DNA from: an uncultured Bacilli bacterium
GTDB taxonomy: Bacteria > Bacillota_I > Bacilli_A > RF39 > UBA660
DNA length: 56,601 nucleotides
Direction of reading: 5' to 3'
Assembly: GCA_947589495.1 (NCBI GenBank)
Contig: CANQAK010000005.1
Coordinates: 1-56,601 of the forward strand
Position 1 is the stretch's first letter, and each line of letters opens with the position of its first letter. Position numbers and translations under genes: made by a program. Positions 1 to 56,601 of the stretch are shown here, in pieces. Below the pieces are notes generated by a model that was not told the DNA's origin, ran no database searches, and saw only the letters and a list, made by a program, of their open reading frames with translations.

Positions 1-257
1 ACATTTTGTATAAAAAGAAAAGCCTAATTTCAATAGAAATTAAACTTTTTTTATTTCTTCATCTGTCAAACTCGGGTTATAACATACAAAAAATAAAAAT
101 ACTATTTTGTTTAACATAAATTTTCCAAAAAAGATAAAAATAATACTAATGAATACTTTTTTCATATTCCTTGTTTTGTTTATAAAATAGTGATAGAATA
201 TTGTATTGAAATTTAATATATTATACTTTGTTGAATTTGTTGTAGATAGGAGGATTT

Positions 258-2210
258 ATGTTTAAATTAGTAAGTAATTATAAACCAAGTGGGGATCAAC
301 CAGAGGCAATTAAAGAATTAGTTGAAGGAATAAATAATAATAAAAAACATCAAGTTTTACTGGGTGCAACCGGTACTGGTAAAACTTTTACAATAGCTAA
401 TGTCATTAAAGAAGTTAATAAACCTACTCTAGTTCTTGCTCACAACAAAACTTTAGCAGGTCAACTTTATAGTGAGTTTAAAGAATTATTTCCAGAAAAT
501 CATGTTGAGTATTTTGTTTCCTATTATGATTACTACCAACCAGAAGCATATGTTCCATCAAGTGATACATATATTGAAAAAGATGCCTCTATTAATGATG
601 AAATAGATGAACTTAGACATAGCGCAACAAGTGCTTTAATTAACTACCGTGATGTAATTGTAGTAGCGTCTGTTTCATGTATATATGGTATTGGGGAAAA
701 AGATGAATATGAAAAAAATATGTTAGTTCTTAATATAGGAGATGAAACAAGTAGAAGTTATATTATTAATCATTTAGTTGATATGACATATGAAAGATGT
801 GATTTAGATTTTCACCGTGGAACATTTAGAGTTAGAGGAAATTCTATTGATATTATTCCAGTTAATGAAAAAGAATCAGGAATAAGAATTGAACTTGATG
901 GTGATATTGTTGAATCATTAACAGTATTTGATCCTTTAACGGGAGTTGTTAAAGAAGCAAAAAAAACTATTGTAATATCACCGGCATCTCACTTTGTTAC
1001 CAGTCCAGAAAAATTAGAAGAAGCTATTAAAAGAATTGAAAAAGAAAAAGAAGAAAGATTAAAATACTTTCATGAAAATGGCAAATTTATTGAAGAACAA
1101 AGATTAAGAGAAAGAGTTAATTATGATTTAGAAATGTTAAAAGAAACCGGATATTGTAACGGTGTAGAAAACTATTCAAGACACCTTGCTTTAAGGGGTG
1201 AAGGCGTTACACCAACCTGTTTAATTGATTTTATGCCTGAAGATTTTATGCTTGTAGTAGATGAATCTCATGTAACATTACCCCAAGTAAGAGGAATGTA
1301 TAATGGCGATAGAATGCGTAAACAAACTTTAGTAGACTATGGTTTTAGATTACCTAGTGCACTTGATAATAGACCTCTTAAATTTAATGAATTTGAAGAA
1401 AAAATTAACAATGTCATTTATGTATCCGCAACTCCAGGGGATTATGAATTAGAAAAATGTTCTCATGTAACTGAACAAATTATTCGTCCTACTGGACTTT
1501 TAGATCCACTTATTGAAGTTAGAAAAACTGAAGGACAAATTGATGATATAATTGGAGAAATAAATAAACGTATTGAATTAAATGAAAGAGTTTTAATTAC
1601 TACTTTAACGATCAGAATGAGTGAAGAATTAACTAATTATTTAAAAGAAATGAATATTAAAGTAGCATATTTACATAATGAAATTAAAACTTTAGAAAGA
1701 TTAAAAATAATTCACGATTTAAGATGTGGAATTTATGATGTTGTAGTAGGTATTAATCTTTTAAGAGAAGGAATAGATATTCCTGAAGTAAGTTTAATTT
1801 GTATTTTAGATGCTGATAAACAAGGATTTTTAAGAAGTGAAAGAAGTTTAATTCAAACAATTGGAAGATGTGCAAGAAACGCAAATGGTAAAGTAATTAT
1901 GTATGCTGATAATTACAGCGATGCTATGAATAAAGCAATTGAAGAAACTAAAAGAAGAAGAATTATTCAAGAAAAATACAATGAAGAACATAACATTACT
2001 CCTAAAACAATTAAAAAAGATATTAAAGATGTAATTAGTAATCAAATTAATACAGAAAGTAAAAAGAAAAAAGTTAGTAAAAAAGAAGCAATGGAAATGA
2101 TCCAAAAAATTGAAGAAGAAATGAGAGAAGCTGCTAAAAAATTAGATTTTGAAAGAGCAATGGAATTAAGAGATATTTTATTTGAACTTAAAGGAGATAT
2201 GAAAAAATGA
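258..2210 (+). CDS. uvrB: Excinuclease ABC subunit B
   Basis: 650 aa; [10 protein letters not shown] Walker [11 protein letters not shown] motif, C-terminal UVR motif ([13 protein letters not shown]); RBS aggagg-like upstream. Confidence 0.98.
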
Positions 2211-2959
2211 AAGCACTTATAACGGGAGCATCTTCTGGTATTGGAAGAGATATGGCTAGATATTTAGCTAGTAAAAATATAGATTTAATTTTAGTAGCAA
2301 GAAGAAAAAATAAATTAGAAAGTTTGGCTAAAGAATTAAATGTCAATGTTAAAATAATTAGTATTGATTTAAGTATTGAAAAAAATGTTTATAAATTATA
2401 TGAAGATTGTAAAAATGAAAATATTGATATTTTAATTAATGATGCGGGTTTTGGCTTATTTGGAGATTTTACCAAAACTGATTTAGATACTGAATTAAAA
2501 ATGATTGATGTAAATATTAAAGCATATCATATCTTAACTAAACTTTTTTTAAAAGATTTTGTAAATAAAAATAAAGGTTATATATTAAATGTATGTTCTT
2601 CAGCAGGATTTATGGCGGGCCCTCATCTAAATACTTATTATGCTACTAAAAATTATATTACCAAATTAACTATGGCCATAAATGAAGAACTTCGTGAACA
2701 AAAAAGTAATGTTAAAATTTGTGCTCTATGTCCTGGACCAACAAATACTGAATTTAATAAAGTAGCACATGGTACATTTAGTATTAAAGAATCTAGTAGT
2801 GAATATGTTGCTAAATATGGAATAGATAATATGTTTAAAGGAAAAATGATTATTATTCCTACTCTAAGAATGAAATTAGGAATATTTGGTTTAAGATTTA
2901 TTCCATATCGTTTACAATTAATTATATCTTCATTTATTCAACATAGAAAAACTAAATAA
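2207..2959 (+). CDS. Short-chain dehydrogenase/reductase (SDR)
   Basis: TGASSGIG N-terminal motif, NDAGFG, YYATKNY catalytic YxxxK; overlaps uvrB by 4 bp. Confidence 0.93.
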
Positions 2960-3001
2960 AAAAGTTATTATGAATTTTTATTTTCACAATAACTTTTTTT
3001 T
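2957..3001. terminator. Bidirectional terminator between SDR gene and cadA-like gene
   Basis: aaaaaagttatt ... aataactttttttt inverted repeat with A/T runs on both sides. Confidence 0.75.
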
Positions 3002-5031
3002 AATATTCTTGTTGTATTTAATATTGTTAATAAAGTTACTCCAGTATCAGCAAAAACTGCTTGCCACATAGTTGCAATACCTATTGCACTTAGTATTAAT
3101 ACCAAAATTTTAACAGTAAATGCAAATATTAAATTTTGTTTAATTATTTTATCGGTTTTATGAGATATTTTTAATAATACCAATAAACTATTTAAATTAT
3201 CATTCATAATTACAACATCACTTGCTTCAATTGCAGAAGCACTTCCAATATTTCCCATAGAAATACCTACTTTAGCAATTCTTAATGCGGGAGCATCATT
3301 TACTCCATCTCCAACAAAAGCAACATTGCCATTATATTTTTTAATTTCTTTTTCTAAAAGATTAAATTTATCTTTAGGAAGTAATTCATAAGAAACATCT
3401 TTAATACCTACTTTTTTAGCAATATCTAAAGCAATACTTTTACTATCTCCCGTAAACATTTTAACATTAATACCCATGCTATTTAATTTTTCTATTGTTT
3501 CTTTAGCATTTTCTTTTATACCATCTATTAAGAGTAATTTAGAAATTATTTCATTATTAATACTTAGAAAAATTCCCGGAATATTATTTTCATAATTACA
3601 GAATTTGGCAGAACCAATTTTTATTTTATCATCATCTATTTTAAAACTAATACCATTACCTTCAATTTCTTTAAAATTTCTAACTTTAAATTTTTCTTTT
3701 ACTTTGCATAATTTTAAAATTGATTTAGCAATTGGATGATTAGATAATTCTTCTCCACTAACATAATATTTTAAAATCTCTTCTTTTTTATATTTATTAT
3801 TATAAATTTCTAAAGAATAATTTAAATTTTCATTATTAGTAATAGTACCTGTTTTATCAAATATAATTTCTTTGATAGTTCTAATGCCTTCAAGATAATC
3901 ACTACCTTTAATTAAAATTCCATTATTACTAGAAGCTCCAATACCTGAAAAATAAGCAAGAGGAACTGATATAGCAATAGCACAAGGACAAGAAACTACT
4001 AAAAATACTAAGGCTCTATATAAAGAATCACTAAAAGTTATACCAGGGACTAAAGGAAGAAGTAATGCGATTAAAATAGCTAATAATAAAATAATGGGAG
4101 TATATATTCTGGCTGCTTTAGATACAAATTTTTCTGTTTTAGCTTTTTTATCAGAAGCATTTTCTACTAAAGATAATATTTGAGCAACTGTACTATTTTC
4201 ATATAATTTAGTAACTTTCATAGTAATTAATCCATCAGTATTAATAGATCCTGAAAGTATTTCATCACCTACATTTACTTCAGATAAAATGCTTTCTCCA
4301 GTTAAGGCCTTTTTATCTAAAAGCCCATGACCTTCAATTACTTTACCATCTAATGGAACTTTTTCACCTTTTTTTATTACTATGATATCATTTATTTTTA
4401 CTTCAGTAGGATTTGTTCTTAACAAATCCCCATTAACTTTTAAATTAGCATATTCTGGTTTAATATCCATTAAATCTCCAATTGATTTTCGAGTATTATT
4501 AACTGCTAATCCTTCTAAAATTTTACCTATTTCATATAAAATAATAACCATTAATCCTTCATGAATATTATTAGTAAAATATGCACCAATACAGGAAATA
4601 GATACTAATAAATTTTCATCAATATTAAATCCTTTAATAAGCATAGTAATCGCTTTTTTTAATACTCTTTCCAATAATACTAAATAAGCAATTATAATTA
4701 AAATATTATGTATTAAAGAATTTTTTATAAATATTGATAATATAAAACAAATAATTCCTACTGCTAATCTAATAACATCAAATAACAATTTATTTTTATA
4801 TGTATTTTCATCTTGACTATATACTAATGTATCTGGTTCTACACTATGAACGATCTCTTTAACTAATTCTTTAACTCCATTTTTTAAAGGTGTTTCTATT
4901 ACTAAACTTAAATTAGCAAAATTAACACTGGCTTTATTAATATTTTCATTTTTATTTAAAGCATTTTCTATTTTTTTAGCACAATTAGCACAATCAAGAT
5001 TACTCAATTTAAATTTATATTTATAATTCAT
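2968..5031 (-). CDS. cadA: Heavy-metal translocating P-type ATPase (Cd/Zn/Pb type)
   Basis: HMA-like N-terminus (LDCANCAKKIENAL), CPC metal site (SCPCAIAISVP), DKTGTIT, GDGVNDAPAL. Confidence 0.93.
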   Translation of the reverse strand: MNYKYKFKLSNLDCANCAKKIENALNKNENINKASVNFANLSLVIETPLKNGVKELVKEIVHSVEPDTLVYSQDENTYKNKLLFDVIRLAVGIICFILSIFIKNSLIHNILIIIAYLVLLERVLKKAITMLIKGFNIDENLLVSISCIGAYFTNNIHEGLMVIILYEIGKILEGLAVNNTRKSIGDLMDIKPEYANLKVNGDLLRTNPTEVKINDIIVIKKGEKVPLDGKVIEGHGLLDKKALTGESILSEVNVGDEILSGSINTDGLITMKVTKLYENSTVAQILSLVENASDKKAKTEKFVSKAARIYTPIILLLAILIALLLPLVPGITFSDSLYRALVFLVVSCPCAIAISVPLAYFSGIGASSNNGILIKGSDYLEGIRTIKEIIFDKTGTITNNENLNYSLEIYNNKYKKEEILKYYVSGEELSNHPIAKSILKLCKVKEKFKVRNFKEIEGNGISFKIDDDKIKIGSAKFCNYENNIPGIFLSINNEIISKLLLIDGIKENAKETIEKLNSMGINVKMFTGDSKSIALDIAKKVGIKDVSYELLPKDKFNLLEKEIKKYNGNVAFVGDGVNDAPALRIAKVGISMGNIGSASAIEASDVVIMNDNLNSLLVLLKISHKTDKIIKQNLIFAFTVKILVLILSAIGIATMWQAVFADTGVTLLTILNTTRILKKSYCENKNS

Positions 5032-5314
5032 TTATATGTTCACATCCTAACAAAAATATTTTTTTTACATGATCATCAGACAAAGAATAAATAATACAAT
5101 TACCTTCTTTTCTATATTTAACTAACTTAGCTTGTTTTAAAATTCGTAACTGATGAGAAACTGCCGATTGACTAATATTAATTTTACTAGCAATATCACA
5201 AACACATAACTCATTTTGTAATAAAACATTAATTATTTTTATTCTAGTTGAATCTCCAAATATTTTAAATAACTCAGCAATATCTATTGTTAAATCATCA
5301 TCCAATAAATTCAA
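5021..5314 (-). CDS. ArsR/SmtB family metal-responsive repressor (CadC-like)
   Basis: 97 aa, ELCVCDIA metal-site motif, winged HTH SQSAVSHQLRILKQAKLV; overlaps the ATPase start by 11 bp. Confidence 0.92.
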   Translation of the reverse strand: MNLLDDDLTIDIAELFKIFGDSTRIKIINVLLQNELCVCDIASKINISQSAVSHQLRILKQAKLVKYRKEGNCIIYSLSDDHVKKIFLLGCEHINEL

Positions 5315-5332
5315 TTAAATCACTCCCATATT

Positions 5333-5358
5333 TATATATGAATAGATGTTCATATATA
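5333..5358. promoter_or_regulatory. Candidate ArsR/CadC operator
   Basis: Perfect palindrome TATATATGAA-TAGATG-TTCATATATA just upstream of the arsR-type start; matches the general ArsR/SmtB ATATGAA..TTCATAT operator form. Confidence 0.8.
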
Positions 5359-5416
5359 AATATATTAGCATACTTTATATTAAATGTCTACAATAAAAAA
5401 ATGTGCTACTTACACA

Positions 5417-7114
5417 TTATTTTAAATTTTCTTTAATATATTCTTTAACAAAAGTTACTGCTTCTTTAACTTGTTTTTCTTCAAAATCTTTTTTAGTTCT
5501 TAATTTTACTTCCACAATATCATTTTCTATTTTACTACCCACAGTAATACGAATTGGAATACCTATTAAATCCATATCTTTAAATTTAATTCCTACTCTT
5601 TCATCACGGTCATCAAGTAATACTTCAATTCCTAATTTAGTTAATTCATCATATATTTCGTTTGCTTTTTCACATGATTTTTCATCTTTAATATTAACAA
5701 TAACTATACATACTTGAAAAGGTGCAATATTTAGAGGTAAAATAATTCCATTTTCATCATTATTTTGTTCGATAATACTAGCTAAAATTCTACCCACACC
5801 AATTCCATAACTACCCATTATAACTGGTTTAGATAAATTTTTTTCATCAAGATAAGTTAACCCTAAGGCTTCAGAATATTTTGTACCTAATTTAAATAAA
5901 TTACCTATTTCTATACCTTTTTTAAAATATAATGAACCACCACATTTTGGACAAATATCATTTTCTTTGACATTAACAATATCCCCCACTACATCATATT
6001 TAAAATCTTTTAAATTAACGTTAATATAGTGTTTACCTTCAATATTTGCTCCACAGCAAAAATTCTTCATATTTAATATTTCTTTATCAATAACAATTTT
6101 CGTATTTAAATTGATAGGGCCAGTAAAACCTGCAACAGCATTACTTTTACTAATTAATTTATCAGTTGCAAAAGATATTTCATTAACCCCTAAAAGTTTA
6201 CAGGCCTTTGTTTCATTAAATTCTCTATCCCCTCTTATAAAGAAAACAACTAATTCTGAAGATACATTCATAAGTAATGCTTTTACTGTATCTTTAATGC
6301 TTATTTTTAAATAATCACAAACTTCTTCAATTGTTTTCTTATTTGGAGTATCAACTAATTCTAGTTTTTTTTCTTCTTGATTATTTTTTTCATTAGATAT
6401 AACTTCAGATACTTCAAGATTGGATGCATAATCACATTTATCACATAATACTAAACAATCTTCCCCTATATCAGTTACTGCTTGATATTCTTCAGATAAA
6501 CTTCCTCCCATAACACCAGTATCAGCTTTAACTATTTTATAATTTATTTGTAATCTATTATAGATATTGTTATAAGCATCTTTCATTTTATGATAAGATA
6601 AATCTAATCCTTCTTCATCTTTATCAAAAGAATAAGCATCTTTCATAATAAATTCTCTTACTCTAATTAAACCATATCTAGGTCTTGGTTCATCACGAAA
6701 TTTATCAGCTTGTTGGTATAAAGTAAAAGGTAAATCTTTATAACTTTTAACCATTGATTTTGCAGCAATTGTAAATAATTCTTCATGAGTTGGTCCTAAT
6801 ACATAAGGTTTATCAAATCTATCTTTTAAATTAAACATACTATTTCCTAGTAATTTAGTTCTACCACAAACTTCATAATATTCAGTAGGTATTAAACTAG
6901 GCATTAATAATTCTAAAGCTCCAGCATTATCCATTTCTTCTTTAACAATTTTTTTAATTTTATCTAATATTCTTAGTCCAAGAGGTAAATACATATAAAT
7001 ACCTGCACCAACTTTTTTAATCATTCCTGCTCTTACTAATAAATTACCACTTATACTTTCTTCATCTTTAGCATCTTCTCTTAAAGTATAAAAATAACTC
7101 CCTTTAAGTTTCAT
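5417..7114 (-). CDS. proS: Prolyl-tRNA synthetase
   Basis: 565 aa bacterial-type ProRS; GPTHEE, FRDEPRPRYGLIRVREFIMKDAYSF, GSYGIGVGR motifs. Confidence 0.98.
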   Translation of the reverse strand: MKLKGSYFYTLREDAKDEESISGNLLVRAGMIKKVGAGIYMYLPLGLRILDKIKKIVKEEMDNAGALELLMPSLIPTEYYEVCGRTKLLGNSMFNLKDRFDKPYVLGPTHEELFTIAAKSMVKSYKDLPFTLYQQADKFRDEPRPRYGLIRVREFIMKDAYSFDKDEEGLDLSYHKMKDAYNNIYNRLQINYKIVKADTGVMGGSLSEEYQAVTDIGEDCLVLCDKCDYASNLEVSEVISNEKNNQEEKKLELVDTPNKKTIEEVCDYLKISIKDTVKALLMNVSSELVVFFIRGDREFNETKACKLLGVNEISFATDKLISKSNAVAGFTGPINLNTKIVIDKEILNMKNFCCGANIEGKHYINVNLKDFKYDVVGDIVNVKENDICPKCGGSLYFKKGIEIGNLFKLGTKYSEALGLTYLDEKNLSKPVIMGSYGIGVGRILASIIEQNNDENGIILPLNIAPFQVCIVIVNIKDEKSCEKANEIYDELTKLGIEVLLDDRDERVGIKFKDMDLIGIPIRITVGSKIENDIVEVKLRTKKDFEEKQVKEAVTFVKEYIKENLK

Positions 7115-7209
7115 ATTACTTGCCTCTTTTCTAATACATATTATAATCTACAAAATGTTTTAAGTCTAGTTAAATGATATTAAAAAACACACCACTACAG
7201 TGTGTTAAA

Positions 7210-8223
7210 TTATTTATTTGGATCTACTAAAATTTTAATTGAATCAGATTCTCCACTATAAAGTTCTTCATAAGACTTTCCTACTTCTTCTAAACTTACT
7301 GTTTTAGAAACAAATTTTAATACTTCTACTTCTTTATTAGCTATCATACTAATACATTTAGCAAATTCTGCTTTAGTATAAGCAATTGCTCCAATAACAG
7401 TTATCTCTTTCATAACTGTTTCTATAGTAGCTAAATTTATCGGTGTCATTGAAACACCAACAAGTATTACTGTACCTCCAGCTTTCACTAAAGACATAGC
7501 ACTGTTAACTGCTGGAGTATTTCCACAACATTCTATAACTTTATCAAATTTACTGTTATAATCAGCCATAACTTTTTCATCTTTAGCATCAATCCATTCA
7601 TCAGCAACCCCTAAACTGACAGCTTTTTCTCCCCGTCTTTCATTAGTTTCTGATACAACTACTTTACTAGCACCACTTCTTTTCGCAAACATAGCAGATA
7701 CTAAACCAATAATACCTCCACCAATTACTAAGACATTATCGCCAACATCAATATTAGCTAAATTAATTGCATGATAACCAACTGCAGTTGGTTCTACTAA
7801 AGCTCCTTCTTCATAACTCATATTATCTGGTAATTTTAAAACCATATCACTACGAACTTTAAGTTGTGGCGCAAGCCCTCCCGGATTATCTAAAGAAAGC
7901 CCACTTGCATGTAACCATGTATCATGACAATAATGAATATTACCAGTTAAACACGCCTCACATTCACCACAAGGTGAAATTGGTAACGCTGTTACTCTAT
8001 CTCCTACTTTTAAATCTTCTCTTCCACCATTATCTAAAACTTCTCCAGCATATTCATGTCCCATAACCAAACCAACAGGTTGTCCTAACTCCCAATAATG
8101 AATATCTGAACCACAAATACCCGTTTTCTTAACTTTAATTAATACTTTTCCTTCTTCTTTTTCTGGTTCATTTATTTCTTTAATTTCAAATTCTTTTTTT
8201 CCTTTAATTGCTACACTTTTCAT
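7210..8223 (-). CDS. Zinc-dependent alcohol/polyol dehydrogenase (MDR family)
   Basis: GHEYAGEV, CGECEACLTGNIHYC structural Zn motif, NAD-binding GGGIIG. Confidence 0.9.
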   Translation of the reverse strand: MKSVAIKGKKEFEIKEINEPEKEEGKVLIKVKKTGICGSDIHYWELGQPVGLVMGHEYAGEVLDNGGREDLKVGDRVTALPISPCGECEACLTGNIHYCHDTWLHASGLSLDNPGGLAPQLKVRSDMVLKLPDNMSYEEGALVEPTAVGYHAINLANIDVGDNVLVIGGGIIGLVSAMFAKRSGASKVVVSETNERRGEKAVSLGVADEWIDAKDEKVMADYNSKFDKVIECCGNTPAVNSAMSLVKAGGTVILVGVSMTPINLATIETVMKEITVIGAIAYTKAEFAKCISMIANKEVEVLKFVSKTVSLEEVGKSYEELYSGESDSIKILVDPNK

Positions 8224-8291
8224 AAATCCTCCTTATTCTTATTATACCAAACAAATTCTTTATTATAAATTAATTTACAAAATTTTGACAT

Positions 8292-9482
8292 TTATTTATA
8301 CATAATATCTATATCAACATCTCCATTAATTCCATCGATATGTCCATTATTGCAAAGTTGCCATATTTGATAATCACCTTCATAATTAGTTTTAGATGTA
8401 TAATGAGCAAGCCAAACAGGAAATTCTTTTTTATTTGTCCAAATAGTTTCTAAATAAAATTTACTACTATAAAGCATTCCTTCATAACCTTTTTTCTTAA
8501 TTCTATCCATAAAATTATCAGCAATTTCATTTATTTCATGAAAACTAATTTTATAACTATTCCATTTTGTCCAATTTTCCCAATCAAATACTATTGGTAA
8601 ATCTATTTTTTTACCATCTAACTTTTTAATAACCCAATTAGCTTGTTTAATAGCTTCCTTCGAACTAGTTGCTATACTATAAAGATATACTCCTACTTTA
8701 AGTCCAGCTTTTTTAGCATTCTCATAATTTTGTTCAAAATATGCATCCATACTTAAATCCCCTAAGGCTTCTTTTTGGACACCTATTCTCATCATTACAA
8801 AGGAAGCCCCGGCATTCTTTACCTTTTCAAAATCAATATTTTCTTGCCATTTAGATACATCAATTCCAAATTCATTATTATCTGTTTTATATTCATTTAT
8901 TACATCTGCAAATTCTTTTTTAGGTGCTTCTTCAGGCGTACTAGGTTTTGAATTATTATCTTTTTTTGGTTTTTCAATAACATTAACGGTCACATTAACT
9001 TCTTTTTTATTATTACTACTATCACTTAAAGTATATAAAAGTTTATAAGTCCCAGCTTTATTTAAATCATATTCTCCAGTGATTTCACATTTAACATCCC
9101 CCGTATAATTATCGCCATAAGTAATTAAGTTACATAAGTCCCCTTCATAACCTACATACACCGTTTTATTTGTACCACTAAAAACTTTAGGCATTTCTCC
9201 GTCAATCACATTCAACACATAATTATAAACATAATTTTTTTTATCTTTTTTAAAATATACTTTTAATTTTTTTTCTCCTAAACTATTTGTATCAATTTTA
9301 TAATTTTCACTAATTACTTTAACATCACTTTGAAGAGTCATAATATCTTTTAAATAAGTATCACTATAAACAGGAACACTATTAACTATAATACTAATAT
9401 TATCATTTGTTTTATCTTCATAAGTTTTTCCTTCACAACCAGTAATAATTAAACTTGCTAACAAAATAAAAATCCATTTCAT
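8292..9482 (-). CDS. Lipoprotein with Ig-like region and GH25 (lysozyme-type) catalytic domain
   Basis: Lipobox IITGC after MKWIFILLASL; FGIDVSKWQENIDFEKVKNAGASFVMMRIG, DWENW and WQ motifs of GH25. Start moved from ORF-track 9509 to the RBS-preceded ATG. Confidence 0.9.
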   Translation of the reverse strand: MKWIFILLASLIITGCEGKTYEDKTNDNISIIVNSVPVYSDTYLKDIMTLQSDVKVISENYKIDTNSLGEKKLKVYFKKDKKNYVYNYVLNVIDGEMPKVFSGTNKTVYVGYEGDLCNLITYGDNYTGDVKCEITGEYDLNKAGTYKLLYTLSDSSNNKKEVNVTVNVIEKPKKDNNSKPSTPEEAPKKEFADVINEYKTDNNEFGIDVSKWQENIDFEKVKNAGASFVMMRIGVQKEALGDLSMDAYFEQNYENAKKAGLKVGVYLYSIATSSKEAIKQANWVIKKLDGKKIDLPIVFDWENWTKWNSYKISFHEINEIADNFMDRIKKKGYEGMLYSSKFYLETIWTNKKEFPVWLAHYTSKTNYEGDYQIWQLCNNGHIDGINGDVDIDIMYK

Positions 9483-9578
9483 AAAAAACCTCACAAAAAG
9501 ATTATACAATAAAATTATATGTACACCAATAAATTTTTAATATTATGCACAAAAAAAGATGTTTAATAACTAAACACC

Positions 9579-9866
9579 TTATAAATATTCAACAACTTTA
9601 ATATTTTTTTGAAGCTTCTCAATTAAATCCTCTGGTTCATATTTAGAAAACACTTCGACAAAATTACTATGATCCATTAAAAACATATCATAATATTCTA
9701 AGAAAATTTGTTGATAATTAGTTACTCCTAGTTCTTTTAAATAATCAATATTTGCACTTACTAATTTTTTGCTTTTTTTAATAGCATCAATTAATTTTTT
9801 AGGAGAATTATTTAAAAATTCAGCAATCTCTTCTTTATTAAAATCATATTTTTCTAAAAATTTCAT
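9579..9866 (-). CDS. Hypothetical protein, possible mTERF-like helical repeat
   Basis: 95 aa; YDFNKEEIAEFLNNSPKKLIDAIKKSKKLVSANIDYLKELGVTNYQQIF resembles mTERF repeat pattern. Confidence 0.6.
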   Translation of the reverse strand: MKFLEKYDFNKEEIAEFLNNSPKKLIDAIKKSKKLVSANIDYLKELGVTNYQQIFLEYYDMFLMDHSNFVEVFSKYEPEDLIEKLQKNIKVVEYL

Positions 9867-10564
9867 GCTGCTCTACCTCTTCCTATTTCAAATTGTTCAT
9901 CAGGAATATCATTTATACCAACATATCCCATATCATTATTCATATTTTTTAAACTATCAAGTTCTGCTAATTCTCTTTCTAAATCTGCTCTTATTGCATT
10001 AAAACTAGTTTTTTCAGCTTCAATTTTTTCCATATCTTCATGAGCTTTTCTATATTCATTTATATCAACAATATTATTATTAATAGTATCGGCCTCATTT
10101 TGAATAGCAGGTTCAACAGTAATAATTTCTTTATTTAAAGTCTCTTTATTATCTACTGTCATATCTTTATTAAATTCTTGTTGCCAAGCTTTACTGCTAA
10201 AAAGAAATGGTTCATAAGTTCCATCTTCTTTTTTGTAAGGTTTACCTATTTGAATACAATAATTAATTTTTTTATAAATATCTATAACATTACGATTAAT
10301 CATTGAAGGATTTTGTCTATAAATATCTGATTCATGTATTTCTTCTAAAATAGCAAATTTCTTTTCAATTTCTGCTAAACCATTACCAAAAATAGTAAGT
10401 TCATGAGCTTTAGTAATTGTAACATTTTTTGAAGTTAAAAATTTAAGAATATCTTTTATCTCTTCTGTACTTACTAAAGATAATGAAACAGCATGTTTCT
10501 CTATTGCTCTTCTTCTTTCTTCTTCACTAAAATTAAATAATTCTAATTTTTCTTTTAAATCCAT
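9863..10564 (-). CDS. Hypothetical protein
   Basis: 233 aa, 4 bp overlap with downstream gene, shares FxFSEEERR opening with neighbouring ORF (FDFNEDERR). Confidence 0.7.
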   Translation of the reverse strand: MDLKEKLELFNFSEEERRRAIEKHAVSLSLVSTEEIKDILKFLTSKNVTITKAHELTIFGNGLAEIEKKFAILEEIHESDIYRQNPSMINRNVIDIYKKINYCIQIGKPYKKEDGTYEPFLFSSKAWQQEFNKDMTVDNKETLNKEIITVEPAIQNEADTINNNIVDINEYRKAHEDMEKIEAEKTSFNAIRADLERELAELDSLKNMNNDMGYVGINDIPDEQFEIGRGRAA

Positions 10565-10573
10565 ATTAACCTC

Positions 10574-11695
10574 CTAATATGCCATTAATGGAACTTTTTT
10601 AGGATCAAGTCCACTACTTCTTAATTTATTAATCGTATCGTCTAAATCATTTTTATTATATTTTATTAGAATTCCTGGATTTAAGTAAATGTCCAAAGGT
10701 TCTTTTCCAATTTCAATTAATTTATTAATTTTTTGTTCAAATTCTTTATCATATAATAATTCAACATTATCTATAAATAAATCTAAATTAATTTTATTAT
10801 TTTTTGCATATTCTACATTATTCTTTAAAACATTTACACTATAATTTGCTAATACTTTATCTAAATCATTACTTGTAAATTCCAAATGATCAAATCCTAA
10901 ATCTGTAAGAAGTTCAATTAACTCATCTTTCGGTGATTTTACTTCTTCTACTTCTTCATATGAATTATCTTTTACTTCTTCTTCTTTATTTTGAACATTT
11001 TCCTTTGCTTCTTGGAACACCTCAGAAATACTCATTCCCGGATGGGCAGCATTTTTTAATTTATTTTCATAATCGTATAAAGCATCTTCAGGGAACATCA
11101 TAATTTTAGCAGCTTCTCTACGTTCATCTTCATTAAAATCAAATTTTTCAAGTAAACTTGTTATTGAATCTCTAGTAATATTGATATTACCATTTAAAGC
11201 TAATTCAAAGTATTCATTTAATCTTTCTTGATTTTCAATAGCTTCATCTTTTCTAATTGCTAACTCTTCAATTGTAGCAATTGCTGTATTCATTTCAGCT
11301 TCTACCTTAACAAGTTCATCTTTAGCACTTTTTTTCTCTTCTTGAACTTTCTCAATTGTTTTAGGAAGCAATCTATTAACTTCTTCACTTAATCTATCTG
11401 GATTAAAATCAACTTTTAATTTTTCTAAAACAATCTTAAAATCATCAGTTTTAATATGACTTAAAGCATTAACAAGTTTTTCTCCTTCTTCAGCTAAAAC
11501 TCTTTCTTCCTCTGTTAAATTTTCTATTTTTTCTTGTAATGTAGTTTTTTCACTAGAAGTTCTTTCTTTAGTTTTAGTAGCAATATCTTTTTCTTGTTTC
11601 ATTTTTGCTAATATAACACTATCTTCGCCACGCAAATTATATAATTTATCTAATAGTCTTGTTATCTCTGCAGTTAACATTTTCATTAGAATCAC
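10574..11695 (-). CDS. Hypothetical coiled-coil protein with C-terminal helical-repeat-like region
   Basis: 373 aa; coiled-coil N-half, C-half LGFDHLEFTSNDLDKVLANYSVNVLKNNVEYAKNNKI. Confidence 0.7.
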   Translation of the reverse strand: MILMKMLTAEITRLLDKLYNLRGEDSVILAKMKQEKDIATKTKERTSSEKTTLQEKIENLTEEERVLAEEGEKLVNALSHIKTDDFKIVLEKLKVDFNPDRLSEEVNRLLPKTIEKVQEEKKSAKDELVKVEAEMNTAIATIEELAIRKDEAIENQERLNEYFELALNGNINITRDSITSLLEKFDFNEDERREAAKIMMFPEDALYDYENKLKNAAHPGMSISEVFQEAKENVQNKEEEVKDNSYEEVEEVKSPKDELIELLTDLGFDHLEFTSNDLDKVLANYSVNVLKNNVEYAKNNKINLDLFIDNVELLYDKEFEQKINKLIEIGKEPLDIYLNPGILIKYNKNDLDDTINKLRSSGLDPKKVPLMAY

Positions 11696-11764
11696 TCCCT
11701 CTTATTATAAGTTCATTATAACAAAAGTGTCTTTATTTGTAAATAATAACTATAAATTTAAATT

Positions 11765-12388
11765 CTAATTATTTCTGTTAATAATATTTTTTACTTTATT
11801 TTTTATTCTTTGAATTGTATTATCAATTTGTTTACTATTTTTATTTAATATTTTTGCTATTTCTTGATAATTTAAACCTCTTATTTTTAAAACAAAAACT
11901 TCATATTCATTTTTGGTAAGTCTACTTTTTATTAAACTAATTAATTCTTTATAATCTTCTTCTTCTGTAATATTTTTAAGTGGATCATATTCACCTTCAT
12001 CACTTATTATATCCATAAGTCTTGAACCATTTTCAACATAAATAAAATCTAATGAATACATATCTTGAAGATTTCTATATTTATCTCTACTATATTTTCT
12101 TATAATACCAAATATTCTTCTTTCAATACAAACAGTTATAAATGTTGGTAATGATGCATTTCTATCATCTCTATAATTATGTAATGCATCACTAAAACCT
12201 ACACTACATTCACTATAAATTTCTTGATAATCAACATTTAAATTATTTAATTGAGAAGAATGTTTTTTTATTAAAATATTAATTATAAACTTATATTTAG
12301 CATAAAGTAAATTTTTAGCATCTTCATCATTTTCTCTATATAACATTAATAATTCATTATCATTAGTATCAACTGTATAATCTATCAT
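11765..12388 (-). CDS. RNA polymerase sigma factor, sigma-70 family (SigH-like)
   Basis: region 2 (YQEIYSECSVGFSDALHNYR), region 4 (LTKNEYEVFVLKIRGLNYQEIAKILNKNSKQIDNTIQRIKNKV); adjacent to rlmB. Confidence 0.88.
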   Translation of the reverse strand: MIDYTVDTNDNELLMLYRENDEDAKNLLYAKYKFIINILIKKHSSQLNNLNVDYQEIYSECSVGFSDALHNYRDDRNASLPTFITVCIERRIFGIIRKYSRDKYRNLQDMYSLDFIYVENGSRLMDIISDEGEYDPLKNITEEEDYKELISLIKSRLTKNEYEVFVLKIRGLNYQEIAKILNKNSKQIDNTIQRIKNKVKNIINRNN

Positions 12389-13062
12389 TTCTTAACCATC
12401 CCATATAAAAGTATACCAGCAGAAGTACTTGCATTTAAGCTATTAATCTTTCCATACATTGGAATACTTATAACAAAATCACTATTATCTAAAACTAATT
12501 TACTTATTCCCTTACCTTCATTACCAATTACTAAAACTTTTTTTGATGCATAATCTATTTGTTGATAATTTTCTCCAATCATATCAGCAGCATATACAAA
12601 ATAACCATCTTTTTTTAATGATTTTAATGCATTAACAATATTATTAACTCTAATTATTTTTACATGTTCAATTGCTCCTGCACTAGTTTTAACAACAGTA
12701 TCTGTAATTCTTACACTTCGATCTTTAGGAATAATAATACTTTTTACTCCTACACATTCACAAGTTCTAATAATTGCTCCAAAATTATGAGGATCTTCTA
12801 AATGATCTAGTACTACTACTAAATTCCCCTCTACATCTTGTAATGAATAATATTCATAATCATCTATATCTATAACAATACCTTGATGATTACCATTAAC
12901 CATTTTTTCTAAAACTTTTTTATCAACAAAATTATATTTTAAATTATTTTTCCCTAAATAATTTATATATTCTTTACTACTAATATAGATTTTTCTAATT
13001 TTATTTTTGTCAATTTCCGTTAAGATGTTTTTTCCATATACTAGCATATTCTCACCTAGCAC
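12385..13062 (-). CDS. rlmB: 23S rRNA (guanosine-2'-O)-methyltransferase, SpoU/TrmH family
   Basis: LDHLEDPHNFGAIIRTCECVGV, GNEGKGIS, SLNASTSAGILLY SPOUT motifs. Confidence 0.93.
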   Translation of the reverse strand: MLGENMLVYGKNILTEIDKNKIRKIYISSKEYINYLGKNNLKYNFVDKKVLEKMVNGNHQGIVIDIDDYEYYSLQDVEGNLVVVLDHLEDPHNFGAIIRTCECVGVKSIIIPKDRSVRITDTVVKTSAGAIEHVKIIRVNNIVNALKSLKKDGYFVYAADMIGENYQQIDYASKKVLVIGNEGKGISKLVLDNSDFVISIPMYGKINSLNASTSAGILLYGMVKK

Positions 13063-13141
13063 TTATTGTATCATATTTTTTCCTACTTGCATAACATTTA
13101 TTTTTTAAGTATATTAATAATAAATTTATCGAGGTGTTTAC

Positions 13142-14062
13142 ATGTTTAAATATAGTTTAGATAATAAAAGATATCACACTCTTAATTATTTTTATAGAAC
13201 AAAATTTAATAGTAAAGTATTTAAAGTACCTATTGATGCCCATTTTAGTTGCCCAAATAAAATAAATAATCATGGTTGTATTTATTGTTATGAAAATAGT
13301 AAAGCTAATATTATTGATAGTAAGGCTTCTATTAAAGAACAATTTTTAAATAATATTAAAGTATTAGAAAAAAAATGGCCAAATAGTTTATATATACCTT
13401 ACTTTCAAGCTGGTACTAATACTTATGCTCCACTTAGTACTTTAAAAAATATTTATGAAGAGTTATTAAATGAACCAAAAGTTGTTGGCCTAGCTATTGC
13501 TACTAGACCTGATACTTTATCTAATGAAATACTTGATTATTTAGAAACATTAAATAAAAAAACATTTTTAACAATTGAGCTAGGCTTACAATCAAGTAAT
13601 AACAATACTTTAAAATTTATTAAAAGAGGACATGATGTTAATACATTTATTAATGCTGTAAAAGAACTTCATAAAAGACATATTTTTGTAGTAGCCCATA
13701 TTATAAATGGGCTACCCTATGAAACAGAAAAAGATATGCTAAATACTATTAAATTATTAAATAATTTAAATATTGATGGTATTAAAATACATATGTTATA
13801 TGTTTCAAAAAATACAGAATTAGCTTCTATATATGAAAAAGAAAAATTTCATATATTAACTAAAGAAGAATATATAGATATTGTTATTAAACAATTAGAA
13901 TTATTAAAACCAGAGGTAGTTATTGAAAGAATTACTGGTGATCCTATCAAAGAAGAATTAATTACTCCAACTTGGTTATTAAAAAAATTTTGTGTATTAA
14001 ATGATATTGATAAAGAAATGGTAAAAAGAAATACCGAACAAGGTATTTCATCTTCCAAATAA
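13142..14062 (+). CDS. Radical SAM protein, TIGR01212/YhcC-YtqA type
   Basis: FSCPNKINNHGCIYCYE cysteine cluster, YFQAGTNTYAP, GLQSSNNNTLKFIKRGH. Confidence 0.88.
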   Translation: MFKYSLDNKRYHTLNYFYRTKFNSKVFKVPIDAHFSCPNKINNHGCIYCYENSKANIIDSKASIKEQFLNNIKVLEKKWPNSLYIPYFQAGTNTYAPLSTLKNIYEELLNEPKVVGLAIATRPDTLSNEILDYLETLNKKTFLTIELGLQSSNNNTLKFIKRGHDVNTFINAVKELHKRHIFVVAHIINGLPYETEKDMLNTIKLLNNLNIDGIKIHMLYVSKNTELASIYEKEKFHILTKEEYIDIVIKQLELLKPEVVIERITGDPIKEELITPTWLLKKFCVLNDIDKEMVKRNTEQGISSSK

Positions 14063-14093
14063 TTGTTAATAACTTCTTAGTTTTCAACAAAAT

Positions 14094-14172
14094 AAAAGGG
14101 AGGTCGTTACTTCTCCCAGGGTTAAGTTAAGTCTATTTTTACGTCTTCGTTGACGATTTTTTTATTTGTTAT
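14094..14172. repeat. R element copy 1, directly downstream of surface gene A
   Basis: near-identical to 15799..15877: gggaggtcgttacttctcccagggttaagttaa(g/a)tctatttt(t/a)acgtcttcgttgacga. Confidence 0.9.
14098..14117 (-). terminator. Terminator-like hairpin in repeat R1
   Basis: minus-strand GGGAG-N10-CTCCC followed by TTTTATTTTG. Confidence 0.6.
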
Positions 14173-15422
14173 GAAACGATGTAAAATGGAGTTCCTATTT
14201 CTCCTGTACCTTCGAGTACCACATCGGACTTCAGATAGAAGACCGGGCGGATAGCATATCCAAGGCTTAAATTGCTGTAGTCAACGGCTCCACTTGGGCC
14301 CACCCACCACGCAGAGAAGGCAGCAGTCCCGGCAGCGTTGTTTCGACCCATACGAGTCATGGTCCATTCGAATCGCTCATCTGTAGATGTTTCTCCTCCA
14401 TTATTACTCATATGTATCCAACTTGTTTTACATTGTGCAGCATCTTGCCTACAACTCGATTCTGATCCTGTTCCACTTAATGCATATGCATAATCATGTA
14501 TATACATTAATCCTATTGGTTTTGATTCTGTCTTTTTTTCCCATTTTTTATCTGTTACTTCTTTTCCAGTTATTGGATCAATATATTTTGTATTTGCTTG
14601 ACCTGTTTCTATTTTATATACTGTCTCTGTTGGTATATTTGAATTTATATAACCATAACTTATATCTCCATATAACCATTGTTGTGGTTCTATTTTATTT
14701 TGTATACTACTATCTAATGTATTATAGTATGTATTATTTAATGTGCTAAATATTGTACTTTCTGGCCACTCTTTGTTTGTTGAATAATTATCCCACCATT
14801 GATGTGTACTTTCATATCTTGTTTGTTTTATTACTTTGATATTTCCTTCTTCTGTTATTCCTATGATTCGATACATGTTTTCATCTGTTCCACTACTAGT
14901 TGCATTACATCCATTTAGTCCCACTTCATTCAAACATATATAATTTTTTACTTTATTTCCTTTTAATTCATCTACACCTTGGTAACGGTACATTCCTCCA
15001 ATTGGTTCATCACTTAAACTTTCATCATTTGTTCTTGAATCTATTAATTCTTGTGGATTCTCTGGTGTTTTTTTATCAAAATATAAATAACAGTATGATG
15101 TTTTATTTGTACTTACTGTTATTTTATCACTTTCATATGTTAAACTATTTTCTATTTTTTCTCCATTATTATCCATACATCCTGACTTTTCTGTATTTAA
15201 CTTATAATCATTTCCTGGAAATATTGATTGTTCTTTATATTCTCCATCTTCCCCTTTTACCATAATAGCAAACATATTATTTTTTTCAACATCTTTTAAG
15301 CTAACTGTATCCAATGTTGCATTTACCGATTTATTCTTGCTTATAAAAACTATACTTGTTGTTAATAATAATATTAGAATTAATAATGTAATAGTTATTT
15401 TCTTATTCATATTTTTATCCAT
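14169..15422 (-). CDS. Membrane-anchored surface protein A with variable C-terminal segment (CLec/DUF6273-like by pattern)
   Basis: N-terminal TM (ITITLLILILLLTTSIVFI); WWVGPSGAVDYSNLSLGYAIRPVFYL C-terminal pattern; homologous to both halves of 15881..18028. Likely start at 15410 (ATGAATAAG, RBS aggatgg). Confidence 0.85.
   Translation of the reverse strand: MDKNMNKKITITLLILILLLTTSIVFISKNKSVNATLDTVSLKDVEKNNMFAIMVKGEDGEYKEQSIFPGNDYKLNTEKSGCMDNNGEKIENSLTYESDKITVSTNKTSYCYLYFDKKTPENPQELIDSRTNDESLSDEPIGGMYRYQGVDELKGNKVKNYICLNEVGLNGCNATSSGTDENMYRIIGITEEGNIKVIKQTRYESTHQWWDNYSTNKEWPESTIFSTLNNTYYNTLDSSIQNKIEPQQWLYGDISYGYINSNIPTETVYKIETGQANTKYIDPITGKEVTDKKWEKKTESKPIGLMYIHDYAYALSGTGSESSCRQDAAQCKTSWIHMSNNGGETSTDERFEWTMTRMGRNNAAGTAAFSAWWVGPSGAVDYSNLSLGYAIRPVFYLKSDVVLEGTGEIGTPFYIVS
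14229..14363 (-). other. GC-rich candidate variable segment A
   Basis: coding ACCATGACTCGTATGGGTCGA...CGCCCGGTCTTCTATCTGAAG; about 56% GC by hand count; CGN arginine codons. Confidence 0.65.
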
Positions 15423-15433
15423 CCTATATGTCC

Positions 15434-15509
15434 ATAGGTAATATTTACCTATACAACAATTACATTATAGGCAAATTATGCCTAAAAGTCAATAGGTAAA
15501 ATATAACTA
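15434..15509. promoter_or_regulatory. Three-operator divergent promoter region, module A
   Basis: TAGGTA-ATATT-TACCTA (15435-15451), TAGGCA-AATTA-TGCCTA (15468-15484), TAGGTA-AAATA-TAACTA (15493-15509, imperfect). Confidence 0.8.
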
Positions 15510-15534
15510 TATTAAAATGGTGTTGGTGTTATAA

Positions 15535-15762
15535 ATGAATAGATTAAAAGAGATTCGAGAAGACAAAGATTTATTTCAAAAAGATATAGCAGAATATCTA
15601 AATGTTGATCAATCTAATTACAGTAAATATGAATTAGAAAAAATTAACATTCCCATTTCTATACTTATAAAATTAGCAGATTTTTATAATACAAGTGTTG
15701 ATTATTTAGTATATAGAACTGATGATAGAAAACCTTATCCTAAAAGTAAATTATCTAAATGA
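15535..15762 (+). CDS. Small XRE-family HTH regulator, module A
   Basis: 75 aa HTH_3: LKEIREDKDLFQKDIAEYLNVDQSNYSKYELEK; C-terminal DRKPYPKSKL shared with the 18134 paralogue. Confidence 0.93.
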   Translation: MNRLKEIREDKDLFQKDIAEYLNVDQSNYSKYELEKINIPISILIKLADFYNTSVDYLVYRTDDRKPYPKSKLSK

Positions 15763-15766
15763 GATT

Positions 15767-15790
15767 CTACCAAATATGGTAGTTTTTTTT
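15767..15790 (+). terminator. Intrinsic terminator after XRE gene A
   Basis: CTACCA-AATA-TGGTAG followed by T8. Confidence 0.85.
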
Positions 15791-15798
15791 ACAAACAA

Positions 15799-15877
15799 AA
15801 AAGGGAGGTCGTTACTTCTCCCAGGGTTAAGTTAAATCTATTTTAACGTCTTCGTTGACGAGTTTTTATTTGTTTTA
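15799..15877. repeat. R element copy 2, directly downstream of surface gene B
   Basis: direct repeat of 14094..14172. Confidence 0.9.
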
Positions 15878-15880
15878 TTA

Positions 15881-18028
15881 TCAATTTGCTATGTAGAATG
15901 GTTCTAACGTTGTTCCTTTTCCTTTTAATTTAATATCATTTGTTAGATAGAAGACGGGACGAACAGCAACCTTACGTTCTAAGGTGCTGGTGTCGACACG
16001 ACCGTCTACATACACAAACCACGCATCGAAGAAATTAAGGGAGTCATTACGCCGACCCACACGCGACATGGTCCATTCATAATCTGATGTATTTCCATTT
16101 TGGTACATATGCATCCAGCCACTATCTCTACATTTATTATATGAATCTGCTCCTTTAGAATTATGGCAACCATCTTGGTTTGCTTGATAATAATAATCAT
16201 GTAAGTACATTAATCCTATATTGGCTTCTTTTGTATTTGTCCATTTCTCTCCTGTTACTTCTTTCTTATCAGATGTTGTTGGTCCATAGTATTTGGTATT
16301 CATGTCTCCACTTTCTACTTGATATATTTGATTTGCTGTTAATGTTCCTACAAAATTATAATGCATATCTCCATAATACCAGTTCCATTTTTGTATTTTT
16401 CCTTGTATTTCACTATCTAGTGTTTTATAAAATGTTTCATTTAAAGTTGTATATACATCACTTCGAGGCCATTCTGGACATCCACTACTTCCACAATAAG
16501 AATCATCATAACGTCCGCTCCATGCATATGTACTTGTTCCGTTGTTCGTAAATTTTGTTTGCTTTATTACTTTGATATTTCCTTCTGGAGTTATTCCTAT
16601 GATTCGGTACATATTGTCATCATAACCATTATTTTTTGCATCACATCCATTTGTTCCTACTTCTTTTAAGCATATATAGTTTTTTACTTTATTTTCTTTT
16701 AATTCATCTGCTCCTTGGTAACGGTACATTCCTCCAACTAAAGTTTTACTTAACGCATCTGTAGTATCTTCTAATCTTAATGTATTTTCTTGATCTGTTG
16801 GTATTACTTCTGTTAATGTATATGGATCTTCTACTGTTCCACTTCCATATAATGTTATATTACTTTTTAAATAGAATACTGGGCGAAGCGCAATAGCACC
16901 TACCAAGGAGCCGTTGGTGATTTCACCGTCCGTATCCACATACCATCTCCAGAAGAGAACAGAGTTATAATTACCCCGACCAACACGCGTCATGGTCTGT
17001 TCTCTTGCCTCATTTCCAGATGTTGTTATTCCATTATTTTTTATGTGCATCCAACCATTATCTTTACATTTTTGATACGAATCTTTTCCTTTTGCATAAT
17101 GACAACCATCTTCGTTTGCTTGATAATAGTAATCATGTAAATATATTAATCCTATATTAGCTTTTTCATTCATTTGAGTCCAGCTTTCATTTGTTACTTC
17201 TGCTGTATTACTTGATTTATGTCCATAGTATTTTGTATTTTTTGCTCCTGTTTCTACTTGGTATATTTCATTTGCACTTAATGTCCCTACAAAATCATAA
17301 TGCATATCTCCATACCACCAGTTTTGTGGTTCTATTTTATTTTTTATTTCTTCATTTAATGAATTGTAAAATGTGGTATTTAATGTTGTATATAATTCAC
17401 TTTCTGGCCATTCTGGACAACCATCTGTTCCACATGTTGAATCGCTATCATTTGAGTTCCATGCATAATTTCCTATACTTGTTTGTTTCATGACTTTTAT
17501 ATTTCCATTCTCTGTGATTCCTATAATCCTATACATTTCATCACTTTGACTTGAACATTTTCCTTCGAAACATAAATAGTTATCTACATCTGGTCCTTGG
17601 TAACGATACATACCTCCTACAGGATTAATACTTAATCCACTGCTCTTTTTTAATTGTTCTATTAATTCTTTTGCATTATTCTTATCAAAATATAAATAAC
17701 AATATGATGTTTTATTTGTAGTAAGAGTTACTTTGTTACTATCTGAATCATATGTTAAGCTGTTTTCTATTTTTTCTCCATTATTATCCATACATCCAGA
17801 TAATTTTTCATTATAGAAATAATCTTCAGGCCATTCATTAGAGTTACTTACTTCATATTCTCCACTATCATTTTGAAGCATTATTGCAAACATATTATTT
17901 TTTTCTACTTCTTTTAAACTAACTGTATCTAATGTTGCATTTACCGATTTATTTTTTCTTATAAAAACTATACTTGTTGTTAATATTAATAATAAAATTA
18001 TTGTTGTAATAAATATTTTCTTTTTCAT
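15881..18028 (-). CDS. Membrane-anchored surface protein B with two tandem copies of the domain found in surface protein A
   Basis: MKKKIFITTIILLLILTTSIVFIRKNKSVNATLDTVSLKEVEKNNMFAIM; two repeats GGMYRYQG...MYRIIGIT...RPVFYL. Start moved from 18106 to 18028 because the upstream extension would run through the operators and an RBS (ttggaaag) precedes 18028. Confidence 0.85.
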   Translation of the reverse strand: MKKKIFITTIILLLILTTSIVFIRKNKSVNATLDTVSLKEVEKNNMFAIMLQNDSGEYEVSNSNEWPEDYFYNEKLSGCMDNNGEKIENSLTYDSDSNKVTLTTNKTSYCYLYFDKNNAKELIEQLKKSSGLSINPVGGMYRYQGPDVDNYLCFEGKCSSQSDEMYRIIGITENGNIKVMKQTSIGNYAWNSNDSDSTCGTDGCPEWPESELYTTLNTTFYNSLNEEIKNKIEPQNWWYGDMHYDFVGTLSANEIYQVETGAKNTKYYGHKSSNTAEVTNESWTQMNEKANIGLIYLHDYYYQANEDGCHYAKGKDSYQKCKDNGWMHIKNNGITTSGNEAREQTMTRVGRGNYNSVLFWRWYVDTDGEITNGSLVGAIALRPVFYLKSNITLYGSGTVEDPYTLTEVIPTDQENTLRLEDTTDALSKTLVGGMYRYQGADELKENKVKNYICLKEVGTNGCDAKNNGYDDNMYRIIGITPEGNIKVIKQTKFTNNGTSTYAWSGRYDDSYCGSSGCPEWPRSDVYTTLNETFYKTLDSEIQGKIQKWNWYYGDMHYNFVGTLTANQIYQVESGDMNTKYYGPTTSDKKEVTGEKWTNTKEANIGLMYLHDYYYQANQDGCHNSKGADSYNKCRDSGWMHMYQNGNTSDYEWTMSRVGRRNDSLNFFDAWFVYVDGRVDTSTLERKVAVRPVFYLTNDIKLKGKGTTLEPFYIAN
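15944..16072 (-). other. GC-rich candidate variable segment B (C-terminal domain copy)
   Basis: coding ACCATGTCGCGTGTGGGTCGG...CGTCCCGTCTTCTATCTA. Confidence 0.65.
16868..16996 (-). other. GC-rich candidate variable segment C (N-terminal domain copy)
   Basis: coding ACCATGACGCGTGTTGGTCGG...CGCCCAGTATTCTATTTA; about 50% GC by hand count. Confidence 0.65.
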
Positions 18029-18048
18029 ATTTGACTTTCCAATCTTAT

Positions 18049-18125
18049 ATACAATAGATATTTTGTATCTTAAGTTGATTATACAAAACTTATTTTGTAT
18101 TGTCAATACAAAGCTTTAGTTGTAT
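18049..18125. promoter_or_regulatory. Three-operator divergent promoter region, module B
   Basis: ATACAATA-GATA-TTTTGTAT (18049-18068), ATACAAAA-CTTA-TTTTGTAT (18081-18100, perfect), ATACAAAG-CTTT-AGTTGTAT (18106-18125). Confidence 0.82.
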
Positions 18126-18151
18126 GAGAATTTTTGTTAAAGGTGATATTT

Positions 18152-18385
18152 ATGAATATTAATAGAATAAAAGAAATAAGAGAAGATAGAGATCTATATC
18201 AAAAAGATGTTGCTAATGCTTTAAAAATAAAACAACAACAATACTCAGAGTATGAAATAGGTAAAAGGCTAATTCCAATTAATTATTTAAGTGATTTAGC
18301 TGATTTTTATGATGTATCAATAGATTACTTATTAGGTAAAACTGATGAAAGAAAGCCTTATCCAAAAAGTAAATTAATGAAATAA
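18152..18385 (+). CDS. Small XRE-family HTH regulator, module B
   Basis: HTH_3: IKEIREDRDLYQKDVANALKIKQQQYSEYEIGK; C-terminal ERKPYPKSKL. Start placed at the ATG after aaaggtgat RBS. Confidence 0.9.
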   Translation: MNINRIKEIREDRDLYQKDVANALKIKQQQYSEYEIGKRLIPINYLSDLADFYDVSIDYLLGKTDERKPYPKSKLMK

Positions 18386-18389
18386 AATG

Positions 18390-18427
18390 TAAAAGGAAGA
18401 AGTTTTTAAGCTTCTTCCATTTTTTCA
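18390..18427. terminator. Bidirectional terminator
   Basis: GGAAGAAG-TTTTTAAG-CTTCTTCC followed by ATTTTTT; overlaps the 3' end of the convergent ABC gene. Confidence 0.8.
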
Positions 18428-20211
18428 AATTGACTATTATATAATTCAGCATATTTACCATTAAGTTTTAATAATTCTTCATGAGAACCTTGTTCTACTA
18501 TATTACCTTCTTGCATCATTAATATTAAATCAGCATTTTTAATAGTGGATAATCTATGAGCAATAATAAATGATGTTCTTCCTTCAGTTAATTTATCCAT
18601 CGCTTTTTGAACTAATTCTTCTGTTCTTGTATCAACACTACTAGTGGCTTCATCTAAAATTAAGAAAGGGGCATCTTTAACCATACCACGAGCAATAGTT
18701 AACAATTGTTTTTGTCCTGAAGATAATGTTTCATTATCACTAAGTATTGTATTATAACCTTTAGATAAAGATTTAATATAATGATGTAATCCCACTATCT
18801 TACATACTTTTTCTATTTCTTCATCAGTAATATTACTTTTATTATATTTAATATTTTCTTTTATAGTACCTTCAAAAACCCATGTATCTTGTAATACCAT
18901 AATAAATAAATCATGAATATTTTTTCTAGTTAAATTTTTAGTAGATACACCATCAATTTTAATATCACCATCTACTATATCATAGAATTTCATTAACAAG
19001 TTAACCATTGTTGTTTTACCAGCTCCCGTTGGTCCTACTATGGCTATTTTATCCCCTGGATTAACTTTAACATTAAAATCTTTAATTATTGTTTTATCTT
19101 TATCATAACCAAATTTAACATGTTCAAAAACAATTTCTCCTTTAACATTATTTTTGTTTAGTGACTCTTTGATTCCATCTTCACTACTCATTTCTTCTTC
19201 ATCTAAAAATTCAAATACTCTTTCAGATGCAGCAGCACAAGATTGAAGACTTGATAAAGATTGAGCAATTTGTGATAAAGGTTGAGTAAATAAACGAATA
19301 TATAACATAAATGCTACTATTACACCAAAATCAATAATATTGTTCATAGTTAGTAGAGCTCCTACTACACATACACAAACATAACCAAAGTTACCAATAA
19401 ATCCCATAAATGGATGCATTAACCCTGATAAAAATTGTCCTTTTCTTACATCATCAAATATTTTATCATTAACATTATCAAAAACTTCTTCAGCTTCTGT
19501 AATACCATTATAAACTCTTACTATATTGTGTCCAGAATACATCTCTTCAATATGACCATTAAGTTCACCAATTTCATCTTGTAATCTATCAAAATATTTT
19601 TGACTTTTACTAATAACAAAAATCATAAAAGCAAACCCAATTAAACTAGAAAGTATTGCAGTAAGTGCCATAATACCATTAGTTATAAACATCATAAATA
19701 CTGATCCGATTAAAAGAGTTATGGCACTTACTAACGTACCTAAACTTTGATTTAATGTCATACTTAAAGTATCAACATCATTCGTTACTCTTGATAAAAT
19801 ATCTCCATAACTATTTTTATCAAAATATTTTAAAGGCATATTATTAATTTTTTCACTAATTTCTTTTCTTAATTGTTTAGAAAACTTATTAGTAACTACA
19901 GCCATAATAAATTGTTGTAAATAACCAAAGATAGCACTTACAATATACATTATTAATAATATTAAACTAATTTGTTTAATTTTAGTCATATTTATACCAT
20001 TAAATAATCCTTCAGTAATTAAATTAGTTATTTCTTTTAATTTATCAGGACCTATTATTGATAAAATAGAACTAATCATCGCAAGAATAACCGCTACTAA
20101 AACAGGAATAAAATAAGGTTTACAATAATTTATTAATGTTTTCATAGACTTTTTAAAGTCTTTAGCTTTTTCATTATTTTGTCCTGGCCCTCTTCTTCTA
20201 CCATGGTTCAT
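18406..20211 (-). CDS. ABC transporter, ATP-binding/permease half subunit (multidrug exporter type)
   Basis: GPTGAGKTT Walker A, LSSGQKQL signature, LILDEATSSVD Walker B, N-terminal TM domain. Confidence 0.95.
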   Translation of the reverse strand: MNHGRRRGPGQNNEKAKDFKKSMKTLINYCKPYFIPVLVAVILAMISSILSIIGPDKLKEITNLITEGLFNGINMTKIKQISLILLIMYIVSAIFGYLQQFIMAVVTNKFSKQLRKEISEKINNMPLKYFDKNSYGDILSRVTNDVDTLSMTLNQSLGTLVSAITLLIGSVFMMFITNGIMALTAILSSLIGFAFMIFVISKSQKYFDRLQDEIGELNGHIEEMYSGHNIVRVYNGITEAEEVFDNVNDKIFDDVRKGQFLSGLMHPFMGFIGNFGYVCVCVVGALLTMNNIIDFGVIVAFMLYIRLFTQPLSQIAQSLSSLQSCAAASERVFEFLDEEEMSSEDGIKESLNKNNVKGEIVFEHVKFGYDKDKTIIKDFNVKVNPGDKIAIVGPTGAGKTTMVNLLMKFYDIVDGDIKIDGVSTKNLTRKNIHDLFIMVLQDTWVFEGTIKENIKYNKSNITDEEIEKVCKIVGLHHYIKSLSKGYNTILSDNETLSSGQKQLLTIARGMVKDAPFLILDEATSSVDTRTEELVQKAMDKLTEGRTSFIIAHRLSTIKNADLILMMQEGNIVEQGSHEELLKLNGKYAELYNSQFEKMEEA

Positions 20212-21974
20212 TATTTATCACCTTCTTCTAATTCACTTTGCGATAATTGAGATAAAGCAATTTCTTTATAAACTTTACAATTTTTTAATAATTCTTTATG
20301 TGTACCCATTCCTACTACTTTACCTTCATCAATAACTAAAATTTTATCAGCTTCTTTAATCGTACCTATTCTTTGAGCTACAATTAAATTAGTAGCATCT
20401 TTAGTATATTTTTTTAATTCTTTTCTTAAAGTAAAATCTGTTTTATAATCAAGTGCACTAAAAGAATCATCAAATATATATATTTCTGGCTCACGAGCAA
20501 TCGCTCTTGCAATAGCTACTCTTTGTTTTTGACCACCAGAAATATTAGTACCACCTTGAGAGATGCTTGCATCATATGTTCCTTCCATTTTAGAAATAAA
20601 TTCAGTTCCTTGTGCAACATCTATTGCTTCTTTTATTTTTTTATCATTAGGTTTTTTACCATCATTCATTCCATAAGCAACATTTTCTTTTATAGTACCT
20701 CTAAAAATAACAGCTTTTTGTGATACATATCCTAATATATTATTTAAAGATTCAATTTTATAATCTTTAACATTTACACCATCTACTAATACTTCTCCTT
20801 CAGTTGCATCATAAAATCTTGGTATTAAATTAATTAATGTTGATTTACCTGAACCAGTTGAACCAATAAATGCCACTGTCTCTCCACGATTTGCTTTAAA
20901 TGAAATATCATGTAACATATATTCTTCAGCATCTGGATATTTAAAAGATACATGTTTAAATTCTACTGTTCCAACTTCATTACCTTTTGTAACAGTACCA
21001 TCTTTAATTTTTTCATCTGTTTCTAAAACTTCTAAAATTCTTTTAGCTGATACAGATGCTCTTGGATAAATAATAAATATCATTATTAACATCATAAAAG
21101 ACATAAGTACTTGCATAGCATAAGATGAAAATACAACCATATCACTAAATAAAGATATTTTATCCATCATATTAGCTTTATCTATTAATATTGCTCCAAT
21201 AAAATAAATAGCTAAAGATAAAGTTGTCATTACAAGTGACATTACTGGAGATAATATTCCCATTGTTTTTTGATTAAATAATTGAACATTTTTTAATTCT
21301 TCATTAGCGTGTTCAAATTTCTTTTGTTGATAATTTTCAGCATTAAACGCTCTTATTACACGAATACCAGTTAAATTTTCTCTAGTAATTCTATTTAAAT
21401 TATCAGTTAATTTTTGAACAATTTTAAATTTAGGGAATACTAATAACATTAAAATAACTATTGTAATTAGTAAAACTACTACCCCAATAAGAGTAGCTAA
21501 ACTCCATGTTAAATTTTTACCTGTTATTTTAACAATAGCCCACGTAGCCATAATCGGAGCTTTAATAATTGCTTGTAAACCCATACCAATAAGCATTTGT
21601 ACTTGGGTAACATCATTAGTAGTTCTAGTTATTAAACTACTAGTAGAAAAATTTTTAATTTCTTCTGTACTAAATTTTCCAACTTTAGAAAAAATTTCTC
21701 TACGAATTATTTTACCAAAATATGCTGCTACATATGCTGCAAAATAGCCAACAACAAATGACGCCACTAAACTTCCTAGGGCACAGGCTACCATGTAGCC
21801 ACCTTCTTTTAGAATGCTAGACATAGTACTGCCTTCAGTTTGAACTAAAACAGTAATTTCCGACATATAATCAGGTATTTTTAATTCTAAAAATACATTT
21901 ATAGAAATAAAAATTACACATATAAGTGCATATATTAATTGTTTTTTCCCCATTTTTTTAAATAACTTAAACAT
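20211..21974 (-). CDS. ABC transporter, ATP-binding/permease half subunit (multidrug exporter type)
   Basis: GSTGSGKST, ISGGQKQRVAIARA, YIFDDSFSALD; 1 bp overlap with partner. Confidence 0.95.
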   Translation of the reverse strand: MFKLFKKMGKKQLIYALICVIFISINVFLELKIPDYMSEITVLVQTEGSTMSSILKEGGYMVACALGSLVASFVVGYFAAYVAAYFGKIIRREIFSKVGKFSTEEIKNFSTSSLITRTTNDVTQVQMLIGMGLQAIIKAPIMATWAIVKITGKNLTWSLATLIGVVVLLITIVILMLLVFPKFKIVQKLTDNLNRITRENLTGIRVIRAFNAENYQQKKFEHANEELKNVQLFNQKTMGILSPVMSLVMTTLSLAIYFIGAILIDKANMMDKISLFSDMVVFSSYAMQVLMSFMMLIMIFIIYPRASVSAKRILEVLETDEKIKDGTVTKGNEVGTVEFKHVSFKYPDAEEYMLHDISFKANRGETVAFIGSTGSGKSTLINLIPRFYDATEGEVLVDGVNVKDYKIESLNNILGYVSQKAVIFRGTIKENVAYGMNDGKKPNDKKIKEAIDVAQGTEFISKMEGTYDASISQGGTNISGGQKQRVAIARAIAREPEIYIFDDSFSALDYKTDFTLRKELKKYTKDATNLIVAQRIGTIKEADKILVIDEGKVVGMGTHKELLKNCKVYKEIALSQLSQSELEEGDK

Positions 21975-22109
21975 TATAACTCCTCTTTCTAGTCATTATA
22001 TGATTTTATCAACATTTAAAATATATTTCAACTAATTTCAAACATTCCTATATTTTATTATCAAAATGTGATAATTTTATGAAATTTGCTATAAAAAAAG
22101 TAGTTAATA

Positions 22110-24731
22110 CTACTTATGTCTTTTAAATTTAAAATATTTGTATATTTCTACTATATATAATATAGAAAAAGCAAGTAAAAATAAAATAATTAAATGAAGA
22201 AAAGGAACACTTCTAATTTGTAATAAATTATTAAATAAAGGTATTTCCATAACCAATATTTGTAGTATTAAAGTTACAAATACTCCATAAAATATTAATT
22301 TATTATTTTTAAAAGGTATTTCTAAAATACTTTTACTTTCACTACGACAATTAAAAACATGAATGTTTTGAATAAAAACCATTAAAGCCATTATATAACT
22401 TCTAGCTACAACTACATCATAATTTAAAACTCTTAATAAATATATCCAAACCATAAAGACTATCACACTAATAGAAAAAGCTGAAAATAATATTTCACTT
22501 ATTAATTCTTTATTAAAAAGTGGTTCTTTAGGACTTCGTGGTTTTTTAGTCATAATATCTTTTTCACTTTTTTCAAACGATAAAGAAAAATCTTGTATTC
22601 CATCAGTAACAACATTAAGCCAAAGTAAATGAATTGCTAAAAGAGGCATAGGTAGATTAAAAAGTAGCGAAAAGGCAAAAAATAAAACTTCTGCAATACC
22701 ACAAGAAATTAAAAAATATACTATTTTTCTTATATTATCATAAGCACATCTACCTTCAATAATACCTGTAACAATTGATTTAAAACGATTATCTAAAATA
22801 ATCATATCAGATGCATCCATAGCAATATCAGTTCCACTACCCATAGCAATACCAATATTTGCAGCTTTTAAAGCTGGGGCATCATTTACTCCATCACCAG
22901 TAACAGCTACAAACTCGCCATTTCTTTTTAAAGATTCTACTATTTGTAATTTTTGTATTGGGCTTACGCGTGAAAAAACTCTTTTATTAGAAATATATTT
23001 ATCAAACTTTTTTTCACCCATTTCATAATACTTTAATAACTCTTCTCCATCTGTAACTAAATTATAATCATTTACTAAATTTAATTCTTTAGCAATAGAA
23101 AATGCTGTTAAAGGATGATCACCAGTAATCATTAAAACTTTAATACCAGATTTTTGACAATTAAGTATTGAAGATATTGTATCTTCTCTAATGGGATCTA
23201 TAAATCCTGTTAATCCCATAAAACATAATTTTTTAATATCTTCTTTAGTATAATTATCTTTTCTTTTAACTTCTCCTTTAGCTAAAGCTATTACTCTATA
23301 ACCATCTTTAGCTAAATATTCATATTGTTTATCTAAATAATCAGTATTTATTTTTTTGGAACACAAATTAATTTTATTACAAAATTTTTTAATAACCTCT
23401 AATGATCCTTTAACGGTACAATATACTTTATTATTTTCTTCATAAAATATAGCAGAATATTTATTATCTGATTCATAAGGTATTGTTGCCAATACCTTTA
23501 TATCATCTTTATTTATTTTTAATTTTTTACCTAATACTAAAAAAGCTAAATCTATAGAATCTCCACCCATTTTATTACCATTAATAAAAGCTTCATTATT
23601 AATAATACCTAATTTAGCAATCTCTTCAGCATAAGATATATTTTCTCCGATAACTTTTCCTTTAGTACTGTAACCAGTACCTGTTACTTGATATTCCATA
23701 TTATTAGGTAAAAGAATTTTTTTCAAAGTTTGTTCATTAACCGTTAAAGTACCTGTTTTATCTGAAGCAATAACTGTACAACTTCCTAAAGCTTCTACTG
23801 CATTTAATTTTCTTACAACAACATTTTTCTTAGACATTTTATTAGATGCTATAGTTAATGCCATAGTTAATGCTAATGAAAGCCCTTCCGGCATAGCAGA
23901 TACTGATAAAGCAATGACTGATAATAATATCTCGTTAGTAGGTACCCCTTTCATTGCAAGTAGAATAATTAAAATAAAAGCAATTAAAACAATTAAAATA
24001 ATTATTTCTTTAGAAAATTTCTCAATTCTAATCGTTAATGGAGATTTTTCTTCTTCTGTATTATTTATTGTATTAGCTATTTTACCTATTTCTGTATCTA
24101 AAGAAATAGCTACTACGATACCTTCTGCTCTTCCACTAAGTATATTAGTACCTGCAAATAACATATTAGTTTGTTCATTTATTAAAGCTTTTTCTTTATC
24201 AATTATTAGATTATTTTTTGGAACACTTGTACTTTCACCCGTTAAAACTGATTCATCAACACATAAATTTTGTGATTCTACAACTCTTATATCAGCACTA
24301 ATTTGATTACCAGATTCCAGTAATACATAATCCCCTACTACTAAATTTGAAGAATCAATTTCTTCTTTTTTACCATTTCTTATTACTTTAGTTTTTATAC
24401 TTACTAAATTTTCTAAAGCTTCCTTAGTTTTATTAGCTTTATTCTCTTCAAATGTTCCCATTAAAACATCCATTAAAATAATAATTAAAATAGCTAAAGC
24501 ATCTACTACTTCACCCACTATAAAACTAATTAAAACAGTAATTAATAATAAAATAACTATAGGACTTTTAAATTCACTAAAAAATATTTTTAAAATACTA
24601 TCTTTTTTCTTTTTAGGAATAATATTTTTTCCATAAATTTTTCTTCTTCTTAAAACTTCTTCATCTTTAAGACCATATTCATTTGTATCTAATTCTTTTT
24701 GAATTTCTTGAATACTTTTATTATAATACAT
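22110..24731 (-). CDS. Cation-translocating P-type ATPase, Ca2+ type
   Basis: cation ATPase N-term, MPEGLSLALTMAL TM4 motif, SDKTGTLT, GDGVNDAPAL. Confidence 0.92.
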   Translation of the reverse strand: MYYNKSIQEIQKELDTNEYGLKDEEVLRRRKIYGKNIIPKKKKDSILKIFFSEFKSPIVILLLITVLISFIVGEVVDALAILIIILMDVLMGTFEENKANKTKEALENLVSIKTKVIRNGKKEEIDSSNLVVGDYVLLESGNQISADIRVVESQNLCVDESVLTGESTSVPKNNLIIDKEKALINEQTNMLFAGTNILSGRAEGIVVAISLDTEIGKIANTINNTEEEKSPLTIRIEKFSKEIIILIVLIAFILIILLAMKGVPTNEILLSVIALSVSAMPEGLSLALTMALTIASNKMSKKNVVVRKLNAVEALGSCTVIASDKTGTLTVNEQTLKKILLPNNMEYQVTGTGYSTKGKVIGENISYAEEIAKLGIINNEAFINGNKMGGDSIDLAFLVLGKKLKINKDDIKVLATIPYESDNKYSAIFYEENNKVYCTVKGSLEVIKKFCNKINLCSKKINTDYLDKQYEYLAKDGYRVIALAKGEVKRKDNYTKEDIKKLCFMGLTGFIDPIREDTISSILNCQKSGIKVLMITGDHPLTAFSIAKELNLVNDYNLVTDGEELLKYYEMGEKKFDKYISNKRVFSRVSPIQKLQIVESLKRNGEFVAVTGDGVNDAPALKAANIGIAMGSGTDIAMDASDMIILDNRFKSIVTGIIEGRCAYDNIRKIVYFLISCGIAEVLFFAFSLLFNLPMPLLAIHLLWLNVVTDGIQDFSLSFEKSEKDIMTKKPRSPKEPLFNKELISEILFSAFSISVIVFMVWIYLLRVLNYDVVVARSYIMALMVFIQNIHVFNCRSESKSILEIPFKNNKLIFYGVFVTLILQILVMEIPLFNNLLQIRSVPFLHLIILFLLAFSILYIVEIYKYFKFKRHK

Positions 24732-24792
24732 ATCTTAGTCATTCCTTTTACATTAATATAAGATTAACATAAATTATTTTATTTGAAAATAC

Positions 24793-26250
24793 TTATTTAT
24801 AACTAATATCATAATTACTAGGTCCTTTAATACATTTTCCTTCTTTAGAAAACCTAGAAGCATGACAAGGACAATCCCATGTTTCTTCAACTTCATTAAA
24901 TATTAAACTACAACCTAAATGAGGACATTTATTATAAACAATATATTCTTCATTATCTTTTTTATATATAGCTATATTTTTTCCATTTTCATTTTTAAAA
25001 ATTATATTTTTATTATACCATTTTTTATTTTTAAGAATTTTACTTTCTAAATAACTTTTAGTATTACTATAAACATTTTTTATTAAATTATTAATGTTAG
25101 AAAAATTATTAGCATTTAAAGGAGAAAATAATTTTTCATATTTATTTTCTCTTCCTTCCACTAAATCACTTAAAATAATTCCTGCTAAAAAACCATTAGT
25201 CATTCCCCAAGTATTATAACCAGTACCAATTAATAAAGAATCATTATTTTTTTCTATTTGACCTACATAAGGTAATTTTGTAGTAGTAAGTAAATCATCA
25301 TTTTTCCAAATATATTCTGGTTTTAAATTTAATTTTTCACATTTTTTAATTACTCTTTCAAAATTACTCTTTTCGTCTAAATTATTACATATATTTGATG
25401 AATTACTTAAAAATATTATATAATCTTTATAATATCTTACTGAAGTACATGGATTTTTAGAGGTAATTAAAGTTATATTATTATATTTACTTTTAGATGC
25501 TGTTATAAATGATTTTTCTCTTTCAAACTTTAATGGTGATAGAAATGGAATTAGAAAAAATGGTTCATGACACGCTAAAATAATTTTTTTAGTTTTAATG
25601 GTATTTTTAAAAGTTTTACAAACATAACCATCATTCATTTTTTCTATTTTTATTATCTTAGTTCTTTCGTATATTTTTTTATTTTTTTCTAAACAAATCT
25701 TTTTTAAAGATTTTAAAAATTTTAAAGGATGAAATGTATAAGTATTTGAAACAGATATAGCATATAAACAATTAATATTTAAAGGTAACTGATTACTTTC
25801 ATGCACTTTTATATTGAACTTTTCTAAAAGTTCTTTTTCATGTTTAACCATCTTTACTTCATTTAAATTATTTGTAAATACATAAGAATCTACTTCTTTT
25901 AAATCACAATTTATTTTCTCTCTCTTTATTACTTCTTTTATCTTTTTTATCGCATCAAGTTGACTTTCTAAATAAAGTTTAGATACATCATAAGAATATT
26001 TCTTCTCTAAATCACTATATATTAATTCTTGTAAATAATTAATTTTAGCAGTTGTTTTACCACTTACACCACGACCAATTAAATCTTGTTCCACTAAACA
26101 TATATTTAAATTACTATTTCTTAAATTATATAATGTTGATAACCCAGTAATTCCTCCTCCTATTATTAACACATCTACATCTATATCTTTTTTTAAACTT
26201 TCATATTCTTCTTTTTCTACTGTATCTAACCAAATACTCATTTTTTTCAT
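24793..26250 (-). CDS. FAD-dependent oxidoreductase (DAO type) with C-terminal Rieske [2Fe-2S] domain
   Basis: VLIIGGGITGLS; C-terminal CPHLGC...CPCHASRF. Confidence 0.9.
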   Translation of the reverse strand: MKKMSIWLDTVEKEEYESLKKDIDVDVLIIGGGITGLSTLYNLRNSNLNICLVEQDLIGRGVSGKTTAKINYLQELIYSDLEKKYSYDVSKLYLESQLDAIKKIKEVIKREKINCDLKEVDSYVFTNNLNEVKMVKHEKELLEKFNIKVHESNQLPLNINCLYAISVSNTYTFHPLKFLKSLKKICLEKNKKIYERTKIIKIEKMNDGYVCKTFKNTIKTKKIILACHEPFFLIPFLSPLKFEREKSFITASKSKYNNITLITSKNPCTSVRYYKDYIIFLSNSSNICNNLDEKSNFERVIKKCEKLNLKPEYIWKNDDLLTTTKLPYVGQIEKNNDSLLIGTGYNTWGMTNGFLAGIILSDLVEGRENKYEKLFSPLNANNFSNINNLIKNVYSNTKSYLESKILKNKKWYNKNIIFKNENGKNIAIYKKDNEEYIVYNKCPHLGCSLIFNEVEETWDCPCHASRFSKEGKCIKGPSNYDISYK

Positions 26251-26292
26251 AATAATTCACCATTTATATTATGGTAATTAAATTTTATTTTA

Positions 26293-29200
26293 TTATTTAT
26301 TTTTTTTATATATTAATTTATCGAATAATGCTAGTACTCCCGGAAGTAAAATTACTATTAGTAGTACAGAACATAAAGAACCTTCAGATAATGTTTTACA
26401 TATTTTTGAAGCAATAGCAGATGTAAAATTACCAACAATTAAAGTTACGATAATAAGAATTGATCCACTTGTTAAAATAGTTTGAATTGAATTATTATAA
26501 GCTTTTATTAATGAATTTTTAACATCTAATTTTTTTCTTGCTTCTAAATAATAAGATGTATATAAAATAGCATAGTCAATAGTAGCACCCATTAAAATAC
26601 TTTGAACAATTAAAATAGATATAAAATATACAGAACCTCCAAATGATAAAATTCCCATAGTAAGATAAACAGCACATTGAATAAATAATATTAAGATAAT
26701 TGGAATAATTAATGATTTAAAAGTAATTGCTACTACTACAAAGATAAAAATTATTGTTAAAATTGTTATTAAATTTAATTCATCTTGAAATGTATTACTT
26801 ATTTCATAAGCTACTGGTGAATCTCCTACTACATAAGATGTATCAAGTATTTTTGATAAATCATTTTTAACACTTTTTATAAAATTAAAAGTATTATCCC
26901 CTTCTAGTTCATAAGTAGTATTTAAAACAATTCTGGAATAGGTATTACCTACTAATAAATCTTTAGCATCTAATACATCATTTCTACCATTTTTTATATC
27001 ATTTTTCATTTCTAAAGAAATAAAATCATCAAATTTTTTATCAGTAATAATATCTTTATTTAAAAAATCTATAAACTGTTCAATAGTTAATGAGTAATCA
27101 ATATTATAATCATTTTCACTACCATAATAAATGTATACTAAATTAATTAAGTTTTCATCTAAATCATCTGTAAGCTTAGATAAAGTATTATATATCTCTT
27201 TATTTGAGTATTTTTTATCATTTAAACTATTATTAATTATAGTATTTAAAATTTCTAATCTATTTTTAGAAAACTCACTAAAATTAGCACTGTAAGTTTC
27301 ATTTTTCATAACATCCGTTACCAAAAATGAAACAAAATCTTTGTAAGAAATAGTCCTATTTAAGCCAGATTCAGTTGCATATAAAGAATAAATTAAAGAA
27401 ATTGTTTCTTTTTTAATACCTAAAAATTTTGCTAATTCTTCTTGACTATATTTTACATTGTTTAAAGAACTTTCCATTATATTTTTAAGAAGTGTTAAAT
27501 TTTGTAAACTATTTTTATCTAAACTATTTACTAAATTTTCATTAGATAGGATAAAATTAATAAATTCTATGGGTGAAAATGTTTCATTTTCACTTTCATA
27601 TAAAATATAAATATTTTTAAGTTGTTCTTCTGGAATATTAAATTTTTCACTCAATTCTTTATAATCATATTGATTACCATTAATAGTACTATTCATAATA
27701 AAATTTAATGTTAATAAATTATTTATAGTTTGTTCATCTAAACTTTTTAAAATCATTTCATTATTTATTAAAACATTTACAAATTCATATGGACTCATAT
27801 TATCAACATTTAAAGATTTAAAAATATTTTGAACTATATTTTCATCTAAATTAAACAATATAGAAATATCTTTACTAGATAATTTATTATTTATAAAATC
27901 TTTATTACTAAAAGTTTTAAGTAAAGAAATTTTATTTTTTAAAAGATCATTAACTAAACTTTTATATTCTTCATTATTCATCATTTTTTCACTAACAAAA
28001 TTAGTAAATTCAGATAAACTTAAAGTTTTATCTTCAATATTTAAGCTCTCATTATATAAAATTACTTGTTTAACTAAATTTTCATCTAACGCAAAGATAT
28101 TTGCTAACTCTTTACTATTTAATTCATTAGATATAAGTGATTTATTAGTAAACTTATTTATAGTATAAATATTATTTTTAGTATTTTCATCAATATTTTT
28201 AGAATATTCGGAATTAGAAAATACGTAAGTAGTCATAAATGTTGTAAATTCTTCTAAAGTTAGTTTAGTATTATTATTTTGAGAATTATAATATATTAAA
28301 AGTTTATTAATTGTTTCTACAGGAATATTTAATGTATCTGAAATTTCTTTAATACTTCTTTTCTTATTAATATTTTCTTTATTAGCAAAATTTTCTAATT
28401 TATCTATATTAATTCTCATTTCATTACTAATTTTTTTATTCATATCTTCATTATTATAAACATTACTTTTAATAAATTTTAATAAATCATTTAAACTAAT
28501 TAAATTATTTTCATCTTTATTATAATAGTAATAATAAAGTATTTTAATTAAACTATCTTTAGCATTAATACTTGTATTTAAACTATCTAATTTATCATTT
28601 AACTTTTCATATTTTAAAGGCATATTTATAGTATTACTATAACATAATACATCATCAATATTATTATTATTTTCTAAAACATTACAATAATCCTTTATTT
28701 TTTCTTCATCTTTAGTAGGATATAAAATAACCATTTGATTATTTGGTTTAAATACTTCATCTATTTTATTATCCTCTTCATTAGTATAAAGAATACCTAA
28801 ATTACCTTTTAAAAGAAAACTTGTTCCAAATATAGCTATAAAGATTAATAAATTAAGATATCGACATTTATAAGATATTTTTCCAAATCCATCCATTTTA
28901 ATAATAGGACTTTTCTTTTGCGTTTTAATAATAGCTTTATCAAATATTAAAATTAAACCAGGGAGAATAGTAAAAATACATATTAAACTTAATAATACTC
29001 CTTTAGCTAAAACAAAACCTAAATCTCTTCCAATTGTAAAACTCATAAAGATAAGTGCTAGTAATCCTACTATTGTTGTTACTGAACTACTAGAAATAGC
29101 TTTAAATGAATGGTATAAAGCATTTTCCATTGCTTTTACTTTATCTTTTTCTATTTGTCTTTCTTGATTATAACGTTCCATTAACATAATTGAATAATCC

Positions 29201-29868
29201 ATTGATAATGCTAATTGTAAAATAGCTGCAATAGAATTAGTTATATTAGATACGCTAGAAAAAATAATATTAGTACCATGGTTTAATAAAACTGCAATCA
29301 AAATACATGTTAAAAATAAGAATGGTTCTATATAAGAGGTACTCATAATTATTAGAATAACTAAAGCAGTACCTACTGCTAAGGCAATAATAGAAAATGG
29401 TAAAACAACTTTATTATATTCACTAATTGTACCTGATGTATCAACTAGCTTATCATCAAAATGATCTAAAATATCGTTATAAATATCTCTAGCAATTTTA
29501 GACCTAGATTTACTAGATACTGTTAATTTATATAAAGTATAATCATCTTTATTATAATCTTCACTATCTTTTTCATAATCTATTTCTTTAATATTTTTTA
29601 AATTTTTTAAATAATTATATGCTTCATCTTTTTCTTCACTTTTCAAAGACTTCAACATAATATTTAAAGTACTAGTATTATCATTTTGAAATTCTTCATC
29701 CATAATATTCATACCAATTTTTGTCTCTGAAGTCTTAGGTAAATATTTTGATATATCATGTTCAATTTCTACTTTAGTTGATAAAAAAGCAGAAATAACA
29801 CTTAAAATTATAAATAATATTAATATAAAATTTCTTTTTTTAACAATAAAATCAGTAATTTTTTTCAT
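26293..29868 (-). CDS. MMPL/RND-family membrane protein with long repeat-containing extracytoplasmic loop
   Basis: 1191 aa; two RND-like TM bundles (LALSMDYSIMLMERYNQER; MGATIDYAILYTSYYLEARK) flanking a repeat region. Confidence 0.9.
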   Translation of the reverse strand: MKKITDFIVKKRNFILILFIILSVISAFLSTKVEIEHDISKYLPKTSETKIGMNIMDEEFQNDNTSTLNIMLKSLKSEEKDEAYNYLKNLKNIKEIDYEKDSEDYNKDDYTLYKLTVSSKSRSKIARDIYNDILDHFDDKLVDTSGTISEYNKVVLPFSIIALAVGTALVILIIMSTSYIEPFLFLTCILIAVLLNHGTNIIFSSVSNITNSIAAILQLALSMDYSIMLMERYNQERQIEKDKVKAMENALYHSFKAISSSSVTTIVGLLALIFMSFTIGRDLGFVLAKGVLLSLICIFTILPGLILIFDKAIIKTQKKSPIIKMDGFGKISYKCRYLNLLIFIAIFGTSFLLKGNLGILYTNEEDNKIDEVFKPNNQMVILYPTKDEEKIKDYCNVLENNNNIDDVLCYSNTINMPLKYEKLNDKLDSLNTSINAKDSLIKILYYYYYNKDENNLISLNDLLKFIKSNVYNNEDMNKKISNEMRINIDKLENFANKENINKKRSIKEISDTLNIPVETINKLLIYYNSQNNNTKLTLEEFTTFMTTYVFSNSEYSKNIDENTKNNIYTINKFTNKSLISNELNSKELANIFALDENLVKQVILYNESLNIEDKTLSLSEFTNFVSEKMMNNEEYKSLVNDLLKNKISLLKTFSNKDFINNKLSSKDISILFNLDENIVQNIFKSLNVDNMSPYEFVNVLINNEMILKSLDEQTINNLLTLNFIMNSTINGNQYDYKELSEKFNIPEEQLKNIYILYESENETFSPIEFINFILSNENLVNSLDKNSLQNLTLLKNIMESSLNNVKYSQEELAKFLGIKKETISLIYSLYATESGLNRTISYKDFVSFLVTDVMKNETYSANFSEFSKNRLEILNTIINNSLNDKKYSNKEIYNTLSKLTDDLDENLINLVYIYYGSENDYNIDYSLTIEQFIDFLNKDIITDKKFDDFISLEMKNDIKNGRNDVLDAKDLLVGNTYSRIVLNTTYELEGDNTFNFIKSVKNDLSKILDTSYVVGDSPVAYEISNTFQDELNLITILTIIFIFVVVAITFKSLIIPIILILFIQCAVYLTMGILSFGGSVYFISILIVQSILMGATIDYAILYTSYYLEARKKLDVKNSLIKAYNNSIQTILTSGSILIIVTLIVGNFTSAIASKICKTLSEGSLCSVLLIVILLPGVLALFDKLIYKKNK

Positions 29869-30031
29869 ATATTAAATCCTTTCTAAATAAACAAAAAAAA
29901 TTATAGCAATTTCAGTAATTTATTGTAAACATCAAATAATTAAATAGTGTCAAAATTTTTACAGTATATACAAATGTGTTTAAATATGATAAAATAGGCA
30001 CATAATATATAATGAAAAAGGAAGTGACTTT

Positions 30032-30586
30032 GTGAAAGTTAAAGTAATAAATTCTTCTTCAAAAAAGACAAGAGAAAAAATAAAAGAAGCTTTTGCTCTA
30101 CTTTTAAAAGAAAAACAATCTCTAAATAAAATAAGTGTTACTGAAATTGCTAAAGAAGCTGATATTACAAGAAGTGCTTTTTACACCCATTATGATAATA
30201 TTTATGATGTTGCCAAAGAATTACAACATGAAACATTAGATGTCTTAACATCTTCTTTAGAAAATTTAAAAAGTATGGAAGACTTAAACAATTATTTTGA
30301 TAATATATTTAATTATATTAAAATGCATGAATCACTTTATTCCATGATTTTATCGAGTAATGAACCATTAATATTTACAGATACTTTAGGAAATATAATT
30401 TCTAAAAATATATTTTCTATTTTAGAAAATACTCCCCACAATGATAATTTAAAATTAAAAATTAGTTTCTTTATTGATGGTTTTATAAGTTTAATTATTA
30501 AATATTTTCATAAAGAATTAAAATGTTCTTTAAACGATTTAAATACATTAATGAAAGAAACATTTGTACTTTTATTTAAAAATTAA
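30032..30586 (+). CDS. TetR-family transcriptional regulator
   Basis: GTG start with aggaag RBS; TEIAKEADITRSAFYTHYDNIYD HTH; divergent from MMPL gene. Confidence 0.9.
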   Translation: MKVKVINSSSKKTREKIKEAFALLLKEKQSLNKISVTEIAKEADITRSAFYTHYDNIYDVAKELQHETLDVLTSSLENLKSMEDLNNYFDNIFNYIKMHESLYSMILSSNEPLIFTDTLGNIISKNIFSILENTPHNDNLKLKISFFIDGFISLIIKYFHKELKCSLNDLNTLMKETFVLLFKN

Positions 30587-30591
30587 ATTAA

Positions 30592-30620
30592 TTGACATAT
30601 ATAAATAATTATAGTATTAT
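30592..30620 (+). promoter_or_regulatory. Sigma-A type promoter for the 30627 RNA
   Basis: TTGACA, 17 bp spacer, TATTAT. Confidence 0.85.
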
Positions 30621-30626
30621 TTTTTT

Positions 30627-30740
30627 ACCGGAGACTTTTGTCTTGTCAGGTCGATAGTTAGGTTTCGATTTATTTAAATTAAGCGTGCTATATTGTACGT
30701 CGTCCTAACTGGGAAAAAGACATATTGCATGTCTTTTTTT
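30627..30740 (+). ncRNA. Small structured RNA of unassigned family
   Basis: consensus promoter; internal pairings AGTTAGG/CCTAACT, GAGAC-TTTT-GTCTT, GCGTGC-TATATT-GTACGT; intrinsic terminator; no plausible ORF. Confidence 0.75.
30714..30740. terminator. Intrinsic terminator (possibly bidirectional)
   Basis: AAAAAGACAT-ATTGC-ATGTCTTTTTTT. Confidence 0.9.
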
Positions 30741-30741
30741 C

Positions 30742-31482
30742 TTATGGTAATAATATTTTAAAATCGACTAATTTAGATAATTTATAATTTATTGAATCTT
30801 TTTCATTAATTGCTTCTAAAGATTTTCTTCTTATAGTACCCGCTAATAAATCGGCTGCTTGAACTACATAACATTTTTTTGAATTTTTATAATAAATACA
30901 AATATCTAAAGAACTTTTAACTATGGGAGATATAGTTGAAGCATAATTATAATTACTTATACCATATTTTAATTCTTCTATTAAACCATCCTTTAAATTA
31001 TAATAACCATTACTCTTAGTACTTTGTTCATCAATATTAATAATAATTCTAATTGGTTGATTAGATTTTACCTCTTCATTTTTAATTAATGCTTTAATAA
31101 CTTCTTTAATCATTCTTCTAATCGAATAATCTACAAATCTTCCTTTTGCAGCTTTATTTTTCTTAATATGATTATATACTTCATCATTTTGGATAATCAA
31201 CGCTACTACAAAATATTTTTTAATATAATTCATAATTCTTCTTTTATCAGCATTTTTAATATTAGTATTTTTTATTTCTGGACATTTTTTATTACAACTA
31301 TTTCTTTGAAAACAATATTTACATTTTATATCATTAATAATACTTTTATATTGAGTAATAAATTTATCTTTTTCCTTCTTAGATAAAAAAACTAATCCAC
31401 CATAAACACTTACATGTTCTTTTGGTGTTAGTTTACCTGAATCATCTAAACTGATATAAATTTCTTGCGTTTTTAAATTCAT
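30742..31482 (-). CDS. DUF3800-like protein with a cysteine cluster
   Basis: N-terminal ISLDDSG, C-terminal VVQAADLLAGTIRRK typical of DUF3800; CKYCFQRNSCNKKCPE insertion; RBS aggggg before 31482. Confidence 0.75.
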   Translation of the reverse strand: MNLKTQEIYISLDDSGKLTPKEHVSVYGGLVFLSKKEKDKFITQYKSIINDIKCKYCFQRNSCNKKCPEIKNTNIKNADKRRIMNYIKKYFVVALIIQNDEVYNHIKKNKAAKGRFVDYSIRRMIKEVIKALIKNEEVKSNQPIRIIINIDEQSTKSNGYYNLKDGLIEELKYGISNYNYASTISPIVKSSLDICIYYKNSKKCYVVQAADLLAGTIRRKSLEAINEKDSINYKLSKLVDFKILLP

Positions 31483-31548
31483 ATTAATTCCCCCTGAATT
31501 ATATATCATGAATTATAACACAAGTTACTTAAAAATAGAAAGTAATAA

Positions 31549-32649
31549 TTATTGATTTTTTAAATTCCATGTTAATCCTTGATCAGTACTAAAAAATTTT
31601 AAATTTACTCTTTCATCTTTTTTAATAATATAAGAACAATCTAAAATAAGTTCATCATTTTCTAAATAAGGTACTTTAGTAACTTTTAAATATTCTATTT
31701 CATTATTAGAATAATTTATTTGAGCATTTTGAAACGTTTTACCACCATCTAAAGTAACATAAACACTATTATTTAAATTATTGATTTTTATATTTTCTGC
31801 AGTTATTGCAAACCCTAAATCTTCAGTTAAAAAAGTAAATTTAGCTTCATTACTTACTTTAATATAACTTTCAGAAACTGGAGTAAAATCTTCCCCATTA
31901 TTTGTACTTTTTAAAACATGAACAATACTATTTTGTCCTAATACTGAATCTAATTTAGAAAATCTTAAAATAACATTATCAAATTTTTTCTCATAAAATA
32001 CTTCTTCATCTATAGGTAATATATAATTATCATTTTCATTATATTCAATTTTTTCATTATTTTCTGTATAGTCAAAATTATCTATTACTTTACCATCTTC
32101 ATTTTTAATATTCACAACATATTTTTTATATATAACTTTTCCATCATCATCATAGAAATAATACTCTATTTGATCAGGTAAACTAGTTTTTTCAAATGGA
32201 TCATATCCACCTTCCCCAAAATATCCATGAACTTTTACTTTAGTACCCATTATAAATGGATTATAATAATCATAATAATCAACATCAACACTTAAAAATG
32301 AATTAACTACTGCAATATATTTATGTTCATCTAAAATAACAAAATGTTCTGGTTTATATAAAAATGCTAAAACTAATAATATTACTTGATAAAATACTAT
32401 ACATAACATAATAAATATACCTACAAAAATAGAAGTAACTATTTTAAATACTTTATCTTTTCTTATAAAAGTTTGTATTAACCCTATAACAAATAATAAA
32501 GCTAATAATCCTAACATTAAAATAATAAACCATAATTGAAATCTCATATTAAATAAATTTAAAATAATATTAGTAATTATAAATATTCCCAAAAAGATAA
32601 AAAATGTTATTAAAATATGGTTTTTTATTTTATTAAAAAAATTTTTCAT
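31549..32649 (-). CDS. Membrane protein with sialidase/BNR-like repeats
   Basis: several N-terminal TM segments; VYVTLDGGKTF and FFSTDQGLTWN BNR-like motifs. Confidence 0.6.
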   Translation of the reverse strand: MKNFFNKIKNHILITFFIFLGIFIITNIILNLFNMRFQLWFIILMLGLLALLFVIGLIQTFIRKDKVFKIVTSIFVGIFIMLCIVFYQVILLVLAFLYKPEHFVILDEHKYIAVVNSFLSVDVDYYDYYNPFIMGTKVKVHGYFGEGGYDPFEKTSLPDQIEYYFYDDDGKVIYKKYVVNIKNEDGKVIDNFDYTENNEKIEYNENDNYILPIDEEVFYEKKFDNVILRFSKLDSVLGQNSIVHVLKSTNNGEDFTPVSESYIKVSNEAKFTFLTEDLGFAITAENIKINNLNNSVYVTLDGGKTFQNAQINYSNNEIEYLKVTKVPYLENDELILDCSYIIKKDERVNLKFFSTDQGLTWNLKNQ

Positions 32650-32659
32650 ATAGATCTCC

Positions 32660-33682
32660 CTACTTTAAAATAATACTTTTTTCATAATTAGATAAATAAT
32701 TATCTTTTAAAATTAATCTTTGACTTCTAATAACAAAGTTAGAAATCGCGGGAACATTTATACTATTATCTCTTTCTATTAAAGAATCTCTATAATAAAT
32801 TAATTCATCATTTATAATTTCAAATGTTCCCGATGACTTTTCTAGTACTTTTTTGGAATTTGTTTTATTATCAAAATAATATATACTAAGTTCTGCTGTA
32901 AACAAATTTTCAGATCCATCATTATTTATATGTGTATAAAAAGATATTCTTAAATTCGTATCTTCTTTATTTAAAGCATGAGAAACATTCATTCCCCCTA
33001 AAGATTTAATATAGTCCTTTATTTCAAATTTTTTACAATAGTTACCATTTCTAATACTATAAAAAATATTACGATAAAAGAAACTATTAGTTACTTCATA
33101 ATTTATAATGGTAATATCTAAATCTTCATCATAGTAATAAGTTGTATTATTACAATTAAGATGCTCTAATGTATTTAAATAAGATTTTATCTCTGTTGTT
33201 AATATTTTTTTACCTCTAAAATTTTTATAAGAATAATTATTTTCATTATTTTGCATTAAGAATGAATACTTTGGTATTCCTAAATCAATTAATTTATTTT
33301 GTCCATAATTATAGCGAAGATGTTTTATTTCATAACCAAAAGGAATTACCATAAATAAAATAATAAGAAAAAGAATTAAAATAGCTACAGCTGCAATAGT
33401 AATTTTTTTTATTAACTGTTTTTTTATTTTTAATTTTTCTTCAATAATAATTTTTTCAACATCTATATTATTTTTTTTATCTATTTGTAAAATAGTATAA
33501 ATATCAGTATCAAGAACACGAGCCAGTTTTTCTAAAATCATTACATCAGGTAAACTTAATCCCCTTTCCCATTTACTTACTGCTTTATCAGTAACATAAA
33601 GAAGATTTCCTAGTTCTTGTTGGGTTAAACATTTGGCTTTTCTTAATTTAGCTATATTTAAACCAATTTTATTATTATCCAT
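32660..33682 (-). CDS. XRE-family HTH regulator with TM helix and extracytoplasmic C-terminal region
   Basis: IAKLRKAKCLTQQELGNLLYVTDKAVSKWERG; single TM KKITIAAVAILILFLIILFMV. Confidence 0.88.
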   Translation of the reverse strand: MDNNKIGLNIAKLRKAKCLTQQELGNLLYVTDKAVSKWERGLSLPDVMILEKLARVLDTDIYTILQIDKKNNIDVEKIIIEEKLKIKKQLIKKITIAAVAILILFLIILFMVIPFGYEIKHLRYNYGQNKLIDLGIPKYSFLMQNNENNYSYKNFRGKKILTTEIKSYLNTLEHLNCNNTTYYYDEDLDITIINYEVTNSFFYRNIFYSIRNGNYCKKFEIKDYIKSLGGMNVSHALNKEDTNLRISFYTHINNDGSENLFTAELSIYYFDNKTNSKKVLEKSSGTFEIINDELIYYRDSLIERDNSINVPAISNFVIRSQRLILKDNYLSNYEKSIILK

Positions 33683-33746
33683 AATTTTTCACCCAAAATA
33701 ATTATAACATATAAACCTATTTTTGCTTCTCGACTCTTAGTTTAGT

Positions 33747-33781
33747 TAAAAAAAATAACATCTCCCATAAGAGATGCTATC
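33747..33781 (-). terminator. Terminator after tuf
   Basis: minus-strand GCATCTC-TTATGG-GAGATGT then TTATTTTTTTT. Confidence 0.85.
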
Positions 33782-33803
33782 TTTTATAAAATTTTTGAAT
33801 TAA

Positions 33804-34970
33804 TTATTTAATAATTTCTGATACTACACCAGCACCAACAGTACGTCCACCTTCACGGATTGAGAATTTAGTACCATTTTCAAGTGCAACTGGTGCGATT
33901 AATTCAACTGTCATATCTACATTATCTCCAGGCATAACCATTTCAACACCTTCTGGTAACTCGATAACACCAGTTACGTCAGTAGTTCTGAAATAGAATT
34001 GAGGACGATAATTTGAGAAGAATGGTGTATGACGTCCACCTTCTTCTTTAGATAGAACATATACACTAGCTTTAAACTTAGTATGTGGAGTAACACTTCC
34101 TGGTTTTGCAAGTACTTGTCCACGTTCAACGTCTTCACGAGCAATTCCACGTAGAAGTACACCAGCATTATCTCCAGCTTGAGCATAATCTAATGATTTA
34201 CGGAACATTTCAATACCAGTAACAACTGATTTTTGAGTAGGTCTTAAACCAACGATTTCTACTTCATCATTAAGATTTAATCTACCACGTTCAACACGTC
34301 CTGTAACAACAGTTCCACGTCCTGAAATTGTAAATACATCTTCAATACTCATTAAGAATGGTTTATCTGTATCACGAACAGGAGCATCAATGTATGAATC
34401 AACTGCAGCCATTAAATCACGAATTGATTGAGCAGCTTTTTCATCACCTTCTAATGCTTTTAATGCACTACCACGAATGATAGGGCAATCAGAATCAAAA
34501 TTATATTCTCCTAATAATTCTCTAATTTCCATTTCTACTAAGTCTAGTAATTCTGGATCATCTACTTGGTCACATTTATTCATGTAAACAACAATCTTAG
34601 GCACACCAACTTGACGAGATAATAAAATATGTTCTCTAGTTTGTGGCATAGGACCATCAGCTGCAGAAACAACAAGGATTGCTCCGTCCATTTGAGCAGC
34701 ACCAGTAATCATGTTTTTAACATAATCGGCATGTCCTGGACAGTCAACGTGAGCATAATGACGTTTTTCAGTTTCATACTCAACGTGAGCAGTATTAATA
34801 GTTATACCTCTTTCCCTTTCCTCTGGAGCTTTGTCGATATCAGCATAATCAACAAATTGACCAAAATATTTAGTGATCGCAGCAGTTAATGTAGTTTTAC
34901 CATGGTCAACGTGTCCAATAGTACCTATATTAACGTGTTCTTTAGAACGATCAAATTTTTCTCTTGCCAT
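33804..34970 (-). CDS. tuf: Elongation factor Tu
   Basis: [35 protein letters not shown]; high-GC optimised codons. Confidence 0.99.
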
Positions 34971-35042
34971 ATAATATTTTCCTCCTTTTCTTATTTACTA
35001 TTATATTTTATCTAATGCTTGAAATTTTTTCAAGTATTATTC

Positions 35043-37118
35043 TTAATTAACGCTGTTTTTCTTTATAATATCATCAGCAATATTTTTTGGTACTTCTTCA
35101 TAATGATCTAATGTCATTGTAAATGTACCACGTCCTTGTGAATTAGAACGTAATGTTGTAGCATAACCAAACATTTCTGCTAAAGGTACCATTGCATTAA
35201 TTGATAATGCATTTCCTCTTGATTCATTTCCTAGAGGTTTACCTCTTCTACTTGTTAAATCACCCATAACATTACCCATATATTCTTCAGGAACAACTAC
35301 TTCAACCTTCATAATTGGTTCAAGTAATACTGGTTTACATTTATTTAATGCTTCTTTTAAAGCCATTGATGCAGCAATTTTGAAAGCCATTTCTGATGAG
35401 TCTACATCATGATAAGAACCATCAAATAATGTTGCTTTAACATCTACCATTGGGTAACCTGCTAAAATACCACCGGCCATTGCTTCTTGTAAACCTTTAT
35501 CAGTAACAGGAATATATTCACGAGGAACTACCCCTCCTACAATTGCATCAACAAATTCATAACCTTTTTCAGGATTTGGTTCAAATTTAACCCAAACATG
35601 TCCATATTGTCCACGTCCACCTGATTGTTTAATATATTTTCCTTCACAGTCAGCTGCTTGTGTAATTGTTTCACGATAAGCAACTTGTGGACGGCCTATA
35701 TTGGCTTCAACATTAAATTCATCTTTCATACGACGAACTAATACTTCAAGGTGTAATTCACCCATACCACTAATAACTGTTTGACCAGTTTCAACATCAG
35801 TTCTATATCTAAATGTTGGATCTTCTTCAGCTAGTTTTTGTAAAGCTTGACCTAATTTATCTTGATCAGCTTTACTCTTAGGTTCAATAGCTTCATCAAT
35901 AACTGGTTCAGGGAATTCCATTCCATTCATTATTACTGGACTCTTTTCATCACAAAGTGTATCAGCTGTAGTTGTATTTTTTAAACCAACTAATGCAGCA
36001 ATTTCTCCAGTATAAACTTCAGAAATTTCTTTTCTTTGGTTAGCATGCATTTGTAAAATACGTCCAACTCTTTCTTTAACATTTTTAGTACTATTTAAAA
36101 TATATGACCCACTTGTTAAATGTCCTGAATATACACGGAAGAAAGCAAGTCTACCAACATATGGATCTGTCATAATTTTAAATGCCATAGCAGTAAAAGG
36201 TTCATTATCACTAGGATGACGTTTAACTAAATTACCGTTTGCATCAGTACAATCTATAGCTTCAATATCAGTTGGAGCTGGCATGTAGTCAATAACAGCA
36301 TCAAGTGCTAGTTTTATACCTGTATTTGATAATGCACTACCACATAATACTGGGAAAAATTCAGCGGCTAAAACACCTTTTCTAATTGCTCCTTTAATTT
36401 CTTGAACAGTTAATTCTTCTCCCATTAAGTATTTTTCCATTAAAGCATCATCAAATTCAACTGCTTTTTCTACTAATTCTAATCTTTTAGTAGCAACAAG
36501 ATCTTTTAAATCTTCAGGAATATCTATTTCTTTATAATTTTCATGTTCATCAGTACGATCAAATGTATAAGCTTTTTGTTCAATTAAATCTATTATACCA
36601 TGAAAATCATTTTCAGCTCCTATTGGCCATTGAATTGGAGCATAATTAACACCTAATCTTTTACCAATAGTCTCTAAAGAAAATTCAAAATCTGCTCCAA
36701 GTTTATCCATTTTATTAACAAAAATCATTCTTGGAACTTTATATTCAGTAGCTTGACGCCATACTGTTTCTGATTGTGGTTCTACACCAGCATTACCATC
36801 TAGTAAGCATATTGAACCATCTAATACTCTTAAACTTCTTTGAACTTCAACAGTAAAGTCTACGTGTCCCGGAGTATCAATAATATTTAAACGATATCCT
36901 TTCCAATGTGCTGTTGTTGCAGCACTTGTTATAGTAATACCACGTTCCTTTTCTTGTTCCATCCAATCCATTTGAGATTCTCCATCATGAGTTTCTCCAA
37001 TTTTATGTGTAATACCTGTATGAAATAAAACTCTTTCTGTAAAAGTAGTTTTACCGGCATCAATATGTGCCATAATACCAATATTACGAACTTTATCTAT
37101 TGTAACGTCTCTTGCCAT
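35043..37118 (-). CDS. fusA: Elongation factor G
   Basis: [30 protein letters not shown], 691 aa. Confidence 0.99.
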
Positions 37119-37121
37119 AAT

Positions 37122-37589
37122 CTACCATCTATAATGAGCAAATGCTTTATTTGCTTCAGCCATTTTATGTGTATCTTCACGTTTTTTAACAGCTCCACCT
37201 ACACCATTAGCAGCATCTATAATTTCATTTGCTAAATTTATAGCCATACCCTTTCCATTTCTTAATTTTGCATAATTTACTAACCAACGAAGTGCCAATG
37301 TTTGAGCTCTTTCATCAGTAACTTCCATTGGAACTTGATAGTTAGAACCACCAACACGACGAGATTTAACTTCTAGTGCTGGACTTATATTTTTTAAAGC
37401 TTCTGTATAAACATCCATAGCTTTTTTACCTGTTTGTTTTTCAACAATGTCAAAGGCTTCATATAAAATCTTTTCTGCAGTACCTTTTTTACCATCTAAC
37501 ATAATTGCATTAATAAGTTTAGTAACAACTTTTGAATTATATATAGGATCTGGTAATACATCTCTTTTAATTGCTCTTCTTTTACGCAT
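37122..37589 (-). CDS. rpsG: 30S ribosomal protein S7
   Basis: [27 protein letters not shown]. Confidence 0.99.
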
Positions 37590-37612
37590 TTAATTTCCTC
37601 CTTTTCTAATTT

Positions 37613-38023
37613 TTATTTACTTTTTTTAGTACCATATCTACTACGTGCTTGTTTACGATTTTCTACACCATGAGTATCAAGTGTACCACGTACAATGTGA
37701 TAACGAACACCGATTAAGTCTTTTACACGACCACCACGAACTAATACAACGCTGTGTTCTTGTAAATTGTGTCCTTCTCCTGGAATATATGCATCAATTT
37801 CTTTACCATTAGAAAGTCTAACACGAGCATATTTACGTAATGCTGAGTTTGGTTTCTTTGGTGTCTTTGTTCCTACACGAGTACAAACTCCTCTTTTTTG
37901 TGGACTTTTTGCATCAGTTTGTTTTCTTTCTAATGTATTAAATCCAACATTAAGTACTGGACTTTTACTCTTTTTAGTTTTCTTTTGACGATTTTTCTTA
38001 ACTAATTGATTTATTGTTGGCAT
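37613..38023 (-). CDS. rpsL: 30S ribosomal protein S12
   Basis: [36 protein letters not shown]; start reassigned from 38047 to MPTINQL. Confidence 0.98.
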
Positions 38024-38082
38024 ATTATCTCTCCCTTCTATTAACACGAATCCAAGTGTGTCAAAAATATCTTTTAAATTAA

Positions 38083-38099
38083 GTTCTACAAGGTAGAAC
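38083..38099 (-). promoter_or_regulatory. Hairpin in rpsL 5' leader
   Basis: perfect inverted repeat GTTCTAC-CTT-GTAGAAC about 60 bp upstream of rpsL start. Confidence 0.5.
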
Positions 38100-38164
38100 C
38101 TAAATAAAATGCGTACTTAATATACCATTTTAATATATGTTTTGTCAACAATTTTTAGACATAT

Positions 38165-38545
38165 TTAATAATTTAAAGTTTGATATCCTTTACATAATAC
38201 ATATCCATTATAATAATCTATATTATCTACATTACTAACAATAACATATCCATCACAATTTTTTCCTTTTCCATCTTTTAATTCATCTATATAATTATTA
38301 CTCTTTAATGTCTCAAAACTTATTCTATATTCTCCATTTACTTTTATATTATTGTCATCAATATAATTTTTAGCAGCAACTTCTAAATTACTTTCTAAAT
38401 CTAAATAAATTTTATTTTCTATAGAGTTCCCAATAGAACCATATAATTTATAAATAAAAAATACTGCAATTAATAACGCAATTAATAAGCCACCACTTAA
38501 TAAAAGCATTTCAAGAGTTCCCCATCCTTTATTATTTAACTTCAT
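38165..38545 (-). CDS. Pseudopilin-like membrane protein
   Basis: NNKGWGTLEMLLLSGGLLIALLIAVFFIYKLY resembles a prepilin-type N-terminus (G, hydrophobic stretch with E at +5). Confidence 0.6.
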   Translation of the reverse strand: MKLNNKGWGTLEMLLLSGGLLIALLIAVFFIYKLYGSIGNSIENKIYLDLESNLEVAAKNYIDDNNIKVNGEYRISFETLKSNNYIDELKDGKGKNCDGYVIVSNVDNIDYYNGYVLCKGYQTLNY

Positions 38546-38555
38546 TTATATCTTC

Positions 38556-38831
38556 CTAACTATTTGTTGGTAATTTCTCCCTGACATTTATAAATATATG
38601 CCCAAATTCTTTTCCATATAAGCTATTTCTTTCATATGTTATTGATTTATATCCTAACCCCCAATAAACATAAACATGTCCATCATCATATGTCAAAGTA
38701 TCTTCTTTTAATACTATTAACATTGGTTCATTATTTTGATATCTAATATATTCTATAATTATTAAACCAATCCACATTACAACAAGTGTTAAAATAAACA
38801 CTTTAAATATAATCCCCAATGTTTTACGCAT
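38556..38831 (-). CDS. Small membrane protein, function unknown
   Basis: 91 aa, one TM, adjacent to pseudopilin-like ORF. Confidence 0.65.
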   Translation of the reverse strand: MRKTLGIIFKVFILTLVVMWIGLIIIEYIRYQNNEPMLIVLKEDTLTYDDGHVYVYWGLGYKSITYERNSLYGKEFGHIFINVREKLPTNS

Positions 38832-38886
38832 AGTATCACCTCTAATAATTATAAAATATAGTTATTAAAAATGCAATTAAGTTTAA

Positions 38887-38921
38887 ACAAAAAAGATTGC
38901 TAACTCATGTTAACAATCTCT
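38887..38921 (-). terminator. Terminator after rplL
   Basis: minus-strand AGATTGTTAAC-ATGA-GTTAGCAATCT-TTTTTG. Confidence 0.85.
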
Positions 38922-38933
38922 ATCATAAAATAA

Positions 38934-39302
38934 TTATGCTAATTCTACTTCAGCACCAGCTTCAGTTAATTGATCAGCAATAGCTTTAGCTTCATCAGCA
39001 GGAACATTTTCTTTAATATTTCCACCATTATCTGCTAAACCTTTAGCTTCAACTAATCCTAAGCCTGTAATTTCTTTAATGATTTTAATTACAGCGATTT
39101 TATTTCCGCCAGCACTTTTAAGAACAACAGTTTTTGTAGAAGATCCTTCATCTTCAGCACCTTGTGCTGGAGCAGCAGCTACTGCAACTGCAGATGGATC
39201 AACACCAAATTCTTCTTTCATTGCATCAACTAATTCTTTTACTTCAAGAATAGTCATTTCTTTTAATGCACTTATAAATTCATCTTTTGTTAATTTTGCC
39301 AT
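38934..39302 (-). CDS. rplL: 50S ribosomal protein L7/L12
   Basis: VELKDAMKEEFGV-type N-term, AGGNKIAVIKIIKEITGLGLVEAKGLAD. Confidence 0.98.
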   Translation of the reverse strand: MAKLTKDEFISALKEMTILEVKELVDAMKEEFGVDPSAVAVAAAPAQGAEDEGSSTKTVVLKSAGGNKIAVIKIIKEITGLGLVEAKGLADNGGNIKENVPADEAKAIADQLTEAGAEVELA

Positions 39303-39309
39303 TTTTCTC

Positions 39310-39807
39310 CTATTCCTTTCCTTCTAATTGTTCGGCATAAAGATTTAAACTTATTGATAAATCTCTAACATATTGGATCATGCCACCAGCAAGCATTGTA
39401 AGAAGTCCTTCTCTTGATGGAATACTTGCATATTCTTTAATAACGTCAAGACTTGCTACATCACCACTGATAATTCCAACACGAATGTTTAACTTGTCAT
39501 GTCCTTTAGCAAACTCTGCTATTACCTTAATTGGTTCTAACAAAGTATTACCAAATAACAAAGCGTTTGGGCCTTCTAAAAATTCATCCATGTTAATTTT
39601 TAATTCATCTAAAGCTCTTTTTAAAAGAGTATTCTTATAAATCTTAACATTAGAATTAATTTCATTTAGCTTATTTCTTAATTCAGTCATTTCTGAAACA
39701 GTTAAACCTTGATATTGAAATAAAATAACAGATTCGCTATTTTTGATATTATCAATAATTTCACTTACGATAACTTTCTTCTCATTAAGAATTTTTTCGC
39801 TTGCCAT
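39310..39807 (-). CDS. rplJ: 50S ribosomal protein L10
   Basis: EKILNEKKVIVSEI, YQGLTVSEMTELRNKL, GPNALLFG. Confidence 0.97.
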   Translation of the reverse strand: MASEKILNEKKVIVSEIIDNIKNSESVILFQYQGLTVSEMTELRNKLNEINSNVKIYKNTLLKRALDELKINMDEFLEGPNALLFGNTLLEPIKVIAEFAKGHDKLNIRVGIISGDVASLDVIKEYASIPSREGLLTMLAGGMIQYVRDLSISLNLYAEQLEGKE

Positions 39808-39829
39808 TTTTCCTCCTTATATATTAAGA

Positions 39830-39935
39830 AAAGCTTCCGATTTTGGGAAGCTAAAAAACAAGTTTAAAGTTCCCCTCGGTAGGATTTTTAAAAGTATTAC
39901 TTCCCTACTGTCTTCGGTTTTTCTTTTCTTCTTTA
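39830..39935 (-). promoter_or_regulatory. Ribosomal protein L10 leader
   Basis: structured leader immediately upstream of rplJ; minus-strand AGCTTCCCAAAATCGGAAGCT hairpin and AGTAGGGAAGTAAT...CCTACCGAGGGGAAC pairing; canonical location. Confidence 0.75.
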
Positions 39936-39956
39936 AGTATTATATACTACAACTTA

Positions 39957-40655
39957 TTAAATGTCAAAGGAATTTTTATCAACTTTAATTCCAGGACCCA
40001 TAGTTGTAGAAATAGTAATTTTATCTATAAATACACCTTTTACTGCTTGAGGTTTAGCTTTATTTATAGTTTTAATTACATATTCTAAATTTTCTAATAA
40101 TTTAGATTCATCAAATGATACTTTACCTATAATAGTATGAATGTTTCCATAAGAATCAGTTCTATAAGTAACCATACCACTTTTTAAATCTTTAACAACA
40201 TCAGCAACTTTAGTAGTTACAGTTCCTGTTTTAGGATTTGGCATTAAACCTTTTGGACCTAAAACATTACCAATTTTACCAACTTCTGGCATCATATCTG
40301 GAGTAGCTACGATAACATCAAAATCAAACCAATTTTCAGCTTTAATTTTATCAAGCATATCTTTATCTCCAACATAGTCAGCACCAGCTTTTTTAGCTTC
40401 TTCAGCAAACGCACCTTTAGCAATAACTAAAACTTTTTTACTTTTACCTGTTCCATTAGGCATAACTAATGAACCTCTTAATTGTTGGTCAGTTTTTTTA
40501 GCATCAATGTTTAATTTTATTGCAACTTCAACAGTGCTATCAAACTTAGTAACTGATGTATTTTTAACTAATTTTGTTGCTTCTTCTTTAGTATAAAGTT
40601 TATTACTGTCAACAGTATTAGCAACTTCCACATATTTTTTACTATGTTTCTTCAT
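39957..40655 (-). CDS. rplA: 50S ribosomal protein L1
   Basis: GPKGLMPNPKTGTVT, VRGSLVMPNGTGK-like segment. Confidence 0.98.
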   Translation of the reverse strand: MKKHSKKYVEVANTVDSNKLYTKEEATKLVKNTSVTKFDSTVEVAIKLNIDAKKTDQQLRGSLVMPNGTGKSKKVLVIAKGAFAEEAKKAGADYVGDKDMLDKIKAENWFDFDVIVATPDMMPEVGKIGNVLGPKGLMPNPKTGTVTTKVADVVKDLKSGMVTYRTDSYGNIHTIIGKVSFDESKLLENLEYVIKTINKAKPQAVKGVFIDKITISTTMGPGIKVDKNSFDI

Positions 40656-40708
40656 CTTATTCCTCCTAACTGTGGTTAATTAGCGGATTTTTTATTATAA
40701 ATAATTTA

Positions 40709-41302
40709 TTATTCACTTTCTTCTTCGTTTTTATCTTCTTCACCAATAACTGGTACATCGATTTCTTCTTTGCTAGCAGCTTCTTCTTCCATTTGAGAAA
40801 GTTCAGCTTCACGTTTTTGCATTTCTTTTTCTTCTTCAAGAGCTTCTTTAGCTTGTTCAGCAAGTTCTTTATCAGTTCTACCAGAAACAGCAATTCCCAT
40901 ATTTCTTGCTGTACCTTCAATGATATTCATAGCTTCATCTACAGTATAAGCATTTAAATCTGGTAATTTAGTTTCAGCAATACTTCTCAAATCAGCTTCG
41001 CTTATTGTAGCAACGATTTGATTAGCACCCTTACTGCTACCTTTTTGGATTTTTGCTACTTTTTTTAGTAAGAATCCAGCAGGTGGAGTTTTTAATACAA
41101 AATCAAACGTTCTATCATCATAAATAGAGATTTCACAAGGAACTACATCTCCCATTTTATCACGAGTAGCGTCATTAAATTTTGTACAAAATTCTTGTAA
41201 GTTAATACCAGCAGGTCCTAAAACTGTTCCAACTGGTGGTGCTGGTGTTGCTTTGCCAGCTTGAATTTCAAGTTTAATTTTCTTTACGACTTCTTTTGCC
41301 AC
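40709..41302 (-). CDS. rplK: 50S ribosomal protein L11 with acidic C-terminal extension
   Basis: KLEIQAGKATPAPPVGTVLGPAGINLQEFCTKFN; GTG start with aggaggtg RBS at 41302 (ORF-track start 41368 runs through the leader); ~55 aa beyond the usual VSG end. Confidence 0.97.
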   Translation of the reverse strand: MAKEVVKKIKLEIQAGKATPAPPVGTVLGPAGINLQEFCTKFNDATRDKMGDVVPCEISIYDDRTFDFVLKTPPAGFLLKKVAKIQKGSSKGANQIVATISEADLRSIAETKLPDLNAYTVDEAMNIIEGTARNMGIAVSGRTDKELAEQAKEALEEEKEMQKREAELSQMEEEAASKEEIDVPVIGEEDKNEEESE

Positions 41303-41334
41303 GAAAACACCTCCTATATAATTTTTTCGTGTTA

Positions 41335-41366
41335 GTGGTATTGGGCAAATCCGCATTCCCTCCCAC
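41335..41366 (-). promoter_or_regulatory. Probable rplK-rplA leader (L1-type autoregulatory site)
   Basis: minus-strand GTGGGAGGGAATGCGGATTTGCCCAATACCAC: GTGG/CCAC and GGG/CCC pairing just upstream of rplK. Confidence 0.6.
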
Positions 41367-41541
41367 ATAACTTATACAATTAATAAATTGCATGTTAAAT
41401 AATATCATAAAAATTAAAGATATGCAATACTTCGTGCTATAAAATTATATGCATACATATGTCAATATAATTAATAAAATATTAGCATTTTTATACATAT
41501 TATGTTATTATTAAGTTATATTAAGGATAGAGGTTTTTATT

Positions 41542-42597
41542 ATGGCTAAAAAATTTTTCTATAATAAAGTACATAACACTAAAAAAACAATTATAAATAT
41601 AGTTATTATTGGTGTATGTATAATAGGAGTAATTATATGCTTTATCGTTACCGCCAATTTTCAAGGTGAATCTCAAAATGAACAAGGTGGCGAATTAAGC
41701 ATTAAAAATGATGTTACTATTGAAGTAAATGAAAAATTTACAAATGAAATCTTTTTTTCAAAAATTGAAAATGTTAATTTGAATAATATAAAAGTTACTT
41801 ATCCTAATGATTATGATGTTTCAAATATTGGAAAATATAAAGTTACATTGAATATAAATGGTAAAGATTATACTTCCAATTTAAACGTTGTTGATACAAT
41901 TAAACCAGAACTTGCTTTAAAAGAATTAACAATTGAAGAAAATGGTATTTATTCATCTAATGCCTTTGTAAAAAGTTGTACAGATAATAGTGAAAAAGAT
42001 TGTGATATTGAATTTTATAAAGAAGGTATGGATGAAGAAGGAAATACTATTGATTATTCAAAATATAAAGATGCAGGAACTTATCCAATCAAAATTGTAG
42101 CACGTGATGCTGCTGGAAATGAAGCAATTGAAGAAACTAATTTAATTATTACTAAAAAGAATACGACACCAACAGAGCCCCCACAAGAACCTGAGCCTGA
42201 AGTAGACGAGCCAGAACCTACTACATGTAAATATGGAAATGGTGAATATGATACAGATAATTACCTAGTGGCTATAAATATTACTTCAAATAATTGTGCT
42301 GTAAGCCTAGATTTATATAAAGATGCAACAATGTTAAATTCTACTAATAAATTAATGGAAAGTGAAACAACAAGAATTAAAAAAGATATTGAAGCTTTAA
42401 ATTTAAATGGTACTTTAGCTTTAAGTAGAGTTGTAATAGCGGTTGTAAATAAAAGTGGAAATGGTATTGTAGGATATGAATTAAAAATGACTGTAACAAT
42501 TACAAATAATGGTAAAACAGAAACTGCTGCAGAATATAAAGTTAATAATAAAGGAAAAAGAGTATTTACTCAAAACCCTTATAATTTAGGAGAGTAA
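41542..42597 (+). CDS. Membrane-anchored protein with Ig-like domains and Pro/Glu-rich linker
   Basis: N-terminal TM, Ig-like repeats (DVSNIGKYKVTLN; KYKDAGTYPIKIVARDAAGNEAIEE), PTEPPQEPEPEVDEPEP linker. Confidence 0.7.
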   Translation: MAKKFFYNKVHNTKKTIINIVIIGVCIIGVIICFIVTANFQGESQNEQGGELSIKNDVTIEVNEKFTNEIFFSKIENVNLNNIKVTYPNDYDVSNIGKYKVTLNINGKDYTSNLNVVDTIKPELALKELTIEENGIYSSNAFVKSCTDNSEKDCDIEFYKEGMDEEGNTIDYSKYKDAGTYPIKIVARDAAGNEAIEETNLIITKKNTTPTEPPQEPEPEVDEPEPTTCKYGNGEYDTDNYLVAINITSNNCAVSLDLYKDATMLNSTNKLMESETTRIKKDIEALNLNGTLALSRVVIAVVNKSGNGIVGYELKMTVTITNNGKTETAAEYKVNNKGKRVFTQNPYNLGE

Positions 42598-42629
42598 ATA
42601 AATCCAATGTCATTAATTAAAAAATGAAT

Positions 42630-42670
42630 AAAAAAATAGAATCAAATATAAAAATTCTATTTTTTTTATT
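42630..42670. terminator. Bidirectional terminator
   Basis: AAAAAATAGAAT-caaatataaaa-ATTCTATTTTTTTT between convergent genes. Confidence 0.8.
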
Positions 42671-42721
42671 CTATAAATTTATTTTTATTGTCTATTAGAT
42701 ATCAAAAAAATAGACTATTGT

Positions 42722-43303
42722 CTATTTCTTACCCATAATTACTAAACCAGCAAATCCACCAATTAATATTACAAATATTCCAACAATAATAATGGCATCA
42801 TATTTTCCTGATTTTTCTGTATCTTCATTTGTTGTTGCGCTTTGATTTGCAACTGTTTCTAAATCAATTCCTAAATCATCAGCTAAATCTTTAACAACAT
42901 CAACTTTTTCTTTACTATCTCTAGCTTTTTCAATTTCTTCTTTTACTGTATCAGTATTTTGTGGTAATCCAATTGTATGGTAATCACCAATAACAATTGT
43001 AGGCGTAGCCATTTCAGTTTCATTATAATGTTCATATACTTTTGTAATTAATTGATATAAATCATCATTTCCTACTATCCAATTACCATTACTGTCTGCA
43101 CCACTCCAAACTTCTAAAGTTACTAATTCAAATAAATCAGGTTCATCTTCTAATAAACCAGTAAAATATTCATTAGCAGATTCACAAGCAGGACAGCCAT
43201 TTTTTGTAAACATATATACTTTTACAGTATCTTCAGCTTTAACAACTGGTATCATAATTAATGCTATTGCTAAAGTTATAATAAATAATGCTATTTTTTT
43301 CAT
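42722..43303 (-). CDS. Exported thioredoxin-fold protein with C-terminal TM anchor
   Basis: signal peptide, VYMFTKNGCPACESANEYF, C-terminal YDAIIIVGIFVILIGGFAGLVIMGKK. Confidence 0.75.
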   Translation of the reverse strand: MKKIALFIITLAIALIMIPVVKAEDTVKVYMFTKNGCPACESANEYFTGLLEDEPDLFELVTLEVWSGADSNGNWIVGNDDLYQLITKVYEHYNETEMATPTIVIGDYHTIGLPQNTDTVKEEIEKARDSKEKVDVVKDLADDLGIDLETVANQSATTNEDTEKSGKYDAIIIVGIFVILIGGFAGLVIMGKK

Positions 43304-43353
43304 TTTTACCTCCCATTAAAACAATTATAACAAAATTATCATGTCTTTTAAAG

Positions 43354-43902
43354 CTATTTTTCTAAAGTTTTAAAGATTTTCACAATTCGAACAATAATTT
43401 CTTTATCATCTAGTTCTATCTTATTTGTAGAAATTAAAGTTGCTAATCCATTAGCATAAAGCCATACATGCATAAACAATTCTTTAGCTTCATCAAATGT
43501 ATAACCACTTTTATTGACTAAATTTATTATTGCTCCTTGATTCCATTTTTCATTTAAAACATCATCAATAGTTTTCCATTTTAAATTATCTGATAAAAAT
43601 AAACTAATAAATAAATTTTTATAATATTTTGCAAATTCAACATAAGCAACGCACAAGGTAACTAAAGCTTTTTTATTATCAACTCTACTTGTTATAAATT
43701 CATCATATTGTTTATATATTTCTTTATAAATGTCTTCTTTTATTTCATCCATGTTTTGATAAATTCTATAAAGTGGTTTAGTTGAAATTTTTAACTCTTT
43801 AGCTAAATCACGAGCATTAATTGATTCCCAACCCTTTTTATTAACCATTACAACTGCTTTTTTAATTATTGTTTCTTTACTTAATTTGCAACTAGCTGGC
43901 AT
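43354..43902 (-). CDS. TetR-family transcriptional regulator
   Basis: SINARDLAKELKISTKPLYRIYQNMDEI HTH. Confidence 0.85.
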   Translation of the reverse strand: MPASCKLSKETIIKKAVVMVNKKGWESINARDLAKELKISTKPLYRIYQNMDEIKEDIYKEIYKQYDEFITSRVDNKKALVTLCVAYVEFAKYYKNLFISLFLSDNLKWKTIDDVLNEKWNQGAIINLVNKSGYTFDEAKELFMHVWLYANGLATLISTNKIELDDKEIIVRIVKIFKTLEK

Positions 43903-43986
43903 ATAATTCCCCCATTCTTAGATAACCATTGTTACCATAATTATAACGGTTTAATATTTTTTTGTCAAATGTTACCAATTATTTAA

Positions 43987-46356
43987 TTATTGATTTCTTA
44001 ATTCAGCATCATATTTTTGTTCAACTTCATTTATGATCTTATTAAATTGTTCCATTACTTCTTCTTCTGTTAAAGTTTTATTTGTATCAGTAAATGTTAA
44101 ATTAAATGCAATTGATTTTTTACCTTGGAAAACATTTTCACCTTTATAGACATCAAATACTGATACATTTTCTAACATTCTACCCCCAGCTTTTTTAATT
44201 GTATTTATAATTTCTCCTGCACTTACATCTTCATTAACTATAAATGCCATATCTTTTTCCATTTCTGGATACTTATTTGCTTCTTTAAACTTAAGCGGTT
44301 TAATATCTTTCATTAATTCATTTAAAGAAAGTTCAAAAACATATATTTCATCTTTATTTATTTTTGGATGAACTCTTCCTAAAACTCCGATTTCTTTTTT
44401 ATCAAGTAATATTTTAGCACTTATTCCTGGATGAAAAGAATTATTTTCATTTACTACAAATTCATATCTATTTTTAAATCCCATATAATCTAAAATATTT
44501 TCAACAATACCTTTAACTAAATAAAAATCTATTTTTACAAATGTATTCCAACCGTTACTCATATAATTACCACTTAAAAGTCCTGTTATTAAACTTTCTT
44601 CTTGATAATTTTTATCATAAGTTTTACTTATCTCATATATAAGAATATCTTTTACTTTACGTTTTTTATTATATTCATACACATTCATAAGTGATGGAAT
44701 TAATGTAGTTCTTACAACACATTTATCTTTACTTAATGGATTTGGTAATAAAATATTTTCTTTGTTACGATAATTAAATTCCTTAGCTTCTTTTTCACTA
44801 ACTAATGTATATGTTTTTACTTCATTTAATCCTAAACTTCTAAGTCTTTTAGAAATAGATTTTCTATATTTTACATCACCAACATATTGACCTCTTCTAA
44901 TATTGGTATTAGGTAATGTAGAAGTTAAATTTTGATAACCGTATAATCTACCAATTTCTTCTGCTATATCATTAACATAACAATCTATATCTAATCTTCT
45001 ATTTGGAATAGTAACATTAAAAATACCATCTTTTAATTCATAAGGAAAATCTAATCTTTCTAATTCAATTTTCATATCATTTTCGCTTATATCTATACCC
45101 AAAATATTATTAACTTCTTCTTTTTCAAATTGAACTTTTTTAAGAGTTTTATCAATTCTATCATGACAAACTATCCCTGATAAAATTTTAGCACCAGCAT
45201 ATTTTTCTAATAAATGACATGCTCTTTTTATAGCCATTTCTGTATATTCATAATTTAAACCTTTTCCATAACGAATAGATGCTTCACTTTTTAAATCTAA
45301 ATTTTGAGCAGTATATCTTATACTAACAGCATCAAAAATTGCACTTTCAATTAATATAGTTTTAGTAGTATCTAAAACTTCAGTGTTTTCACCACCCATT
45401 ACACCAGCAATACATACAGGTTTTTCGCCATCAGTTATCACAATATCATTATTAGTTAAAATTCTTTTTTTACCATCTAAAGTAACAATTTCTTCTTGAT
45501 CTTTTGCGTCTCTTACAAGAATTTTATCTCCTAAATAATCTTTATCAAAAAAGTGTAGAGGTTGACCAAATTCAAGCATAACATAATTAGAAATATCTAC
45601 TACATTATTTAATGGACGCATTCCAGCATCAATTAATCTTTTTTTAATAAAATCAGGAGATTCACCAATTTTTATATCTGTTACCATTTTTGCTAAATAA
45701 TAAGGACATTTTGGTGTTTCAACTTTAAGTGAAAAATGTTTTTCAATTGAATCTTCTATTTCATTAAATGATAAATCAGGTAATTTAACTTTTCTATTTA
45801 AGATAGCTGCTATTTCATATGCAAACCCAATATGATAATAACAATCATTATTTCTATGTTTATGAATATCAAGTTCATATAAAGTATTACATAACCCTAA
45901 ATATTCAAGAGGATTTTTACCTACTGGAGCCTTATCATCTAATTCATAAATTCCTTTATTATAATTTTCTTCTGTTTTCTCTTCTAATCCTAATTCAAAT
46001 AAAGCACAAATCATTCCATTAGATTCTACTCCTCGAATTTTACTTTTTTTAATTTCAAAATCCCCTGGTAAAACTGCTCCTGGAAGTGAAACAATAACTT
46101 TTAAACCTTTTCTAACATTTGGAGCACCACAAACAATTTGAATAACTTCATCTCCAATATTTACTTTACAAACATGTAAATGATCACTATCAGGGTGATT
46201 CTCACATTCAATGATTTCTCCAATTACTAATTTATCAATATCATTAGTTATAACTTTTTCAACATTAATACCTGCTTTGGTAATTTTAACTGCTAATTCT
46301 TTTAAATCTTGATCACTTATATCAATATAATCTTTTACCCATTCTAAACTTATCAC
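43987..46356 (-). CDS. pheT: Phenylalanyl-tRNA synthetase beta subunit
   Basis: EMAP-like tRNA-binding domain, B3/B4, B5, FDX-ACB domain segments; downstream of pheS. Confidence 0.97.
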   Translation of the reverse strand: MISLEWVKDYIDISDQDLKELAVKITKAGINVEKVITNDIDKLVIGEIIECENHPDSDHLHVCKVNIGDEVIQIVCGAPNVRKGLKVIVSLPGAVLPGDFEIKKSKIRGVESNGMICALFELGLEEKTEENYNKGIYELDDKAPVGKNPLEYLGLCNTLYELDIHKHRNNDCYYHIGFAYEIAAILNRKVKLPDLSFNEIEDSIEKHFSLKVETPKCPYYLAKMVTDIKIGESPDFIKKRLIDAGMRPLNNVVDISNYVMLEFGQPLHFFDKDYLGDKILVRDAKDQEEIVTLDGKKRILTNNDIVITDGEKPVCIAGVMGGENTEVLDTTKTILIESAIFDAVSIRYTAQNLDLKSEASIRYGKGLNYEYTEMAIKRACHLLEKYAGAKILSGIVCHDRIDKTLKKVQFEKEEVNNILGIDISENDMKIELERLDFPYELKDGIFNVTIPNRRLDIDCYVNDIAEEIGRLYGYQNLTSTLPNTNIRRGQYVGDVKYRKSISKRLRSLGLNEVKTYTLVSEKEAKEFNYRNKENILLPNPLSKDKCVVRTTLIPSLMNVYEYNKKRKVKDILIYEISKTYDKNYQEESLITGLLSGNYMSNGWNTFVKIDFYLVKGIVENILDYMGFKNRYEFVVNENNSFHPGISAKILLDKKEIGVLGRVHPKINKDEIYVFELSLNELMKDIKPLKFKEANKYPEMEKDMAFIVNEDVSAGEIINTIKKAGGRMLENVSVFDVYKGENVFQGKKSIAFNLTFTDTNKTLTEEEVMEQFNKIINEVEQKYDAELRNQ

Positions 46357-46358
46357 TA

Positions 46359-47405
46359 TTAATCCTCCCTTCTATCAAAATTTCTAATTTCTCTTAAATC
46401 GGTATTATAAAATACTCTTATATCATTAATATCGTATTTTAACATAGCCATTCTCTCAGCACCAAAACCAAATGCAAAACCACTCCATGTCTTTGGATCA
46501 TAACCACTCATTTTTAAAACATTAGGATGAACTATACCCGCCCCAGCAATAGTAATCCAACCAGTTTTTTTACAAATATTACAACCCTTTCCTTTACAAT
46601 TAAAACAACTTATATCAACTTCTACTGAAGGCTCTGTAAATTGATAATAACTAGGTCTAAATCTAGTAACAATATCATCACCAAATAATTTTTTAACAAT
46701 TACATCTATAGTACCTTTTAAATCTGATAAACTTATATTTTTATCAACCAATAAACCTTCAATTTGCATAAATTGATGTGAATGAGTTGCATCATCATCA
46801 TCTCTTCTGTAAGTTTTACCAGGGCAAATCATTCTAATTGGTTCTTTTCCTTTACCTTTTAACATAGTTCTAACTTGAACAGGAGAAGTTTGACTACGTA
46901 AAAGTATTTCTTCACCTTCTATATAGAAAGTATCTTGAGCATCTCTTGCTGGATGTCCTTTGGGAATATTTAACATTTCAAAATTATACTTATCTTCTTC
47001 AATTTCAGGACCATCAACTACATCATAACCCATACTCATAAATACTTCTTCTACTTCTTCAATTAATTTTTCTAAAATATTTGGAGATCCATTCTTTATT
47101 TTTGTAGCAGGTAAACTTATATCAATTGTTTCTTTTTTTAATTTTTCATTAATTTCTGCCTCTTCTAATTTATTATTAATAGTTATATAATTATCATTAA
47201 AAATATTTCTTAATTCATTTACATGCATTCCAAACTCTTTTTTCTCTTCATTAGGAATTTCTTTAATTAATTGATTTAAAGATGTAATTTTTCCATTTTT
47301 ACCCATATATTTTATTTTTAAATCTTCTAATTCACTTTTACAATTAATATTTGTAAATAAACCATCCAGTTCTTTTTTTAAATTTTCAATTTGTTCTTTA
47401 TACAT
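46359..47405 (-). CDS. pheS: Phenylalanyl-tRNA synthetase alpha subunit
   Basis: [53 protein letters not shown]. Confidence 0.98.
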
Positions 47406-47429
47406 TTTATCCTCCCTTTTAAATAAATA

Positions 47430-47640
47430 AAAGTTTCATAAATAAGGCTAAAGGACGAAATGATATCCGCGGTACCACCTTTATTTATGAAACTAATCAT
47501 ACACTTTAATTCTTAATGCGAATTCACATTAACACTCATTAACTGAAATTCAATTTATAATTTAACTAAAATATTTCCACCATATATATTTTTCTCTAAA
47601 AAAGTTTTTATAAATTTACTTAATTTAAATCATCGTGTTA
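47430..47640 (-). promoter_or_regulatory. T-box riboswitch (tRNA-Phe responsive) upstream of pheST
   Basis: T-box AGGTGGTACCGCGG (47467-47481), specifier context GAATTTCAG with UUC (Phe), TAGAGA..GGTGGAA upstream, terminator helix GTTTCATAAATAA..TTATTTATGAAAC-TTTTATTT. Confidence 0.93.
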
Positions 47641-47642
47641 TT

Positions 47643-48191
47643 TTAATAATTTTCAGCTTTCATTTCAAAAAAGCTTTTTGGATGTTTACAAACTGGACAA
47701 ATTTCTGGAGCTTTATTTCCAATAACTATATGTCCACAGTTGCGACATATCCAAATAGTATCACCATCTTTTGAGAAAACTAATCCTTCATCAATATTGC
47801 TAATTAATTTTCTATATCTTTCTTCATGTTCTTTTTCTATTTTACCAACCATTTCAAATAAAGTGGCAATACGAGTAAATCCTTCTTCTTTAGCTACTTT
47901 AGCAAATTCAGCATACATATCTGTCCATTCATAATTTTCTCCATCTGCTGCATCTTCTAAATTAGTATGAGTATCAGGAATATCTCCACCATGTAATTCT
48001 TTAAACCAAAGTTTAGCATGTTCTTTTTCATTATTGGCAGTTTCTTCAAAAATTGCTGCTATTTGTTCATAACCATCTTTTCTAGCTTTACTAGCATAAT
48101 ATGTATATTTATTTCTAGCTTGACTTTCTCCTGCGAAAGCCGCCATTAAATTGCTTTCTGTTTTAGAACCTTTTAACTCCATTTTATACAC
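47643..48191 (-). CDS. rbr: Rubrerythrin
   Basis: [19 protein letters not shown], EEx..H diiron motifs, C-terminal rubredoxin-like [20 protein letters not shown]. Confidence 0.96.
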
Positions 48192-48240
48192 TTCCTTTTC
48201 ATAAAAGATTATAAATCATTAAACTAAAAAAGTAAAGAAA

Positions 48241-49032
48241 TTATTCATTTTTATTCTTTACTTTTTTTAAATCATCGTAAGCTTTTTCTAATCGTTCTTT
48301 TTCTAAAGAACTTTCTTCTTCTTTTTCATCATTATTATCTTCATCTAAAGATAAATCTTTTTCATTTAACTTGGGAATTTCTTCCGTTTTATCTTTTATA
48401 TTATCTATTTTCTTAGTATTATCTTTTTCATTTTTTTCATCAGAACTTTTTGCTAAATTAAATATTTTCATTATATCTTTAATTATTATAAATAATGCCG
48501 GAATTAACACTACTAAAAGCCATCCAAAACTACTTGATAAGAAAGATTGAATTCTTCCTAAACCAGGTATAACAGCTTTAACAACTCCAATAACGTTGCT
48601 TTCTTTAACACATGCTTGATCTTCTTGAGTATTATTATCTCCTCTAGTAACTAAACAAGTAGAACCATCATCTAATGTTTTTGTTCCTACTACCCGGTGA
48701 GTAATAGTCATACCATAAGTTACTTGCCAAGTTGAAATAAATGTTATAACATCATTAACTTTTATATCATCTATATCATCAACTTTTGTATTAATTATAA
48801 CATCATACACATTTATAGTAGGTTCCATACTTTCACTTACTATTGTATAAACAGAAAATTTTGGTTCAAATTTTTCACCCTTAGTTGCATAAAGTTTAAC
48901 TGAAACATAATAATAAGCTAGAAGAATACCAATTATTATTAAAATCGTAAAAACAGTCCAACTTAATACGGTAGATATGTATTTAAATAGACCTTTAAAA
49001 TTATAACGTGTTTCATCCATTTTATTTTCCAT
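48241..49032 (-). CDS. Signal peptidase I, SipW/ER-type (Ser-His)
   Basis: VSESMEPTI catalytic Ser, TITHRVVG His instead of Lys, GDNN box, C-terminal TM. Confidence 0.88.
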   Translation of the reverse strand: MENKMDETRYNFKGLFKYISTVLSWTVFTILIIIGILLAYYYVSVKLYATKGEKFEPKFSVYTIVSESMEPTINVYDVIINTKVDDIDDIKVNDVITFISTWQVTYGMTITHRVVGTKTLDDGSTCLVTRGDNNTQEDQACVKESNVIGVVKAVIPGLGRIQSFLSSSFGWLLVVLIPALFIIIKDIMKIFNLAKSSDEKNEKDNTKKIDNIKDKTEEIPKLNEKDLSLDEDNNDEKEEESSLEKERLEKAYDDLKKVKNKNE

Positions 49033-49095
49033 AATAATGCTTTCCTATTCTAAATTAATTATAAACAACTTTTTCAATATTAACAAGAACTAAAA

Positions 49096-49812
49096 CTAAT
49101 TTTCTTTATATTCTACTTTAAAATTAGCTTTAATACTTTTATCTATATTATTATTAGCATTTTTAATAATTGTTTCACTTTTCCAATACATAGTTTTTTC
49201 TTCTCCTGGATTAGTAGTTAACTCATAATTAGTTTCAATACTAAGATTTGTATTTAATCCTGCTATATCATAATAATTTCCCATTAAAGGACTTAAATTA
49301 CTACTATCTGTAGAAATTACATTGTTAACATAAGTCCAATTTTCATTATCAAATGAGTAAGAAAAACGAACTAATAAGTCACTATCATTTGTAGCAATTA
49401 AATTATTATAAAAATTATTTTCTAAAATATTATATTTAACATCAAAAAAGATCTTACCAGCTTCTTTTGCACTACTATTAGTTTTAAATGTTATATTAGA
49501 AGTATTTTCTAAAACAATATCTTCTTTACTTTCTAAATCACTTGCTAATACTTTCTTATCTATATCATCAAGACTAGTTATTAAAATACGACTATTTTTA
49601 TTATTAATTTCAATAACTTCAGCATTTTTATTATCATCTCGATAATATTTTCCAATAAATACTAATGAACTAAATAAAGTAAACCCAAAAAGAATAATTA
49701 AGACAAATAAAAGAATTACTTGAGAAGAATTTTTAAAATAGGCTACTTCTTTAATTTCTAAATCTTCTGTATCATCATATTTTTTCTTATTTGTACCCAC
49801 TTTTTTATTCAT
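49096..49812 (-). CDS. Single-TM protein with extracytoplasmic domain, adjacent to SipW-like peptidase
   Basis: TM QVILLFVLIILFGFTLFSSLVFIGKYY, no other recognised motif. Confidence 0.65.
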   Translation of the reverse strand: MNKKVGTNKKKYDDTEDLEIKEVAYFKNSSQVILLFVLIILFGFTLFSSLVFIGKYYRDDNKNAEVIEINNKNSRILITSLDDIDKKVLASDLESKEDIVLENTSNITFKTNSSAKEAGKIFFDVKYNILENNFYNNLIATNDSDLLVRFSYSFDNENWTYVNNVISTDSSNLSPLMGNYYDIAGLNTNLSIETNYELTTNPGEEKTMYWKSETIIKNANNNIDKSIKANFKVEYKEN

Positions 49813-49944
49813 CTTTATATTCTCCTTATTCTATTAATGAGTATAGCATAAGTTCAAATTAACCGCAAGAATTATAATTTAAAAAAAATCTATTCTTAAT
49901 TGAAATAGACTTGTTATTACATCAAATATAAATAGATTTTTTTC

Positions 49945-51330
49945 TTATTCATCATAGAAATTATTCATATAATTAATATTTTCTTCTATTATTTGATAAT
50001 TTTCTTTAGAAATATGAATAACTATTTTTTCTTCACCAGTATATATTTTTATTTCTTTTTTCTTAATGTAATTTAAAAATTCATTAATATAATCTTTAAT
50101 ACTCATTTCATATTTTTTAAAAATAGACCAATAATCATAAGTTATATAATTATTATTATTAATATTATAAATATGTTTTTCTTCATTTATATCATAATGT
50201 TTTTTATCTAAAGTATAGTATTCTACTAGAATATCACTTCTATCTTCAAAAACTATTTCCGTTATATAACAATTCATATTTTTTAATATAAGATTTGGTT
50301 CCATCACTATATTAAAAGTATTAGTTAATTCAGTATGATTTTCCTCTATTATTTTATAAGTTGATAATTCACACGCTATTAAACCACTGCTAATTCCAAA
50401 AATAATTAAAGCTATAATAAACATTATAAATACTTTTTTTACTTTTATTTCTATACTCAAAATTAATTTAATAAGTATTTCTATAATAAGATAAATTCCT
50501 AATATTAAAGAAAATAAACAAATTGCTCCATAAATAAGTAATATACCATTTTTAGCAAAATAAATTACAAATATAGTTAAAGCAATTAAAAACACAAAAC
50601 AAACTAACAATGGAATTAACAAGAAAAATGCCATGAATTTTAATAATAAGATAAATATTTTTTTTAATATTTTATATGGTTCAAATTCATTATTATCTCT
50701 TATAATTATTTTTTCTTCTTTAATTTTTATTTTTTCTTTTTCTTCAACATTTTTAATACTAATTTTTTCTTTATAATCTTCATAATAATCTAAATATCTT
50801 ATTTTATATAATTTAACTAATAAATATAAAGTAATTATAAAATAAATAATAATTAATATACCATTAAACATTCCTTTTAAACTATTAAATATTTCATAAG
50901 GTAAAAAATTAAATATATTATCTAAAACATATTGAATAATAAAATTCCCTAACAATAAAAATAAAATAATTATTAAAGCATAAAAACCCATTTCAAATAA
51001 ACATTTTATTTTTTGAACAAAAGTCATACTATAAAACATTTTTATTCCTTTAATAAACATATCTAAATAGAAAGATAAATAATCCATTATTCTTTTTTCT
51101 TTTTTTACTGGTTCTTTTAACCCAATTAATTCATCCATACTTGAATTAAATAATTTACATATTGCTACTATTTTTTCTGTTTCTGGATAAGAACTATTTG
51201 ATTCCCATTTTGATACAGCTTGTCTGGATACATTTAACTCATTAGCTAAATCTTCTTGACTTAATCCTTGCTCTTTTCTTAGTTTTGCTAATTTTTCTCC
51301 AAAACTCATTTTTCTCACCTCGCTATCCAT
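49945..51330 (-). CDS. XRE-family HTH regulator fused to multi-TM domain
   Basis: LAKLRKEQGLSQEDLANELNVSRQAVSKWES followed by multiple TM segments. Confidence 0.85.
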   Translation of the reverse strand: MDSEVRKMSFGEKLAKLRKEQGLSQEDLANELNVSRQAVSKWESNSSYPETEKIVAICKLFNSSMDELIGLKEPVKKEKRIMDYLSFYLDMFIKGIKMFYSMTFVQKIKCLFEMGFYALIIILFLLLGNFIIQYVLDNIFNFLPYEIFNSLKGMFNGILIIIYFIITLYLLVKLYKIRYLDYYEDYKEKISIKNVEEKEKIKIKEEKIIIRDNNEFEPYKILKKIFILLLKFMAFFLLIPLLVCFVFLIALTIFVIYFAKNGILLIYGAICLFSLILGIYLIIEILIKLILSIEIKVKKVFIMFIIALIIFGISSGLIACELSTYKIIEENHTELTNTFNIVMEPNLILKNMNCYITEIVFEDRSDILVEYYTLDKKHYDINEEKHIYNINNNNYITYDYWSIFKKYEMSIKDYINEFLNYIKKKEIKIYTGEEKIVIHISKENYQIIEENINYMNNFYDE

Positions 51331-51349
51331 TTTATCTTATTTTATGAAA

Positions 51350-51394
51350 TGCAACTACCAACTTTCAGTAGTAATTTGTTAACTTTTAGTTGCA
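51350..51394. promoter_or_regulatory. Candidate operator upstream of XRE-TM gene
   Basis: TGCAACTA ... TAGTTGCA inverted arms plus AACTTTCAGTAG / AACTTTTAGTTG direct repeats. Confidence 0.45.
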
Positions 51395-51432
51395 AATTAC
51401 TATTATAAACAAAAAAATCTCATTAATCGAGA

Positions 51433-52176
51433 TTATTTTAATTTCATTTGATAATTTTCTAATTCAGGATTAATTCCTGTTACACATGCTAATATACTTT
51501 TAATAGATTTTAAATCTTTATTAAATGAAACAATTTTATCGGCAGAAGCCATAACTTGTCCTTCAATATATTTACTTTTAGAAAATGATATATTTCTAAT
51601 ATTATTGATATTAGTTGTTTCAATAATTAATGCTTTTAGATGAAGAGGTATTTTTTTATATTTCTCCATATTATTTATTTCTAAAATTTCAATTGGTACA
51701 TTTATTGAACGTACTGGAAATGGATACATATGATGAATTACACCATCTATAATAATTTTAGCTTCATCAATTGATTCAAAATACTCTGGAAACCAAGTTA
51801 TTGCATTAACAATAGCTTCAATCGGATGAGTAAATCCATGACGATTAATTAACATACTTTTTTTATTATTTTGATTTTGCCATGGCTTTTCATATAAATC
51901 ATGGAATAATGCTATTATAACTGCTAATCTTAAATCAATGGGATTAGTTGAAGTTGATTTTTTTTTGGAAATGGCATATGTTACAATAGCATCATTTATA
52001 ATATGACTTCCTAAACTAACATTACCATGATGTGGAAACACTTTAGCATCACATCTTTTTATAAATTCTTTATGAAATATTATAGGACTAGCTATATTTA
52101 AAAAGAATTCTTTTTCTTCATCCGGAAATTGATATTCATCTAATAATTTATAAATGTGATTTAGCATTTTATTCAC
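51433..52176 (-). CDS. HD-domain metal-dependent phosphohydrolase-like protein
   Basis: HHGNVSLGSHIINDA, LFHDLYEKPW, NRHGFTHPIEA. Confidence 0.7.
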   Translation of the reverse strand: MNKMLNHIYKLLDEYQFPDEEKEFFLNIASPIIFHKEFIKRCDAKVFPHHGNVSLGSHIINDAIVTYAISKKKSTSTNPIDLRLAVIIALFHDLYEKPWQNQNNKKSMLINRHGFTHPIEAIVNAITWFPEYFESIDEAKIIIDGVIHHMYPFPVRSINVPIEILEINNMEKYKKIPLHLKALIIETTNINNIRNISFSKSKYIEGQVMASADKIVSFNKDLKSIKSILACVTGINPELENYQMKLK

Positions 52177-52362
52177 CTTTATTAAATTATATGCGAATAT
52201 TAAATTTTATACAATAATTTTTTTAGAAAATATGTCAATTATATATAAATATTTCTAAATAAAATTTTAAAACTTTCATATAATATTTATATATTCAAAA
52301 AATATAACACATTTGACATGTAATGCTTTTTAAGGTAAAATAATAAATGTTAATTTATTTAT

Positions 52363-52436
52363 GGAGCCGTAGCCAAGTGGTAAGGCCCCGGTCTGCAACA
52401 CCGTCATCGCCGGTTCAAATCCGGCCGGCTCCTCCA
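52363..52436 (+). tRNA. tRNA-Cys (GCA)
   Basis: 74 nt cloverleaf: GGAGCCG acceptor / CGGCTCC, U73, encoded CCA, anticodon GCA in CTGCAAC loop, GGTTCAAATCC T-arm. Confidence 0.98.
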
Positions 52437-52533
52437 ATATTGATTGTTACTTTAAATAATTAGTTTGAAAGTAATAAATGCTAACAGAAATGTTAGTTTT
52501 TTTGTGCATATAAAAAAGTTCTATTATAAGAAC

Positions 52534-53736
52534 TTAAATTACAATATTTCCATCTTTCATAATAGTAACTTTACCATCTATAGTATCAGCTTCAATTGTT
52601 AAATCATCAGTTCCAATCATAAAATCTACATGATTTTCTGACATATTTAATCCTATTTTCTTTAATTCATCTTTACTTAAATTATTTCCATCTTCAATAC
52701 ATTCTAAGAAACCACTTCCAAGAGCAACATGACAAGATGCATTTTCATCAATTAAAGTACTTTTAAAAACAATGTTAGTATTAGAAATTGGTGAATCAAA
52801 ATTTACTAAAGCTACTTCTCCTAAATAACAAGCGTTTTTATCACTTTCAATTATTTGTTTTAAAGTTTCTTTCCCTTCTTTTGCATCATAATCTACTACT
52901 TTGCCATTTTTAAATTTTACATGAAAATCATCTATTTTTTGTCCATTATAAATTAATGGTTTAGAACTATAAACAACACCATTAGTATAATGAAAGTCTG
53001 GAGAAGTAAATACTTCATAGCTAGGAACATTAACAATCCATTCTCCTGAACTTGCACTACACCATAAAGCCTTTTCATTTAATGTTACTTCAAGATTGGT
53101 TCCTAAAGAATTTTTATAATATAATTTATTTATTTTTAAATCATTTAATTTATTTTTTAATTTTTCTTGCTTGTCTAAATATTCATCCCATCTTTGAATA
53201 GGGTTACCTTCATCAAACATACATATTTTAGATAAGACATTCCAAAAATCTTCCACAGGATTTTCACTATCAGGAAATAAATCTTTAGCCCAAGGTTCAT
53301 TAGGAACACAAGCTATACACCATGGTATTTCTGATTTTAATTGCTTTTCTTTATAAACTGGTTTAGTAGTTCTTTTTATATTAGATGACTCAGCAATTTT
53401 ATCTGCTTCAATATCATCCATTAGTGCAGGTATCTCACTATCTAACATTAAAAATGCAGCATTTTTTTTAGCATACTCATCCCAAATACTACAATCAAAT
53501 AATTTACTATTTTTTATTTCCTCGACATTTGCGTCTTTTAAAAAATCATGTATATAATACTCATCTTCTTCTGCTAAATAAATATCTTGTACTCCTAAAG
53601 TTTTAGCAAATGACACCACTTCATCTACAAAATCCTTAATTAAAGTATTGTAATTAATAAAAAGTGGAGTATCACTACTTACTTTTAAACATCTTTTAAG
53701 TAAAAGTTCAATATATTTTTCTTTCATATTATTCAC
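52534..53736 (-). CDS. Aminopeptidase, M29 family
   Basis: M29/AmpS-type N-term (LLLKRCLKVSSDTPLFI), SSGEWIVNVPSYEVFTSPD, SENHVDFMIGT. Confidence 0.88.
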   Translation of the reverse strand: MNNMKEKYIELLLKRCLKVSSDTPLFINYNTLIKDFVDEVVSFAKTLGVQDIYLAEEDEYYIHDFLKDANVEEIKNSKLFDCSIWDEYAKKNAAFLMLDSEIPALMDDIEADKIAESSNIKRTTKPVYKEKQLKSEIPWCIACVPNEPWAKDLFPDSENPVEDFWNVLSKICMFDEGNPIQRWDEYLDKQEKLKNKLNDLKINKLYYKNSLGTNLEVTLNEKALWCSASSGEWIVNVPSYEVFTSPDFHYTNGVVYSSKPLIYNGQKIDDFHVKFKNGKVVDYDAKEGKETLKQIIESDKNACYLGEVALVNFDSPISNTNIVFKSTLIDENASCHVALGSGFLECIEDGNNLSKDELKKIGLNMSENHVDFMIGTDDLTIEADTIDGKVTIMKDGNIVI

Positions 53737-53754
53737 CCTTTTGATTATATCATA

Positions 53755-54000
53755 TTATTCAAAAAATCTTCCAATATTAGTATTTAACACAATTGAAATT
53801 TTATACAATGTTTTTAAAGAACAACCAACTTTACCTTTTTTAAATTCTAATCTTCTAACAAAATCATAAGAAAGACCAATATCTACTGCTAACTGTTCTT
53901 GAGTAATTCCTTCCTTTAAACGATATTTTTTAATATTTTTAGAAACAACCTCCATAATATTTTCATTAAATTCATATTCTTTTCTTTCAAACGTTACCAT
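53755..54000 (-). CDS. Small XRE-family HTH regulator
   Basis: IKKYRLKEGITQEQLAVDIGLSYDFVRRLEFKK. Confidence 0.88.
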   Translation of the reverse strand: MVTFERKEYEFNENIMEVVSKNIKKYRLKEGITQEQLAVDIGLSYDFVRRLEFKKGKVGCSLKTLYKISIVLNTNIGRFFE

Positions 54001-54103
54001 AATTTAATCACCCAATACATTGTGACATTAAAAAACTATAAAGTCCGGTAACTATTATGTCCTGTTTATGTTATAATATACATTATAAAGGTAAAGTGAT
54101 ATT

Positions 54104-54310
54104 ATGAAAAATCCCTATGTTTTTTATATAAAAATTATAAAACCTATTGAAAATAAATACACTAGATACTGTATTTTACATTCAATATTTAAAATTAATT
54201 ACTTTAAAAGAAAAAAACAATTTTATAATAAAATTTTAATAGAGTATTATAGAATGTTACAAAACGATTATAAAAATATTAAAGAACTTGAAAAAAGAAT
54301 ATCTAAATAA
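54104..54310 (+). CDS. Small hypothetical protein divergent from XRE gene
   Basis: 68 aa, gap between convergent/divergent genes, aaaggtaaagtgat upstream. Confidence 0.5.
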   Translation: MKNPYVFYIKIIKPIENKYTRYCILHSIFKINYFKRKKQFYNKILIEYYRMLQNDYKNIKELEKRISK

Positions 54311-54311
54311 T

Positions 54312-55916
54312 TTATTTTAAATTAATTAAATATTCTTTATTTCTAATTGTAATAGCTAAATATAATTCATCAGCGTCATTAATTTCATTTGATGTTTCTA
54401 AAACTATTTTATCTTTTAAATTACTTGGGGTATTATTTTTAATTGTTAAATATTTTTCTTGATTATTAATTATCGCTTTAATTTTCAAAAAATTATTAAC
54501 AAACCCTGCAATATTACTTGAAGTTTTATAATATGGAATATTATTATCAAGATTAAATTTATATCCTAAAACAACCAAAGTTTTATCTTTTTGCATAAAA
54601 TCAATATTTACTTGATTTTTATAAGTATTACATTTATCGTCTTGACATACTTCATAATCATATATATATTTATCAGTTATTACTACATCACTAACTTTAA
54701 AAGTAGAATCCCCTAAATTAGAATTAATTAAAGAAATTTCATCATTTTTTTTATATTTTCCTTCAGTTGAAACTTGAGTAATTATTGTTGGTGAAATACT
54801 TATATTATTAAATTTACCAATTTGTAAACTGTTACTTAATACAAAACCACTTTCTATTTTTATTTTATAATTTTTTTTAACTTCATTTTTATTTATTTTA
54901 TATACTAAAGAAAAATAATTTTGACTACCAGGATCTAATTCTTTACCATAATATTCATTAGCGTAATCTATAAATCTTTTACCCATATCTTTTACTGGAT
55001 ATTCATATCTATTATTAACATCTAATCGAAACTTATTATAATCAAGTGCTATTTTTTCAGTTGTTTTATTTTCAATATTTAATTTTACAACAACATAATA
55101 ATAATCATTACTTATAATATCTCCTTTATAATCTAAATTTGTAATAATACTATCTTCAATACGATATTGTAATCCCGTTATATTAAATAAATCACCTTGT
55201 CTATAATTAGTATCTACTATTTCTGGTAAAGCTTTATAAACAATAAATGCTACTCCAAAAAATAAAAATATACAAATTAGAATAAAAATAAACTTATTTT
55301 CAACAATATAATATTGAAATTCTCTTATAAATCTTCGCAAATTCCTTTGAATTTTTACGCCATCTTTTTTAAAAGTTATTTCTACTTCTTCATTATCTTC
55401 TTCTGATATTTCTAATTCTTTTAAATCTTCTTTAAAATTAAATTTATGAATATTAAATCCAAATCCTCTTAATAAAAATAAAATAATAAATAAAGGTTGG
55501 GGTATAAATGATAAAATTGATAAATCTCGATAAACTCTAATAGTACCAGAACTTAAAGTTGTAGATTCTAAAGTAATCATTACATTTTTTATTACACTTA
55601 AAAATATTAAAAATATAACAAAATAAATTATACTCGATATATAAATTTTACTAGGTTTCTTTTTATAATAAAATAACAATACAATTGCAGCTAATCCAAA
55701 AATGATTAAAAGAATAAGAATATTTAATAAAGCTGAAATATAATTAGAATAAAAACCTGCATAAAAACTACCTGTATAATTACTAGTAATAAAGTTTTGA
55801 AAAAAAACTATTATATTATAAGTTTTATATGCTACATAAAAAGAAAGTATTGCTATTAAAAAATGAATAATTTTAAAATGTTTAATTAAAAATGCATATG
55901 GCTTTCTAAATATCAT
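54312..55916 (-). CDS. Multi-TM protein with DUF4352-like extracytoplasmic domain
   Basis: four-plus N-terminal TM; YYYVVVKLNIENKTTEKIALDYNKFRLDV resembles DUF4352-like fold. Confidence 0.6.
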   Translation of the reverse strand: MIFRKPYAFLIKHFKIIHFLIAILSFYVAYKTYNIIVFFQNFITSNYTGSFYAGFYSNYISALLNILILLIIFGLAAIVLLFYYKKKPSKIYISSIIYFVIFLIFLSVIKNVMITLESTTLSSGTIRVYRDLSILSFIPQPLFIILFLLRGFGFNIHKFNFKEDLKELEISEEDNEEVEITFKKDGVKIQRNLRRFIREFQYYIVENKFIFILICIFLFFGVAFIVYKALPEIVDTNYRQGDLFNITGLQYRIEDSIITNLDYKGDIISNDYYYVVVKLNIENKTTEKIALDYNKFRLDVNNRYEYPVKDMGKRFIDYANEYYGKELDPGSQNYFSLVYKINKNEVKKNYKIKIESGFVLSNSLQIGKFNNISISPTIITQVSTEGKYKKNDEISLINSNLGDSTFKVSDVVITDKYIYDYEVCQDDKCNTYKNQVNIDFMQKDKTLVVLGYKFNLDNNIPYYKTSSNIAGFVNNFLKIKAIINNQEKYLTIKNNTPSNLKDKIVLETSNEINDADELYLAITIRNKEYLINLK

Positions 55917-56014
55917 ATTCTATTCTCCTATTATTCATTTTACTAAATTTCCAATAAAAAGTAAATTATAATAAATAAACTAGATTGCATTTAACACATA
56001 TCTAGTTTAATAAA

Positions 56015-56464
56015 TTATTTTTTATTAACAAGTAATTGACCTGCCATTAAATAAATAGTACCATTTTCATCTAAAAATTTATCTTTATTACTATTAAATA
56101 TTTTTATAACCTCATCAATTGTATCACCTTCAGCAGTTATATAATAAGAATATCCACTTTTAGGTATAAGTATTTGTTGATTTGGATAAATATAATCATC
56201 CATATTTAATCCATTCATACTTGCTAATAATTCAGGATTAATATTGTATTTTCTAGCAATTGCATATAAACTATCTCCTTTTTCTACTACATAATAATTA
56301 AAATAATCTTTACTTTCAGTTGGAACAATTAATTCCATATCAGCTCTTAAATCTTCTAAAAAATATAAATTGTTAATATCTTGTAATATTTTAACACTAG
56401 TATTAAATTTTTTAGCTACATCTTCTAAACTTTCATTACTTTTTAAACGATAACTTTCAAACAT
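56015..56464 (-). CDS. LysM-domain protein
   Basis: YRLKSNESLEDVAKKFNTSVKILQDIN and YVVEKGDSLYAIARKYNINPELLASMNGL LysM repeats. Confidence 0.9.
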   Translation of the reverse strand: MFESYRLKSNESLEDVAKKFNTSVKILQDINNLYFLEDLRADMELIVPTESKDYFNYYVVEKGDSLYAIARKYNINPELLASMNGLNMDDYIYPNQQILIPKSGYSYYITAEGDTIDEVIKIFNSNKDKFLDENGTIYLMAGQLLVNKK

Positions 56465-56547
56465 TTAACCCACCTTCTAATATAAAGTATGAAAAAAACA
56501 CAAATGTGTTATTAAGAAATAAAAAGGTTCTTAAACATTAAGGAGTG

Positions 56548-56601
56548 ATGAATAAAAAATCATCATTCTTTTTTGAAGATCTAAATACATTAGTAGCAAA
56601 T
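56548..56601 (+). CDS. Possible 5' end of a CDS running off the window
   Basis: ATG after aaggagtg reading MNKKSSFFFEDLNTLVAN; SD spacing is short. Confidence 0.35.
   Translation, partial: MNKKSSFFFEDLNTLVAN

Follow-up and report, generated by a model that had tools for sequence, protein, structure and literature searches.

Three hypervariable segments (A, B and C) of the window, the whole 56,601-nucleotide stretch of DNA analysed here, are very probably variable regions (VRs) of a cellular DGR that acts in trans from another contig of the same genome, C7, and serves about 40 paralogous genes, including the two that hold these segments. The genome assembly comprises 1,112,776 bases in 51 contigs and is 88% complete. 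We identify the segments as targets of a remote DGR from the C7 locus with its template repeat (TR), the adenine-biased mismatch between the segments and that repeat, the number of targets in the genome, and the conservation of the system in relatives. A first-pass annotation, made from the window alone, had suggested that a remote DGR might serve the segments in trans; the locus that it predicted was found on C7, and the window VRs are adenine-biased against its TR.

The three segments occupy the places first described for them, on the minus strand and inside two ORFs (Table 1). Both genes are intact, and both proteins begin with a hydrophobic anchor; for the second gene, the true start is probably an ATG near 18028. 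The poorer fit and the extra codon already remarked for segment A were also recovered. In agreement with the earlier observation that the window holds no reverse transcriptase (RT) or template repeat, zero RT or TR matches were obtained on the whole window contig.

Table 1. Positions of the target genes and variable regions in the window, and of the DGR locus on contig C7.
Feature	Position	Strand	Description
Target gene 1	14169..15422	-	417 aa; N-terminal membrane anchor and one DUF6273-like domain
VR A	14232..14360	-	Near C-terminus of target gene 1; 43 codons, TR plus one codon
Target gene 2	15881..18106	-	741 aa from TTG; membrane anchor and two tandem DUF6273-like domains
VR B	15944..16069	-	C-terminal domain of target gene 2
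VR C	16868..16993	-	Internal domain of target gene 2
DGR locus	about C7:10636-14874		Target gene, TR, MutS-I-like ORF, Avd, RT
TR	C7:12372-12497 (= L002:7373-7498)		Non-coding, adenine-rich repeat

The VRs differ from their surroundings in both composition and mode of divergence. Their GC content is 50–59%, compared to 30–32% for the remainder of each domain and 25% for the window. Over the 32 codons that follow GGTCGG, B and C are identical at 13, 20 and 22 sites for codon positions 1, 2 and 3, respectively, and A occupies 7 of their 55 invariant positions; the original hand counts were thus exact. Outside the VR, the B- and C-bearing domains diverge in the ordinary manner (identity 0.74, 0.77 and 0.64 at codon positions 1, 2 and 3), and the inverted codon pattern is therefore confined to the VR.

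With scores of 22.7 and 16.4 bits against DUF6273 (PF19789), the window proteins fall under the Pfam gathering cut-off of 23.5, and we therefore name them DUF6273-like only. The resemblance to DUF6273-type repeats noted at first reading thus held weakly by sequence (9.6e-5, just below the Pfam cut-off), and may extend to the fold: for a mediocre AlphaFold2 model of the B domain (pLDDT 71, pTM 0.80), the best BFVD match was a DUF6273 phage protein (E 9e-7, TM 0.37), while the PDB yielded one IgA peptidase entry (E 1e-4). The C-type-lectin fold expected for such targets was not significantly recovered by Foldseek, in which C-type lectins appeared solely at E above 1; given the mediocre model, this argues only weakly against a lectin fold. 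The target proteins may be receptors or adhesins, with the variable face binding a ligand.

The rest of the genome was searched for the anticipated components, namely an RT, an avd-like gene and a template repeat of ~130 bp in which the variable columns hold A; all were found together on C7. Genome-wide search identified a single RVT_1 protein, the C7 RT (375 aa; RVT_1 61.5 bits), whose motifs IGNMTSQ and YMDD fit the DGR-type [ILV]GxxxSQ motif and an intact YxDD site. Its closest PDB match is 8ub7 (E 3e-23), which we take to be the RT of Bordetella phage BPP-1. Within L002, the stretch C7:5000-24000, the gene order is a target gene ending in a fourth variable region (VR D), the TR, a MutS-domain-I-like ORF, an Avd-like ORF, the RT and a 95-aa ORF, with another target gene farther on. 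In translation the TR reads RIGRNSSSSTNFNAWNVNSNGNVNNNNLNNTNAVRP, with many AAY codons. Past the common GCGGTTCGCCCAG, VR D runs on as TCTTCTAT and the TR as CCCACTAT, a candidate 3′ initiation (IMH) region; downstream of each VR there is either a second domain or a stretch of ~20 codons that ends the gene. The Avd-like ORF beside the RT (118 aa) was matched in three libraries (bAvd 7.6e-6, DivGenRetAVD 7.6e-9, phrog_3206 8.9e-17), with the Pfam and NCBIfam scores below their curated cut-offs and the PHROG match at the last of these values. The MutS-domain-I-like ORF (128 aa; Pfam 24.2 bits versus a cut-off of 20.6) extends into the start of avd at each of the three loci examined (L002:7764-8150, L087:9288-9677 and L093:7201-7590), which suggests that it is a fixed component of this DGR. 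Relatives also have counterparts of the 95-aa ORF (L002:9588-9875), which overlaps the RT gene at its end; Pfam and NCBIfam searches returned no match for it. A phage origin of the C7 DGR was also considered, and was rejected as a search of IMG/VR found no relative of the RT.

Comparison with the TR revealed that mismatches concentrate at template adenines. In VR D, 15 of 37 adenines are changed but none of the 68 other bases, and several remote VRs on other contigs carry 17–22 adenine changes alongside 3–7 at other bases. The same bias occurs in the window: 26 of 37 adenines and 13 of 68 other bases are changed in VR B (Fisher p 3e-7), 27 and 18 in VR C (p 5e-6), and 25 and 22 in VR A (p 5e-4). 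Where AAY codons are altered, the third base of the TR is kept in 13 of 14 cases in VR B (p 3e-6) and in 10 of 13 in VR C (p 0.001). As a template control, each 42-codon VR was taken as template in turn and compared with the TR. Of all these candidate templates, the TR ranked first in pooled adenine bias (log2 odds 1.94, versus 1.38 for the runner-up), and B and C showed fewer non-A mismatches to it than to any other, although for VR C the single-pair bias was slightly higher with two other VRs as template. Ordinary diversifying selection and recombination among paralogous surface proteins, without reverse transcription, would have ample gene-conversion material in ~40 paralogues within one genome. 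However, a non-coding, A-rich copy beside an RT, the restriction of VR D mismatches to template adenines, and third-base retention in altered AAY codons are not predicted by such a process, which we consider highly improbable.

Under the favoured reading, in which the C7 DGR acts in trans, the locus would transcribe the TR, and the RT with Avd would copy it into cDNA with random bases opposite adenines. This cDNA would then take the place of VRs that have matching flanks in ~40 DUF6273-like paralogues with surface anchors, both window genes among them. Because the AAY codons of the TR would limit change to codon positions 1 and 2, the inverted codon signature would follow from the template itself. 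The GC richness of the VRs would likewise stem from a TR that is higher in GC than the genome, plus A-to-N change, and VRs without recent rewriting would drift back towards AT. Such mutagenic retrohoming is deduced from the mismatch patterns, and the system might still be active.

A translated search for the VR pattern in extracted genome stretches recovered 53 distinct VRs of 41–44 codons, a lower bound given that a DNA search matched a few more that the pattern missed. About twelve genes carry two VRs, and thus by our own count about 40 DUF6273-like genes are involved; these genome-wide counts rest on search matches and extracted stretches. VR lengths differ by whole codons, in keeping with the AAC-repeat slippage discussed for BPP-1 (PMC12875486). 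Non-A changes range from 0 to 36 of 68, and the VRs grade from pure A-to-N copies to AT-drifted forms, with the three in the window intermediate. VR GC declines with increasing non-A change (rho -0.70, p 2e-7). In VRs with few such changes, G>A and C>T predominate, in the direction of the genome's AT bias, as expected if sequences drift to AT after writing. We also considered whether rewriting is confined to the C-terminal domain of two-domain genes, an idea rejected on finding no consistent non-A difference between internal and terminal VRs, as read by eye.

The window VRs carry 13–22 non-A changes and so were not newly copied from the TR in its present form. Their non-A mismatch of 19–32% is well above the mean of 1.5–2.6% for reported TR-VR pairs (PMC6642488), and they are therefore old, drifted or derived from another template; probably, their last rewriting was not recent, or it used a TR variant that predates the present one or is missing. 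One sub-case of the main reading, not exclusive of it, is that the window VRs were once diversified by the DGR in genes that are now beyond its reach and only drifting. The non-A changes, the accompanying fall in GC and the prevalence of G>A and C>T would all suit such relics, and leftover targets are known in Treponema denticola, in strains without the core DGR (PMC4891356). However, the window genes are intact, and the 3′ boundary of VR B, CGTCCCGTCTTCTATCT, also occurs in a remote VR with 4 non-A changes (L080). In addition, some of the excess is concentrated at columns that are altered jointly in many VRs, a pattern suggestive of another TR version rather than of random drift. Overall, we regard relic status as conceivable but somewhat doubtful.

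The non-A columns shared by many VRs are the second positions of codons 7, 8, 10, 11 and 32, where the commonest alternative is A; at codon 21, T is present in 29 of 42 VRs and C in the TR. This co-variation looks like writing from another version of the TR, and B and C may have been written by an earlier or missing variant with extra adenines (e.g. AAT AAC versus AGT AGC in the present TR). Alternatively, the ~12% of the genome absent from the assembly could hide another DGR or TR that serves the window genes in place of the C7 template; in relatives, between two and four TR-like repeats lie close to the RT, and the recurrent non-A columns 22, 25, 31, 34 and 97 resemble adenine sites of a different TR. 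Nevertheless, the genome search yielded one RT only, and a probe with the inferred extra adenines recovered the known TR best, followed by known VRs and short chance-level matches, with no second TR found in the 88% complete assembly. We therefore consider a second system unlikely. Returning to the C7 locus as the source, it is plausible, if slightly short of probable, that in this reduced 1.1-Mb gut bacterium one trans-acting RT and a small, changing template set constitute a genome-wide surface-variation system, in which more than 50 dispersed VRs are rewritten at different times and unrewritten VRs preserve earlier template versions.

Goat and rabbit samples yielded further uncultured Bacilli in which the DGR locus is syntenic. 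In one relative (L093/G032), four TR-like repeats stand ahead of the corresponding set of MutS-I-like, Avd and RT genes; one VR there differs from TR3 of that genome at 20 of 36 adenines and 0 of 63 other bases. By our own reading of search matches, an intact RT is present in 13 of 38 genus genomes. The median number of target-domain matches across these 38 genomes is 38 with an intact RT versus 16 (p 5e-4, only indicative as the genomes are related and incomplete), and related species range from 0 to 69 matches. One genus genome, G005, has 47 target-domain matches and no RT match; either its RT lies in an assembly gap, or the targets outlived their DGR. Between the template repeats of the L093 relative (L093:3335-6191) lie genes that by eye resemble the Rpn/PD-(D/E)XK transposase-nuclease family; these genes may be responsible for the spread or duplication of the repeats.

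The mechanism, adenine-specific retrohoming, is already known, and what sets this system apart is how many dispersed targets one RT has. The DGR of Bordetella phage BPP-1 is alike in its RT, Avd, TR/VR arrangement and adenine-specific change, but has a single phage target (Mtd) adjoining the RT and, to our knowledge, no MutS-I-like ORF. MutS-like accessory ORFs in DGRs are reportedly described in one survey. Remote targets (PMC4891356, PMC7517822), several TRs or many VRs (PMC6642488) and DUF6273 targets (PMC11792537) have precedents. The T. denticola DGR (PMC4891356) is likewise chromosomal, with one TR, one RT and remote surface-protein targets, but isolates have two to seven target genes, compared to ~40 genes and at least 53 VRs here, plus the Avd and MutS-I-like ORFs. 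Cyanobacterial DGRs (PMC7517822) also place C-terminal VRs in dispersed paralogues, with remote targets assigned via TR-VR identity; however, 121 apparently diversified genes are spread over 21 genomes, far less densely than here, and the variable proteins are mostly predicted to be cytosolic and often regulatory, whereas ours are membrane-anchored. Faecalibacterium prophage DGRs (PMC11792537) similarly carry VRs at the C-terminus of DUF6273 domains, but are phage-borne with one or two VRs, in contrast to a cellular locus with synteny kept across the genus. Where earlier DGRs have few remote targets, here one RT and one TR are matched by at least 53 VRs, spread over ~40 surface-anchored genes of a 1.1-Mb genome. 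We found no higher count of dispersed VRs in the DGR literature compared; PMC6642488 holds larger VR counts, its main example being repeats within one ORF. Scans allowing fewer than four non-A substitutions (PMC6642488) would miss most VRs of this genome, the three window VRs among them. Graded non-A divergence could provide a relative clock for rewriting, which would make testable how one RT divides its activity among many targets, and what effects template change has.

A 23-base element, CGTCAACGAAGACGTTAAAATAG, is present in the window at 14133-14155 and 15838-15860 (minus strand) and at L002:9858 (plus strand). Several target genes have the element downstream of them, and another copy stands at the end of the RT operon; a terminator-like hairpin usually comes next. 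In 18 of the 38 genus genomes, dispersed copies of the element or of a close variant are present. Rfam gave no convincing family match. A role as a DGR cruciform was rejected: folding was no better than that of shuffles, and the element is not DGR-specific, occurring also away from recognised target genes, including at apparent rRNA leaders in relatives. One such leader is adjoined by the variant CGTCAATGAAGACGTTAAAATAA.
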